Below, in pieces: positions 1-64,000 of a stretch of 64,000 nucleotides of DNA. The position numbers and the translations under genes were made by a program. Source of the DNA: Chrysoporthe austroafricana (lineage: Eukaryota; Ascomycota; Sordariomycetes; Diaporthales; Cryphonectriaceae); assembly GCA_001051155.2 (NCBI GenBank), contig JYIP02000006.1, forward strand, positions 248,001 to 312,000, written 5' to 3'. A model generated the notes under the pieces. The model was given only the letters and a program-made list of their open reading frames with translations, made no database searches and was not told where the DNA came from. Numbering within the stretch: position 1 is the stretch's first letter; every line of letters starts with the position of its first letter.

Positions 1-37
1 GCCTGACTTTTGGACTTCTGGTCATCAGCATGTGGAA

Positions 38-598
38 TTACTTTTGCTGCTTGTAGTATAAGGAAGGAGGGGGGAAACATCGATACATCAACACCGCCAT
101 AACCCAAAATACCAACAATTTCGTTGCGACAAGTTTAAGGGCCCGGCCATCTGGTCCGTGAAGTACATTGAATGAAATTCCATGCTTTGCCCATTCACCA
201 GCCCATCTCAGTCGATGGGTTCTGGGAATGCTCCGAACTGCAAAGTACATACCAGTAGCATGCTCAGCCACGGCCGAGGTATTGCAATGCGGCGTGTTAG
301 CGACGGCTATGCCTCGCGTCCTCATGGATTCCAGATCTACCAAGTCGTTACTTGAACCCACCACAGCAATCATCCTCAGGTTGAACGACACTGCTTGATC
401 AGCATCTCTGCATGTATAGGGACCATGATGACATCGAAATCCCATACGCGCACGGTGATTTGATCTGGGTGCATGCGGGCATTCTTTAGAAGCTCGTATG
501 TAAGTGTTGAATATTGACAAGGCTCTCAGGCACCCTCTCTGGCACCCAGGCCTGCTAACCTCCAGATTGCCATCGCGGTTTCCTAAATAGGAAACCAC
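38..598 (-). pseudogene. D-isomer-specific 2-hydroxyacid dehydrogenase fragment, frameshifted
   Basis: The minus-strand reading frame contains the N-terminal catalytic-domain signature of NAD-dependent D-2-hydroxyacid dehydrogenases. 'LRMIAVVGSSNDLVDLES' is followed by 'RGIAVANTP', 'AVAEHATGMYFAVRS' and 'AGEWAKHG', in family order. The frame is then broken exactly where the Rossmann fold should begin. In the +1 frame near 80-115 one reads 'NEIVGILGYGG', the expected GxGxxG start, but the open frame itself reads nonsense there. Everything after this, including the NAD-binding domain and the catalytic Arg/Glu/His, is absent, so this is a remnant of a gene that is normally about 330 residues. 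The first ~60 residues do not look like the family and may be an intron or rearranged DNA. A window-edge truncation cannot explain the frame break. Family assignment is confident; original substrate is unknown. Confidence 0.72.
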
Positions 599-1847
599 CC
601 TGGCCTCTGGAAGGATATATTAATACCCAACGAACTTTATCGGTCGAAAGGAAAGGCAAACAGGCGAAGGGAAAGATAAGCGGTCTTTCCGGACTCCTAA
701 GGGGCCAGAGGGCCCTCTATATAAGGGCGGCTTTCCTCCCTTCCAGATAGTTCAGCTCGTCAAGCTTCAATATACACTCGTTCATTCTCTATAAAACAAC
801 AGTAAGCGGTGCTGGCAAGTCGAACACTAGCGTGTATGAGAATAGCTTCTCTAGCAAGATTATCACATAGCTAGACTACTATTGCTGCCGGTGGGTTGCG
901 CCACTGTGAAGTTCGGTAGGTTACCATCTGGGGTTGTTGTGCGCGATGCTTCAGTGACAGCTTATATTACAATACTCCGTCCGGTACATGAACCTTCCTG
1001 GGTTGGAACGTCATGGTAGGCATGTTGTTAAAGTTTCTCCGCTGCCAGGGCAAAGTAGCGCCGGCTTCTCTATCCATGACCACCTGGGCACTTACATCAA
1101 GGTGTAGTATCCACTCAACTGCTAACAATGTACGCTAGGCTAGGGTCTTGATAAACCGGTAGATTGGGCGGGAAAATACAATGCAAACATTAATTGCATT
1201 CCTCTGGTAGTAATTTACTTAACGATCGACCTCTTTGCTGTGCGGTTACGAGACGGGCTCCATTAAAATGATGTCCCGCATTCTCGTAATATGAAGAGCC
1301 CGCTTTAAATCTTTATGGGCTTAGGGTTGGCGTTACGGTTAGACAGAGTGAAAATCAGCACGCAGCTGTTAGCACGAGCCGAGCGCCTCTGTTCTTTTCC
1401 TGAGCCAGAAATGATGTCAGCATCTTATACCGACCTCCAGATCCGGGGCAGCAGGCTCGAACAACATAAGCGTGAGTGTAGACAGATGAACAGACCTAGC
1501 AAAAACGAATAGTGCCTATGGCCTGGCCTGACATCGTTAAAGATTTAGATCAGAAGAGGGGGACGCTGTCGAAGCCGTCGTCGAGATAAGGCATAGGTCG
1601 GACTGGCTAGCGGGCTTATCCGCGAAACGGCTATAGCAAATTCACAACTGGCAAGCGGAATTTCGGTATTTCGACAGTGCCTAGAATCTGGTCAGGCACG
1701 TAGAGAAAAGAACTCGATACGTTAATCGCCCTCCCTCGAACGTAGAGGAAACTGAAGCTAAAGGTCTATCTACTTATAGGTTTAAAATGCCCGAGGGCGG
1801 GGGCACCCCTACCGCTGGGCCCCTCCATTGCCCACTACAACATTGGT
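599..1847. other. No gene recognised; LTR- or promoter-like stretch near 700-870
   Basis: No open frame with recognisable protein content. At 715-725 a TATATAAGG box is followed by a pyrimidine-rich tract and then TCTATAAAACAACA at about 788-801. This could be the promoter/R region of a solo LTR or a decayed gene promoter. No matching terminal repeat or target duplication was found in the window, so it is not called as a mobile element. Confidence 0.3.
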
Positions 1848-2123
1848 TTATATTTTAAGTGCCCTCCCCTTCTCAACAACGTCTAAATAGGCCGTAAGCA
1901 ATCTTTGTCCTCTATAATTACTCATTAAGCTTTGTACAGTACTATCGGCCTCGATATTGTCGAAAGTCTTCTCATTCAAAAACTTAACACCACAATACCG
2001 CAGTACAAACGTTATCACTTCTGCCCACGTCATTGTTGCTGGTATTGGCGGATTTGTAGAAATCTCTCCTACTCCTGAAGTCCTCGCGGCTCTATGCCAC
2101 ACGAATGCCGACGCAGTGGACAT
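1848..2123 (-). CDS. Unrecognised short frame, possibly decayed coding sequence
   Basis: A 91-residue minus-strand frame with protein-like composition toward its C-terminus ('TWAEVITFVLRYCGVKFLN', then 'SNYRGQRLLTAYLDVVEKG'). I do not recognise a family. There is no partner exon that I can join to it and no signal peptide. The surroundings hold only decayed material, so it may be the last exon of a lost gene or a chance frame. Reported because its composition differs from the random frames nearby. Confidence 0.2.
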   Translation of the reverse strand: MSTASAFVWHRAARTSGVGEISTNPPIPATMTWAEVITFVLRYCGVKFLNEKTFDNIEADSTVQSLMSNYRGQRLLTAYLDVVEKGRALKI

Positions 2124-3464
2124 TAACAGCAGTACTTGCAGCTAATTATCTATCTAGCCTTTCCGTCATCTTCCGCTACGGAGCGATTGAACATAAAGCA
2201 CATTGCGCCTCGGCGGAAGAGTCAGCAAGGAATCGAGCTTGACTTTACGACCGCAGTTGGAGGTCCAAGGAAGGCTAGCAGGGATGAAATGAAAGCCGCA
2301 GTAGATATACATGCTTCGAAGTAGCTTGGAGCTGGAGGAGATAGCTTCTAGAGGCAATCACACACACTACATAGGATCTTGAAATATAAAATGAAATTTG
2401 GAAAGATCTCAAAGTTGGTGGAACGATTATGCAAGGAAAAAGGCTCAGTAAGTCATATGCATTGAATCTTTTCCCCCATACATTATAGATTTAGTCTTGA
2501 ATTCATATGCTTTGCATTATCGGAATTCGCCTGGCAAGTCTTTGCCAATTTCATGCTCAGAAAACATAATGTATACACAGTCCCACCTCATCAACTTCCG
2601 ATTGCACTTAGAGTATCATGAGTAGAAGTATCTTTCACAGATCTTCTCCTAATGTCATATGCAACTGGGGTCAATGTTAATTTCGCATACCGGCACTCAC
2701 ATTGGCTCACCAAGACAGCTGATATTGAATTTCGCGGATCCTCTGTAACGAAGTTGGGTAATCTAGGCTCTCCTGCATCCCATCCGAGCTGTGTTACTGA
2801 ATATAAAATAGAAGAGGACTGTCAGATAAGTGATAGGTACAAAATTCTGCTAATAGCTTGGAAATTTGTTTTCTTTCATATTGAATCGGCAAGCGCTAAA
2901 TGGGTTGCAGCACTAGTATGTAGTAGAGGAATAATGCTACCTAAGAAGAGTAGGAATGCTTATGCTAGCCTATCAGAGGAGTCTCCATCCCGCTTTGACC
3001 CGCCTGTAAACTATCCGGCTAAGCAAGCCTGAGCTCTAAAGCGATTAAGGTCAAAACCTGCCACGGACAATTGCTACAATGGGTTTCCTTATCATCTCTA
3101 TGAAATAAACATAGATCATGTGATAGGAGTTGGAGATGATTCCGACATGATAGTGTCTTTTTAGTTCGCTATTCTGCATATATATGTGGAAGCTTAAAAT
3201 CTTATCTGCATAAGCGTCGTGAATAGTCAGATATGCTTGGTCAGTCCGGACTATTTCAAATAGCTTCGCAAATCTAGAATCCGATTCTGCATAAATTTTC
3301 CACAAGCCAGCGAACACGGCAAGGCATTAGCGTGAACGATTTATACTTCGACATTTCAGTTCAACAATCAAGACATATATCCTACAATTTCGTCAGCCCT
3401 TTGATCTTTCGACACAGACCAAAACTTTGTATAGCTCCCTAAGCACTAACGCTCAGCTGTCAAT
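2124..3464. other. No gene recognised; upstream region of the tyrosinase gene
   Basis: A 126-codon plus-strand frame at 2652-3032 and an 88-codon minus-strand frame at 3051-3317 are present, but neither resembles a known domain and neither continues into a plausible spliced gene. The last ~150 bases before 3465 (ACATATATCC at about 3373) are probably the tyrosinase promoter and 5' UTR. Confidence 0.4.
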
Positions 3465-4847
3465 ATGCGTGCCGGCTATTTCGTTATTGCCGCAAGTGTT
3501 CTTGCAAGTGCACTGTCGCTTACAAGGGTGGGCGTCGACACCTTAGCTCAACTTCAGTCACAAGCGGTGACCGCGTTACAAACAGTGGCAGCGAACTCTA
3601 CCAAGGAAGAGAAGACTTGTCATCTTTCCAACGCTGCGGCCCGCCGGGACTGGTAAGAGCAACATCTTTGCTAATATTTGCCTGATCGTACCTTAAAAGC
3701 TTATGCGGAATTTCCAGGGCTTCTTTGTCTGCAATTGAGAAAAAGGCGTACATTAGTGCCGTGCAGTGTCTTCTAGAGCTTCCGTCCAAATCGGACCCAA
3801 CCTTTGCGCCGGGCGCCAGAAACAGATATGATGACTTTGTAGCCGTTCATATCAACCAAACGCTTACTATCCATGGCACGGTATAGTTATTAGTATTCTA
3901 TTATACTATATATAGTACGTCGGCTAACCCTTTGATATGTTCATATATTAGGGCAATTTTCTCACTTGGCATCGTTATATGACCTGGGCTTACGAGAACG
4001 CTCTCCGGAAGGAGTGCGGATATCAAGGATATCAGCCGTACTGGGACTGGTTTGCGTACGCAAATGACCTCACCCAGTCTCCCCTGTTTGACGGGAGTGA
4101 TACGAGTATGAGCGGCGACGGATCTTTTGTCGCTCATAATGGGAGTCTCTCTGGCACCGGTAACATCTGGTTGCCTTCTGGAAACGGAGGTGGTTGCGTG
4201 ATGAGCGGGCCTTTTGTCAAGTAAGTAAAGTCAAGCACTGCATAAAGTTCTTTGAACGGCACGGGGAAAAAATATTTCGAATACGCTCTGTCTGACACAA
4301 GTAACCCAGCATGACGGTTCATCTTGGTCCGGTCGACCCAGGAATGGCTGGCATGGAGCCGAATCCCAGTCCAGACGGTGTCTTGGGCTATAACCCACGC
4401 TGTCTAAGTCGTGACTTGAGTAGCTATGTTACTTCGACCTGGTTCACATTGACCAACCTTCTGAACGTCACTCTCGGCGCCGCGTCTCAAAGCATTTTAC
4501 TCTTCCAGAACGAGCTCCAAGGGCGCTTCGCTGACTCCTTTCTTGGCATGCATGCCACAGGTCACATGGCGGTCGGTGGCGAGGCCTCTGACTTATTCTC
4601 TTCGATCAATGACCCAAGCTTTTTCTTCCACCACGCGATGCTGGACCATGTGTATTGGATATGGCAGGCATTGCATCCTTCGGAGTCGGGAGATATTGCT
4701 GGGACGATCACATTGCTTAATAACCCGCCGAGCAGGGACACTTTAAAGACAGATATTATCGACTTGGGTGTAAATGCGGCAAGTGTGGAAATTGCACAGG
4801 TTCTCGACACGCTAGGGAACAGTCCATTCTGCTATATATATTTATAG
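3465..4847 (+). CDS. Secreted short tyrosinase / catechol oxidase, type-3 copper enzyme
   Basis: Oxidises phenols and catechols to quinones with a dinuclear copper centre; exported from the cell. Exons as I read them: 3465-3652, 3718-3880, 3952-4220, 4310-4847. All introns are GT-AG of 65-89 bp and the joined frame is exactly 386 codons (385 residues) with no stop. Residues 1-18 look like a signal peptide. The CuA site is H107, H115 and H124 ('AVHINQTLTIHGTGNFLTWHRY'-like block, quoted in parts: 'HGTGNF', 'LTWHRYMTW'). The CuB site is H288 and H292 ('MHATGH') plus the HH at 314-315 and H320 ('FFHHAMLDHVYWIWQ'). The protein ends 'NSPFCYIYL', typical of the short ascomycete tyrosinases that lack the C-terminal shielding domain. 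It is intact although its neighbours on both sides are decayed. Whether it acts as monophenolase or only as diphenolase cannot be read from the sequence. Confidence 0.92.
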
Positions 4848-6791
4848 CTCAAACCATAATAATGAATTCAGAGAGATTATACCTTTGACACTCTCCACAG
4901 TATCCGCCGTCCTCATGTTCATCCTCGGCTCGCTAATTATCCGTCGGCCACGTTTCATACAGAGGCATTGCACTAGAATCCTGAAGCACGGTGGCTAGTG
5001 GAAAGAAGGTGACTTTCACGAGCTTGCCATCCTACCTCAGAAACTTTGTGGCATGCAGCACTCGAAGTCGTAACCCGCGGTTCTAGTAGAGATGTGATGA
5101 TGCATATCGACGCCCGCTGTTTGGAGAGTTTCAGATAAAGTTGAACCACGCCGTGAGAAAACTCCACATGCGAAAAACGTTGGGGCAATAGGGTGGCTGA
5201 ACGTCCACATATCAGTCGTCTTCGACAATATTATACCAAAGCTGGGATCATATTCTTATCAGCCGTTGTCCCTGACCTCTAACGACGACGAAGCAGCACC
5301 ATCCCCTCCAATTGAAAAACTTGTAGGAGAATTTAAAACTAGCAAGTAAAACATACAATCAAGTTTTGTATTATTTTCATGATGGCCTTATATTCAACCC
5401 CCCCTCCCCAAAAAAAACTTATGTAGGGCTTTCTTTTTTTTTTTTACTTTAAACTTTAGCAAGCTCACATAACCCACAATCATCTAGATTCGTCGGGACT
5501 GCGTTGTCGCTATGCATAGTAAACTTGGCGACCATAGCTACTTTCTTGGCATTCTTGTGATCCAATCGCTACTGAAATCAACACGAGTGTCTTTAGCGGT
5601 CTAGTAAACTCATGCGCCGTTATTGACGAGCTCGTTTGTAATCTCCAAGGCCGAAATGAACGTCCCGAAAATGAGCACTGTTCTGCCACGGTATGATGCA
5701 GGAAAGCGGTAATTACTGTTTCGAATGCGTAACCCGACTTAAAATCCAAACAAACCCAATATATCAAACACAAGCGGCAAACCGTATCTGCCTAAAGCCA
5801 CAATAATAGCATTAAAGCTCTACGACTCCTTGCTCAATGCGTAGCTCGAAGACGAAAACGCCGGCTTCGAAGTCTGGACCTGGCATTGATTGCTATCGGG
5901 GTTCTCTCTAGCTAGCCTTCAAGTGAGTTGCGCATGATCTCCTCGCTACGACGACTCTTCTGCGCCAAAAACTGTCAAGACAGGGAATATCATTAGTTTC
6001 TAGAAATAGTCATGTTACTAATTCCTAAAGTGACTACAGGACTCGATTTAGGGGCGAGCCATTAATCGAGGCATACGAGGCGTTCTTTCTGTCAGCTGGG
6101 CTGTCCGGGTCAGTATGCCGGTCAACTACCCCTTGCTCAAGGTTCTGCCTTTCATCAAGATGGATCCCTTTCCGCGTGCTCTCTCGAAACCGAACGTTGC
6201 CGGGGCCATCGTTCTAGCATCCGCAGGTAGGGTCATGGAAGGAACGAAGGCGCAGAAACCTTTATTCATACTGACGAAATGAGGCGGCACAGACCCACCT
6301 TAGATTGTGGCCAGCTGCTCGACCTTTAATGGCCTTCGCACACCAACCTCAACCGCCGAGGACGATGCCTTCCTTAGCGGGATATGTGTCTGTGTACAGC
6401 ATAGGTCCTTGCGCCTGTGGCCGGCACGCTGGCCATCTACGTCTTCACATCTGACAACCAGCCCGCCTCTGGGATGATGAGCATCCTGGTTGGGAGAACG
6501 CGAGCATCACTCCTTCATCCTGCCGCAACGCATTAGAAAGCCTGTTTTCGCGCGTAGAAGATTTTGAGGAGAGTTGCTTCTGCTCACAAAGTAGTTCCCG
6601 AAGCTGGACAGGAACGGTATAATAAAATTGCGCTACGCATTTAGATCCTGTTCTGGTATATCCTGGTCACGAAAAGTCTCTTATAAGCATAGCGGGACGG
6701 AGAAGATCCACTTTGAAACTCTCAAGACATCCGATGCCGTCAAGCCTGTAAACTGCCATATTTGAAAAGAAGTGTTGGGGGAGGGGGCTAA
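4848..6791. other. Intergenic region with decayed coding debris
   Basis: No intact gene. Protein-like fragments occur in changing frames. On the minus strand near 4990-5230 one reads 'MWTFSHPIAPTFFACGVF'. Near 5510-5773 there is an 87-codon frame. On the plus strand near 6108-6235 one reads 'MPVNYPLLKVLPFIKMD' then 'VAGAIVLASAGRVME', vaguely like a cytochrome P450 mid-region. None can be joined into a gene and no heme-Cys or other diagnostic motif was found. A homopolymer/polypyrimidine run lies at 5397-5450. GC content is normal here, so decay is not by strong RIP. Confidence 0.4.
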
Positions 6792-6793
6792 TC

Positions 6794-6853
6794 AGCAAAG
6801 CTTCGCCTATAGTGAGCTTAGTTGATTACTAAGCGAGCAAGCGAAGCTTTGCT
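6794..6853 (+). repeat. Perfect 13-bp inverted repeat (hairpin) at the Helitron 5' end
   Basis: AGCAAAGCTTCGC at 6794-6806 is the reverse complement of GCGAAGCTTTGCT at 6841-6853, with a 34-nt loop. The loop itself contains CTTAG...CTAAG (6817-6821 / 6829-6833). The second copy at 63461 keeps the structure except for one G-to-A change in the right arm. A strong hairpin at the 5' rather than only at the 3' end is unusual for a canonical Helitron. Confidence 0.85.
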
Positions 6854-7379
6854 TAGTTGAATTCTCTCTAGGGGGTCCTGAAATCCGTATACGGACCAGG
6901 CTTAGCATATACCCATTTGATAATTGGTCCGGACTATTCGTTCCGGAAAAGGGTTAGGGTCTTGCGGGAGTTCAGGGGTTTTGGGGGGGGGTTTAGGGAA
7001 TCTTTTTCTAGGAATTCGCTATAGACTTTCTGAAATTCGATTTCTATATTAAAATACTAAAATACCAAAACGCTTTTATATTAATTATCGTTATCCTTTT
7101 CTATCGCTATTAATATTTCAAGGAAGCGAATCAGGTATAATATAGCATAAAATGCTATTTATAATTAAAAGCTAATATTCCCAAATTATTGCGATATTTA
7201 TAGCATTTTGCCATAATAGAAAACGGAATATTTAGTTATTTATTCTTTTATAGCTTTTCGATTAAAGTTTACGATAATGCTATTACTATTCGTTTTAAAA
7301 AGCTTTTATTGATTAAGCTTTTTTTATTATTAATTATTATTGCAGTTATACGCAAGCTTATCGCAAGGCTATACGATAA

Positions 7380-7475
7380 GCTTGCTAATTAAATTAGCTA
7401 TTATTAAGCTAGCTATTATCAAATTAGCTATTATTAAGCTAGTTATTATTAAGCTAGTTATTATTAAGCTAATAA
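7380..7475 (+). repeat. Short tandem repeat of about 15 bp in the Helitron
   Basis: Five to six imperfect units of the type ATTAAGCTAGTTATT follow each other. They lie in the AT-rich 5' part of the Helitron, upstream of the Rep region. Probably slippage in RIP-degraded DNA. Confidence 0.7.
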
Positions 7476-9639
7476 CTTTTTTAGTTAATATTTTTTGCAA
7501 TATTAGATTTTGCTTTCGGTATTCTTATTCGATTTGTTCTTTCAGTATTGCAAAATTAATAAGAGCAGCTTTTGCTTTTTCTTGAAATATAATTAAATAT
7601 ATTTATTTCAAACCAAAATATATTTTATATTCCCTTTCTTGCTCTTATTATTCTTTACGTTTTTTATTATTATTATAGCTAGCAAGAAAAAAATAAATAT
7701 AATCGTTTCTTTCAGTAAAGTATTAATCTTGAAAATATGCTTAATATAGCTGCTATTAAGTACGAGCTTGCTATAATTTAGTAATGCTATCGTATTTAAA
7801 CTTATTATAGTAAAGCTTATTCTCAAGCTTTTATTATCGAAAAATTGCAATTTTAAATACGATAATGCAAAACTTATATCTTTTTTTTATAAAAAGAATT
7901 TAATAATAATAATACTGCTTTCTTTAATAATAGAAACGATTTGTAATATTCTAATTCTTTTTTAGCTTAAGCTTAATTTACTTATTTCGAATATAGCATT
8001 TATTATATTTTTCGTATCTGATATTATTAAATAAATATAGCTTAAATCGAAATTTATAATTTGATTTATTAATAATATAATATTTAAATAACCGATTTCG
8101 ATTTTACTATAAAATTAAAATAGTATTGTTAAAGCAATTACGAAATGCTATATATTAATTTTATTGCAATAAGAAATAAGCTATATATCGATATTAAACT
8201 TAAGCAATACGAAAAGGAAATTTGCTATAAATGCCAATTTTATTAGCTATATTTCGATTAGTTTAATAAAAGATTTTCGAAATTATTATTGCTAATATTA
8301 AGCCCTTATAATCTTTATAGCCTTTTAGCTAGCTATTTTTCGAACTTTTTTAACCTATTTTCCCATTTTCTTTTATTATTAAGCTTTCCATTCTTTAACA
8401 GCTATACTATTTCTATAATAGCTCGCTAAGCTGCAATTGCTGCTTTGCGAAAAATTCGAAAGCAATAATTAAATAATAATTTTACCTTTTTTAATTTCCA
8501 ATAACCTTTTCTTAATAGTATATCGGCTACTAAACGATATATCGCGCTATAAGCAAATGCTATAAGCGATATTAATAAAGAATTCTTTAGCTAATTTTAT
8601 AAAATATTATATAAAAAAGAGTTATCTATTTGCAATTATTATAAAGAATATTAATTCGATATAAATTTATCCTAAAATATTTGCATTAAATATTGCAATA
8701 AGGATTCTAATTTTTCTTAAGTTTATTTCTTTTTTGCTAAGAATTATATAGATTTTAGCAATATCTTAATAAACTTTTCTTATTTTTCTTAAGCCGAAAA
8801 AATGCTAATTTCGAAAATTTATATCGTTTTCGAAATTCGTTATATCCGTAACGCTTAATATCGATATTCGGAATATATTTGCTATTTTTTCCGGGATATA
8901 GCTAAAATATATTATATTTTTTTTCTCTTTCCGTTATAATTTGATATTATTATAATCATATTTAATTATAATCGCTTCCGAAATGCATTTATTAAAGAAT
9001 ATAAAGTCTATAAGTATGCTATATTAATATAATTCCGATATTTAATTGCTAATTACTTTTTTTATAATAATAATAATATATAAATTTCTGAAAAGAATTT
9101 GAGTTAGCTATTAAAAAACGATATTATCTTCAATAAGCTATTTATTTGTTTTAATAATACTGATATACAATTTGACAAAAATATTAGCGATATTAATTTA
9201 GCTATAGCAATTAATTAAATTTCGATATTCGCTATTTCTAATTTTCTTGCTAATTAATCTGAAATTGCTTAGATTTAATAGCAATTTCAAGCTAATGCTT
9301 AATCTGAAAAGGCTTTTGCTATTATAAATTAAATAGAAACGCTTACTTTCCAATTTACCCTTTTTAATAAGCTAAATCTTTCTATTTTTTTTTATTCTAG
9401 CTTTTTTCTTATATTATTTCCTATAGGCAAAAGCGATTTGTTATAGCTGCAATTACGAATAGCTATAGAAAACGAAATTATTATATATGCTTTTAAATAT
9501 AAAAATAGCCGTTTTACAGCTTATTTTCGTTTCGCTTTTTACGTATTTAATTGCTAAATAAAAAAGAAAATTCTGGAAAATAACGCTTTTTATATACGCA
9601 AATTGCATTCTGATAATAATAAGCTTCTTATTGCAAATA
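7476..9639. other. RIP-degraded 5' interior of the Helitron, no readable product
   Basis: About 2.2 kb of very AT-rich sequence full of TAA/TAG in all frames. It lies between the Helitron 5' end and the first recognisable Rep-type text, so it probably includes the leader and N-terminal part of the RepHel gene. Nothing else was recognised in it. Confidence 0.5.
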
Positions 9640-12450
9640 AACTTCGCGAACTTCTAGCTAGCTATTCTAAATGCAAAACTGAAACGGATATATTATTTAA
9701 TTCGATTATTCGTAATATTTATAAGCTAGCTAATACTCGCTTTTTTTTAATTCAATAAGCGTAAATAGCTAAATGCTATCGTAAATGCTTTAAGCTGCTT
9801 TTTTCTTTTCTTAATATTTAGCTATATTAATTTTTATTAAGATAATTAAATACGCTATTTGCTGCAATATATAAAATAGCTAATAATATCGCTATTTGAA
9901 AAGAAATTCAAGCTTATATGCTAGAATATTAATAATAACCTTTATATCGTAGCATATTAATTATTTTTCCGGTTTTAAACTTTTTTTAATATAATTTTAA
10001 TTTTTAAATTCCGTTTCGCTAATTACTAGAATTGCTAAAAATAGCAAGTACGTAACGGGAAATATAATTATAATTTCGATTAATATAAGCTATTTTTATT
10101 TCTTATTAAAAATATAAAAACCGAGCTAAGCTATTAAGTATTTGCTAAGTTTTAAGAATATTATATTAATACAGTTAATTTTAATTTTCTTAATAATAAA
10201 AAATGCTTTCTTAGCTATAATAATACTTGCTTTTCCGTAATCGTTTCGAATTAGCTATTTATATAAGATTATTTAACTAATTTAATTTTTCGTATTTCTA
10301 TTTATATTTGTCTCTTTTTGCATTATTTCCGCTAGAAAAAAATTAGGCTTACGCGAAAATTAATTATAGAAATTTTAAAATAAATTAAAGAAGCAAACCG
10401 TATATAAGTTAAGGATTATTGCAATTACGTTTTAAGTTTCGGGATAAGCATTTTCGAATAATTAAATAAAATAAGCATCTTGCTAGCTAATTTGCAATGC
10501 TATTTCTATTTCTCTCGCTTTTTGCAGCTTGAATTAATTATTAATAAGAAATTAAATTTTAAGCATTAATCGTTTTTGCTTGCTTGTAATAATTAGCGCT
10601 TAAATCCGTATTAAATAGCTTTTCAGATCGGTTAGAAAGCTAATATAAATATTAGCTTTTATATTAATTAGCATGCTATTAAAATTTATATCGCTAAATA
10701 CTATTTTAAAGCGGAAATTAAATTAGCATTTTATAACGAAATTGTTAGCTAAGTATTTCCTTATATTAGCGATTGGAATTCTTTTTTTTCCTTTATTATC
10801 TATATAATAAATAAGCTAATTGGCGAAAAAGATTAATTTTAATATAAGATTATATATTATTTTCTTTACCGCAAGCTTATTAATAGCTCGAAAGTTATTA
10901 TTCCTATTAATTATTGCTTCGAAAGCAATTAATCCTATTAATTTCAAATAAATAATAAGGATATATAATTAAAGCAATTTTCTTTAATTAAATATAAAAA
11001 CCGCGCTATTATCCTTTAATTTAAGAATATTAGCTATTTCGAATAACTAATGCTATATAATTAAGAAGCTAAATTGCTAATCTTATAGCTTATAACTAAA
11101 GCTTATATCCTTAATTATTTCCCCGTTTATAAGCTTAATATAGTTAAAAACGAAAATTTCTATTATATTAAATTAATATTTTATTATCTTTTCCGCAATT
11201 TTAACGCTTTGCTAATTATAAAAAGCTAAGAATATGCTTCTTATAAGCTAGCATATTAGGCTTGCTAGCGATATTACGAATATAACGTTTATAATTATTA
11301 TGCTATTAATATTTTTCTTTTTTAGGATATAAATAAGTTCGAAAATCGTTAAGATTTTCTAAAAGCTGTATTAAGCTTTTAGGAAAAGCTTGCGCGCGCG
11401 GTTCTTAATCGAAATTTCGATTTTTTTAACAAATTTGATAAGCTTAGCTGCTAAGAAATCGATCTGAACGCTAACTGGGCTAGCAATATAAAAAGCTATT
11501 CTAAGCTTAATGAAATTAACGAAAACTATTAATTTATTCGCTCTTTAATATAATTTTATAATCTAATTATTTCTAAAAATAACTTTCCTAATAATATAAT
11601 CGACTTGCTTAATTCTGAATAGCGTTTTCTATTCGAGAAATATATCTATTATTACTGCCAAATTCTTATTAATAACGATCTTAATTTATATTATATTAAT
11701 TGCAATAATATAGCTAGCTATAGCAAATCTTTTATTATTAAAATTCTTTCTAAAATTCTGAAAACGGAAGCAAAAGCTTATAGCTGCTTTAATCTTATTA
11801 CTTGCTTAATATTTACGGGTATAGCTGCTAACGAGATTAATAATCGTATTTTGCATTTTCTTTTCTATTTTCTTATCTTTAAAGCTTTTAATTATATTCT
11901 TTTAGCTAATACTGGTTTTGCTTAATTCTAGCAAAACTTAGCAAATATTAAATACTTTATTATTAATGAAAAGTTTATAATCGGCTTTAATATAATAGCT
12001 TTAATTAATATATGCTTGCGAAAGGCTTTTCTTAATTCTAGCAAAATTTTCGGTAATATTAATATTTTTTTGTTTAATAATTTTTATTAGCTATTGCTTA
12101 TTTTTGATAAGCTTCTTTATTATATTAAAAAGGACTTTAAAGCTTTCGAAATTAGCGGTTAGATCGCTTATATAGCTATCGATTATATTGCTTGCTTATT
12201 AATTGCTATATGCTAAGCAGACTTTTCGCAAGCAGCTTTCAAGTATATTTTCGAAAGCATATAAATTATAAATTGCGATAAGCTTATATAAAAGCTTTTA
12301 AATACGCGCTGCTATTTTTACAAATTTATTACGGCCGAAAAGATTGCTAGGTTCGATAGCGCTATTCGCATTTTCTTTACGAATAAGGAAATGGATAGCT
12401 ATAATTTTATTTATATAAATAAGTTTTAAATCCTTATTATAAACGTTAAA
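9640..12450 (+). pseudogene. Helitron RepHel protein, Rep part and first half of the Pif1-like helicase
   Basis: Despite dozens of stops, plus-strand frames read like fungal Helitron polyproteins. Around 10860-11100 the text preceding the helicase is recognisable ('KVIIPINYCFESN', later 'YKNRAIIL', 'NISYFE'). The helicase follows: 'FTGIAANEINNRILHF' near 11815-11860 matches the GVAA..N..G.T-LHS block, 'YFIINEKFIIGF' near 11950-11985 the Walker B DE motif, and 'FGNINIFLFNNFY' near 12045-12085 the FGG.NV-FLFGDFYQLPP block. Stops sit mostly where Gln or Trp is expected, as RIP would produce. The gene is cut at 12450 by LTR element D and resumes at 41576. The role would be rolling-circle transposition; this copy is dead. 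Confidence 0.8.
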
Positions 12451-12891
12451 TATTATAACTCAATACGGGAACGGCTTGCCGGCATACCGAGAAAATAGGG
12501 GGGGGGACTAATAAACCAGCTTGCAACTCTACTAAAGGGAATACTTATAAGAATTACGTAATCCAGGGTTAGGGGTTGGACCGACAGGATCGAGGTCGGT
12601 CCCGACAGTCCTATATGGACCGATAGCATCGATAGCAGTCCTATCGGTCTAGCACTAATAAGCTAGATATATAAAGATAGGATATTTACCAGATAAATTA
12701 TTATAGCTTTTCAGTCGTAAATTTAAGTACCAATTGGCCTTTATTATTAATAGCTATACTAGCGTATAAATATTGCAAATATCTATTTAAAATTACGTTT
12801 CCGGTATTTAAAGCTTTATTTAATATTATTTTTGCTAGCATAAACCCTTTAACCTTATAGCTATCTTAAGATTACTGCAGCGTTTATAATA
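12451..12891 (+). repeat. 5' LTR of element D (441 bp)
   Basis: Aligns without gaps to 41130-41570. Differences are almost all C/T or G/A transitions, as expected from RIP. It contains a telomere-like CAGGGTTAGGGG at 12564-12575 and a TATATAAAG box at about 12672. It ends in a GCAGCGTTTATAA-type end shared with the LTRs of the other three elements. Confidence 0.93.
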
Positions 12892-12949
12892 TTTTTACGA
12901 CTCTTATTTAAGAATGGTTTAATATATATTCTTTTGAGCAATACCGGAA

Positions 12950-13930
12950 ATACGATAGCGCTTTAAATTCCGTTTTCTTCTAGCAACCAGGCTTTTCAGA
13001 AAGAAGTTTTAACTATCCTTATTAATAAACAATTCCAGCAATAAAATATGGCCTTATACTAGCAGCTTAAAGAAGTTAAGAACGAAGTTTTCCGCCTTAA
13101 CGCTTTCTAGCAGGCTAAAGCTTTTAAGCTCGATAAGCTTAAGCCTTATAAAAGCATCCGAAAAGATTTCCAGGCTTTCTTAACTTAACTCAAAGCTTAT
13201 TTCAAATATTATAGCATTCAATTCAGAATTACTTACGACAAAATCGATTTCGCAAAAAGTCGCTTTGAAAGGATAGCCTTTCAGTAATAAGAACCAATTT
13301 TCCATAACTATTTGGATAATAGCGAAAACTTCCGTTCTGAAAATATTAAGCGCATTTTTCAGCGCTATGCCAATTTCGAATTAGCCTTTATTAAGACTTT
13401 TGAGAACCCGGATAAAAGGCATATTGCAATACAATAACTGGAAGCATTCCGATAAACTGGCTTAGCTACGGATTATACGGCCAAATTCAGACAAATTATA
13501 GCTTATTTGGATTATAAAGACGAACCCCTTATAGACGCTTATTACGCAAAGCTTAAAGAAGAAGTTAAGGACGAACTTTATAAAGAAAACTGGCTTAAAG
13601 AATTTAATAAGTTTATTAATAAGGCAGTCCGTATTGATAACCGACTTTACAAGCGGCGCTAGTAATAACAGAAGAACTATAATAGCGTCCCGAGATATTA
13701 ATTTAACTCAGGAAAGCGCAAGTTTTAGCAGAAAACCCGGAATAGTACGGCCTATTCAAGCACGATATATACTAGACTTATAGAATTAAATACCTTAATA
13801 TAAGAGTAATGCAAAGGAATTACTTATTACAATTATAGCAAGAAAAGCTATATCGTACGCAATTGCTATTAGGAAAGGAAAAAGCGAAATTGGAAATTAA
13901 TTCTAAAAAGACAAATTAATATTGCTTAAT
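12950..13930 (+). pseudogene. gag of element D
   Basis: Plus-strand text parallels gag of element B: 'FPQRYANFE'-like 'FQRYANFEL' near 13362, 'DYTAKFRQIIAYLDYKDE' near 13475-13527 and 'LYKENWLKEFNKFINKAV' near 13570-13630. The C-terminal region near 13810-13875 is a damaged CCHC zinc knuckle ('YYNYSKKSYIVRNCY'). Gln and Trp codons have become TAA/TAG throughout. Gag would form the cytoplasmic virus-like particle and bind element RNA. Confidence 0.8.
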
Positions 13931-14199
13931 AATAGAAATCCAATTAGCTAAATAATAATATCTTATAAGAATAAGCAATAAACCCTAATTATAGTAATAT
14001 AAGCTGAATAGCCTATTATTAAGATTATTATTTATTATATTTTTCAGCAAAGGAAAGTTCAAAATAGTTCTTATATAAGCTTAAAGGATAAAAGCAATTC
14101 GCTATAGGGAAAAAAAGCTCGATTTACAACGCGGCTATAGTTAGCAGCAATTCCGACTACTTAAGCAACCCCTTTAATATTAAAGAAGAAGATTTGAGA

Positions 14200-15877
14200 A
14201 AGTTCCTTTTCGATTACTATTTCGAACGATAATAGGATATAATAATAGAAGAAGAATTCGGCATTTAAAAGGAAGAAATAGCCTTATAAGATAAGCAGCC
14301 GGATAACTTATTAACCCTTACGCAAGAAAAAAAGCCCGATATAGAAATAAGGATAATATTTTCTTAATACAAAAAATAAGAACAATTAAAACGAAATAAC
14401 TGGATATTTAAGCATATGAAAGTCGAATACTTTATTTATAAGCTTATGCTATAAGAATTTTTCCAAAGCATTCCGTTTCAGAATAGCGGATATAAGCTTC
14501 AGGAAAATAGAAGAATTAGTTATTTATACCTTTATTATTATAAACTTGCTTGAATATACTATATTTACTATAACTGCTAGATATATTTCAATAAAAAAGT
14601 CAAATATAATTGGTTTCCAATTAAGAAATAAGACTAACTGATTTAATTTATTATAGAACTCTGAAAAAGATATAGGAAAGTCTTATATATTGAGAATAAT
14701 AATGCTTATATAGGATTTCCCGATAATTATTCGTAAAAATGCGTTCAAAGAAGAACGATATAAGAATAGTATTATATTACGGAATATTCCGTTTATATGC
14801 AAAATAAGGCCAAAAAATAGTATTAATTGCAAAAAGCCGAAAAGGCAAAGCAGTACGGCTAAAACTAAATACGAAAATTAGCAAAGCAAGTAGCAAAAAA
14901 AGCCCGAAATACTTTAAAAAGGAAGGATTGCCTGTAATAAGATAATAGCCGATTAGGATTATAAAGTCCTTATACGCAATTACGAAAGAAAACGAGAAAT
15001 ATATTATATTAAACGCATATATTAACGGGTAACGATATAGTATACTTTTGAATAATAGCGTATAAGGAAATTTCATTTTGCCAAAAATCGTTAATAAGAA
15101 ACGAATTCCTTAAATGCAAAAAAAAGATCTTTACAAACTTAATACTATAGAAAGAAAAGCGGTTATATATAATTTTAATATAATCGATATAAAAACTAAT
15201 TACTTACTTATTTCGATCTAAAGCTTTATAACGAAAACTACTTTCGATATTACAGATACGGCATAATACGAATTAATTTTAAGAATATTTTAGCTCAAAG
15301 AATACAATCCTTATATCGATTGGATTACTGGCTAAATTTTATAAGAATAAGCCGTATTTATTGAAAAGATTGCAATTAACGGAAAAGAGAAAATCTTAAT
15401 TACTAAAGACGGTATTAAGAATATGCGTTCAAACAGGCTTAGATATGCCTTTAAGGCAAACGATTTTGCTAGAAAATAGGGAAAGGTTACGAATATTTCG
15501 AACCCGCAAGCACGGGTTAAAAACGGATTAGAAATTCAAGCAATTAATAATTAACAAAAAATTAATCCAGCGCAAAGCGTTATAAAGTTATATAGATTAT
15601 AGAACTATAAAGAGATACAGCTTCCGAGATAGCGAATATAAAAAGATTACGGATAGAAATTTGAGCTAATAAACGACAAATACTCGAAACCCTTAAAAGC
15701 CAAACCCCGAAAATAACGATAGGAAGCAAGTAAAGCAAAATACGCTTAACGGTACTTTTTATTTTTCCAAATCTCAGAAAATAAGGAAAGACCGTTACCA
15801 GAATTCAAGAATATACCAAAAGAATATTACGAGTTCAAGAAACTATAGCAAGAGAAATTCGATACCGGTTTACTAAA
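14200..15877 (+). pseudogene. pol of element D, protease part, cut by insertion of E
   Basis: An aspartic-protease remnant lies near 15010-15090 ('YSILLNNSV', 'GNFILPKIVN'), where the catalytic D(S/T)G has been mutated. The protease domain ('KEYNPYIDWITG' at about 15298-15333) and linker follow. The frame is interrupted at 15877 by element E and resumes at 23331. Multiple RIP-type stops are present. Confidence 0.75.
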
Positions 15878-16316
15878 TATTATAAACGCTATAGCAATCC
15901 TGAAATATACTGTAAGGTCAAGAGGTTTATACTAGCAAGAGCGGTATTAAATATAGTCTTGAATACTGAAATATATTTACTGAATATCGCAATATTTATA
16001 AGTTTTAAGCAACTATTAATAGCAAAGTCTAATTGATATTTAAATTAATAACTAAAAAGCTATTACTATTTATCTAATAAATATCTAATCTTTATATATC
16101 CAGCTTTTCAATAATAGTTATTTTATTTACTTAATAAGCGCAATAAGCGTATTTACTTTACTTATTTGGTAATCCAAATAATTATTTATAATTTTAATTC
16201 TTGCTTATATAAGCATTTGTATAATTATGCAATTAAGCTTGAAAATCCCGATATTAAATAAGCCGTTCTGAATAACTTTAATACTATATTTTAGTTTTGC
16301 ATATTAGTTTATAATA
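15878..16316 (-). repeat. 3' LTR of element E (439 bp)
   Basis: Aligns over its full length without gaps to 22892-23330. It is more mutated than the 5' copy, with differences mainly transitions. The minus-strand start has lost TGTTATAAAC to RIP (reads TATTATAAAC). Confidence 0.92.
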
Positions 16317-16507
16317 TTATTTCCTATTTTATCGGTTAATATTTTTATTAATTTCTATAAGTTTCTTTAGTCTTTTTCGTTATTTATTATGCTTTTTTAA
16401 TTAGAATATCGAATAAGGTTAAGAATTCCCGTATTTTCAAATTTCGTTTTGTTCGTTTTAAGCATTATAATTGCTTTATATTCGTTATTTTTCAAAATTC
16501 TTTTATT

Positions 16508-17035
16508 ATGCTATCCTATTCGTTTTGTAAAAATCGTAATATCTTTTCTTGCTATATTTCGCCCCAAAATTCCTTATATTGCTCGGAATATATATGCTTG
16601 AATCGATTACGTTATAATATGCAAAATATTTCTTTGTCCGAACTTGCGCGTATCGGTAATTAGCATTGCAGGTTCGAAAAGGAATTCGAAGCTGCCAAAA
16701 AGCGCTAGCGGGCAGCGGGTACTGAAATTGCCCGTTTGCGGAAATAGAAAAAACTGTAATTTGAAAAGATAATACGGGCAATTCGTTATAGTTTATCTAA
16801 TCTGGAAAAGCTGGAATAGCTGGAAACCGAAAAGGCTAAAGAAGAGCGTTATAAAGCCGAAGCTAAGTATTATATTGCAGAGCTTTTTATTCTTAAAAAT
16901 CTTCTTCCCGAAAGTTTTGATTTTAAAGCTGCTTTATAGCAATTTGGTTCTGAAATTAATTAGTTTATTATTATTTCAGAAATTAAGCCCGAAAATGCAG
17001 CCGAATTTTCTAATATTGCTTATTTTTCTGGTTAA
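16508..17035 (+). pseudogene. Antisense accessory ORF of element E: Cys-rich head plus coiled coil
   Basis: On the strand opposite to gag-pol, between the chromodomain and the 3' LTR, one frame of 176 codons runs from an ATG to a TAA with no frameshift. It is interrupted only by TAA/TAG codons at places where Gln or Trp is expected. The head carries spaced cysteines ('FCKNRN', 'FSCYISP', 'LYCSEYICLNRLR'). A highly charged helix follows ('EIARLRK', 'NLEKLE', 'LETEKAKEERYKAEAKYY'), then the tail 'LLPESFDFKAAL-QFGSEIN'. The same tail stands in element D at 25776-26003, so this is a conserved gene of the elements and not a chance frame. Function unknown; a zinc-finger/coiled-coil RNA- or DNA-binding role is only a guess. 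Confidence 0.75.
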
Positions 17036-17239
17036 TTAATAAGTTTTCTTAATTAATCGTTCCTTTATTCTAATATTAAATGCTAATTCGTAATAGCATT
17101 TTATTATTTATATTATAAAATTAATTAAACTGCTTAATTAAAAATGCTTATTTATATTAGTAAATGCTTTTTCTAATAAAATTCGATTGCTTATTTTGCA
17201 TTATTTAAGTTTTTGGTTAATTCTTAATTATTTTCGTTC

Positions 17240-20200
17240 GAATAATAATTTTTCTATTTAATCAAATATTCCTTATAATTTATCGGTTTCCAATATTTAA
17301 AGATTCGTTCTATTTCGTATTCTGATTTATTATTCTCTATTTGTATTATATTATTTATTTCGGCTATTTTGAATATAAGTTTAAGAAACAAAATGTAAAA
17401 GATTGGGTAGATTTTTATTTTGTAAGGTAATGCAAGTTCAAAATTAATATCTGAGATTTTTTTCAGAATTTTGAATAGTCCGAGTTTTTTATAATCTAGC
17501 GAATAAAAGGGTTTAGTTATTTTAATATATTTTTTTTATCGGATAAAGTAGATTTTATTTCTTTCTTGCAAAATTAATCTTTCAATTCTCTTAAAATTAA
17601 TATATCGGGTTATTCTTTTTTGCATAAATTTTAATTTTTCTTACAATTCTTTTTATATTTTCTTGATTTTCTTAATTTATTTTTCTGCTATTTCCGCATT
17701 TATTCTTAATAACTCGTTATAATAAGCTATCAGGTTATAGCCGTATAATATATAAAATAGTAATTTTTTTATTATATTTGTATTTGCGCTATTATATACG
17801 AATTATATTAAAAGCAATAAATTAATCCAATTATTTTATTTATAATTTATATAATGCTATAAATATTATTTGATAATTTGATTTATTCGTTCTATTTATT
17901 TATTTATTTATAAATAGAATATTATAAATATCTTTCATTATATTCCGAATAATTTTATAAATAAAGTCTAAAAATTTAATGCGAATTTCTTATTTCTGTC
18001 AGAAATAATTTCTTTAAGCATGCTATAATTAGTTATAACCGTTTTCAAGAATATATATGCGAGATTTTTTACTATGCTGCTTTCCTTATATAGAAAGAAA
18101 TAAGTATACTTACTTAATTTGCAAATTACTATTAGAATATTATTATATTGTATTTTAATTAAAGGTTTTCGTAAGAAAAATAGCTTAATAATAAAATTTT
18201 AATTAATAAATTGTTAAATTGCTTTTAGAATAGAAAATAATTAAAATAGTTTATAAAGTTTATAATATTCAATTTTATTTTTCTTATAGCTATTATATTC
18301 TTATAAGATATTTTCAATTCTTTTTCTAAAGCTTAATAAATTCCAATATTTCTTAATTCTTTCGTATATAGCTCTGATTCCTTAATAGCTATATGCGAGT
18401 ATATTATATATATTTTTAATATATTCGTTTTATTCTTTCGTTATTATATTTTCTAATTTCTTTTTATCGCTAGATATTCTAATAATCGTATTAAGTTTTC
18501 TAACTTTATTTACGAAATTGTTATTTTTGTCTTATCGAAAGATATTTTATAATTCTTTCGGCTTTATATCTTAATAATCTAATCGTTTGCTAAATATATT
18601 TGCTTTGCCGTTTTTCGATCTTTTGCAATAAACGATTTTTAAATCGAATTGTAAAAAGAATTCCGCCTATCTAACTTATTATTTATTTAAAACTTTCGTT
18701 ATTATAAATATTATTAGGTTTTTGTAATCGGAATGCATTATAATCTAGTATTTTATTCCGATTAAGTAATGCTGCTATTTTTCGAATGCTTTTACAATTG
18801 CTATTAATTCCTTATCCGAGATGCCATAATTGAATTCCAGATTGCTTAGTTTTTTCGAGAAATTGCTTACGATCCTGAAGCGTTTTTAGTTATTTCGTTA
18901 ACCGAGCTATCCTTTTAGTATATAATTTGATATATCGGTTTCGATTTTAAATAGTTTATTTGGGTTTGTTTTGCAAAATATAAGTTCTAATATTATTTGT
19001 TTTTTGATTTTATTGAATATTTCTTACGTTTTTTATATTTATTCGAATTTTTAATCTTTTTTCGTAAGATCCGTAAGAGAGCGTACAATTCGGCTATAAT
19101 TCTGAATGAATTGCTAGTAAAAATTAGCATAGCTAAAGAATGCTCTGATTTCCTTTATTTTTTCTGATATAAGCTATTCTTTTATTGCTTAAACTTTATC
19201 CTTTTATATATTAATTTTGCTTAATTTTATTATATAATTAAAATAATTGATTTTTTGTTAATAAAAATAATATTTGCTTAGTTTAATTAAGAATTTATTA
19301 TTTTATAAAATCTGAAATACTTGTTATATATACTATTTATAAAATTTGAAATTTTTTGAATAAATAAAGATATTATTAAAGTAAACGATAATAGTAATAT
19401 CCAAGTATTTGCGAAAGATATTATTAATTATTTCTTGGAAAAATGCAAGCGTATTAATTAGTTTAAAAAGTAAAATTACGTATTCGAAATATCCGTAACG
19501 AATCCTAAATACCGTTTTCCAGATATCGTCCTTTTTGATTCGAATATAGTAATATCCTTTTTTGAAATCGAATATAATAAATTAATTTATTCCGGTTAAT
19601 CGATCTCGTATTTCCCTTATTAGAAATAAAGAATAGCGGTTTTTTATTATAATATTATTAAGCTGCTTATAGTTTATATAAAGTCGGAATTTATTATTCT
19701 TTTTTAGTATAAATAGGATTGGATATCTTGCCGGTAATTGCGATTTCCGTATATAGCTTTTTTTCAGATTTTTGTCAATATATTCCCTAAATGCTTCGAA
19801 TTTCGCTTAATCGAATTTATAAATAGAGTAGTTCTTGGGTTTTATCCCTTCTTTCAGTAAGATTTTATAATTAAAAAAGCTATATTCTAGTAACCCGGTA
19901 TTGAATTTCCTTTGCTATAGTTTCTTGAGTTCGTAATATTCTTTTAATACGTTTTTGAATTCTAATATTAGTCTTTCCTTATTTTCTGAAATTTAGAAAA
20001 ATAAAAGGTATTATTGAGCGTATTTTCTTTTTGTTATTTCCTTTTTTTATTTATATATCCTAATTTCTAATAGCTTTAAATACTTATCGTTTATAAAGCC
20101 AAATCTCTTTTCGTAATCTTTTTATGCTTGCTATATTAGAAATTAAATCTCTTTATAATTCTATAATTCATATAATTTTATAACGCTCTATACCGGATTA

Positions 20201-22860
20201 GCTTTTTGCTAACCGTTAATCGTTTGAATTTTCGATTTGTTTTTAACCTATATTCGTAAATTCGAAATATCTATAACCTTTCCTTATCGTTTAGCAAATG
20301 CTTCTGCTTTAAAAGTATATCTGAGCCTATTTAAGCATATACTTTTGCTGCTATCCTTAATAATTAAGATTTTCCCTTTTCCGTTAATTGCAACCTTTTT
20401 AATAAATATAGCTAGTTTTTATAAAATCTGGCCAGTAATCCAATCGATATAAAAATTATATTTTTTGAGCTAAAATATTCTTAAAATCAATTTATGCTAT
20501 GCCGTATCTGTAATATCGAAAATAGTATTTATTATAAAGCCTTAAATCGAAATAAATAAATAATTAGTTTCTATATCGATTATATTAAGATTATATGCAA
20601 CCGCTTTTCCTTTTATAATATTAAGTTTATAAAAATTCTTTTTTTATATTTAAAAGATTTATTCCTTATTAACGATTTCTGGCAAGATAAAATTTCCTTA
20701 TATATTATTATCTAATAATGCGCCGTAATATTGCCCGTTAATATATACGTCCAAAATAATATATTTTTCTTTATTATTTGTAATAGCATATAAGGACTTT
20801 ATAATCTTAATCGGCTATTATTCCTTTATAAGCGATCTTTTCCTTTTAAGTCGTTCTATACTTGTTTCGCTACTTGCCTTGCTAATTTTCTTACTTGGCT
20901 TTAAGCATATTGCTTACTTTCTTAGCTTTTTGCAATCGGTATTATTCTTTAGCTTTATTTTGCATATAAATAGAATATACCAATATATAGCATTATTTTT
21001 ATACTATTCTTCCTTAAATATATTTCTATAAATAATTATTAAATAATCCGATATAAGCATTATTGCATTCGATATGCAAAACTTTTCTATATTTCTTCTA
21101 AGATTTTATAATAAGTTAAACCAATTAGTCTTATTCTTTAATTAAAAATTAATTATATTTAACTTTCTTGCTAAAATATATTTAGCAATTATAATATATG
21201 CAATATATCCAGATAAGTTTATAGTAACGAGAGTATAAGTAATTAATCTTTTTATTTTCTTAGAGTTCGTATTTGCTATTCTGGAACGGAATGCTTTGGA
21301 AAAGTTCTTCCAGAATAAGTCCGTATACGAAATGTTCTATTTTCGTATATTTAGTTATCCAATTATAGTTTTTGGAATAATTCGGTTTAGTATATTAAGC
21401 AATTAATCTTTTTGTTTTTTCGATAAGTCTTTTTTCGAATATTTAAATTGGCAAATTATCTGGCTATTTATCTTATAATATTATTTTGTCGAATATAGCA
21501 TTAAGTATTAGCGCTTATATGCTAAGTTTTTCCTTTATTGCTTTTTCTTATTATCGGTCGAAATATATTTTTAAAAGAAATTTTCCCAAATCCTTTTTTC
21601 TAATATTTAACGGATTGCTTAAGCAATCCGAATTACTATCATTTATTACTATATTATAGAGTAAGCCTTTTTTTTCTTATAGCGAATTGCTATTATCTTT
21701 TAAGTTTGCATAAGAATTATCCTGAACTTTCTTTTTCCGAAAAATACAATAAATAGTAATTTTAATAATAAGCTATTTAGCTTGCGCTATTATAATTAGG
21801 GTTTATTATTTGTTTCGGTTAGATATTATTGCTTAACTAATTGAGTTCTTATTGCTAAGCAATATTAATCTGTCTTTCCGAAACTAATTTCTATTCTCAT
21901 TTCTTTTTCTCTTAATAGCAATTGCGGGCAATATGCCCTTTCTTATTATAATTATAATAAGTAATTTCCTTATATTGTTTTCGTATAAAAGCGTTTAGTT
22001 TTATAAGTTTAACGTATATTATACCCGAATAAGCTATATTATTTCGGTTGTTATATTAGAATTTGCGTTTTCTAAAATTGGGTTAGTACTAAAAGGTATA
22101 ATTATAGTTCTTTTATCGTTATTGTTTTCGTTCGTAAAGCCGATTATCGATACGAATAGCTTTATTAATAAATTCGCTAAGTTTTTCGGGTTGGTTTTCT
22201 TTATAAAATTCATCTTTAATTTTTTCTTTGAATTCTGCATAATAAGCATTTATAAAAGGCTCGTTTTCGTAATCGAAATAAGCAATAATTTATCTGAATT
22301 TGGCTATATAGTCTGCTGCTAATCCTATTTGCCGAAATGCTTCCAATTGCCGTATTGCAATGCGTCGTTTATTCGGGTTTCCGAAAGTCTTAATAAAGGC
22401 TTTTTCGAAATTGGAATAGTATTAGAAAATATGCTTGGTATTCTCGGAACGGAATGCATTATCGTTATTCAAATAATCGCGAAAAGTGAGTTCCTATTAC
22501 TGGAATGCTATCTTTTCGAATCGGCTTCTTGCAAAATCGATCTTATTGTAAATAATCCTGAATTAAATATTATAATACTTAAAATAAGCTTTGAATTGGG
22601 TTAAGAAGGCTTGAAAGTCCTTGCAAATGCTTTTATAAAGCCCGGGCTTATTAAGCTTGAAAGCTTTAGCTTATTGAAAAGCGTTAAGGCGGAAAATTTT
22701 ATTTTTGACTTTTTCGAGCTATTAATATAAAGCTATATTTTATTCCTAGAATTGTTCGTTAATAAAAATAACCGGGTTTCCTTCTTAAAGAGCTTAATTG
22801 CTAGAAGAAAATAAGGTCTAAAGCGCTATTGTATTTCTAATATTGCTTAAAAAGTATATA
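17240..22860 (-). pseudogene. gag-pol of element E (gag, protease, RT, RNase H, integrase, chromodomain)
   Basis: Reading the minus strand: gag near 22860-21880 with the motifs seen in B and D and a damaged zinc knuckle near 21950; protease near 20760 with the LDxx-GNF block; RT with 'FRKYLDITIIVYFNN' at about 19405-19372; RNase H near 18890-18750; integrase near 18600-17900; and a chromodomain near 17340-17240. No segment longer than about 90 codons is open. It is the same chromovirus lineage as B, C and D but with its own LTR family. Confidence 0.8.
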
Positions 22861-22891
22861 TTAAACCGTTTTTAAATAAAAGTTATCAAAA

Positions 22892-23330
22892 TATTATAAA
22901 TACTATAGCAATCCTGAAATATACTATAGAATTAAAAGGTTTATACTAGCAAAAGCGGTATTAAATATAATTTTAAGTACTGAAATATATTTACTGAATA
23001 TCGCAATATTTATAAGTCTTAAGCAATTATTAATAGCGGGGTCCAATTGATATTTAGATTGACAATTGAAAAGCTATTACTATCTATCTGGTAAATATCT
23101 AGTTTTTATATATCTAGCTTTTCAATAATAATTATTTTGCTTACTTAATAAGTATAGCGAGCGTATTTACTTTACTTATTTGGTAATCCAGGTAATTACT
23201 TATAACCTTAACCTTTGCTTATATAAGCATTTGTATAGTTATGCAGTTAAGCTTAAAAATCCCGGTACCGAATAAGCCGTTCTGGGTAGCTTTAGTGCTA
23301 TATCTTAATTCTGTATATTGGTTTATAACA
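22892..23330 (-). repeat. 5' LTR of element E (439 bp)
   Basis: In the element's own orientation it starts TGTTATAAACCAATATACAG, nearly the same start as element B, and ends ...GTATTTATAATA (from GCGTTTATAACA). The body differs from the B, C and D LTRs. It is less RIP-mutated than the 15878-16316 partner. Confidence 0.92.
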
Positions 23331-25735
23331 CTAGAATACAGCCCTTTTAATTATAAGATTTTATTAAAAGAAAGGACAAAACTGCAAAATTGCTCTATTT
23401 ATAAGCTCGACCAAATAAAGCTCGAAATACTTAAGGAATATATTAACGAAAACTTAAAGAAAAGCTATATACGGAAATCGCATTTACTTGTAAAATACCC
23501 AATTTTATTCGTATTAAAAAAGAACGGCAAATTACGACTTTGTATAAACTACTGGCAGCTTAACGATATTACGATTAAAAATCGCTATTCTTTACTATTA
23601 ATAGGAAAAATACGAAATCGGTTGACAAAATAACAAATTCTTAATCGAACCAAGCAAATGCTATTTCCATTAATAAAAAATCGACTACTTTGATTATACG
23701 ATAGAACCAGGTAAGATTAGCATGCAAAAAAACAAAATTCAAGCAATAAAAGAATAGCTTATACCGAAAAAAATAAAGGAAATTAAAGCATTTTTCGGCT
23801 ATGCCAACTTCTACTAATAATTCATTCGAAAGTATAGCAAGATCGCACGCCTTCTTATAGATCTTATAAAAAAAGATCGAAAATTCGAATAAACTTAAGA
23901 AATATAAAAAGCATTTAGCAAAATCAAAAAACGAGTTATATCAGAATTCATACTCTGCAATATAGACCCAAATAGGCTATTTGAAATCGAAACCGATATA
24001 TTAGATTACGCATTCGGAAAATAATTCGGGCAGCGGGATAATTAAGGACGCTTCAGGATCGTAAGCAACTTTTCAAAAAAACTGAACGGCCCGGAATTTA
24101 ATTATAGCATTCCAGATAAAGAACTAATAGCAATTGTAAAAGCATTCAAAAAATAATAATATTATTTGATCAGAGCAAAATATTAAATTATAATGCATTT
24201 CAATTATAAGAATCTAATAATATTTATAATAATAAAAGTCCTGAATAGATAATAAGTTAGATAAGCAGAATTCCTTTTATAATTCGATTTAAAAATTGTT
24301 TATTATAAAAGATCTGAAAATGGCAGAATAAATGCATTTAGTAAACGGTTAAACTATTAAAATATAAAACTTAAAGAATTTCAAAATATCTTCCGATAAA
24401 ATAAAAATAGCAATTTCGTAAACGAAATTAAAGAACTTAATACGATTATTAGAATCTCTAATAATAAGAAAAGACTAGAGAATATAATAATAGAAAAATA
24501 AAACGAATATATTAAATGTATATATAATATATTAGTATATAGCTATTAGAATATTAGAGCTATATATAAAAGAATTAAAAAATATTAGAACCTTTTAAAG
24601 CTAAAAAGAAAGATCGAAATAATTTTACGAAATTGCAATAATTGCAAGAAAAATAAGATTGAATATTATAAGCCTTATAGATTGCTCTAACCGTTCTTTA
24701 TTCCGGAAGCAATTTGGTAATCTATTAGCTAAGATTTTATTATTAAGCTATTTTTCTTACGAAAACCTTTAATTAGAATGCAATATAATAGCATTTTAAT
24801 AATAATTTGCAAATTAAGCAAATATGCTTATTTCTTCCTTTATAAAGAAAGCAGTATAGCAGAAAATCTCGTATATATATTCTTTAGAACGGTTATAGCT
24901 AATTACGGCATGCTTAAAGAAATTATTTCCGATAGAAATAGAAAGTTTGTATTCAATTTCTGGATTTTATTTATAAAGCTATTCGGAATATAATAAAAGA
25001 TATTTATAGCATTCTACCCGCAAACGGATAGATAAACGGAACAAATTAATTAAATTATTAAGCAATACTTATAGCATTATATAAATTACGAATAAAATAA
25101 TTAAATTAACTTGCTATTATTAATATAATTCGCATATAATAGCGCAAATACAAATATAATAAAGAAATTACTATTTTATACATTCTATAATTATAACTTA
25201 ATAGCTTATTATAATAAGCTATTAAGAGCAAATGCAAAAGCAATAGAAAAACGAATCAAAAGAATTAAGAAAATTTAAGAAGAATTTCAGAAAGAATTGA
25301 AATTTATACAAAAAAGAATATCGAAATATACTAATTCTAAAAAAATTAAAAGATTAATCCTATAGGAAAAAAATAAAATCTATTTTATTTAACGAAAAAA
25401 GCATATTAGAATAACAAAACCCTTTTATTTACTAAATTATAAGAAACTTAGCTTATTCAAGATTTTAAAGAAAATCTTAGAAATTAATTTCGAATTTGCA
25501 TTACCCTATAAAATAAAAATCTATCCGGTATTCTATATTTCGCTTTTCGAATTTGCATTCAATATTGCTAAGATAAACAAATCTATACAAATTAAAACTA
25601 ATAAACCAGAATACGAAATCGAACAAATCTTCTATTACCGGAAACTAATTTAGTATAAAGAATATCTAATCAAATGGAAAGGATACTATTCAAATAAAAA
25701 CAGCTAGGAACTAATTAGCAATCTAAATAATGCGT
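23331..25735 (+). pseudogene. pol of element D, RT to chromodomain, with an internal RT deletion
   Basis: After the E insertion the frame resumes 'YSPFNYKILLKE', with the RT fingers region ending 'LLLIGKIRNRLTK' at 23633. Compared with element B the sequence then jumps to the connection region, so about 285 bp corresponding to B 35369-35653 are missing. That loss includes the FGL.NAP and YLDD blocks. RNase H ('NFSKKLNGPEFNYSIPDKE' near 24070-24125) and integrase follow; 'YGMLKEIISDRNRKFVFNFW' near 24905-24964 carries the central integrase Asp. A chromodomain stands near 25605-25715 ('KPEYEIEQIFYYRK', 'EYLIKWKGYYSN'). Many RIP-type stops. Confidence 0.8.
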
Positions 25736-25775
25736 AATAGATATTCAAGAAGTATTGGGAAAGGCAACCAACCCG

Positions 25776-26257
25776 TTAGCCGGAAAAAGAACCCGGAATA
25801 GTTTTAGATTCCGCAGCTAAACTAGCATTAGCCCAGTCGATATTAGGACCAAATTGCTGCAAAGCGGCATCTAAATCAAAGCTTTCGGGAAGAAGACTTT
25901 CGGGAATTAAGGCTTCCGCAACGCGATACTCGGCCTCGGCCTTGCGATATTCCTCCTTAGCTTCTTCCGCTTCCAATCGTTCCAATTCCTTAATAGTATC
26001 CAAATCCTAATATACCGCGCGAGCTATTTTCTCGGCTTATAGGCAGTACTGCTTCCGTAACCGAAAAACTTTCGTATTGGCAAGCATTGCTTCCTTTTTA
26101 GTAGCATTTAATTCCGCCTTAACCTGGAAATGCTGCTTTACAATCCGTTATATTTGAATAAAAATAAAGCTTATTATATTATAATTATCCCGCTTATTAC
26201 GAATATATTCGATATAATGCGAAGAATTATCTTCCGAAATGCAATAAAAGAGATTAC
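25776..26257 (-). pseudogene. Antisense accessory ORF of element D, C-terminal part, unusually well preserved
   Basis: A 75-codon open frame (25776-26003) reads a Glu/Ala/Arg-rich helix ('LERLEAEEAKEEYRKAEAEY') and the tail 'LLPESFDLDAALQQFGPNID'. Upstream in the same frame, to about 26150, one reads 'QHFQVKAELNATKKEAM' and 'VFRLRKQYCL' with only two stops. The N-terminal part lies beyond the C insertion, at about 40926-41080. This ~350-bp patch is clearly richer in GC than the RIP-degraded pol sequence beside it. The protein is the same family as 16508-17035. Possible explanations are local escape from RIP or gene conversion. Confidence 0.7.
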
Positions 26258-26670
26258 TGTTATAAACGCTGCAATAAATCCTAAGACGTATTGTAAAGTC
26301 AAGGGGTTTATGCTAACAAGAGCGGTACTAAGTACGGGTCTTGAGCTTCAGGACAAGTTCACTTATATATCGCAATATTCATAAGCCAATACGGCTATCA
26401 ATAATAGGGTCCAATTGATACTTAGATTGACAACTGAAAAACTATCTATCTATCCGGCTAGTAATTCTCCCAGCTTTATATATTTAGTCCCTTAATCCCT
26501 GGCTCATAGTTGCTTACTGGAACTCGCTGCTACTTACCGAATCCCGGTAAGCTAGGCTAAGTCCTAATAACCCTAACCCTAGGTTATATAATCTTTGCGG
26601 AATATGCCTCCCTATTATCTAGCCTGGGTTCTGTTTAGGGTTTCTTTCGTTTGCATATTAGTTCATAATA
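26258..26670 (-). repeat. 3' LTR of element C (413 bp)
   Basis: Aligns without gaps to 40508-40920, differing mainly by transitions. It contains a double telomere-type unit CCCTAACCCT at 26571-26580 (TTAGGG on the element's coding strand). Confidence 0.93.
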
Positions 26671-26866
26671 TTATCCCCTTTCTATCGGGTATTATCCTTA
26701 ATACTATTCCGTAAATGCCCTTATATAGTAGTCTTTTCTTTACGCTTTCCTAATTAAGATATTCTATAGAGTTATCAAGTTTCGTAATCCCGTATTTACT
26801 TTTTCTTCCAAGAGCCTTGCCCGTCTTGAGCGATTTTTATTTATCGAGTCCCGGGAATACGAAATT

Positions 26867-27408
26867 ATGCCTTGTTCTTTTTATCTTGAAAAGGGCTTAT
26901 CGTATCGTATGGTAAACGAGGTTAAGAGTTGTTCTAATTGTACGAAAAAGGGGCGTTTTTGCGATACCGGACGAGTTCCGTTATCGTCTCGTAAGTTTCT
27001 TTCTGACCTATTTCCCTTATTCTCCTTCCTGATCCTGCTATAATATTACGAATTACCGATAAATTGTCCCGGATCGATAATTGTAAAGTTAAGGAAAAAG
27101 GACGGCTTTTAGAGTTCCAGTCTCGCATAACCGAATCCTTGGCTCGTCTTGCGCGGCTAAAGAAATAATGCCGCTTTTTTCAAGAGAAAGGGATAAAGTT
27201 GGTAAACCAAGGTCTGGAAAAAGAAAAGCGTAGCTGTATAGCTATCGAGGTACAAGCGGTAGTTTCTGAGGAATCCGTAGCTGCTATCGCTAATCTTTCT
27301 TTTAGTAGTTTTAACTAGAATTCCGTAAGTATTAGTAATTCTGTAATAGACTAGTCTGGTTTTTTGGGTAAGGCTAGTTCCTGTCCTAAATTCGGGCAAT
27401 TTTCTTAA
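26867..27408 (+). pseudogene. Antisense accessory ORF of element C: CxxC head plus coiled coil
   Basis: Opposite to gag-pol. The N-terminus reads 'MPCSFYLEKGLSYRMVN', then 'KSCSNCTKKGRFCDTGR'. This gives a CxxC...C pattern that in B is intact as CSLC and CSNC-x6-C. The middle shifts frame near 26990 and continues as a charged helix ('LLEFQSRITESLARLARLKK'-type, in pieces). It ends near 27408 in the same tail as B ('VDWSGFLGKASSCPKFGQFS'-like, with RIP changes). The frame change may hide a former intron. This is the type-2 version (B and C); D and E carry a different tail. Confidence 0.68.
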
Positions 27409-27499
27409 GTAATTCGGGTAAGTAAAGCCTTTATAAGCTTATTCCTTTTCGTTATTGTTTGTTTAAATAGTCCGCTAATATTCGGGATGCATTTTATAA

Positions 27500-30400
27500 A
27501 TTGGACTTAAATTCCTATGAATTCTTATTTGCCGGGTAGCCTTTCCATTTGATAAGGTATTCGGGGTTATAATCTGGTCCGTAATACTTAAGGATTCGTT
27601 CGACCTCGTATTCTGGCTCGTTATTTTCGATTTGGATATTTTTGTCTATTTTGATTGATTTTAATACTGGTTTGAGGAACGAGATATGGAATACCGGATG
27701 GATTTTCATTCCATAGGGTAATACAAGTTCAAAATTGATATCTGAGATTTTCCTTAAGATCCTGAATAGTTCCAATTTCTTATAATCCAGTAAATAAAAG
27801 GGTTTTGTTATTTTAATATAATCTTTCTGTCGAACAAAATAGATTTTATCTCTTTCTTATAGGATTAATCCCTTAATTCTTTTGGAATTAGCATATTTCG
27901 TTATTCTTTCTTGTACGAACCTTAATTCCTTCTAAAATTCTTTTTGAATTTTCTTAATTTTTCTAATTCGTTTATTTGCAGCTTTTGCATTTGCTTTTAG
28001 TATTTTGTCGTAATAGGCTATCGGGTTATAGCTATAGAATACGTAAAATAATAACTTTTTCGTTATGCTTATATCTATATTGTTATATGCAAATTGCATT
28101 AGGGGTAGGAAGTCGACTCAATTATCCTATTCGTAGTTTATATAATATCGTAAATATTGCTTAACAATCTAGTTAATTCTTTCCGTTTATCCGTCCGTTT
28201 ATGGGTAGAATGTTATGGACATTTTCTATTATATTCCGAATAGTTTCGTAAATAAAGTCCAGAAATTTGATACGAACTTTCTATTTCTATCGGAAATAAT
28301 TTCCTTGAATATACTATAATTGGCTATAACCGTTCGGAAGAACGTATATGCGAATTCTTCCGCTATGCTGCTTTCTTTATATAGTAGGAAATAAGCATAT
28401 TTGTTCAGTTTGCAAACTATTACTAGAATGCTATTATATTGTATTTTAGTTAAAGGTTCTCGTAAAAGGGGTAATTTTGTAATAAAGTCCCAGCTAATGG
28501 ATTGCCAAACCGCTTCCGGAATCGGGAATAATTAGAGCAAGCCATAGGGCTTATAGTGTTCAATCTTATTTTTCTTGTAGCTATCGTATTCTCGTAAGAT
28601 TCTTTCGATTTTTTGTCTGAATCCTAGCGGGTTCCAGTATCTCTTAATTCTTTCGTAAGTAGCTTTGATTCCTTGGTAATTATGTGCTAATGCATTATGC
28701 ATAGTCCTAATATATTCGTCCTGTTTTTCGGGAATTATATTTTCAGGATTTTTTTCCCAATTCTCGATTCTGATAATCGTATTGAGTTCTCTTGCTTCGT
28801 TTACCAGGCTGCTATTTTTATTCTGCCTGAAGATATTCTGCAGTTCTTTGGGTTCTGTATCTTGGTAATCTAATCGTTTGCTAAGAGCGTCCGCTTTGCT
28901 ATTTTCTAATCCCTTGCAATATACGATTTTTAAGTCAAATTGTAAAAGGAATTCTGCCTATTTGACTTATCGTTTATTCAAGATTTTTGTTATTATAAAT
29001 ATTATCAGGTTTTTGTAATCTGAATATATTATTATTTAGTATTTTGTTCCGATTAAATAATGCTGCTATTTTTCAAATGCTTTGACAATTGCTATTAGTT
29101 CTTTATCCGGGATGCTGTAATTGAGTTCTGGGCCGTTCAGCTTTTTTGAGAAATTGCTTATAATCCTGAAATATTTTTGGTTATCTTGCTAGCTTAGTTA
29201 TCCGCCAAATACGTAATCTGATATATCGGTTTCAATTTTAAATAGTTTGTTTGGGTTTGTTTTGCAAAATATAAGTTCTGATATAACTCGTTTTTTGATT
29301 TTATCGAATGCTTCTTATGCTTCCCTAGTCTATTCGAATTTGCAGTCTTTTTTCGTAAAGTCCGTAAATAGGCATGCGATCTTGCTGTAATCCCGAATGA
29401 ATTGCCGATAGAAATTAGCGTAACCGAGAAATGCTCTGACTTCCTTAGTCTTTCCTGGTATAAGCTATTCTTTTACTATTCGAATTTTATCTTTTTGCAT
29501 ATTAATTTATCCTGGTTCGATAATATAGCTTAAGTAGTCGACTTTCTATTAATAAAACTAGCATTTGCTTAATTTTACAAGAAACTTATTATCCTATAGC
29601 ATTTGAAATACTTATCGTACGTATTATTTATATAACGCGAAATCCTTGGAATAGATAAGGATATTATTAAAGTAAATGATAATGATAGTATTTAGGTATT
29701 TACGGAAGATATCATTAATTATTTCTTAGAAGAACGCAAGTGCATTGGTTAATCCAAAAGGCAAAATTACATATTCGAAATATTCATAGCAAGTCCTGAA
29801 TATTGTTTTCCAAATATTATTTTCTTTGATCCGGATATAATAATACCCTTTTTTGAAATCTAATATAGTAAACCATTTTGCTCCTGTCAAACGATCTCGC
29901 ATTTCTCCTATTAATAATAGGGGATAGCGGTTTTTGATTGTAATATCGTTAAGTTGCTAATAGTTTATACAAAGTCGTAATTTGCCGTTTTTCTTTGAAA
30001 CGAATAGGATTGAGTATTTTGCTAATAATCGTAATTTCCGTATATAGCCTTTTTTAAAGTTTTCGTCGATATACTCTTTGAATGCCTTAAGTTTTGCCTG
30101 ATTAAGCTTATAAATAGGGTAGTTTTGCGGCTTTATTCTTTCTTTCAGTAAGATTTTATAGTCGAAAGGGCTATATTCGAATAAGCCGTTATCGAATCTT
30201 CTTTGCTATAGCTTCTTGAATTCGTAATACTCCCGTAATATATTTTTGAGGTTTAGTAGTAGGCTTTTTTTATCTTTTGCGATCTGTAAGAATATAAAGT
30301 ATCGCTATGCATATCTTGTTTCGTTAGCTTCTTATTTCTGGGGTTTTTTCGTTTCTAATAATCTCGGGTATTTGTCGGGTACCGAGCCGAATTGCCTTCT

Positions 30401-31657
30401 AGCATATTCGTATTATAAAAGCTATATTTCTTTATAATTCTATAATCCATATTCTCTCGTATTATTCCGTACTTAACTAAACCTTTATTAATCGATAATT
30501 ACTTGTAATCTTAATCTGTCCTTAATTTTCGTTTGGAAATTCAAAGTATCCGTAACCTTTCCTTATATCGTAGCTTGCCTTCCTGCCTTAAGGGTACTTA
30601 TAAGCCTATTTGAGCGCATTTCGCTTATATTATCCTTAATAATTAGGTCTTTTCCTCTATTAATAATTACAACCTTTTCAGTAAGTACGGCTTATTCTTA
30701 TAAAATCTGGCTAGTAATCCAATCGATTCGAAAATTATATTTTTTAAGCTAAAGTATTCTTAAGATTAATTTATATTATACTGTATTTGTAATATTAAAA
30801 GTAATATTCGTTATAAGGCTTTGGATTAAAATAAGTAAATAATTAGTTTCTATATCAATTATTCCTAAGTTATACGTAACCGATTTTCTTTCTATAGTAT
30901 TAAGTCTGTAAGGATCCTTCTTCTGCATTTAAAGAATTTATTCCCTATTAACGATTTCTAGCGAAATAAAATTTCCTTATATGCTATTATCCAGTAATGC
31001 GCTATATCGTTATCCTTTAATATATATATCCAGAATAATATATTTTTTATTCTTTCTAGTAGTAATATATAAGGACTTCTTAATCCTGATCGGCTATTAT
31101 TCTATTACAGGCGATCCTTCCCTTTTGGGGTATTTCGGGCATTTTTCGCTATTTATTATACCAGCCTTTTTGCTTAGGCATAGCTTTATTGCCGATTCTT
31201 CTCGATTTTCTGCAGCTTATACCAGTTTTTGGCCTTGTCCTATATATATATAGAGCATGCTATTACGTAGCATTATCCTTACGTAATCTTTCTATCGACG
31301 CATGCTCGAAAGCAATTATCCGGTAGCCTAATATATGCATTATTATTTTCGATATGCAGGACTTTTCTATATTTTCTTTTCTTTTCCGTAACGGGATAGA
31401 TCAATTAATCCTATTCCTTAAATAGGAACCAATCGTATTTAATTTTCTCGCTAAAATATATCTGGCAATTATAATAAATATAGCTAATCCAAGCAAGTTT
31501 ATAATAACGAGAGTATAAATAACTAATCTTTCCGTCTTTTTAGAGTAGGCATTCGTTATTTTGAAATAATATGCTTTGGAAGAATTCTTTTATTATAAAC
31601 CTATAAATGATATGCTTAATTTCCGTATATTTGGATATCCATTTGCTGCAATCTTAG
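27500..31657 (-). pseudogene. pol of element C (protease to chromodomain)
   Basis: Minus strand. The protease block ('ALLDNSI-GNFIS'-like) lies near 31030-30975. RT follows with '[11 protein letters not shown]' and YFNN near 29720-29660, then RNase H near 29150-29090. Integrase runs about 28900-28050 and the chromodomain is at 27515-27640 ('EPEYEVERILKYYGPDYNP', 'EYLIKWKGYPANKNS'). An open stretch of 86 codons (27515-27775) covers the chromodomain and the 'HPVFHISFLKPV' linker. The upstream gag half lies on the far side of element B. Confidence 0.82.
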
Positions 31658-31662
31658 CAATT

Positions 31663-32078
31663 TGTTATGAACTAATATACAGAAAGACAAACCCCGATCT
31701 AGGGCCAATAGTTCTCTTATTTCTGTGTATGGGGCGTTTCTAATGCATTCGGTCCCAATCCCAATAGTCTCGAGTTGGCCCGAATGGCCCCGAGCTAAAG
31801 CAGCCATAAGCCCCGATGAGCAGCGATAAGCCAAAGATTAAAAAAAATATGGATATATAAGGCTGGAAGAATTATCGGCTAGATAATTAGATAGGACTTT
31901 CAGTTATCAATTTAAGTATTAATTGGACCCTACCATTGATAGCCATATTGGCTTATGAACCTTGCGATACTCAATGAATTCGTCCTGAAGCTCAAGATAG
32001 TACTTGGTATCGCTCTTGTTAGCATAAAACCCTTTATCCTTACAGCCCATCTAAGGATCTGCTGCAGCGTTCATAATA
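31663..32078 (+). repeat. 5' LTR of element B (416 bp), with an anomalous 89-bp segment
   Basis: Positions 31663-31708 and 31798-32078 match the 3' LTR with mostly transition differences. Positions 31709-31797 do not match it directly. The LTR ends ...GCAGCGTTCATAATA (from ...TTTATAACA). No TGG primer-binding site follows; the next bases are TTTTGACGATTCTTG. Confidence 0.93.
31709..31797. other. Segment that is the base-wise complement (not reverse complement) of the 3' LTR
   Basis: Reading 31709-31797 left to right and swapping A/T and G/C gives 38628-38716 left to right at 85 of 89 positions. The first ten bases are TAGTTCTCTT versus ATCAAGAGAA and the last ten CCCCGAGCTA versus GGGGCTCGAT. 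The four exceptions (offsets 17, 19, 26 and 57) are all transition-type. The bases on both sides are directly identical between the LTRs, so the boundaries are sharp. The 3' LTR version is the native one: element C carries the same GATTACGTAA..AGGGTTAGGG text on its own coding strand. This relation is not what an inversion makes. Confidence 0.95.
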
Positions 32079-32109
32079 TTTTGACGATTCTTGTTCAAGA
32101 TCGGTTTAG

Positions 32110-33170
32110 TATATACCCCTTAAGCAATATTCAGGATATAATAGCGCCCCAAACCCCGTCCTTATCCAATAATCAGGCTTTCCAGGAAGAGGTCCTAGTC
32201 GTCCTTACCAACGAACAATTCCAATAACAGAATATGATATTGTACTAGCAGCTTGAGGAAGTCAAGAACGAAATTATCCGCTTTAATGCCTTTTAGCAGG
32301 CTAGGGCTTTCAAGCTTGACAAGCCCGGCCCGTACAAAAGCATTCGGGGAGACTTCTAGGCCTTCTTGATATAACTCAAGGCCTATTTCAAGCATTATGA
32401 AACCCAGTTTAGGACTACTTATAACAAGATCGACTTCGCGGGAAGTCGCCTTGAAAGAATAGCATTCCAGTAGTAGGAGCCAACTTTTCGCGATTATTTG
32501 GATAATAGCGAGGAACTTCGCTCGGAAGATACTAAGCGCGTTTTCCAGCGCTATGCCAATTTCGAGTCAGCTCTTACCAAGACCTTTAGAGATCCGGATA
32601 AATGACAAATTGCGGTACGGCAGCTAGAGGTATTTCGATAAACCGGTTCGGCTGCGGACTATACGGCGAAATTCCGGCAGATCGTTGCTTACCTTGATTA
32701 TGAGGACGAACCCTTTATGGATGCCTATTACGCAGGACTCAAAGAGGAAGTTAAGGATGAACTCTATAAGGAAGACCGATTCGAGAAGCTTAGTAAGTTT
32801 ATTAATAAGGCAATCCGCATTAATAACCGACTATACGAACGATAGCAATAACGGCAGAAGAATTATAGTATTTCCTTGCGGTATTAGCCAAATACTGGGA
32901 AGCGCAAGTTCTAGTATAAGGGCAAGAATAGTACGGCCTATTCGGGCATTATATATACTAAGCCTATAGAACTAAATACCTTCGTATACGAATAATGCAA
33001 AGGGGTTACTTATTATAATTGCAGCAAGAAAGGTTATATCGCTTGCAATTATTAATAGAAATAAAAGAAGCGAGAATGGAAGCCAGTCCTAGAGAGATAG
33101 CTTAGCGTCGCTTGGCGATAGGAACCCAATCAGCTGGGCAAAAATATCCAATCTAAATAAGCAGCGGACC
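32110..33170 (+). pseudogene. gag of element B
   Basis: Plus-strand text reads 'FQRYANFESALTKTFRDPDK' near 32544-32605, 'DYTAKFRQIVAYLDYEDE' near 32658-32711, 'EVKDELYKEDRFEKLSKF' near 32749-32803 and a zinc knuckle near 33000-33050 ('YYNCSKKGYIACNY', from CxxCxxxGHxxxxC). About a dozen TAG/TAA and one TGA sit where Gln, Trp or Arg is expected. The N-terminal start cannot be fixed. Confidence 0.82.
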
Positions 33171-33989
33171 TTGATTACGGCAGTATTAGCTGGACAGCCT
33201 GCTACCAGGATTATTGCATATTGCATTTCTCGGAAAAGGAAAGCTCAGAATAGTTCTTACGCAAGCCCTAAGAATAGCAGCAATTTGCTATGGGCAAGAA
33301 AGGCCCATTTTACGATATTATTATCCGGGATAGCAATTCCGATTGCTCTAGTAAAAGACTTTCGCAAAGTAAGGAAGATTTGGGAAAATACTTTTTGAAT
33401 TACTATCTGGAACGATAATGGAATAATATGGTAGAAAAGGAAATTGGCATTATAAGACTGGAATTACCGATACTTAGCATTATTATCGAAGAATCGGCAT
33501 ATCCCGACAGATAACCAGATAACTTACTAATTCCAGTTCCTGACGAAGAATTATCAGAAGAAATAGCCCGCTATCAACAAAAGAATTGCTAAGATTGTAA
33601 TAAATGGATAACCAAATATACGGAAATGGAATATATCATTTATAGGCTTACGATAAAGGAATTCTTCTAAGGCATACTATTCCAGAATAGTAGTTGCTTA
33701 CCCTAGGAAAACGGAAGGATCAGTTACTTATACTTTCGCTATTATGAACTTGCCTGGATTAGTTATATTTACTATAATTGTTAGATATACTTTAGCGAGA
33801 AAGTTAAATACGATTGGTTTCCGCTTAGGGAATGGGATTAATTGATCTATCCCGTTACGGAAGAAAGAGGAAAGCATAGGAAAGTCTTGCATATCGAAGA
33901 TAATAATGCATATATAGGACTACTCGACAACTGCTTACGAGCATGCATTAATGGAAAAACCATATAGGGATAATGCTATATAACCGCAT

Positions 33990-34560
33990 GCTCTATATAT
34001 GCATAGGACAAAGCCAAAGAATAGCATAAGCTGCAGAAAATCGAGAAGAATTGGTAGCGAAGCTATGCCCAAGCAAAAAGGCTAGCATAGCAAGTAGCGA
34101 GGAGTGCCCAGGATACCTTAAAAGGGAAGGATCGCCTGTAATGGAATAATAGCCGATTAGGATTACGAGGTCCTTATATGCCATTACTAAAAGAAACGAG
34201 GAGCACATTATTCTAGACGCGTATATTAAAGGACGACGATATAGCGTACTACTGGATAGCGGCATATAAGGAAATTTCATCTCGCCCGAAATCGTTAATA
34301 GGGAACGAATTCCCTGGACGCAAAAGAAAGACTCTTACAAGCTTAATACTATAGAAAGAAAGTCGGTTACGTATAACCTAAGTATAATCGATATAGAAAC
34401 TGATTATTTACCTATCTCGATCCAAAGCCTTACGATAAACGTTACTTTTGATATTACAGATATAGTATAATATAAGTTAATCTTGGGAATACTTTGGCTT
34501 AAGGAGCATAACCTTCGAATTGATTGGACTACTGGCCAGATCTTATAAGAACAAGCCGTA
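33990..34560 (+). pseudogene. pol of element B, protease region
   Basis: 'LDAYIKGRRYSVLLDSGI' at about 34213-34266 followed by 'GNFISPEIVNRERIPW' is the retroviral-type aspartic protease block. Its D-S-G triad is intact, followed by one TAA. Downstream, 'ILGILWLKEHNLRIDWTTG' near 34475-34531 is the usual C-terminal protease/linker segment. Confidence 0.8.
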
Positions 34561-35059
34561 CTTATTGAGAAGGTCGCGATTACTAGTAGAAGAAAAGACC
34601 TAGTTACTGAAAATAGCATAAGTAAAATGCGCTCAAATAGGCTTACGAATACCCCTAGAGCAGAAAAGCAAGCCATAATACAGGGAAGGGTTACGATTAC
34701 CTTGAACTTCCAGACGAAAGTTAGGGACGGACCAGGATTACAAACGACTATCGACTAACAGAAATTCGGTCAAGTACGGAATAGCGCAAGAAAATATGGA
34801 TTATAGAACTATAAAGAAATATAGCTCTTACAGTATGAATACGCTAGAAGACAATTCGGCTCGGCACCCGACAGATACCTGAGATTACTAGAAACAGAAA
34901 AGCTCAAAAGATAAGAAGCTAGCGAGGCAAGATACGTATAGCGATATTTTATATTCTTACAGATCGCAGAAGACGAAAAAGAATTACTGCCAGACCTTAA
35001 AAACGTATTACGGGAGTATTACGAATTCAAAAAACTATAGTAAGGAAAATTCGATAACG

Positions 35060-37735
35060 GCTTACCCGAATATGGCCCTTTTGATTATAAGATCCTACTG
35101 AAAGAAGGGACAAAGCTATAGAATTACCTTATTTACAAGCTCGATCAAGCAAAATTCAAAGCACTTAGGGAATATATCGATGAAAACCTTAAGAGAGGCT
35201 ATATACAGAAATCACAATCACTCGCGGGATATTTAATCCTGTTCGTTTTAAAGAAAAACGGCAAATTACGACTTTGCATAGACTATTGGCAACTTAACGA
35301 TATTACAATCAAGAATCGCTATCCCTTGCCGTTAATAGGAGAAATGCGAAATTGTTTGATAAGAGCAAAATGGTTTACTATTCTGGACTTTAAAGAAGGA
35401 TATTATTATATTCGGATTAAGGAAGATGATATTTGGAAAATAGCATTCAGGACCCGTTACGGACATTTCGAATATGTAATCTTACCCTTTGGATTAATTA
35501 ATGCGCCCGCGTCCTTCCAAGAAATGATCAATAACGTCTTTCGCGAATACCTGGATACTATTATTATCGTCTACCTTGACGATATCCTTATCTATTCCAA
35601 AGACTTTGCATTATACAAATAGCATATACGATAAGTATTCCGAACGTTATAAGATAATAAATTCCTTGTAGAACTAAGCAAATGCTAGTTTTACTAACAG
35701 GAAATTAATTACCTGGGCTATACTATCAAATTAGGATAGATTAGCATGCAGAAAGATAAGGTCCAAGCAATAAAAGAATAGCCTATATTAGAAAAGACTA
35801 AGGAAGTTAGAGCATTTCTCGGCTATGCTAACTTCTATTGGCAATTCATTCGAAACTATAGCAAGATCGTACGATTATTTACGAATCTTATAAAGAAGGA
35901 CTGCAAATTTGAATAGACTCAAAAAGCTCGAAAAGCATTTGACGAAATTAAGGAACGAGTTATATCAGAACTTATACTCTGCGAAACGGACCCAGATAAA
36001 CTATTCGAAATCGAAACCGACATATCAGATTACGTACTTAGCGGATAACTAGGCTAACGAGACGACTAGGGATATCTCAAGATAATAAGCAACTTCTCAA
36101 AAAAATTGAACGGCCCGGAACTTAATTATGGCATTCCAGATAAAGAATTAATGGCAATCGTCAAAGCATTCGAAAAATGGCAATACTACCTAATCGGAAC
36201 TAAATACCAGATAATAGTACATTCAGACTATAAAAACCTAATAACGTTCATAATAACAAAAGTCTTGAACAAACGACAAGTCAGATAGGCAGAATTCCTC
36301 TCGCAATTCGACCTAAAAATCATATATTGCAAAGGATCAGAGAATGGCAAAGCAAATGCCCTTAGCAAATAAGCAGATTACCAGGATACGGAACCCAAAG
36401 AATTATAGAATATTTTCAAGCAAGACAAAAATGGCAACCTTGTAAGCGAAGCAAAAGAACTCAATACGATTATCAGAATCGAGAATCAAGGAAGAAAACC
36501 TGAAAATATAATTCCCGAAAAACAAAACGAATATATCAAAACTATATATAGCGCACTAGCATATAGTTATCAAGGAATCAGAGCTACTTACGAAAGAATT
36601 AAGAGATACTGGAACTTACTAGGGCTTAAACGAAAAATCGAAAGAATTTTACGAGAGTGCGACAGCTATAGGAAGAACAAAATTGAATATTACAAGCCCT
36701 ATAGATTGCTCTAACTATTCCCGGTTCCGGAAATAGTTTGGCAATCTATCAGCTAGGATTTCATTACCAAGCTACCTCTCTTACGAGAACCTTTAACTAG
36801 AGTACAGTACGACAGTATTCTAGTAATAGTTTGCAGACTAAGCAAGTACGCTTATTTCCTACTATATAAGGAAAGCAGTATAGCAAAGGAACTCGCATAT
36901 ACGTTCCTCAGAACGGTTATAGCCAATTACGGCATGCCCAAAGAAATCATTTCCGATAGAGATAGAAAGTTCGCATTAAATTTCTGGACCTTACTTACGA
37001 AGCTATTCGGAATATAATAGAGAATATTTATAGCATTCTATCTATAAACAGATAAACAAACGGAAAGAACTAACCAGATTATCAAGCAATATTTACGATA
37101 TTACATAAATTACGAACAGGATAACTGAATCGACTTCCTACCCCTAGCGCAATTTGCATATAATAGCGCAAATACAAGTACGATAAAGAAATTGCTATTC
37201 TACGTACTTTATAGCTATAACCCGATAGCCTACTACGACAAGATACCAGGAGCAAATGCAGAAGCTACAGAAAAACGAATTAGAAAAATCAAGAAAATTC
37301 AGAAAGAATTCCAGAAAGAACTGAAGTTCGTACAAGAAAGAATGACGAAATACGCTAACTCTAAAAAGATCGAAAGACCAATCCTACAAGAAAGGGACAA
37401 AGTCTACTTTGTTCGACAGAAAGAATATATTAAAATAACAAGACCCTTTCACTTACTGGATTACAAGAAATTGGGACCATTCAAAATCCTAAGGAAAATC
37501 TCAAATGTCAATTTCGAACTCGCGCTATCCCATAGAATAAGAATCCATCCGGTATTCCATATCTCGCTCCTCGAACTAGTACCAAGAATAACCAAAACAG
37601 ATAGAAGCATTCAAGTCGAGAATAACGAGCCAGAATACGAAATCGAACGAATCTTTAGATACCGCAAACCAGATTACGATCCCGAATACCTTATCAAATA
37701 GAAAGACTACCCGGCAAATGAAAATTCGTAAGAAC
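35060..37735 (+). pseudogene. pol of element B: RT, RNase H, integrase and chromodomain
   Basis: RT: '[20 protein letters not shown]' at about 35269-35328, 'PFGLINAPASFQEMIN' at about 35488-35535, and the catalytic YLDD at 35572-35583, all intact. RNase H: 'LNYGIPDKELMAIVKAFEKW' near 36122-36180. Integrase: 'YGMPKEIISDRDRKFALNFW' near 36925-36984 with its Asp. 'HPVFHISLLELV' (about 37549) is the GPY-like tail. Chromodomain: 'EPEYEIERIFRYRKPDYDP' then 'EYLIK' at 37630-37700, followed by a TAG where the conserved Trp should be. This places the elements among the chromoviruses, whose integrase chromodomain can target histone-marked chromatin. Scattered RIP stops make it non-functional. Confidence 0.88.
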
Positions 37736-37837
37736 CCAAATCTAACCTACAAAATGCATCTCGAGCATTAGCAGATTACTTGGATAAACAATAACGGAAG
37801 GGAATAAGCATATAAAGATTCTACTTACCCGAATTAT

Positions 37838-38385
37838 TTAGGAAAACTGCCCGGATCCAGAACAAGAACTAGCCTTACCCAAAAAACCAAACCAGTCCAC
37901 TACAGAATTACCTATACTTACGGAATTCCAGTCAAAACTACTAAAAGAAGGATCCGCAACCGCAACTGCAAACTCTTCGGAAATTACTGCCTGTATTTCG
38001 ATAGCCATACGACTACGCTCTTCTTCTTCCAGATTTTGATTTACTAACTTTATCCCTTTTTCCTGGAAGAAGCGGCGCTATTTCTTTAGCCGTGCAAGAC
38101 GAGCCAAGGATTCGGTTATGCGGGATTGAAGCTCGAGAAGCCGCCCTTCCTTCTTAACTTCACAACTATCAATCCGGGACAATTTATTGGTAACTCGTAA
38201 TACTATAACAGGATTAGGAAGAAGAATAAGAAGAGCAAGAAGAAGGAAAAGAGGAGCTTACAAGACAATAACGGAACCCGTCCAGTATCGCAAGAACGCT
38301 CCCGTTTCGTACAATTAGAACAACTCTTAACCCCATTCACCATACGATACGACAAGCCCTCTTCAAGACAAAGCGAACAAGGCAT
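37838..38385 (-). pseudogene. Antisense accessory ORF of element B: CxxC finger plus coiled coil
   Basis: On the strand opposite to pol, between the chromodomain and the 3' LTR. The N-terminus reads 'MPCSLCLEEGLSYRMVNGVK' and 'SCSNCTKRERSCDTGR', a double CxxC arrangement with a further Cys six residues on. After a frame change near 38270 the other frame reads 'RLLELQSRITESLARLARLK' and 'FFQEKGIKLVNQNLEEEERS', a charged amphipathic helix. The tail is 'SFSSFDWNSVSIGNSVVDWF' then 'GLGKASS'-like text, ending in TAA at 37838. Element C has the same gene. I recall similar 'hypothetical proteins' from many Pezizomycotina genomes, but cannot verify that here. Function unknown. Confidence 0.72.
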
Positions 38386-38581
38386 GATTTCGTACCTTCG
38401 AGACTCGATAAACGAAAATCGCTCAAGGCGGGCAAGACTCTTGGAAGAAAAAGTAGACGAGGAACCACAAGACTTGCCGACTCTGTAAGATATCTCAATA
38501 AGGAAAATGCGATAAGAAACCTGCCGAATAAGGATACTTACAAAGCATTATTAGGGACAATAACCGATAGAAGAAGAATGA

Positions 38582-38997
38582 TATTATGAACCAATATACA
38601 GAAAGACAAACCCTAACCTAGGGCCAAATCAAGAGAATAAAGATATATACCCTGCAAAGATTACGTAAGCCAGGGTTAGGGTTATTAGAGCTCAACCGGG
38701 CTTACCGGGGCTCGATAAGCAGCTATAAGCCCCGATAAGCAGCGATAAGCCAAGGACTAAAAAAAATATGGATATATAAGGCTGGAAGAACTATCGGCTA
38801 GATAATTAGATAGGACTTTCAGTCGTCAATCTAAGTATCAATTGGACCCTATTATTGATAGCTATATTGGCTTATGAACTTTGCGATACTCAGTGAATTC
38901 GTTCTGAAGCTCAAGACAGTATTTGGCATCGCTCTTGTTAGCATAAAACCCCTTGTCCTTACAGCCTATCTAAGGATCTGCTGCAGCGTTTATAACA
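38582..38997 (+). repeat. 3' LTR of element B (416 bp)
   Basis: Starts TATTATGAACC (from TGTTATGAACC) and ends GCAGCGTTTATAACA. It contains CAGGGTTAGGGTTATT at 38671-38686 and a TATATAAGG box near 38773. This is the reference for the anomalous 5' LTR segment. Confidence 0.95.
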
Positions 38998-39002
38998 CAA
39001 TT

Positions 39003-40507
39003 CTTTTGCTAATAATAAGCTATTTCTTCTGATAATTCTTTATCGGGAACTGGAATTAATAAGTTATCCGGCTACTTATCGGGATATACTAATTTTTCGA
39101 CAATATTGCTAGGTATTAGTAATCCTGATTGTATAATGCCGATTTCTTTTTCTATTATGCTATTTTATTATCGTTCTAGATAATAATTTAAGGGGTATTT
39201 CCCTAAATCTTCTTCGCTTTGCAAAAGCTTTTCGCTAGAATAATCGGAATTGCTATCCTGGATAATAATATCGTAAAATAAGCTTTTCTTGCTTATAACG
39301 AGTTATTATTTTCCTTAAAGCTTGCATAGAAACTATCCTAAACTTTCTTTTTCTGAGAAATGCAATATGCAATAATTGTAATAGCAGGCTATTTAGCTAA
39401 AATTGCTATAATCAGAATTTGCTATTTGCTTTAGTAAAATATTTTTATTTAGCTAATTGGGTTCCTGTTACTAAGCGATATTAAGCTATTTCTCTAGGAC
39501 TAGCTTTTATTCTCGCTTTTTTCGTTCTTATCGACAATTGCGGGCAATATAATTTTTCTTACCGCAATTATAACAAATAATCCCTTTTCATTATTTATAT
39601 ATAAAAGTATTTAGTTCTATAGGCTTAGCATATATAATACCCGAATAGGCTATATTATTCTTGCTTTTATATTAGAACTTACGCTTTTTAATATTTAGCT
39701 AATATCGCAAAATAATACCGTAATTCTTCTATTATTATTATCGTTATTCATATAATCTATTATCAATTCGGATTGCTTTATTAATAAATTCGCTAAGTTT
39801 TTCAAGTTAGTCTTCCTTATAGAATTCATTTTTAACTTCTTCTTTAAATCTTGCATAATAAGTATTTATAAAAAGTTCGTTCTCGTAATCTAAATAAGCT
39901 ATAATTTGCCGGAACCTGGCCGTATAATCCGAAACCGAACCGGTTTATCGAAATGCTTCTAATTACCGTATTGCAATACGTTATTTATCCGGATTTCCAA
40001 AGGTTTTGACGAAAGCTGATTCGAAATTAGCATAGCGTTAGAAGATATATTTGGTATCTTCCGAGCGAAGTTTTTCACTATTATCCAAATAATTGCAGAA
40101 AGTTAGCTTCTATTATTGGAAAGCCGTTCTTTTAAAGCAATTTCTTGCGAAATCGATTTTATCGTAAGTAGTCCTGAACTAGGGTCTGTAATGCTTGAAA
40201 TAAGCCTTAAGTTATATCAAGAAAGCCTGAAAGTCTTTTCGAATGCTTTTGTAAAGGCCGGGTTTGTCGAACTTGAAAGTCTTTGCCTGTTAGAAAGCAT
40301 TGAGGCGGATAATCTCATTTTTGATTTCTTCAAATTATTAGTATAGAGCCATATTCTGTTACTGGAATTGTTCGTTAGTAAGGACGGTTAGTACCTCTTC
40401 CTGAAAGGCCTGGTTACTGGATAAAAACGGGATCTGGGGCGCTATCGTATCCTGGGTATTGCTTAAGGGGTATATACTAGACCGATTTCGAACAAGAATC
40501 GTCAAAA
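39003..40507 (-). pseudogene. gag of element C (and start of pol), cut by insertion of B
   Basis: On the minus strand, starting after the 5' LTR with the same TTTTGACGATTCTTGTTC leader as element B. Gag text matching B and D follows (for example the 'KTFGNPDK' and 'LYKMNSI' regions in shifted frames). A damaged zinc knuckle lies near 39530-39590. RIP stops and some frameshifts are present. Interrupted at 39002 by element B. Confidence 0.75.
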
Positions 40508-40920
40508 TGTTATAAACGCTATAATAGATCCTAAGATATATTGTAAAATTAAAGGGTTTATGCTAATAAGAGCGGTACCAAGTACGGGTCTTGAGCTTTA
40601 AGACAGGTTTACTTATATATTGCAATGTTCATAAGCCAATATGGTTATTAATGGTAGGGTCCAATTGATACTTAGATTGACGACTGAAGAACTATTTATC
40701 TATCCGGCTGGTAATTCTCCTAGCCTTATATATCTAGTCCTTTAGTCCCTGGCTTATAGTTGCTTACTGGAATTTGCTATTGCTTACTGAATCCCGGTAA
40801 GCTAGGCTAAGCCCTAATAACCCTAACCCTAGGTTACGTAATCTTTGCGGGGTATGCTTCCCTATTGTCTGGCCTGGGTTCTGTTTGGGGTTTCCTTCGT
40901 TTGCACGTTGGTTTATAACA
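40508..40920 (-). repeat. 5' LTR of element C (413 bp)
   Basis: In element orientation it begins TGTTATAAACCAACGTGCAA and ends ...GCGTTTATAACA. Telomere-type CCCTAACCCT stands at 40821-40830. It pairs with 26258-26670. Confidence 0.93.
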
Positions 40921-40925
40921 ATTAC

Positions 40926-41129
40926 GGTCCGAGCAGGAAAAATACGCAAGCATTTCGGAATAATAAGAGAAAACAGTAAGCCAGAAAGTATTGCTCTGAT
41001 CCGTTTTCTTATAAAAACGTTTTTCGACTTTGCAGGATATCCTGATTAAGAAGGAAACGAAAAAAGAAAGGGATTAATAAGGGCTTTACAGAAAATTATC
41101 AGAAATAATAATTAATAGGAAAGGGATAA
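40926..41129 (+). other. 3' untranslated end of element D, separated from it by element C
   Basis: Continues element D after the C insertion. It holds, on the minus strand, the N-terminal part of D's antisense ORF (text such as 'MLAYFSCSDRN' at the insertion side) and ends with the polypurine tract directly before the 3' LTR at 41130. Confidence 0.6.
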
Positions 41130-41570
41130 TATTATAACTTAATACGGGAATAGCTTGCTAGCATATTAAGAAAACGGGAAAAGGGATTAATAAATTAGCT
41201 TATAACTTTATTAAAGGGAATACTTATAAGAATTACGTAATCCAGAGTTAAGGGTTGGATTAATAGGATTGAAATCGGTCCCAATAATCTTATATAGACC
41301 GATAGTATTAATAGCGGTTCTATTAGTTTAGCATTAATAAGCTAAATATATAAAAATATAATATTTATTAGATAAATTGCTATAGCTTTTCAGTTGTAAA
41401 TCTAAATACTAATTGGCCTTTATTATTGGTAGCTATATTGGTATATAAATATTGCAAATGTCTGTTTAAAACTATATTTCCGGTATTTAAAGCTTTATTT
41501 AATACTATTCTTGCTAGCATAAACCTTTTAACTTTACAGTTATTTTAAAATTACTGCAGCGTTTATAACA
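41130..41570 (+). repeat. 3' LTR of element D (441 bp)
   Basis: Pairs without gaps with 12451-12891. It is clearly more RIP-mutated than the 5' copy. It ends exactly at GTTTATAACA before the target duplication TTAAA. Confidence 0.93.
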
Positions 41571-41575
41571 TTAAA

Positions 41576-42240
41576 GCTATAAATATTGGTTAGGGTTAAG
41601 ATAAGGCTAATATTAAAAATGCTAATAACCTGGATTTTTATTTTCTAATTTGCTTTAGCGCTCGAATTTTTCTTTCCGAGAATTTCTATATGCCTTAAAG
41701 CTTAGTTAATAATATTTCTAGCATTATTGAGAAGCTAGCTTGGAAGGAAAGCGTAAACTGGCAAGAAATAAATCTTTATATCGTTTTTATCTGTTTCGAT
41801 AAATAAATACTTTTCTTTTCTAGTTTTCGTAAAGAGGCTATTAATAGCTATAAATATTCAGGATTTTCTATTTATTAAAATAAAAATAGCCGTGCCTTAA
41901 TATTTATTTTCAAATCCAGCTAGCAATTCGTATATCGAAATATTAAATACAAACAAATCCAGTTTCTTCTTTTTATTTCGTATATTATTATAATTTATAA
42001 GTCGCAAAGCTCTATTATTAATTATATTATCTTAAATATTGCTAAGAAAGAATTCTAGCTTAGCTTAATATATATAGCTTTATTTCGGGTAAAATTTCTG
42101 GATAATATCCTTTTCGAATAGCTTTTCGGCTTCGAAATATTCCGGTACTCTTAAAGCAAAACAATAGCAGCAAAAATAGCAAACTGGATTTATCGTAACG
42201 TATAAATTATATAAGATAAAGAAAAGCGATAAATAGCAAA
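41576..42240 (+). pseudogene. Helitron RepHel protein, C-terminal half of the Pif1-like helicase
   Basis: Continues the helicase after the D insertion. 'NANNLDFYFLICFSARIFLS' at about 41621-41680 corresponds to the block before motif V (ICxGARVMLTENLW). 'IIIIYKSQSSIIN' near 41993-42026 corresponds to HKSQG (motif V), and 'LIYIALFRVKFLDNILFE' near 42067-42115 to LSYVAISRVKTL..LFE (motif VI). 'FGFEIFRY' then matches the common end. That two helicase halves 29 kb apart complete each other proves that D interrupted the Helitron. Confidence 0.83.
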
Positions 42241-42960
42241 TATTAATAATAAATACTAATAATAAATTCTATTTTTTCTAGCTAGCTTATATTAATAGCC
42301 GTAAATTAAGTTTATATATTTCTGTTAAAGATTTTAATTAATATTTTCTTTAGCAAGTTTTTCTAAATCGATAAGCTTTTCAGACTAGTAAGCCTTCCAA
42401 ACCGATAAGCTTTCTATTTATATACTTAGCGCAAAAGAATTTTCTATTTAAGCATTATTTGCGAATAAATGCTAGAAGTTAAGCCGCTTAAAAAAAAACC
42501 TTTATTAAATAGCTTATTTCTATACCGGCTAAGCTAGCAAGCTTTCTAAGCCGATAAGCCTTTTAGACCGATAAACCTTCTAGACCGATAAGCCTTTTAA
42601 ACCGATAAGCCTTTTAAACCGATAAGCCTTTTAGACCGATAAGCTTTCCAGATTAGCAAGCCTTCCAAACCGATAAGCCTTTTATCTATATGCTCGGTAT
42701 AAAAAAATCCTCTATCTAAATATTATTTATAAATAAATATTAGAAGTTAAGCCGCTTAAAAAAGAGCTTTTATTATATAGCTTATTTCTATACCGGCTAG
42801 GCTAGCAAGCTTTCCAAGCCGACAAACCTTCCAGGCTAGCAAGCTATTTATTTATATACTTAACGCAAAAGAATTTTCTGTCTAAGCATTATTTATAAAT
42901 AAATGCTAAAGGTTAAGCCGTTTAAAAAAAAGCCTCTACCGGCCAGACTGGCTATCTTTC
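42241..42960 (+). repeat. Nested tandem repeats near the Helitron 3' end
   Basis: Two levels of repetition. A 17-bp unit of the type AGACCGATAAGCCTTTT recurs about eight times at roughly 42548-42680. A larger unit of about 230-260 bp recurs about three times, starting near 42410, 42660 and 42840. The larger unit joins the 17-mers to a segment with GCGCAAAAGAATTTTCT, TTAAGCCGCTTAAAAAA and ATAGCTTATTTCTATACCGG. RIP damage fades to the right. Confidence 0.8.
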
Positions 42961-43241
42961 CATGCTAGCTAGCCTTCCAGCCCAGCCAGCCTTCCAGCCC
43001 AGCCAGCCCTCTAGCTTCCATGCCGGCCAGACCAGAGGCGTATATAGCGAGAGAACCAGAATAGCGCCTGCGAACGCGGGCCGGCGAAAACCGCGGGACG
43101 CCATAGGCAGCGCGTGGTTTCGGCCCGCGTTCTATAGCAGGCCAGGCGCCATTCGGTTCTTGAGCTTGAGCTCGAAATCCGAGCGCTAAAAGCGATATAG
43201 CCGTCACGCCTGGCAATCTGAGCTCTCGAAGCTTTGCCTAG
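42961..43241 (+). other. GC-rich right end of the Helitron with terminal hairpin and CTAG
   Basis: An abrupt change from AT-rich to GC-rich at about 42955. It starts with a CCAGCCCAGCCAGCCTT-type direct repeat (about 42975-43010). The end shows GGCAA (43212-43216) pairing with TTGCC (43234-43238) and AGCT pairing within, followed by CTAG (43238-43241). CGAAGCTTTGC here is the reverse complement of GCAAAGCTTCG at the left end (6795-6805). Short open frames on both strands are considered chance frames of GC-rich DNA. Confidence 0.6.
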
Positions 43242-43451
43242 GGCTGGCAACCTTGCGTTGGCTGTAGGAATATTAAATAAGCGGGATTGAACACTTTCCC
43301 ATTTTGATATTAGCGGCTGCGGGGTCAGCTGTTGCCCAGTCAGCGCGGCGCCCTTTCACAACTTCTCAGGAGATCTGCCTCGAAATATCACGCAAGTTGA
43401 ACTTCCTTCTCATCACTTCTCTCCCCCTTGTCTTCATCATCTACTCATAAC

Positions 43452-45607
43452 ATGTCTATCCCCGAGGGGCTAGATACGACCAGCGCTCCATCAACAGCGC
43501 CTCCAGCTTATTCAGAAAGCAACCAAGGCTATGACCACAAGAATGCGGTCATCGTGGCATCAGGAATGCGCGCAAGGGATGAGGTGCGGCTGCGCTTCGA
43601 CTCCTCGTGTACGAACTAATTGATTCACTCTCCTATAGCAAGAAATGCAGCAACTCCTCCAGAATGTCCAGCTCCACTATAATATCTATAACACGGACCT
43701 CGAGCCGCCAGAACACGACACAGAGCTCTATTGCACGTGTCCGTCATGCGAATACAGGAGGCGGAAAGTGGCCCGCTACTATGTCCAGGACATCTGGTCA
43801 AGAGCTGTCATGTATCCTGGTGAGAAAGCGTATAACGATAACAAGCAAATGTTGGGCTTGAGCAACCCCTATCGTTTTGGCGTGGTTTCTCCGTATGGTT
43901 CTGTCAGCCGTTATAACGGTTTATCTGGCTGCAGTGGGGTGAGGCCGGTTCCGAAATATCATATGCAGGCGATACAACAGACCCTCAACCTCAATGATTC
44001 GCTGAACCGGCAGACGCAGAGTAATGTCGATGGAAGAGAGCCAGCACAGAGTATATGGGCTGACGAGTGTTTGAGGAGTGGTGCGACCGAAAGCCTACCT
44101 GCGGGCGATACAACGCAACAAACGGGAGCGCAGTCTGCTCTTGGCCATATATCGAAACTAAATCGAGCAAAAAAGTTCCTTCACATCAAGACTGCTGAGC
44201 AGAAAGCGGCTGAGAAGGCACAGCTTTTGAAAGATTCAATTCTCGCCGAAGAGCTAGGTCGCTGGCCCGATGAGATTTCGAGACAGATCGCGATTGCGTA
44301 TCAGGACAAGATGGGCATGGCGGGGAAGGTTGCAGAGCTTCGTGCTCGTCGGCCCATCCAGTATCTGCATCTGCTCAGAGCTGGATACTTCGAGCCGATT
44401 CCGGTGGCATGGGGAGGTAAAGCGTCGAATCCTCTGAAGTTCACCATAGATGCTGCGGCAGGTTCGTCTTTGATTTCGTTCTCTCTTGCGCCTCACCCAT
44501 TAGCTGGCTTGCATTTCTAAGAAAGCATTGACTAAATCCCGTTCATGTTGTAGGGTGGAGAGGCATTACCCCTGCCTGGCGCGGCTACGAGGATACTGCA
44601 GAAGAGCGGTTGTACTGGGTCATGAATCACCGTGAGGGGACTGGAGGCTCAAGGATGAAACCCGATTTCATCTCGACGATGAATATGGCCCAAGCCCGGA
44701 TGGCATTGGCAGTCGAGCCACCACCGGTTTACTTTTCCGAAACGGACGTATGCCACATACAACACATGTCTAGTAGCTATTCAAGACAAGTCATGCCGCC
44801 ACCGTTTCGAGCATTCGATCGTCCGGAAACAGCGGACGATGATACTATGATTCTGCTCGATGTCTCTGGGTCGATGGACTTTGACCCAGTGAAACCGGTG
44901 TATGATCACTACACTATTACGAAATACACAACAACGACTCAACCAAAAAACAAAGGTCATTCTTGCTCCATAAATCATTAAAGCAGGCTCGGCTAACTTC
45001 ATGGCCAGATGTCGCCAAAGCCATCATCCGCCGCTTCACCGACGCCATGTCCAACCACTCCAACAACTACTGCGGTTACGACCTAGTCACCTTCGCCACC
45101 AACGCCAGGTACATCGGCACCATCAACCACCTCAACTTCGAAACCACGTGGCGAGATATCCACGTCGGTGGTGGGACTCGGGTTATGAGCGGCTGGCAAC
45201 TCGTCAAAAACCTGCACTTCCAAAAGCACTCCAAATCCGCCACGCACCATCCCGTTTACGGTTGGCAAGCCGGGCCGGAGACGCGTATGCTGCGGCTGCT
45301 ACTGCTGCTCGACGGTGAGGCCTCAGATATGGATGAGTTCGAACTGGATCTGCTGGGGCTGTCCTGGGCTCACGTAACGATCTTCTTGATCGGAGTGGAC
45401 GGGTGTCCGCATCATCATCGACATGCGAATGAGTTACAGCGGATTAGTGATTTAAATCACCACGTCTCATTTGTAGATACACAGGGGAATTGTCCTGAGA
45501 GGTTTGTAACGCATGAATTGCTAAAAAGGCATTTGGGATATAATATTTCGCTGCGGGAGTTCGAAGGATTAGAGGAACTACCAGCTTATACGGAGGAGCC
45601 GATTTAA
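43452..45607 (+). CDS. von Willebrand factor type A domain protein, fungal family of unknown function
   Basis: Proposed exons: 43452-43583, 43639-44461, 44554-44955, 45009-45607. The joined frame is exactly 652 codons (651 residues). Introns 2 and 3 have good GT...CTAA(C)...AG signals. Intron 1 uses a weak GTGCGG donor and is the least certain part. The N-terminus is Pro/Ser-rich. A Cys pair block 'YCTCPSCEYRRRK' lies near residues 72-84. The middle is Ala/Lys/Glu-rich and probably helical. A vWA fold starts near residue 415 with the metal-binding MIDAS motif D-x-S-x-S ('ILLDVSGSMD', about 421-425), and continues in exon 4 ('YDLVTFATNARYIG', then 'LLLLDGEASD'). No signal peptide or membrane segment is evident. 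vWA domains bind protein partners; the partner is unknown. The start codon lies only 210 bp from the Helitron end. Confidence 0.85.
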
Positions 45608-46429
45608 AACCGCAATTTAAGCAGACGAGTTTAATGGTATGTCTTCATATTCAATCGATGATATAATCTCATGCCCTGTAAATTGCAATGGAATAAAAAT
45701 ACATAACTATTATACCTAAATTGAAGCAAATAGTTTTGCATTCGTAAGACATTCTTTTCTCTCTTTCTTCCCGGTTGCACTTTGGGAACCTTCGGAATAT
45801 TAAGTTAGAAGATAATTGCGGTTTTGATCACCGGCCCGGTTTCCAGTGCCTTAAGCATACGATAGCCGAACTGCTTAAACCGAATAAATCTTTGCTCGCT
45901 AAGAGGCAAGCAGAGAGTTCCCCCGAAACGATACGAGGCTTCAAGAAAGAGCTAATTGTAATTTTGTGCGCCGTCTCAAAAATGACCAAAATGCCCTCCC
46001 GCACCGATATAGGAAAAGTGGTGCCCCTATTTTCTAAGTAAATAGCCCTATTCTTATTAACCTAGTCTTCCGCGCAAGGAAGGGTAAGCTAGCCAAAGGC
46101 ATATTCTGAAAAATCATCTAAAGGTTTCTCTTTTTTAACTGCTACAAGTGGATACGAATGGAGAGAATGGCTAAGCCTGTATAACTAGGTTAAAAAAGAA
46201 AAGGAAGAAGTATAGTCAACTGTTTACAACCTATCAGCACATTTCAGTATGCGTATATGGTATAGCAACTGCTTGCTACCTACCTTCAGCATCTAACAAG
46301 GAAAAGTCACATTTCTTTAAACAATATAATTATAGCAGTCAGTTGAATATTAATCTCTGTAACAATAAACCAGGGTACGAAAAGAGCTTCAAGAAATTCC
46401 AGTTGCTATACAAGCTCCTACATATAGTC
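45608..46429. other. No gene recognised
   Basis: An 88-codon plus-strand frame at 45775-46041 has no recognisable domain and no partner exons. GC is low to moderate. The first ~150 bp are probably the 3' UTR of the vWA gene. Confidence 0.4.
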
Positions 46430-47150
46430 TATATAAAGCTAGTAGCTTTATAGAGAGCTCCTAGCTTCGAGTCATCCTTGCCTAGGAGGACCGTAGTGTT
46501 ATCATATTCTGCAACCTGCATGATCTCCAGAACGAGGGCCTTGTCAAACCTCCGAATCGATCCAAGCCTGTACATGACGGGTAAGACAGTACACACAGAA
46601 AATTCGGTGTCGATGCATCTTGCATAGTTATCTCGGTATCATAGTCGACACTAGTCATCGCGGCCATCAGTAAGGATAGCTCAAGGGCATATCAAGATAC
46701 TCGCCTCTCAGGATAATTCCCACATGCCTGCTCCTTCGCACCATAGCCCTAGCCAAACACAGCAGCTATCTCTCACCGCCAGACCAAGCGCCCCGGTCTA
46801 TTTCTCCGTTGAGCCCCCCTGCGGCCTCAATGCGCTTCCAGAGACCGAGCTTCCTCAATGCTTTGATAATCGCGTCATCCGAAGCTGTGTGTATGGATCT
46901 AGATTCAGGCGCACTCGGCTAGGGACTAGGAACGGTTGCCGAGGATCAACATCGATTCGTTGGCGTAACTCGGGGGGATCGACCGCAGAAATCGGTAGCC
47001 CGTCCATCGCGACTATTCTTCTCTGCAGAGAAGTCATTCGGAGCAGACTAAGGATCAAGGAGGTCTTGCCACTGCCCGACCGACCATAGATTGCTACCTT
47101 CTCCCCTGCATCGATAGAGGATAACGTTCCTCAACGCAGGAGAACCACCG
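46430..47150 (-). pseudogene. ABC transporter (ABCC/MRP-type) C-terminal nucleotide-binding domain relic
   Basis: Reading the minus strand from about 47130: 'NVILSIDAGEKVAIYGRSG' then 'SGKTSLILSLLR' is Walker A. 'PPELRQRID' and 'PFLVPSRVRLNLDPY' form the Q-loop region typical of fungal ABCC NBD2. After a frameshift near 46865 the next frame reads 'DDAIIKALRKLGLW', 'RGAWSGGER' (signature motif) and 'LCLARAMVRRS'. Walker B (ILxLDE) is missing, replaced by unrelated residues. After another frame change 'AMTSVDYDTEITMQDA' and 'RRFDKALVLEI'-type text follow. At least three frame breaks or stops are present. Only this ~230-residue end of a normally ~1400-residue transporter is left. Confidence 0.82.
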
Positions 47151-47824
47151 GGTCTGCCCCAATTAGTGTTCAGTTATTTTGCCCTCTCAGGCGGTGTACG
47201 TCGACGGAGCCACTTATTTGTGTGATGCCACCACGTTCGTCATCTATCACATTAGTAAGTGAGTTACTCAGCTGACGGATATCAATTACTTCCAAGTCTG
47301 AGTTCGGCCCATGTTATCCAGATGCAAACGTTGGTCATAATAGAGTGGATCTCTGCTGATCTGCTCATGCGGGTCCTGGCTATAGTGCGAGAGCAACGCA
47401 TCCATGTCCGAAATGCAGATTCCTTGAGCAGCAGCGGTGGCACTATTTTTGAGATTTGCTCTGCGCACCCAGCGCGTTCAAAGCTAACGATTAATTATCA
47501 CGTTGGCAAGGGTACATCGATTATGGAGTTACGCTGTCAACGAGGCGCTTACGTCAGCACTTAGGCAACATTTCCTCAAGTATATATTAAATAGTAGAGT
47601 CTGTAGGAGCCGTGAATTCCCTCTTCATTGCTTGTCTACCTAAGCGCCCTTCATCCAAAATCTTGCCGAGTGCTCATTAGCGATACCTTGGAATGCATAC
47701 CATCTAGCTTTTAGGCCTTTCACTCTGCCTCCATATTCTCTTGTCTAATCTTCTATATACCTATACCGACTATTTTGGCCTCCTACTTCCGCAGAGTACA
47801 ATCCAGCAAAGCCACTTCTATATC
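47151..47824. other. No gene recognised; promoter side of the ankyrin gene
   Basis: Frames at 47259-47564 (+) and 47286-47468 (-) overlap and neither shows a domain. Decayed transmembrane-domain sequence of the neighbouring ABC relic would be expected here, but I cannot recognise it. The last 100 bp before 47825 are probably 5' UTR. Confidence 0.35.
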
Positions 47825-48484
47825 ATGCCAGACTTACAACAACAGAACGATAGGATTCTCGCCGCTTGCAGGACTGGTGATCAACGGACGCTAGAAGTTT
47901 TGTTTCAAGAACTTGGCATCCGCTCCGAACATCCCAGAAACCCGTGGGATTTCGATAAACATCTTACAACGGAGCAGCGCACGCCGACAGTTAATAGTAT
48001 GCTCCGCGCTGCAATCGAAGGCGAACAAATCGGCATTGTCAATTTTCTATGCTTTGCATTTCCAAAAACTAGCATGGACCACGGGCCGCTCGCTTGGGCT
48101 ATCGATACAGGCAACGTTAAGCTAGTCGAAGCGATCTGCAAGCTCGACCCTGCTGCAGCTAACGGAGCACATGACTATATGAATATCCTCGCCTATGCGT
48201 GCTCAAAGCCCGAGAATGCAGAGATCGTTAGTATATTGCTGCAATCCGGTGCAGACCCTAACAAGCCGGCTGAGCATACGCCGCCATTTTCGAACGCCAG
48301 CTATGCCGTAACCGGAGGTATGCCGGTATCGACTTTCGAACAATTCTTCGACTACGGGTATCAGTTCAACGATGGCTGGGCTGTGAGGCGAGCCATAGAG
48401 CGGAAGCGTCCGGATGTGTTGACAGTCTTATTTGCAAGGGGTAAAGACCTTCCTACGGCAAGGCAAGACTCTAAGGAAGATTGA
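47825..48484 (+). CDS. Small ankyrin-repeat protein, possibly truncated by a frameshift
   Basis: 219 residues from the ATG at 47825 ('MPDLQQQNDRILAACRTGDQ'). An upstream in-frame ATG at 47741 exists, but the 28 residues it adds do not look like part of the fold. Ankyrin helices are visible: 'MLRAAIEGEQIGIVNFLCF', 'LAWAIDTGNVKLVEAICKL' and 'ILAYACSKPENAEIVSILLQ' followed by 'SGADPNKP', the classical loop. The last helix pair reads 'AVRRAIERKRPDVLTVLFAR'. After the stop, another frame from about 48480 reads 'LIKLALESNSLDMVELVDRE' and closes at 48603. This is one more ankyrin unit, so the gene probably ran on and has a frame break (or a very short unrecognised intron) near 48440-48480. Such proteins usually mediate protein binding; no other domain is present. 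Confidence 0.7.
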   Translation: MPDLQQQNDRILAACRTGDQRTLEVLFQELGIRSEHPRNPWDFDKHLTTEQRTPTVNSMLRAAIEGEQIGIVNFLCFAFPKTSMDHGPLAWAIDTGNVKLVEAICKLDPAAANGAHDYMNILAYACSKPENAEIVSILLQSGADPNKPAEHTPPFSNASYAVTGGMPVSTFEQFFDYGYQFNDGWAVRRAIERKRPDVLTVLFARGKDLPTARQDSKED

Positions 48485-49471
48485 TCAAATTAGCATTGGA
48501 AAGCAATAGCTTGGACATGGTTGAACTGGTCGACCGCGAATACTCTACTCGCCCTAAGAAGAAAGGATTTATCGATAGTATAATCGAGATGTTGCGCTCT
48601 TGAGTCGTGCTTATCAAGAAATAATCGACCGGAACATATTTTTGTCGGAAACGGGGAAGGGAAGGCGCGTGCAAACTGGACTATTTCGCCTAGTCCGCAT
48701 AGCCCTTCTTTGGAAAGGACCAGCCCAGAGGTACCTCTAGGCCTATTTATATAGGCAAATATCACCCTGGCGATCTGTTTGCAATTACTCTTGTGAATGG
48801 ATCCGGCCGGGCCCGGGTTCTTACCGTACTAACCCCATAGAATCCAACAGTTTCCCGTGGCGGCCGCTCTGGCGTGATAATGCAACCAACGTCTGAAAGA
48901 GCGCAACCAACGTCTACATTACCATGACCAACAAATGCTGCGAAACGTCGCAGAATTCACCCTGCTCTATTCTGATTTAGCGGAGGAACGGACTTCGTAA
49001 AAACCCTAATAGGCCTAGACATCTTCTCTGCAGTAATTGTTATATGCTGCAGCACGGCTCCACTTCTGAGCTCACCACCACTCACTACTATCCTTTGTAA
49101 ATATTTATCTGGGACAGTCTCGCCTCTCTGACAACAATAGGCCGTCAACTACTGATGACAGGATTCATGATCTTACGGGGCTGGTGAATTCACTGTGCCT
49201 TCCCCGGGAGTTCGCCCTGGATTTCCCATATATTCATCAAGTTAGCTTGAATGAATATCTTTTTCAATTATTCGAATTGAATTGTTATTAATAAATTAGA
49301 ATTTGAACGCAACCGTACGAGAGAAAATTAATGCTAAAGCAATAAGTAATAGCTTAATTAATTCAAACGTATTTATATAAGAATATTATTATTATTATAA
49401 TTATTATAAGTTTTAAAACGTAATGTAATAATTTTTTGAAATTGCATATAGCTATTTATTTATTCACTCGG
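48485..49471. other. Ankyrin remnant at the left, otherwise no gene; AT-rich patch at 49240-49460
   Basis: 48485-48603 carries one out-of-frame ankyrin unit. GCAACCAACGTCT is repeated at about 48882-48894 and 48903-48915. An AT-rich patch at 49240-49460 (ATTATTATTATTATAATTATT type) looks like a small RIP-affected or low-complexity segment; no repeat family could be assigned. Confidence 0.4.
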
Positions 49472-50391
49472 TTATTCAGCTAACCATTTAGGATTTACAA
49501 ACTCAATATCGTTCCAAAGTTTCATCGCTTCGGGTGTTCCCCTCTTGTCGGCCTTCCAATGATCGCGCTTCGGCCACGGTGATTTGTTGAAAATTAGCTT
49601 CAGAGAGTACTTTGGCGACTCGGAATTGATTCGTGCCAACTCTTCGGCCTCTTCCTTCGCATTATCTAGAAAGCCTTGTTCTTTCAAAAGCTGCAAGTGC
49701 GTGAAATGAAATGGAGCGGCGAAATTACCCTTTATGAGACGAACCGTATACGTCCTAGGATAAGAAAACGCCCCTGATTCCAAGGTTTCCTCGTTGACAT
49801 TGACGTTATTAAGGAGTTGAGCGTCGGAAGGAGGCTCTCTTTCTAGAGTGAGCTGCAATTCGAACTCAACCAACTTTCCATCACAGCTCACGTCGCAGAC
49901 CTGGCTATTTTAATATCTCAGTCTAAAGCTAGGCTTTCTTTAAAAAAAAGAAAAAGAAAAAAAAAGGGGGAGGACAAAAGAGAAATGGTCGCTTTGAGTA
50001 ATTTCAGGGTAAGTACAATCGCTTTGGAACATTTCAAATCCCAAGGCTAATGCAAACAAAGAAATCGAGGTTTCAAACTCGAAAGGGGATTATCATTACG
50101 GGAAAACCCACTCTAATTGTTCGAGCTTCGAGATTTTCCACGTGATTTCTGCACAAACCCAAACGCTCAATTCTCCGCCGCACCAAAGCTACACGCGCAT
50201 ACATTGTTAGCATATACAAATTTCCTTCACTTCGAACGGACTGCGCCGAGAAACGGAGTAAATATATAACGTACCTCTCCTCGGCCATCTTCACAGAAAC
50301 GCAGCTTGCACCGTCCCAAATCCTCCGGCGTCCAGTAGCCTTTCCCACACAGGATTGATCGTAAAGTTTGCGCAGTAGCATGAGATGCCAT
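49472..50391 (-). CDS. Small intracellular protein of unknown function, two exons
   Basis: Exon 1 is 50391-50275 (39 codons, 'MASHATAQTLRSILCGKGYW'). Exon 2 is 49900-49472, with a GTACGT donor and an AG acceptor at 49901-49902, giving 181 residues. The second exon is clearly protein-like ('LVEFELQLTLEREPPS', 'RTYTVRLIKGNFAAPFHFTH', 'KEEAEELARINSES', 'DIEFVNPKWLAE'). The join keeps phase and the cysteine-rich run 'LRFCEDGRGE' + 'VCDVSCDGKLVEFE' reads naturally. The 374-bp intron is long for a fungus and contains a strong pyrimidine tract near its 3' end. No signal peptide or membrane segment was seen. I do not recognise the family. Confidence 0.65.
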
Positions 50392-51310
50392 AGCTGTAAG
50401 CGATTTTAGGTGTCCTTTACAGATGTCGGTTGGAAAGTATTATAATGAGAAAAGAAACGTCACTAAGGTGTGCGAATCGCGGTGTACACGAGAGTTGTAA
50501 GCCAAGCACGGATACGTTGTTGAAGTTGCAAAGCGGGGGTGTTAGAGTCGATGTTGATGAAACTAGCTGATGTCAGCTATCGTTTCGCATAAATCCAGGC
50601 AAAGTAAGCGGAATAACTTGACTCAGCCAGCCACTTGATAACGTAATTGGATGCAAAAGCACTTGTGCATATAGTGGATTCTATGTAACCCTAAAGGTTG
50701 CAATTGACCCTTTAATAATGGAGTTTCTGCCAAAAAAAAAAAAAAAAAAGGTGAATTTTCTTTTATAATTAATACATAATGCTAGAACACGCCTATACGA
50801 AGCCGGGCGGGTTTCTGATGATATAAAGCTGAATGAGATAGATTAACAAATGAGTATCTATATTATACAAAAGCTAATTCTTAGCCAAGAGTAAGAGAAA
50901 GCAGGGTCCGCTTGGGCTCCTATTATAACACATAAGCTGATAGCCAATCTTTCGAATGGGCCCATATCAAGTGATGAGTGATTATTTAAATAAGATGCTA
51001 TAAATATATTTCTATAAGAGGCTGGAAAAGGGTTTTAAGTGGAAACCCCCGTTTATTTACGGGTTTTATTGACCAGACGTTAAAGTACTAATACAGCCAG
51101 GTTTCGCTTTAGCAGGCCACGTATTGGTTTATATAATTAAGAAACAGCTCGAAATCGCAAAGGTTCAGTATCATTTCAATCTGGTCACCATTGAATAGCT
51201 CGAAACATAAAAGCAAAGCAAAGCCCGAAGTTATCGTTTCGACTTTATACAGCAAAAACAACTTCCGCTTTCCCATTTTCTTTACACAATATTCAGCATT
51301 CTTAACGTGA
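50392..51310. other. Intergenic, divergent promoters
   Basis: Lies between two divergently transcribed genes. It contains an A17-18 homopolymer at about 50732-50749 and an AT-rich stretch around 50755-50870. No open frame of interest and no recognisable repeat. Confidence 0.5.
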
Positions 51311-52112
51311 ATGGCAGCTTTTCATATCCATCAATTATTTACGCTAGTTCTAGCTAGCGTTGCGGTCGTATCAGCGTTACCGGCGTTACCGGCGGAGCTT
51401 TTTAAACGGGGAGAAGTTCCGATGGGCTTCAGAGGAGTGCCAAAGGTATTGTACTCACAAATTGCAAAACATGCTTTATTGCTCCCAATGATCCGGCCTT
51501 CAAACAATAAACAATCGCTCATTTATATATACAGGCTCAAGCCGAGAAATACGAAGCAGCAGGGAATATTGTGATATACGTTCCTGGTTCTTTAGCGAAG
51601 CAAATTGGCGATGGTGTTTATTTCGCAAACACAATAGCCGGCGTACCCAAGAGTGACATGTGAGTTATTATACTTTTTCGCTTTGATCTGAATCAAGGAG
51701 CTCTTGGGCTTCCGCTAATACATCGATTGCAATTAGGTACTGCAAAGGCTATACCGATGAGGCGGTATTCAAAACCTTGGTCCGAGTTTGGATTGCGGAA
51801 GCCCTTCAAAACAAATGGATTGGGGCTCCTATGAAGAAGAAATATTCTCAGATCGATAAGCAAGTTATTCAAGAGATGGGATGGACGACGGAAGACGCTG
51901 TGCCGTTGGAAGTGATGCAGGCTATGAAGATAAGCCGGATAGACTTCGAAAGCACAGGTCCATACCAGCTGGTCGTTCCCAAGGAAGCTTTATCTTATCA
52001 TGGAGGTCCGTTGAAAATAAGAGTTGTGTGCAAGGAAACTAAGGAGGAGCTAGACACCACCCCCGTCGACATGTCACTGTGGACCTTCGGCGCGAAGGGG
52101 ACTGCGCAATAG
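51311..52112 (+). CDS. Small secreted protein of unknown function
   Basis: Exons 51311-51445, 51535-51659 and 51737-52112 with GT-AG introns of 89 and 77 bp. The joined frame is exactly 212 codons (211 residues). Residues 1-22 are a typical signal peptide ('LFTLVLASVAVVSA'), followed by a dibasic 'FKRGE' that could be a Kex2-like site. The mature part has a block 'GNIVIYVPGSLAKQIGDGVY' near residues 54-73, then 'FANTIAG' and few cysteines. The C-terminus ends 'MSLWTFGAKGTAQ'. The RG...GDGVY arrangement faintly recalls ADP-ribosyltransferase folds, but no catalytic Glu pair was identified, so that link is a guess only. It could be an effector-like or cell-surface protein. Confidence 0.75.
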
Positions 52113-53926
52113 GATACGCTTAAGGTCAAGCTTTCAACTTTGTACTATCAAAGTCGTTCGCTTCGCCTTATCATCTCCTCCCCCGTATCCAAAAAAAAAA
52201 AAGGGGGTTGAGGTAAGGGGGTATGACTGATCAGCCTAGAGTTGTGTTATGGGGTGGCGTTCTTGTCAGACGAGCACTGCATCGGAAAGCTTTGGATTAC
52301 CACCATGCAAGTGTGGCATGGCTGAGAGCTATATATTGCGGCATTTTATACTATTGTCACTCACTCATTGAAGCGAAACTCTTCACTAGAGTACGTAGAT
52401 TGCGGGTCATTCTACTGGGAGATATTCCGAGGTCTCCTAGGCTGAGAAGTGAATACCGTTATCAGAACAGGACGGAGAATTGTTGTATGATGAAAGAGCC
52501 CCTTGCCTATCTGCCATGTTATTATTTTTTTTATACAAATACCGAGAAGGCTAGCCGGTCTTTGCATGCATTGCAAATACGATACCATGGAAAAAGGTAA
52601 AAAGTCTTTCAATAAGTACATGCACCTCTGACCCCAATCCAGTCTAAAATCAATATAGCCTGCTTAGACACAGACTCTTAGTCAACAGTATCCTGGAATT
52701 TGAATTGCGGTAGATTCTGTGCCCTTGCTACAGAGATTATTCCAATGTGATATACTTTTCCTTGTCCTCGCTGGCCTCTCCCTGGTTATGAAATTCATTC
52801 GGGATTATGTCAAACTTTCACCTGTACCAGCGTCGTCGATTACTTCTGGTTCATTACTATTACGAATGCTATATGAATGGAGAATATGTTCTTGTTTTTC
52901 ATACTTTTGTTTCACAGTGGGTCGTTGGAAACAATGCTGTCTATATTAAATATACACGAGAATCATCAATCACCTACATGTCGACAGCTTCTACCTGGGG
53001 CTTGTGTGGAGCCCTTACACTTCAATTGGCTGTTGGGGATAAATTAAAACATTGAAGTGGCTCACTGAGCAAGCCTACCCGATTGACAAGAGGCTTGGTG
53101 CCGGGTTTGGTTTAATTAATGTATCCTGTCTTGTGTCCACTTCTTTGGCCGTTCTAGTTCGATCCTCTCCGCGCTGCAGATGGACCATCTTATTACATTT
53201 GACCAAGTTTTAAGATATAAATATCTCTTCTATTTATGCAGACCTCATCAAGCTATCAGTTTGACCTCCCATTTGAGCCCTATACTGGAATCTTTTGAAA
53301 AGTTCTGCGCCATCCGTTACGATTTGATCATCTACATGGGCTTTATAGCTGCTTGAACAGTCTCCCCCATTGCATTTGGTCTTGCAGAATGCGGAAACCC
53401 ACTCATAGCTATATTTGGAACACCGACGGAATACTTGAAAAGTTGTGGCCACGCAATTTCGACTGGAATTTTCCGCGTGTACTGCCAGCTACCCTCCCTC
53501 TCAGATGCCTCTTCAACCAACAACAAATCGCTTTTGACGTTAGTCGCATCTTCACGTTGTTACACCTCAAGTGAACAAATAAAACAGCTCCTTCTTTCCT
53601 ATCAGTCGGCACAGGTTATCCGTGAAGCTAGCAGGTCAAGGGCTCAGTGCAAAAGAAACAATAACTTCTTAGCTCGAAGGCTATGATGACCTGGTGCTCT
53701 AATATCTGAAATTTGTCCCACAAATTATGGGACTTCAACATACCTCCAACCTGGAATTACTGCTATTAGGTATTGTTCTAATGCAGCCTGTTGAATGAAA
53801 CACGTGATTATATACACAAACATTTATCCGTGAATACGTACAGAGAAGGTGGTATGTGGTGATAAATGTAAGCGTCACTAAGCCCTTTCAGTGACCCTAT
53901 AGCCACCTTTGCAGGACGCCGCCCAC
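52113..53926. other. No gene recognised
   Basis: Short overlapping frames on both strands (for example 52223-52600 plus and 53234-53612 minus) show no domain and no coherent splicing. Minus-strand text near 53330-53530 in neighbouring frames looks weakly protein-like and may be decayed coding DNA. A12 and G5 runs stand at about 52188-52205. Confidence 0.4.
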
Positions 53927-55753
53927 TTAGTAGATGGGCATTAGAAAGGCGTTTAAGTCGTACAAAAGAGCGCTGATCGAAGACTGGTTGGACTGGCATT
54001 GCATGGTGCTGTTGTCAGTCCAGTAAGGGCGCGAGGGCCAGGCGCAGATCTGGCCTGTCTCGCCGGCCAGATCGCCGTCGATAACGGTAGCGTTAAGAGT
54101 GGTGGGCACAACGCCGTTCTCGACCCAGTCGATCATGACGGCGAAGTTAGTACGGGGAAAGGGCGCATTGGGCTGCAGGTCGTTGGTGGCGCAGTGGGCC
54201 GCGCCAGGCACAAGATAGAACCGGTACCACTCGTTCAGCGCCTCATTTCCGTCCTCGAATGACAAGTCGGGGTACATAATGCTGCGCACGGACTCGTGGT
54301 AGTGAATAGAAGAGGCAGGTGGGATGCTGGTATCCGCCTCGCCGTGATAGTGTAGCAGACGACCTCCCTTCTCGTAAAAGGGGGTGAGGTCGGGGAGGGT
54401 GGTCTGGAGCGAGTCGGTGTAGAGCTCCATCCCCTCGATCATCCAGTCTCGCAAATTGTCGTACGTTACGTTCGTCAGGTCCAAGGAGTCAATCTCCTGC
54501 CAGTCCAGGAACTTGGTAACCCACTCGCCGTTAGAGTCTGGGTTGGTGATTGTCCAGCTACCCGTGTCGCTATCATAGACGGTTGGGTCGCCGAAGCCAG
54601 CCGCCGGTTGGAAGGGGAAGTAGGCCTGGCGACCCTTAGAGTCCCTCAGGCCGGCCAGCAGGGTCTGCGCAACGAGGATGCTTTCTGCCGAGATAGTGCC
54701 GTTCACTGCCGGAGAAGTGGACGCGCTTTGTCTCTTGGCATGTCTCTTCCCGTATCCCAGGCCAATGCTCGTCGAAGAAGTGGCGGCACACGAATATGGG
54801 GTGCCAACCAGGCTAGAGATATTGAAGTCAAGGCTGCAAAGATCGCTGCGCGCGATGACGCCGTCAGACTTGCCGTCCAAAGCATCGCAAGCGGCCATGG
54901 TCGCGTTCACGATGGTGTCGAACTCGCAGGTCGACGGGTAGTAACCAATGGTCTGAACCTGGACAGGGGCGACAAGATGGTTCATCTGCTGGTGGCCGTA
55001 GCGCATTGCCGGGGCGCCGGCAATGATGCCGTCGTAAAGTTCGGGAGCACGCTGGACTTGGCTCATCCCTTCTCTGCCTCCTTCCGAGCAACCTGTGTAG
55101 TAAGTGTACAGCTTGCTGCCGGAAGTGGAAGAGTTGGTCGCTGTGGTGCCATAGAAGTTGCTGGTGAAAACCTTGCCGATCTGGGTCATCTCAGCAATGG
55201 CTCGGTAGCCCCAGTTGTATACCATTGGCCAGTTGACGGTGCCGTTGCCCAGAAGGACGACATCGTCAAAACTAGTCCCGCCGTAGTATGGCATGCCTCC
55301 ATCGGTATAGCCCGACACGGCACCAAGAGAGACCCCTCCAGTCATGTCGGCCCCGCCTGATCCATTATTGATGGTATAAGCTGCGCCGCCGGTAGCCAGG
55401 AACCGATTCTGGAACGAATCCGGGCTCGGCATGTAGTAGGTGACTACTAGCTGGTCATCGAGATTCTGGTGGCTGTATGCAAAAGACACCTCGCAAAATT
55501 CCACGACCGAGTCGGGCCAGAACGTTGCATCGGTCACCGTATAGTTGGTATAGATGCTGGCCGTTACTGACGTCGAGTCGAAGGTGACTCCCTCAGGAAT
55601 GTCGGCATCAGATGAGGGCAGAACCGACGAGACGTAGTCCGTGGTGCAAACATCGCTCAGGGATGCTGCCGAGGCTGCGCCCAGGCTGATGGAGGCTGAG
55701 GCTAGGAGCCTGAGCAGCCTTTGCGTTGAACCACCCATAATATCGCTCAGCAA
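53927..55753 (-). CDS. Secreted tannase / feruloyl esterase family protein
   Basis: Single exon, 608 residues from the ATG at 55753; the second Met at residue 6 is an equally good start. The signal peptide runs to about residue 29 ('LLASASISLGAASA'). It belongs to the tannase/feruloyl-esterase family, which hydrolyses gallate or ferulate esters of plant material outside the cell. It shows the family's CS-D-HC catalytic arrangement: C222-S223 in 'TGCSEGGREG', D474 in 'HGEADTSIPP' and H520-C521 in 'GAAHCATND', where the two Cys are expected to form the bridging disulfide. A probable calcium loop stands at about 290-299 ('DALDGKSDGV'). Dibasic KR pairs at 336-337 and 340-341 match the internal Kex2 processing known in fungal tannases. 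Many N-glycosylation sequons are present. Intact and GC-rich. The long plus-strand frame over it is a shadow. Confidence 0.93.
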   Translation of the reverse strand: MLSDIMGGSTQRLLRLLASASISLGAASAASLSDVCTTDYVSSVLPSSDADIPEGVTFDSTSVTASIYTNYTVTDATFWPDSVVEFCEVSFAYSHQNLDDQLVVTYYMPSPDSFQNRFLATGGAAYTINNGSGGADMTGGVSLGAVSGYTDGGMPYYGGTSFDDVVLLGNGTVNWPMVYNWGYRAIAEMTQIGKVFTSNFYGTTATNSSTSGSKLYTYYTGCSEGGREGMSQVQRAPELYDGIIAGAPAMRYGHQQMNHLVAPVQVQTIGYYPSTCEFDTIVNATMAACDALDGKSDGVIARSDLCSLDFNISSLVGTPYSCAATSSTSIGLGYGKRHAKRQSASTSPAVNGTISAESILVAQTLLAGLRDSKGRQAYFPFQPAAGFGDPTVYDSDTGSWTITNPDSNGEWVTKFLDWQEIDSLDLTNVTYDNLRDWMIEGMELYTDSLQTTLPDLTPFYEKGGRLLHYHGEADTSIPPASSIHYHESVRSIMYPDLSFEDGNEALNEWYRFYLVPGAAHCATNDLQPNAPFPRTNFAVMIDWVENGVVPTTLNATVIDGDLAGETGQICAWPSRPYWTDNSTMQCQSNQSSISALLYDLNAFLMPIY

Positions 55754-56803
55754 TTGACTCGTAAGTGAAAAAATGGACCCAATTGCTATAAAAAAGAAGG
55801 TATATACATCAAAGGAGTGAAACGAGTGCCAATACCAATGCGAAGTGGCGGGGGAAGCTAGGTTACCAGCGCCGAAGAGGATCCAAAGCGAGAGCCGTAC
55901 GGACGTACTTATAAACCACCTAGGTAGGTATAGTGCGCCTAAGTAGCAGAAGTACTAAATAATTCAACTCCTGTCAAGCGACACCAAGCCTACGTCCATG
56001 CGATATTGCAACGCCTATCTCCGAGCAAATGTGCATGCCTCTGGCCGAAGGACTAGCAAGTGGGTGGCATGTGGGTGGATATAAAAACTGTTTCCCGAAG
56101 TTGAGGGTTGCCCCGTTTCCCCACAGAGTATGGCGCAGGACGTTCATGACGACGCTCACTTTTACCGGGATCTTGCAGCAGCACCAATTGGCAGGCCGGT
56201 CTGGATCGGATATCAGAAGTGTCTTTCTAGCATCAGGTTGCAAAGAGAGGCGTGACACTGGCACCATGTACGACTCGTGGAACTACCCACAACTTCGCCT
56301 CAGCGGTCAGAAACACGCAGACATACCATGTAATTAGAAGCACTATGCTCAAGCCACTGTATCGGGAGATATATGTATCACCGTCTAGGCCAGGTAAGGG
56401 TCTCCGCAGTACACGTATGCGTACGGAATTAAGGGGCAAACCCAGAGCTTAACCCTGGGCAGGGGTTACTGGCGTGACTGGGTAGCTTCAATACAAGCTT
56501 GAGTGGGCCTCGGATATGATAATCAGCCTTACGGCAGTGCAAGGGCCGTTGTCACGAGACAACATAGTGAGCTCTCACATCGGGACCGAGGCTGCGGCCC
56601 ATGTCAAAATACAAAGTATGTCTCCTTCCATAGGCGAGGTTCTCAGCAGTGGAGTCGCAGTGAAAGGTGCTATGCCAGCAGTGCCGATAAATACCGCGCT
56701 GGCTTCTGCGATCAAGGGGCTGGCCGTCACTCGCACGCTCGCCGAAACAACCCGCTGGGCTGTTGTTGGCGCCGGTCGGAGGTACGGAAGGACGCTCTGG
56801 TAT
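55754..56803. other. Tannase promoter and unassigned DNA
   Basis: The first ~150 bp left of 55920 are the likely tannase promoter/5' UTR. Short frames at 55974-56452 on both strands overlap each other and show no domain. Nothing else recognised. Confidence 0.4.
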
Positions 56804-57454
56804 TTAGATAGCTACTCTCCGCACAGCACGCCAGCGGTCCTGCAGGGCAGCCCAGGTGTCGTCCAAACTGTCCGTCTCCCTTATGAGGAGGCCCCAGTGG
56901 AGGATGCCCGCGGAAGGGGCGGCTGCGTAGAGCTCGAGGAAGTCTTTCTGGCTGCTATTCTGCTGACAGTCCAGGACGGTGGTCAGGTCGAGGGTGAAGT
57001 TCTCGGGGGAATTTCTGTTGATGAGGAAGATGCAGGCGCGCGGGGCAGGAGAGCCAGTGGACGTGTCAGGGACCTGGTTGCAGATGAAGAGCGGGCCCTT
57101 GAAGAGCTCCTCGCCCCAATCCTCCTTGTCGTGATCCCACTGGAAGACGAGCACGTGGTGGGCCATGGACACGTAGGACTGGACCGTGGGCTCGTAGCGC
57201 CTGATGACGCCGAGGTTCATGTCGCCGATGGTGCGAGTACCCTGTGCAGGTTGTGCATCGCAGCAGCCAGCAGGGACGGTGGCCGTGGCTGTGGCCGTGG
57301 CAGTAGCCGTGACGGTGACAGTGGACTGTCCAAGCTGGGCGCTGGGGCCTCCCTGCGGGCCGTCGGACTCGTAGTCGGAGACCGGCACGGGGTTCGCTGC
57401 ACGGGCTGCTGGCTGGTTGTGGCGTCGAGCCCTTCGGGGCGTCGAGGGCTTCAT
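56804..57454 (-). CDS. Dcp1-like decapping-subunit protein (EVH1/PH-type fold)
   Basis: 216 residues, single exon. The N-terminus 'MKPSTPRRARRHNQP' and 'PVPVSDYESD' resembles fungal Dcp1 proteins. The folded part begins at about residue 80 with 'NLGVIRRYEPTVQSYVSMA', then 'HHVLVFQWD', 'LFKGPLFICNQ', 'PRACIFLINRNSPENFTLDL' and 'HWGLLIRETDSLDDTW'. These follow the order of the Dcp1 strands: position-of-cap-partner helix, 'EGxLF', 'LNR..xxNFxxDL'. Dcp1 activates the mRNA decapping enzyme Dcp2 in P-bodies. Odd points are a low-complexity TVTVTATATATAT run (residues 45-59) from a GT/GC repeat and a C-terminus shorter than usual. A diverged extra copy of Dcp1 is more likely than the housekeeping gene, but this is inference. 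Confidence 0.72.
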   Translation of the reverse strand: MKPSTPRRARRHNQPAARAANPVPVSDYESDGPQGGPSAQLGQSTVTVTATATATATATVPAGCCDAQPAQGTRTIGDMNLGVIRRYEPTVQSYVSMAHHVLVFQWDHDKEDWGEELFKGPLFICNQVPDTSTGSPAPRACIFLINRNSPENFTLDLTTVLDCQQNSSQKDFLELYAAAPSAGILHWGLLIRETDSLDDTWAALQDRWRAVRRVAI

Positions 57455-58633
57455 GCTGCCTCGACGATGCGAGCCGGATCTTGATCTAGGGATCGGACCG
57501 AGCGGTAGGACGAGCGAGGGCGACAGGTCTAGCCGCTGCGGGGAGGCTTAGCAGGCGTGCGAGGAGCAGCAGTGTGAGGATGTCGGGGAACTGAACGCAC
57601 ATTCCAGGAGACCGGAAGCTGCAGCCCCGGGACTGAGGATGGGGTTCGAGGCGGAGGGATCGACGGCAGGAGGGATCGCGGGGAACGGGCCCAGGTTTGA
57701 GGTCAGGCAGCAGGGCAGCAGGGCAGCAGGGCAGCAAGACAGCAGGGCAACAGGAGAGTGCTGCGGCCTGGTCGGTCCTCAAAGGCGGGAGTACGTCAGT
57801 TTCGAAGTCCAATATGCCGCGAGTTCTTGGTGTGGCATGTCTGAGATGCGTGCTTCTGAGGAGGGCAGCCGATGACGCCTGCGCCGTGATGTCGCGGGAT
57901 GTCATGGCGCGGAAGACAAGAAGGTCTGCCTGGGGCTCTTATCTTATCGACCAGCCTAGGGTCGCCAGCCGGGAGGGGATTGTCGGCAGGCAATCTGGGT
58001 ATATAGGTACCTTCTATACCAACGACGAGACCCTGAATCTAGTTACCGTAATACTTGCCATATCGCCAACAGAGATAGCAGGCTGTAAGATGTCTGAATA
58101 TTGAATGACTCCCGGATTAGCTGTAAATTCAACAAAGAAGCCAGGGAGAGCAAAATCCAGAAAATTTCATTCTCGATCCAGTGCCCGCCGCGGCGGGGGA
58201 GAGTGACTGCGTTGGTTGGCGACCGTTGGTGCCGTATCAACTTGCCAGCACCCTTGAGATCTCATGAAGGCCCATGCATATGCATCGGGGCGCCACCTAG
58301 ACACCGCAGGCAGTTTCGTTGCCAAGACGCTGCTGGTTCGTCCGCCCTTTCGCGCCAACAACCTGTCAAGGGGCGGGGGTAGGCCTGCCAAGAAAACTTC
58401 AACCGAAGAGAGGAAGTGGTATGCAGCTGAGACCTTCGTTGTTGTGCATGTAATCATTATGTCATTCGCATGCTGCATAGATTAGGCAGACGGCACCAGA
58501 GCCAAGTAGGCTGTCTTCAAGGTGTTGAAACTCAACGACATTGCCAACCAAAGGCGGTGGCCTTTTAACGCTCAATGGGCGTTGGCCACAAAACTCAGCA
58601 GTAACTCGGCCTCCTCGCCCTTGGCAGTTTAAC
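57455..58633. other. No gene recognised; contains a GGCAGCAGG minisatellite
   Basis: GC-rich DNA with short frames on both strands and no domain. The 139-codon minus-strand frame at 57486-57905 is dominated by repeat translation and is not believed. The left end is probably the promoter of the Dcp1-like gene. Confidence 0.4.
57700..57755 (+). repeat. 9-bp minisatellite (GGCAGCAGG type)
   Basis: Five to six imperfect tandem units of GGGCAGCA / GGCAGCAGG type with point changes (CAAGACAGCAGGGCAACAGG at the end). Confidence 0.85.
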
Positions 58634-61600
58634 ACGAGTCAAACATTTGAATCCGGTAGAAGATATTGCTGTCGATCCCCACAGTCGCCCCATGAAGGGG
58701 CCTGCTACTGAAGAAAGTCTTACTGGAACCCTAAGGGTGGAATGGACCTCTGAACGGAGAGGGCAATCCGATTCAACAAGCCTAGAGTAAGTCTTCCTAC
58801 ACTTGACACCACTACTCTCTAACAGGAAACCTGTGTTATCATTGTCCCGGGGCTGTATGAATGGGGGCGTGGCCATGATAGTTGGATTCGGACCTCCAGG
58901 CTGATAGCCGCTTGACTCATGGCCCCTTGGTCCTCTTCTAGCTAGAAGGCAGGCTCTAGGGGCAATCCGGGCCTCCTCAATGCGTCTCCTGAATAATCTA
59001 GCTGAGACTGCCAAAGATGGGACTCCAGTTAGTTATTAGGCATCCCGACCTAAGAGGCGGCCTGCTGATTTAGTCAACCATAAGCGGTACATAATGTTCA
59101 TTGCATACGACCTTGGAGCCACTATTGTGAAAGATGTCAGTGTCCGCCACGAAGTAGGGCAGGCGGCAGACGGATTCCCGAAAGGTAAACTAGCATTACT
59201 AAAAAAAGAAATCTCTTGAGGCACCGCACGGAAATACTACTTCTTCAGGATTCCCTTCAGAATGAATTGGGTGCAATGTCGATATTCGATCCTCAGGCGC
59301 GCTCCATCTTACTCGAGCAAGCCAGACTGCGCACAGATTGGCCAAGTTAAACGACAAATCAGGAGATATTTGACTTTGGGGTTGATAAAGACGAGCAAGT
59401 ACTAATAGATAGGGTTCTTAATGACGTCCTTCAAAGTATCCGTCAGGATGTCCGAATCAAGGTCATTCCAAAGCGGCTCCTGTTCAGCACCAGGCCGCTG
59501 ACGGTCTGGGAGTTCTCCATGACCATTAGTATTGAATCCGGTTCAAGTCTGGATGAACAATCAATTTGTTGTTCAGAGACTGTGCAAAACTTCACACGGA
59601 CGTGTGAAGGGGCTCTTGCGGGTATCGTCGAGATTCGGGACAATCAGGTCACGCTCCGCCATCCTCGTCTCAGTGACATTCTCACAAAGCCACATGCACC
59701 TGGAAAATCAACAAAGGCTTGTCTGGAATATCTGTCACACCCTGACATCCAGCGTGTGTTCTAGAGGAGATGCAATGCAAGAAGCAAAGCCGAGCGAGCA
59801 GCCATTGAGCCATGACACCATGAGCTTCGTCTGTCATGCGGTGCTGGCCTGGCCTCAGCATTTTGCTTCTTGTCAATCCATCCTGAATCCAACTGTCCTA
59901 CTCGACGAATATCAGGGGCGAGCAATCACTGATGCCTGGACGAAGGCTTACTGGGCCCTTGACAATCCGGCCACGAGATTGAAAACCCCCCTTAAGTCGA
60001 TGAACCCTTTATTTGCTTCCTTGTACATTCGACTGCCTTCATTTGAGTTGACCTAGCCCTTTGCGAGGCAGCAAGAAGTGGCAGGTCTAGTATTATCGAG
60101 TTTCTCTTACGCCACTATGAAAGCTCGCAGACGACACTCATGGACGCTCTCTGAGCAGCTACACCTGGTGGCCATCAAGATATTACTCTGCAAATCTTCA
60201 ATTACTTTGCAGATACAGTGAGGCATAAGTTCAATCCAACGAACTGGCCTCCGTCTCTTCTGTACAGAGCAGTATGGCTTGGTGTAGCTATGGACAATCT
60301 TTTGGAGAAAATGCTAAAAGCTGGCTGTGTTCCCAACCCTGGTGGTCCTACGGCAGACAAACCTCTCATAACACCTCTACACCAAACTGTTCGATTTGCG
60401 CACGTTAACACTATTAAGCTACTTCTCAAACCCAAGGCCGACGCGAAGGCCCTGACCCTCAAAGGTAGAACAGCTCTTCATACGTCACTTTATCTTGGCC
60501 TTCAAGAGGTTCCTATGTTGTTGGCAGAGCAAGGCAGCATAGAAATCCATCATCTGTGCAATATTGGCTTCACTTGCCTTCACTTCGCGGCCAGATAGAG
60601 TTACACAAAAGCAACGAAATGCTTGCTCCAACAGGGTGCAGATCCGAATCCAGAGAAAGATCTCACCTCTGATGATGATATACGCTGGCTGCTTCTGATC
60701 GATGCTGCCGCTGAGGGGCGCTCGGAGTGCGTGAGGATACTGCTCGAGGGCGGTGCCGATCCAAATCAACCAGGACCAAAGGGATTCGATACAGCATTGT
60801 GGTATGCGGCTAGGAACAACTCCCCAAAGCTATTCCAGATTCTTCTTGAGAATGGGGCAGACCCAAAACATCCACTGTTTCGCCCTCCTCTGACGTAAAT
60901 TATGAGGTTCACCTACGGTGAGGTAGATCCAGAATATCCACTGTTTCGCCCTCCAGTGACGAAAGTCATAAAGTTGACCCACGCTACGAAGACTTCTGCG
61001 AAACGAGAGCTGATTTCCTTAATGGTAAAATATGGCGCAGATGTCGATGCTCGGAACTCCAATAATATGGCCGCTCTCATGTCTGCAGCAAATATGGGAT
61101 CCCAGGAAGACGAAAATCTCTTCTACTTCAGCTCGGAGCCAAAGTGAATGTGTATAACGAGGATGCTAGAAGTCCAACTCACTTCGCGATAGCCTACGAG
61201 TGTACATATCGTCAGACTTCTTTTGGCCCAAGACTTTGACTTAGCACGACACAACTCCAAAGGATATACGACCTTAAATTTGGCCATCGAGTATCCGAAC
61301 ATTATTAGATTGTTACTGAAGAAGAAAGCTGACCCCAACACCTGCAATCATCATGGCTTCACGCCTCTGATGCATACTTCTATACATGGGTATACCGAGA
61401 CCGTGAAGGTTCTCATCGAGCATAAAGCTGTACTAGATGACACAATTCCCTTGGATGAAAAGTCATCTCCTAGATGTTCGGCTCTGCTCTTGCTGCAGCT
61501 TCCGGAAACCCTGCCGTTGTCAAGCTTCTCGCGGATGTTGACGCTACTCTTTCTCATGAGACTAAAGATTGTCAACTCCCACTACACCTAACTACTAACG

Positions 61601-62964
61601 CAGAAACGGCCAGAGTGCTGTTTCTCTACCGAAAGATATTCGATATTGACAGTCTTGACTTTTGGGGAGACACTCCGCTGCACCAGTCCATCTACTTCGC
61701 CCACGAGGTCTCTCGTGTTCTCATTAATAGCGGCCCAACTTGAATATCCAGAATTTGGATGGGCTTACACCTCTGGCAATAGCATCCTATAAAAATAGCC
61801 TCGAGGTGGCAAGACTATTAATCGCGGAGAAGGATTGCGACGTCAACCTCGCATCTGCTATATACGGTGGGCCCTTGCGCCTGGCGACAGAGCATAGCTC
61901 CAACCCAGGCATGGTTTGGCTTTTAGTCGAAGCTGATGCCAACATAAACACAACTATGTCTATTGCCTATGATACGCCTCTCCAATCGGCTTGCATGAAA
62001 TTTAACCACCAATATGGTAAAGAAATGGTCGAGTATCTCATCGAAAATGGCGCCGATGTCATGCAAATGGCAATCTCCTGGGCAGTGCCCTGTCAGTTTC
62101 GGCTTGCAACAGTATGCTGGAGGTTCTCAATTTTCTTCCAGATCGAGAGGCCTTGACCAATGCACAGGATTCGATGGGCAGGACGCCTATTCACCTAGCT
62201 TCGCGGAAGGGTTACGAAAACTTCAAAATCACCCTCGGTGCTGGCAGGAATGTCAAGGCCAAGGACATATTTCGTACTGCCCTCCACTGGGCAGCCTAAC
62301 ATGCACACCCAAATATTGTCGAGGAATTTCTTTCCGAGGTTGGAGTGGGGATTGTTGACGAACCTGATATTGACAGTTGGACACCACTGATATAGGCGGC
62401 TCGCGGCTTGCCGATTTCGGAAGAGAAAGATGGAGAAGGGAGAAAGAGAGACCAGGAGGAAGTGATCCGAATTCTGCTACGAAACGGTGCCAGTCGGTCG
62501 GTCCGCGGTACGGCTAACGAGAAGAGCTAGTCTGTGCTGAGGGTTGCGAAGTATAGCCACGCGGACAGAGATCTCATGAGGTTGCTAGAGTATGGTCTTG
62601 ACGAGACAAGGGTATACTGGGAGCCCAAAGGTGAGGGTTAGATCTGGGATGTGGCTTATGTGAAGGACCACTACTGTGATAGCTGTTTTTGGTAAGTTTC
62701 CATCCACTTTGCTTTTATTGATAACCATTGCTTAGCCCGATGAAATTCTGACTTGATATTGATCAGCACATACGTGGGATAAGGTACCGCTGCGAAACAT
62801 GCAGGACGAATCTTTGTCACAAGTGCTATCAGTATCAGGACATCATTCACACCATCGTCTGCAAATGCCCGAAATTCGAGGACTTCGGCCCGGAGCTGCA
62901 GGAAACGCCGAATTCGCCGGATGAACCTACATCTTCAAACGACAATAAGTTGTCAGAGTCATAG
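58634..62964 (+). pseudogene. Decayed NLR-type gene: hydrolase-like head, ankyrin repeats and ZZ zinc finger; NACHT core missing
   Basis: Pieces of one large fungal NLR-like gene occur in order. Near 58640-58785: 'PVEDIAVDPHSRPMKG' and 'LTGTLRVEWTSE', then a GTAAGT...CAG intron (58787-58826). Next come 'VIIVPGLYEWGR' and 'RYIMFIAYDLGATIVK' (about 59090-59137), the alpha/beta-hydrolase-like head. Near 59440-59690: 'KRLLFSTRPLTVWEFSM' and 'IRDNQVTLRHPRLSDIL', the segment that follows a NACHT domain. From 60060 to about 62560 there are roughly fifteen ankyrin units, for example 'GADPNPEKD', 'TALHTSLYLGL', 'KKADPNTCNHHGFTPLMHT' and 'MGRTPIHLASRKGY'. A ZZ-type finger stands at 62680-62850 ('HYCDSCFW', 'IRGIRYRCETCRTNLCHKCY') with an intron inside, and the frame ends at 62964. 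At least eight frameshifts or stops (for example TAG at 60596, TAA at 60896, shifts near 61107 and 61470) kill it. Only ~200 bp separate head and linker, so the nucleotide-binding core is deleted. Confidence 0.75.
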
Positions 62965-63460
62965 TCGTTTATAAGCGTTCCAGAGTTGGACTCGGACTAA
63001 TGGAGTACTGTTTGTTTGTTATTATTAGCTACTCGGCCAAAATGGTTGCCCCAGTCAGCAAGACTGGTGCTATTGAGCAATTCTGAGCGTATAGCTTCAG
63101 ATGCAGCAATGAAAATTGCCATCAGTGTTGTGGCCCAAGTTCAACATACAAGCGGAAGAATAAATTATAATTACCCATTAAACTTCCGAAAGACAGTATT
63201 CTAATTCGTTATAATGTTACGGTCGGCCGAGCCCGCCCGCAAGATAATGCTTCTCTTTCTTGTAATCTCAGAAACAATCTTGATCAGCCTGTCCTTCTCG
63301 TCTGTCGTACCTCACCATCACGGCTCAGCGGGTATCTTACTACCCTCGTCTAATACCGCCAGCTTGTATTAATATCCGAATTGAAAACCCGACCTCTACT
63401 ATATTTCATCACTGTGTCCTTTGCTGCTCTGGTACCCCGGGCGTCTTCCCCTCGTAGTAA
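62965..63460. other. No gene recognised; flank of the second Helitron
   Basis: A 62-codon frame at 63016-63204 has no domain. Ordinary base composition up to the sharp start of the Helitron end at 63461. Confidence 0.5.
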
Positions 63461-64000
63461 TCAGCAAAGCTTCGCCTATAGTGAGCTTAGTTGATTACTA
63501 AGCGAGCAAGCGAAACTTTGCTTAGTTGAATTCTCTCTAGGGGGTCCTGAAATCCGTATACGGACCAGGCTTGGCATATACCCATTTGATAATTGGTCTG
63601 GACTATTCGTTCCGAGGAAGGGTTAGGGTCCTGCAAGGGTTTAAGGGTTTTGGGGGGGGGGGTCTAGGGGGTTTCTTCTTAAGAATTCGCTATAGATTTT
63701 TTGAAATTCGATTTCTATACCAAAATACTAAAATATTAAAACGTTTCTGTATTAATTATTATTATTCTCTTTCTATATTAATTATTATTATCTTTTTCTA
63801 TTACTATTAATATTTTAAAAAAGCGAATTAAATATAATATAATATAAAATGCTATTTATAATTAAAAGCTAATATTCTTAAGTTATTGCGATATTTATAG
63901 CGCTTTATTATAATAGAAAATGGGATATTTAGCTATTTATTTTTTTATAGTTTTTCGATTAAAATTTACGATAATATTGCTATTATTTATTTTAAAAAGC
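63461..64000 (+). mobile_element. Second Helitron copy, 5' end only (continues beyond the window)
   Basis: Starts TCAGCAAAGCTTCG exactly as the Helitron at 6792 and follows it for the full 540 bp in the same orientation. It shows mostly transition differences and one small insertion in an AT-rich ATTATTATT stretch near 63755-63790. The preceding bases differ between the copies except for a shared TAA, so the element boundary is clear. RIP begins about 250 bp inside, as in the first copy. Confidence 0.92.

Follow-up and report, generated by a model that had tools for sequence, protein, structure and literature searches.

A plain-complement tract in the LTR of a Ty3-type retrotransposon is almost certainly an artefact of assembly

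The 5' LTR of element B contains an 89-letter tract that reads as the plain complement, in the same direction, of the corresponding text in its partner LTR. Judging from the sequences compared, this tract is almost certainly an assembly artefact, probably from a patching fault at contig joins. Similar tracts were identified elsewhere in the genome, and collectively they most probably reflect a fault that recurs in the data of this assembly rather than a novel rearrangement. The 5' LTR of element B most likely carries the normal text of its family in the living cell. The difficulty with any biological explanation is one of strand polarity: a polymerase, or the cutting and rejoining of a duplex, yields either a given text or its reverse complement and never its complement in the same direction.

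The window, a stretch of 64,000 letters, corresponds to C19:248001-312000 of the genome assembly (48.15 Mb, 22 contigs), where the 416 letters of the element B 5' LTR are found with 100% identity. The features of element B are as follows.

31658..31662, plus strand: target-site duplication CAATT, left copy
31663..32078, plus strand: 5' LTR, 416 bp, TG...TA, with TA where the 3' LTR has CA
31709..31797, plus strand: complemented tract, the plain complement of LTR U3 text
37192..37701, plus strand: integrase end, Tf2-1-like SH3 domain, Ty3-type (PF24626)
38582..38997, plus strand: 3' LTR, 416 bp, normal family text
38628..38716, plus strand: U3 text in its normal form, the counterpart of 31709-31797
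38998..39002, plus strand: target-site duplication CAATT, right copy

Element B begins with TG and ends with CA, has paired LTRs of 416 bp each and is flanked by a CAATT/CAATT duplication, which is the outline of a Ty3-type LTR retrotransposon. The first-pass annotation had assigned 416 bp to both LTRs together with a perfect target-site duplication, and this was confirmed; when the LTR ends and the duplication were considered, the borders moved by two letters to 31663-32078 and 38582-38997 with the length unchanged. The open frames listed within 30500-40000 include only one that reaches 100 aa, and its product (37192-37701) is matched by PF24626, the Tf2-1-type integrase C-terminal SH3 domain, at 4.5e-12. 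Since a Tf2-1-like integrase SH3 domain lies near the 3' end, element B is classed as a Ty3-type retrotransposon. A scan of genome contigs with the integrase piece identified no relative. LTRs of a second family, represented by an element on contig C1 that is described below, are found on the minus strand at 26260-26671 and 40510-40918. As these lie on both sides, element B sits among pieces of a related family.

A letter-by-letter comparison of 31709-31797 with 38628-38716 reproduced the relationship that had been claimed from the window alone, with a plain complement at 85 of the 89 positions and direct identity at none (0/89). The reverse of the partner agrees at 27/89 and its reverse complement at 24/89, so the tract is not the product of a DNA inversion, which would have left the reverse complement of the partner text. 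At the four exceptions (31725, 31727, 31734 and 31767), G stands against T. When the tract is read as a complement, these become C against T and are therefore transitions, in agreement with the earlier description. On either side of the tract, the two LTRs match directly, with 91% identity on the left (31665-31708) and 92% on the right (31798-32076), the differences being mostly transitions. As a control for chance, 150 random 89-mers from the window were scored, and the best plain-complement score was 50/89. The next-best ungapped place for the tract within the window scored 41/89. Closer to the tract than the element's own 3' LTR (85/89) is the LTR (L039, C1:6133783-6134125) within which contig C1 stops; it belongs to the family of element B and is an 89/89 complement of the tract. 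As a measure of the tract's age, the dinucleotide context of RIP was mixed, with one site per reading in the tract and 2 against 5 in the direct flanks; the other loci were equally mixed.

The genome was searched with the 5' LTR of element B, and the best 40 of 503 candidate places were scored. Beyond its own locus and C1:5571367, all 38 scored loci match the right part of the LTR only from query position 138, 139 or 149, each of which falls outside of the tract (LTR positions 49-137). When the 3' LTR was used as the query, 39 loci were compared and 37 of them had normal text throughout the tract region; the exceptions were L031, which contains a second tract, and L038, which begins at LTR position 87. 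The tract text had one further match in the genome, C1:5571367-5571435, with 87% identity over 69 bp. The first-pass annotation had reasoned that an independent source of this text in direct orientation would make the tract an LTR variant. While such a source is formally present at C1, it is not an LTR variant, but another complemented tract in an element whose own 3' LTR is normal.

This second tract (C1:5571357-5571443, 87 letters) lies within the 5' LTR of an element at C1:5571302-5578623, which has the target-site duplication TATAA/TATAG and belongs to a family approximately 80% alike to that of element B. The tract occupies positions 56-142 of the LTR and is the plain complement of the element's own 3' LTR, which, with other copies of that family, carries the normal text. 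Two normal copies are complemented at 86/87 letters. Inside the tract, the 3' LTRs of the B and C1 elements differ at 17 sites. At 12 of these, each tract agrees with its own element; at 4, one tract takes the letter of the other family; and neither pattern applies at 1. The B and C1 tracts thus arose separately. Furthermore, the U3 of the 5' LTR is not carried by retrotransposon RNA, so two tracts in two 5' LTRs would require two events. Private letters, also considered as a measure of age, were found at 0/89 and 0/87 positions of the B and C1 tracts, and none were present in 40 of 59 control copies either, so they do not date the tracts.

A search of the genome with the plain complements of the 3' LTRs of both elements recovered the B and C1 tracts and revealed further ones at C2:612227-612336 (110 letters, 94%), at C2:612504-612530 (27/27) in the same LTR, at C19:199918-200000 and at C12:3434270-3434333. 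The C2 LTR is a 3' LTR as judged by its place in the element. The phenomenon thus appears at several places in the assembly, with a total of six tracts at five loci, all within LTR text, which was also most of the text searched. The tracts of B, C1 and C2 each stand in the position of the text that they complement, enclosed by directly matching LTR flanks; direct LTR text resumes at the next letter in the case of the C19 tract, and 21-23 directly matching letters follow in the case of the C12 tract. The tracts beyond B and C1 occupy various positions in the LTR. No tract was found when the complements of 900 and 600 internal element letters were searched in the genome. The 900-letter piece has at least 40 genome copies, since the best 40 of 480 candidates all match over at least 897 letters. 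As far as searched, then, the tracts appear to be restricted to LTRs, as judged from 35 LTRs (some of which were sought as broken) and two internal pieces with the best candidates scored.

Four of the weaker plain-complement matches among the fetched sequences were inspected (L027:1832-1933 with window 19258-19357, L047:1408-1479 with window 30730-30801, L060 with L066, and L027 with window 24363-24427). All were A+T-rich without directly matching flanks and were rejected.

A second type of irregularity is found in the assembly. In 80 fetched sequences (293,739 letters, some overlapping), there are seven distinct single Ns, each accompanied by a repeated contig end of 85-121 letters. These look like overlapping contigs that were left unmerged. 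Six of the Ns directly abut the repeated ends (85/85, 101/102, 120/121, 102/103, 97/98 and 105/106; 99-100% identical). Five of the seven overlaps are inside LTRs, where they occupy the U3 stretch that holds the B and C1 tracts but in other copies, with the overlap repeated on either side of the N.

L004:1844, single N in LTR
L006:1450, single N in LTR
L008:1900, single N in LTR
L020:1848, single N in LTR
L050:1858, single N in LTR

These five overlaps resemble tandem duplications of U3. Their left parts end at LTR positions 137-174 and their right parts begin at 17-88, in comparison to 49-137 for tract B and 56-142 for the C1 tract. The L008 join ends at position 137, as does tract B, and the L050 join begins at position 56, as does the C1 tract. 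The sixth abutting N (L048:278, contig C20), whose repeated end matches at 97/98, lies approximately 1.2 kb from the LTR. At C12:3434000, an inverted LTR end is repeated (99/99), but the second copy is separated from the N by 103 other letters and stops 57 letters ahead of the C12 tract (L079/L078, C12:3433750-3434600). Join scars are present in the LTR stretch of the B and C1 tracts, in other copies, and in the vicinity of the C12 tract. No N was seen in the 651 and 601 letters fetched around the C2 and C19 tracts, respectively, and none of the six tracts contains an N. The C19 tract ends exactly at contig position 200000 (L077:301), and one single N is exactly at C12:3434000. These round positions may be due to chance or may reflect chunked processing; no other tract or N falls on a round number.

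From the tracts and the single Ns, a mechanism may be proposed. The assembler would have broken inside high-copy LTRs, where neighbouring contigs overlapped by approximately 85-121 letters. Some of the joins would have kept both copies of the overlap, separated by a single N. At other joins, a short minus-strand patch or a small contig would have been written reversed and not complemented, or complemented and not reversed. A patch that is reversed without complementing produces an exact plain complement in place with no change in length, and we infer that the tracts are minus-strand patches of this kind. The tracts in the 5' LTRs of B and C1 agree with the join overlaps in both place and size. 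Against the patch reading stand the 27 letters of the second C2 tract, fewer than in any of the overlap joins, the lack of an N within the tracts and in the text fetched around those of C2 and C19, and the placement of two of the seven Ns, L048:278 being remote from the LTR and C12:3434000 not adjoining its repeat. A hairpin was considered as the cause of the assembly break and rejected; the folding z-scores were -1.4 and -1.3, and one control piece had a z-score of -1.9. The handling error that had been suggested from the window alone is supported by the similar tracts at four other loci and by the unmerged single-N overlaps in the same LTR stretch.

The LTRs are a trouble spot, in contrast to the 900-letter internal piece, whose 40 scored copies (of 480 candidates) are matched almost in full. 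Among family-A LTRs, 10 of 35 are odd, a fraction affected by selection in that three of them, the two shortened ones and the one on C2, turned up during a search for broken LTRs. The ten comprise two with tracts, four with N joins, two that are short by approximately 132 and 148 bp, one cut at a contig end, and one that begins at position 87. The 5' LTRs at C22:2174601 (L074) and C3:780747 (L075) were considered as further tracts and rejected, as LTR text is missing at approximately 116-247 and 119-266, respectively. The missing text may represent true deletions or further mis-joins.

The alternative with the most biological interest is a real but undescribed process, confined to LTRs, that repeatedly swaps 27-110 bp of duplex for its same-direction complement in one eukaryotic genome. 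The distribution of the six tracts over five loci, all in LTRs with sharp ends and with length kept where both flanks are visible, would be consistent with such a process, as would the lack of tracts from the two internal pieces. It is nevertheless highly improbable, given that strands would have to be joined or copied with parallel polarity, and we know of no enzyme that does so. Most of the join scars also fall in the stretch occupied by the B and C1 tracts, and both tracts are complements (89/89 and 86/87) of normal copies that exist in the assembly. A deliberate edit, in which the tract was planted in the window, had been offered from the outset beside the handling error. It was compatible with the text of the window taken by itself, but this explanation has become very unlikely: the assembly has the same 416 letters, and tracts of other lengths occur outside of the window, on C1, C2 and C12 and at another place on C19, and also in a different LTR family. 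Least probable of all, to the point of being negligible, is a variant family text that entered the 5' LTR by gene conversion with the complement relationship as a coincidence, for the one direct match in its favor (at C1) complements its own 3' LTR, both tracts follow the letters of their own element at 12 of the 17 differing sites, the score of 85/89 compares with a chance maximum of 50/89, and the genome matches scored include no lineage with the tract text in both LTRs.

A fault of this kind would have consequences for how the assembly may be used. Several short stretches of its LTRs are apparently false, and these would mislead LTR-based dating as well as promoter analysis and the building of repeat libraries. 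As biology, a same-direction complement would break strand polarity, and belief in it needs reads. Other genomes can be checked for such faults in a simple way, by searching their repeats with the plain complement of each.

In terms of known processes, inversion gives the reverse complement, RIP gives only transitions, conversion copies existing text, and template switching gives no plain complement either. Element B resembles elements of RIP-prone genomes in that the LTR flanks of its tract differ from the partner mostly by transitions; it departs from LTR inversion in Ty3-type retrotransposons, as the reverse complement accounts for only 24 of the 89 letters. Where contig overlaps go unmerged or scaffold joins create false duplications, the overlap appears twice and in its correct orientation. 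The single-N scars share with these false duplications the short, near-identical ends that recur on either side of one N, for the most part within high-copy repeats. The tracts differ in that overlap-sized text has been complemented in place and the N is gone. Among the literature matches listed, no description of complemented tracts in assemblies was found. GapFiller closes gaps by k-mer overlap, and the word 'reverse' is absent from the text of its paper (PMC3446322). The tracts also resemble the product of a scripting error in which a sequence is reversed without being complemented, or complemented without being reversed, as the outcome is likewise a same-direction complement of the plus strand with its length kept.
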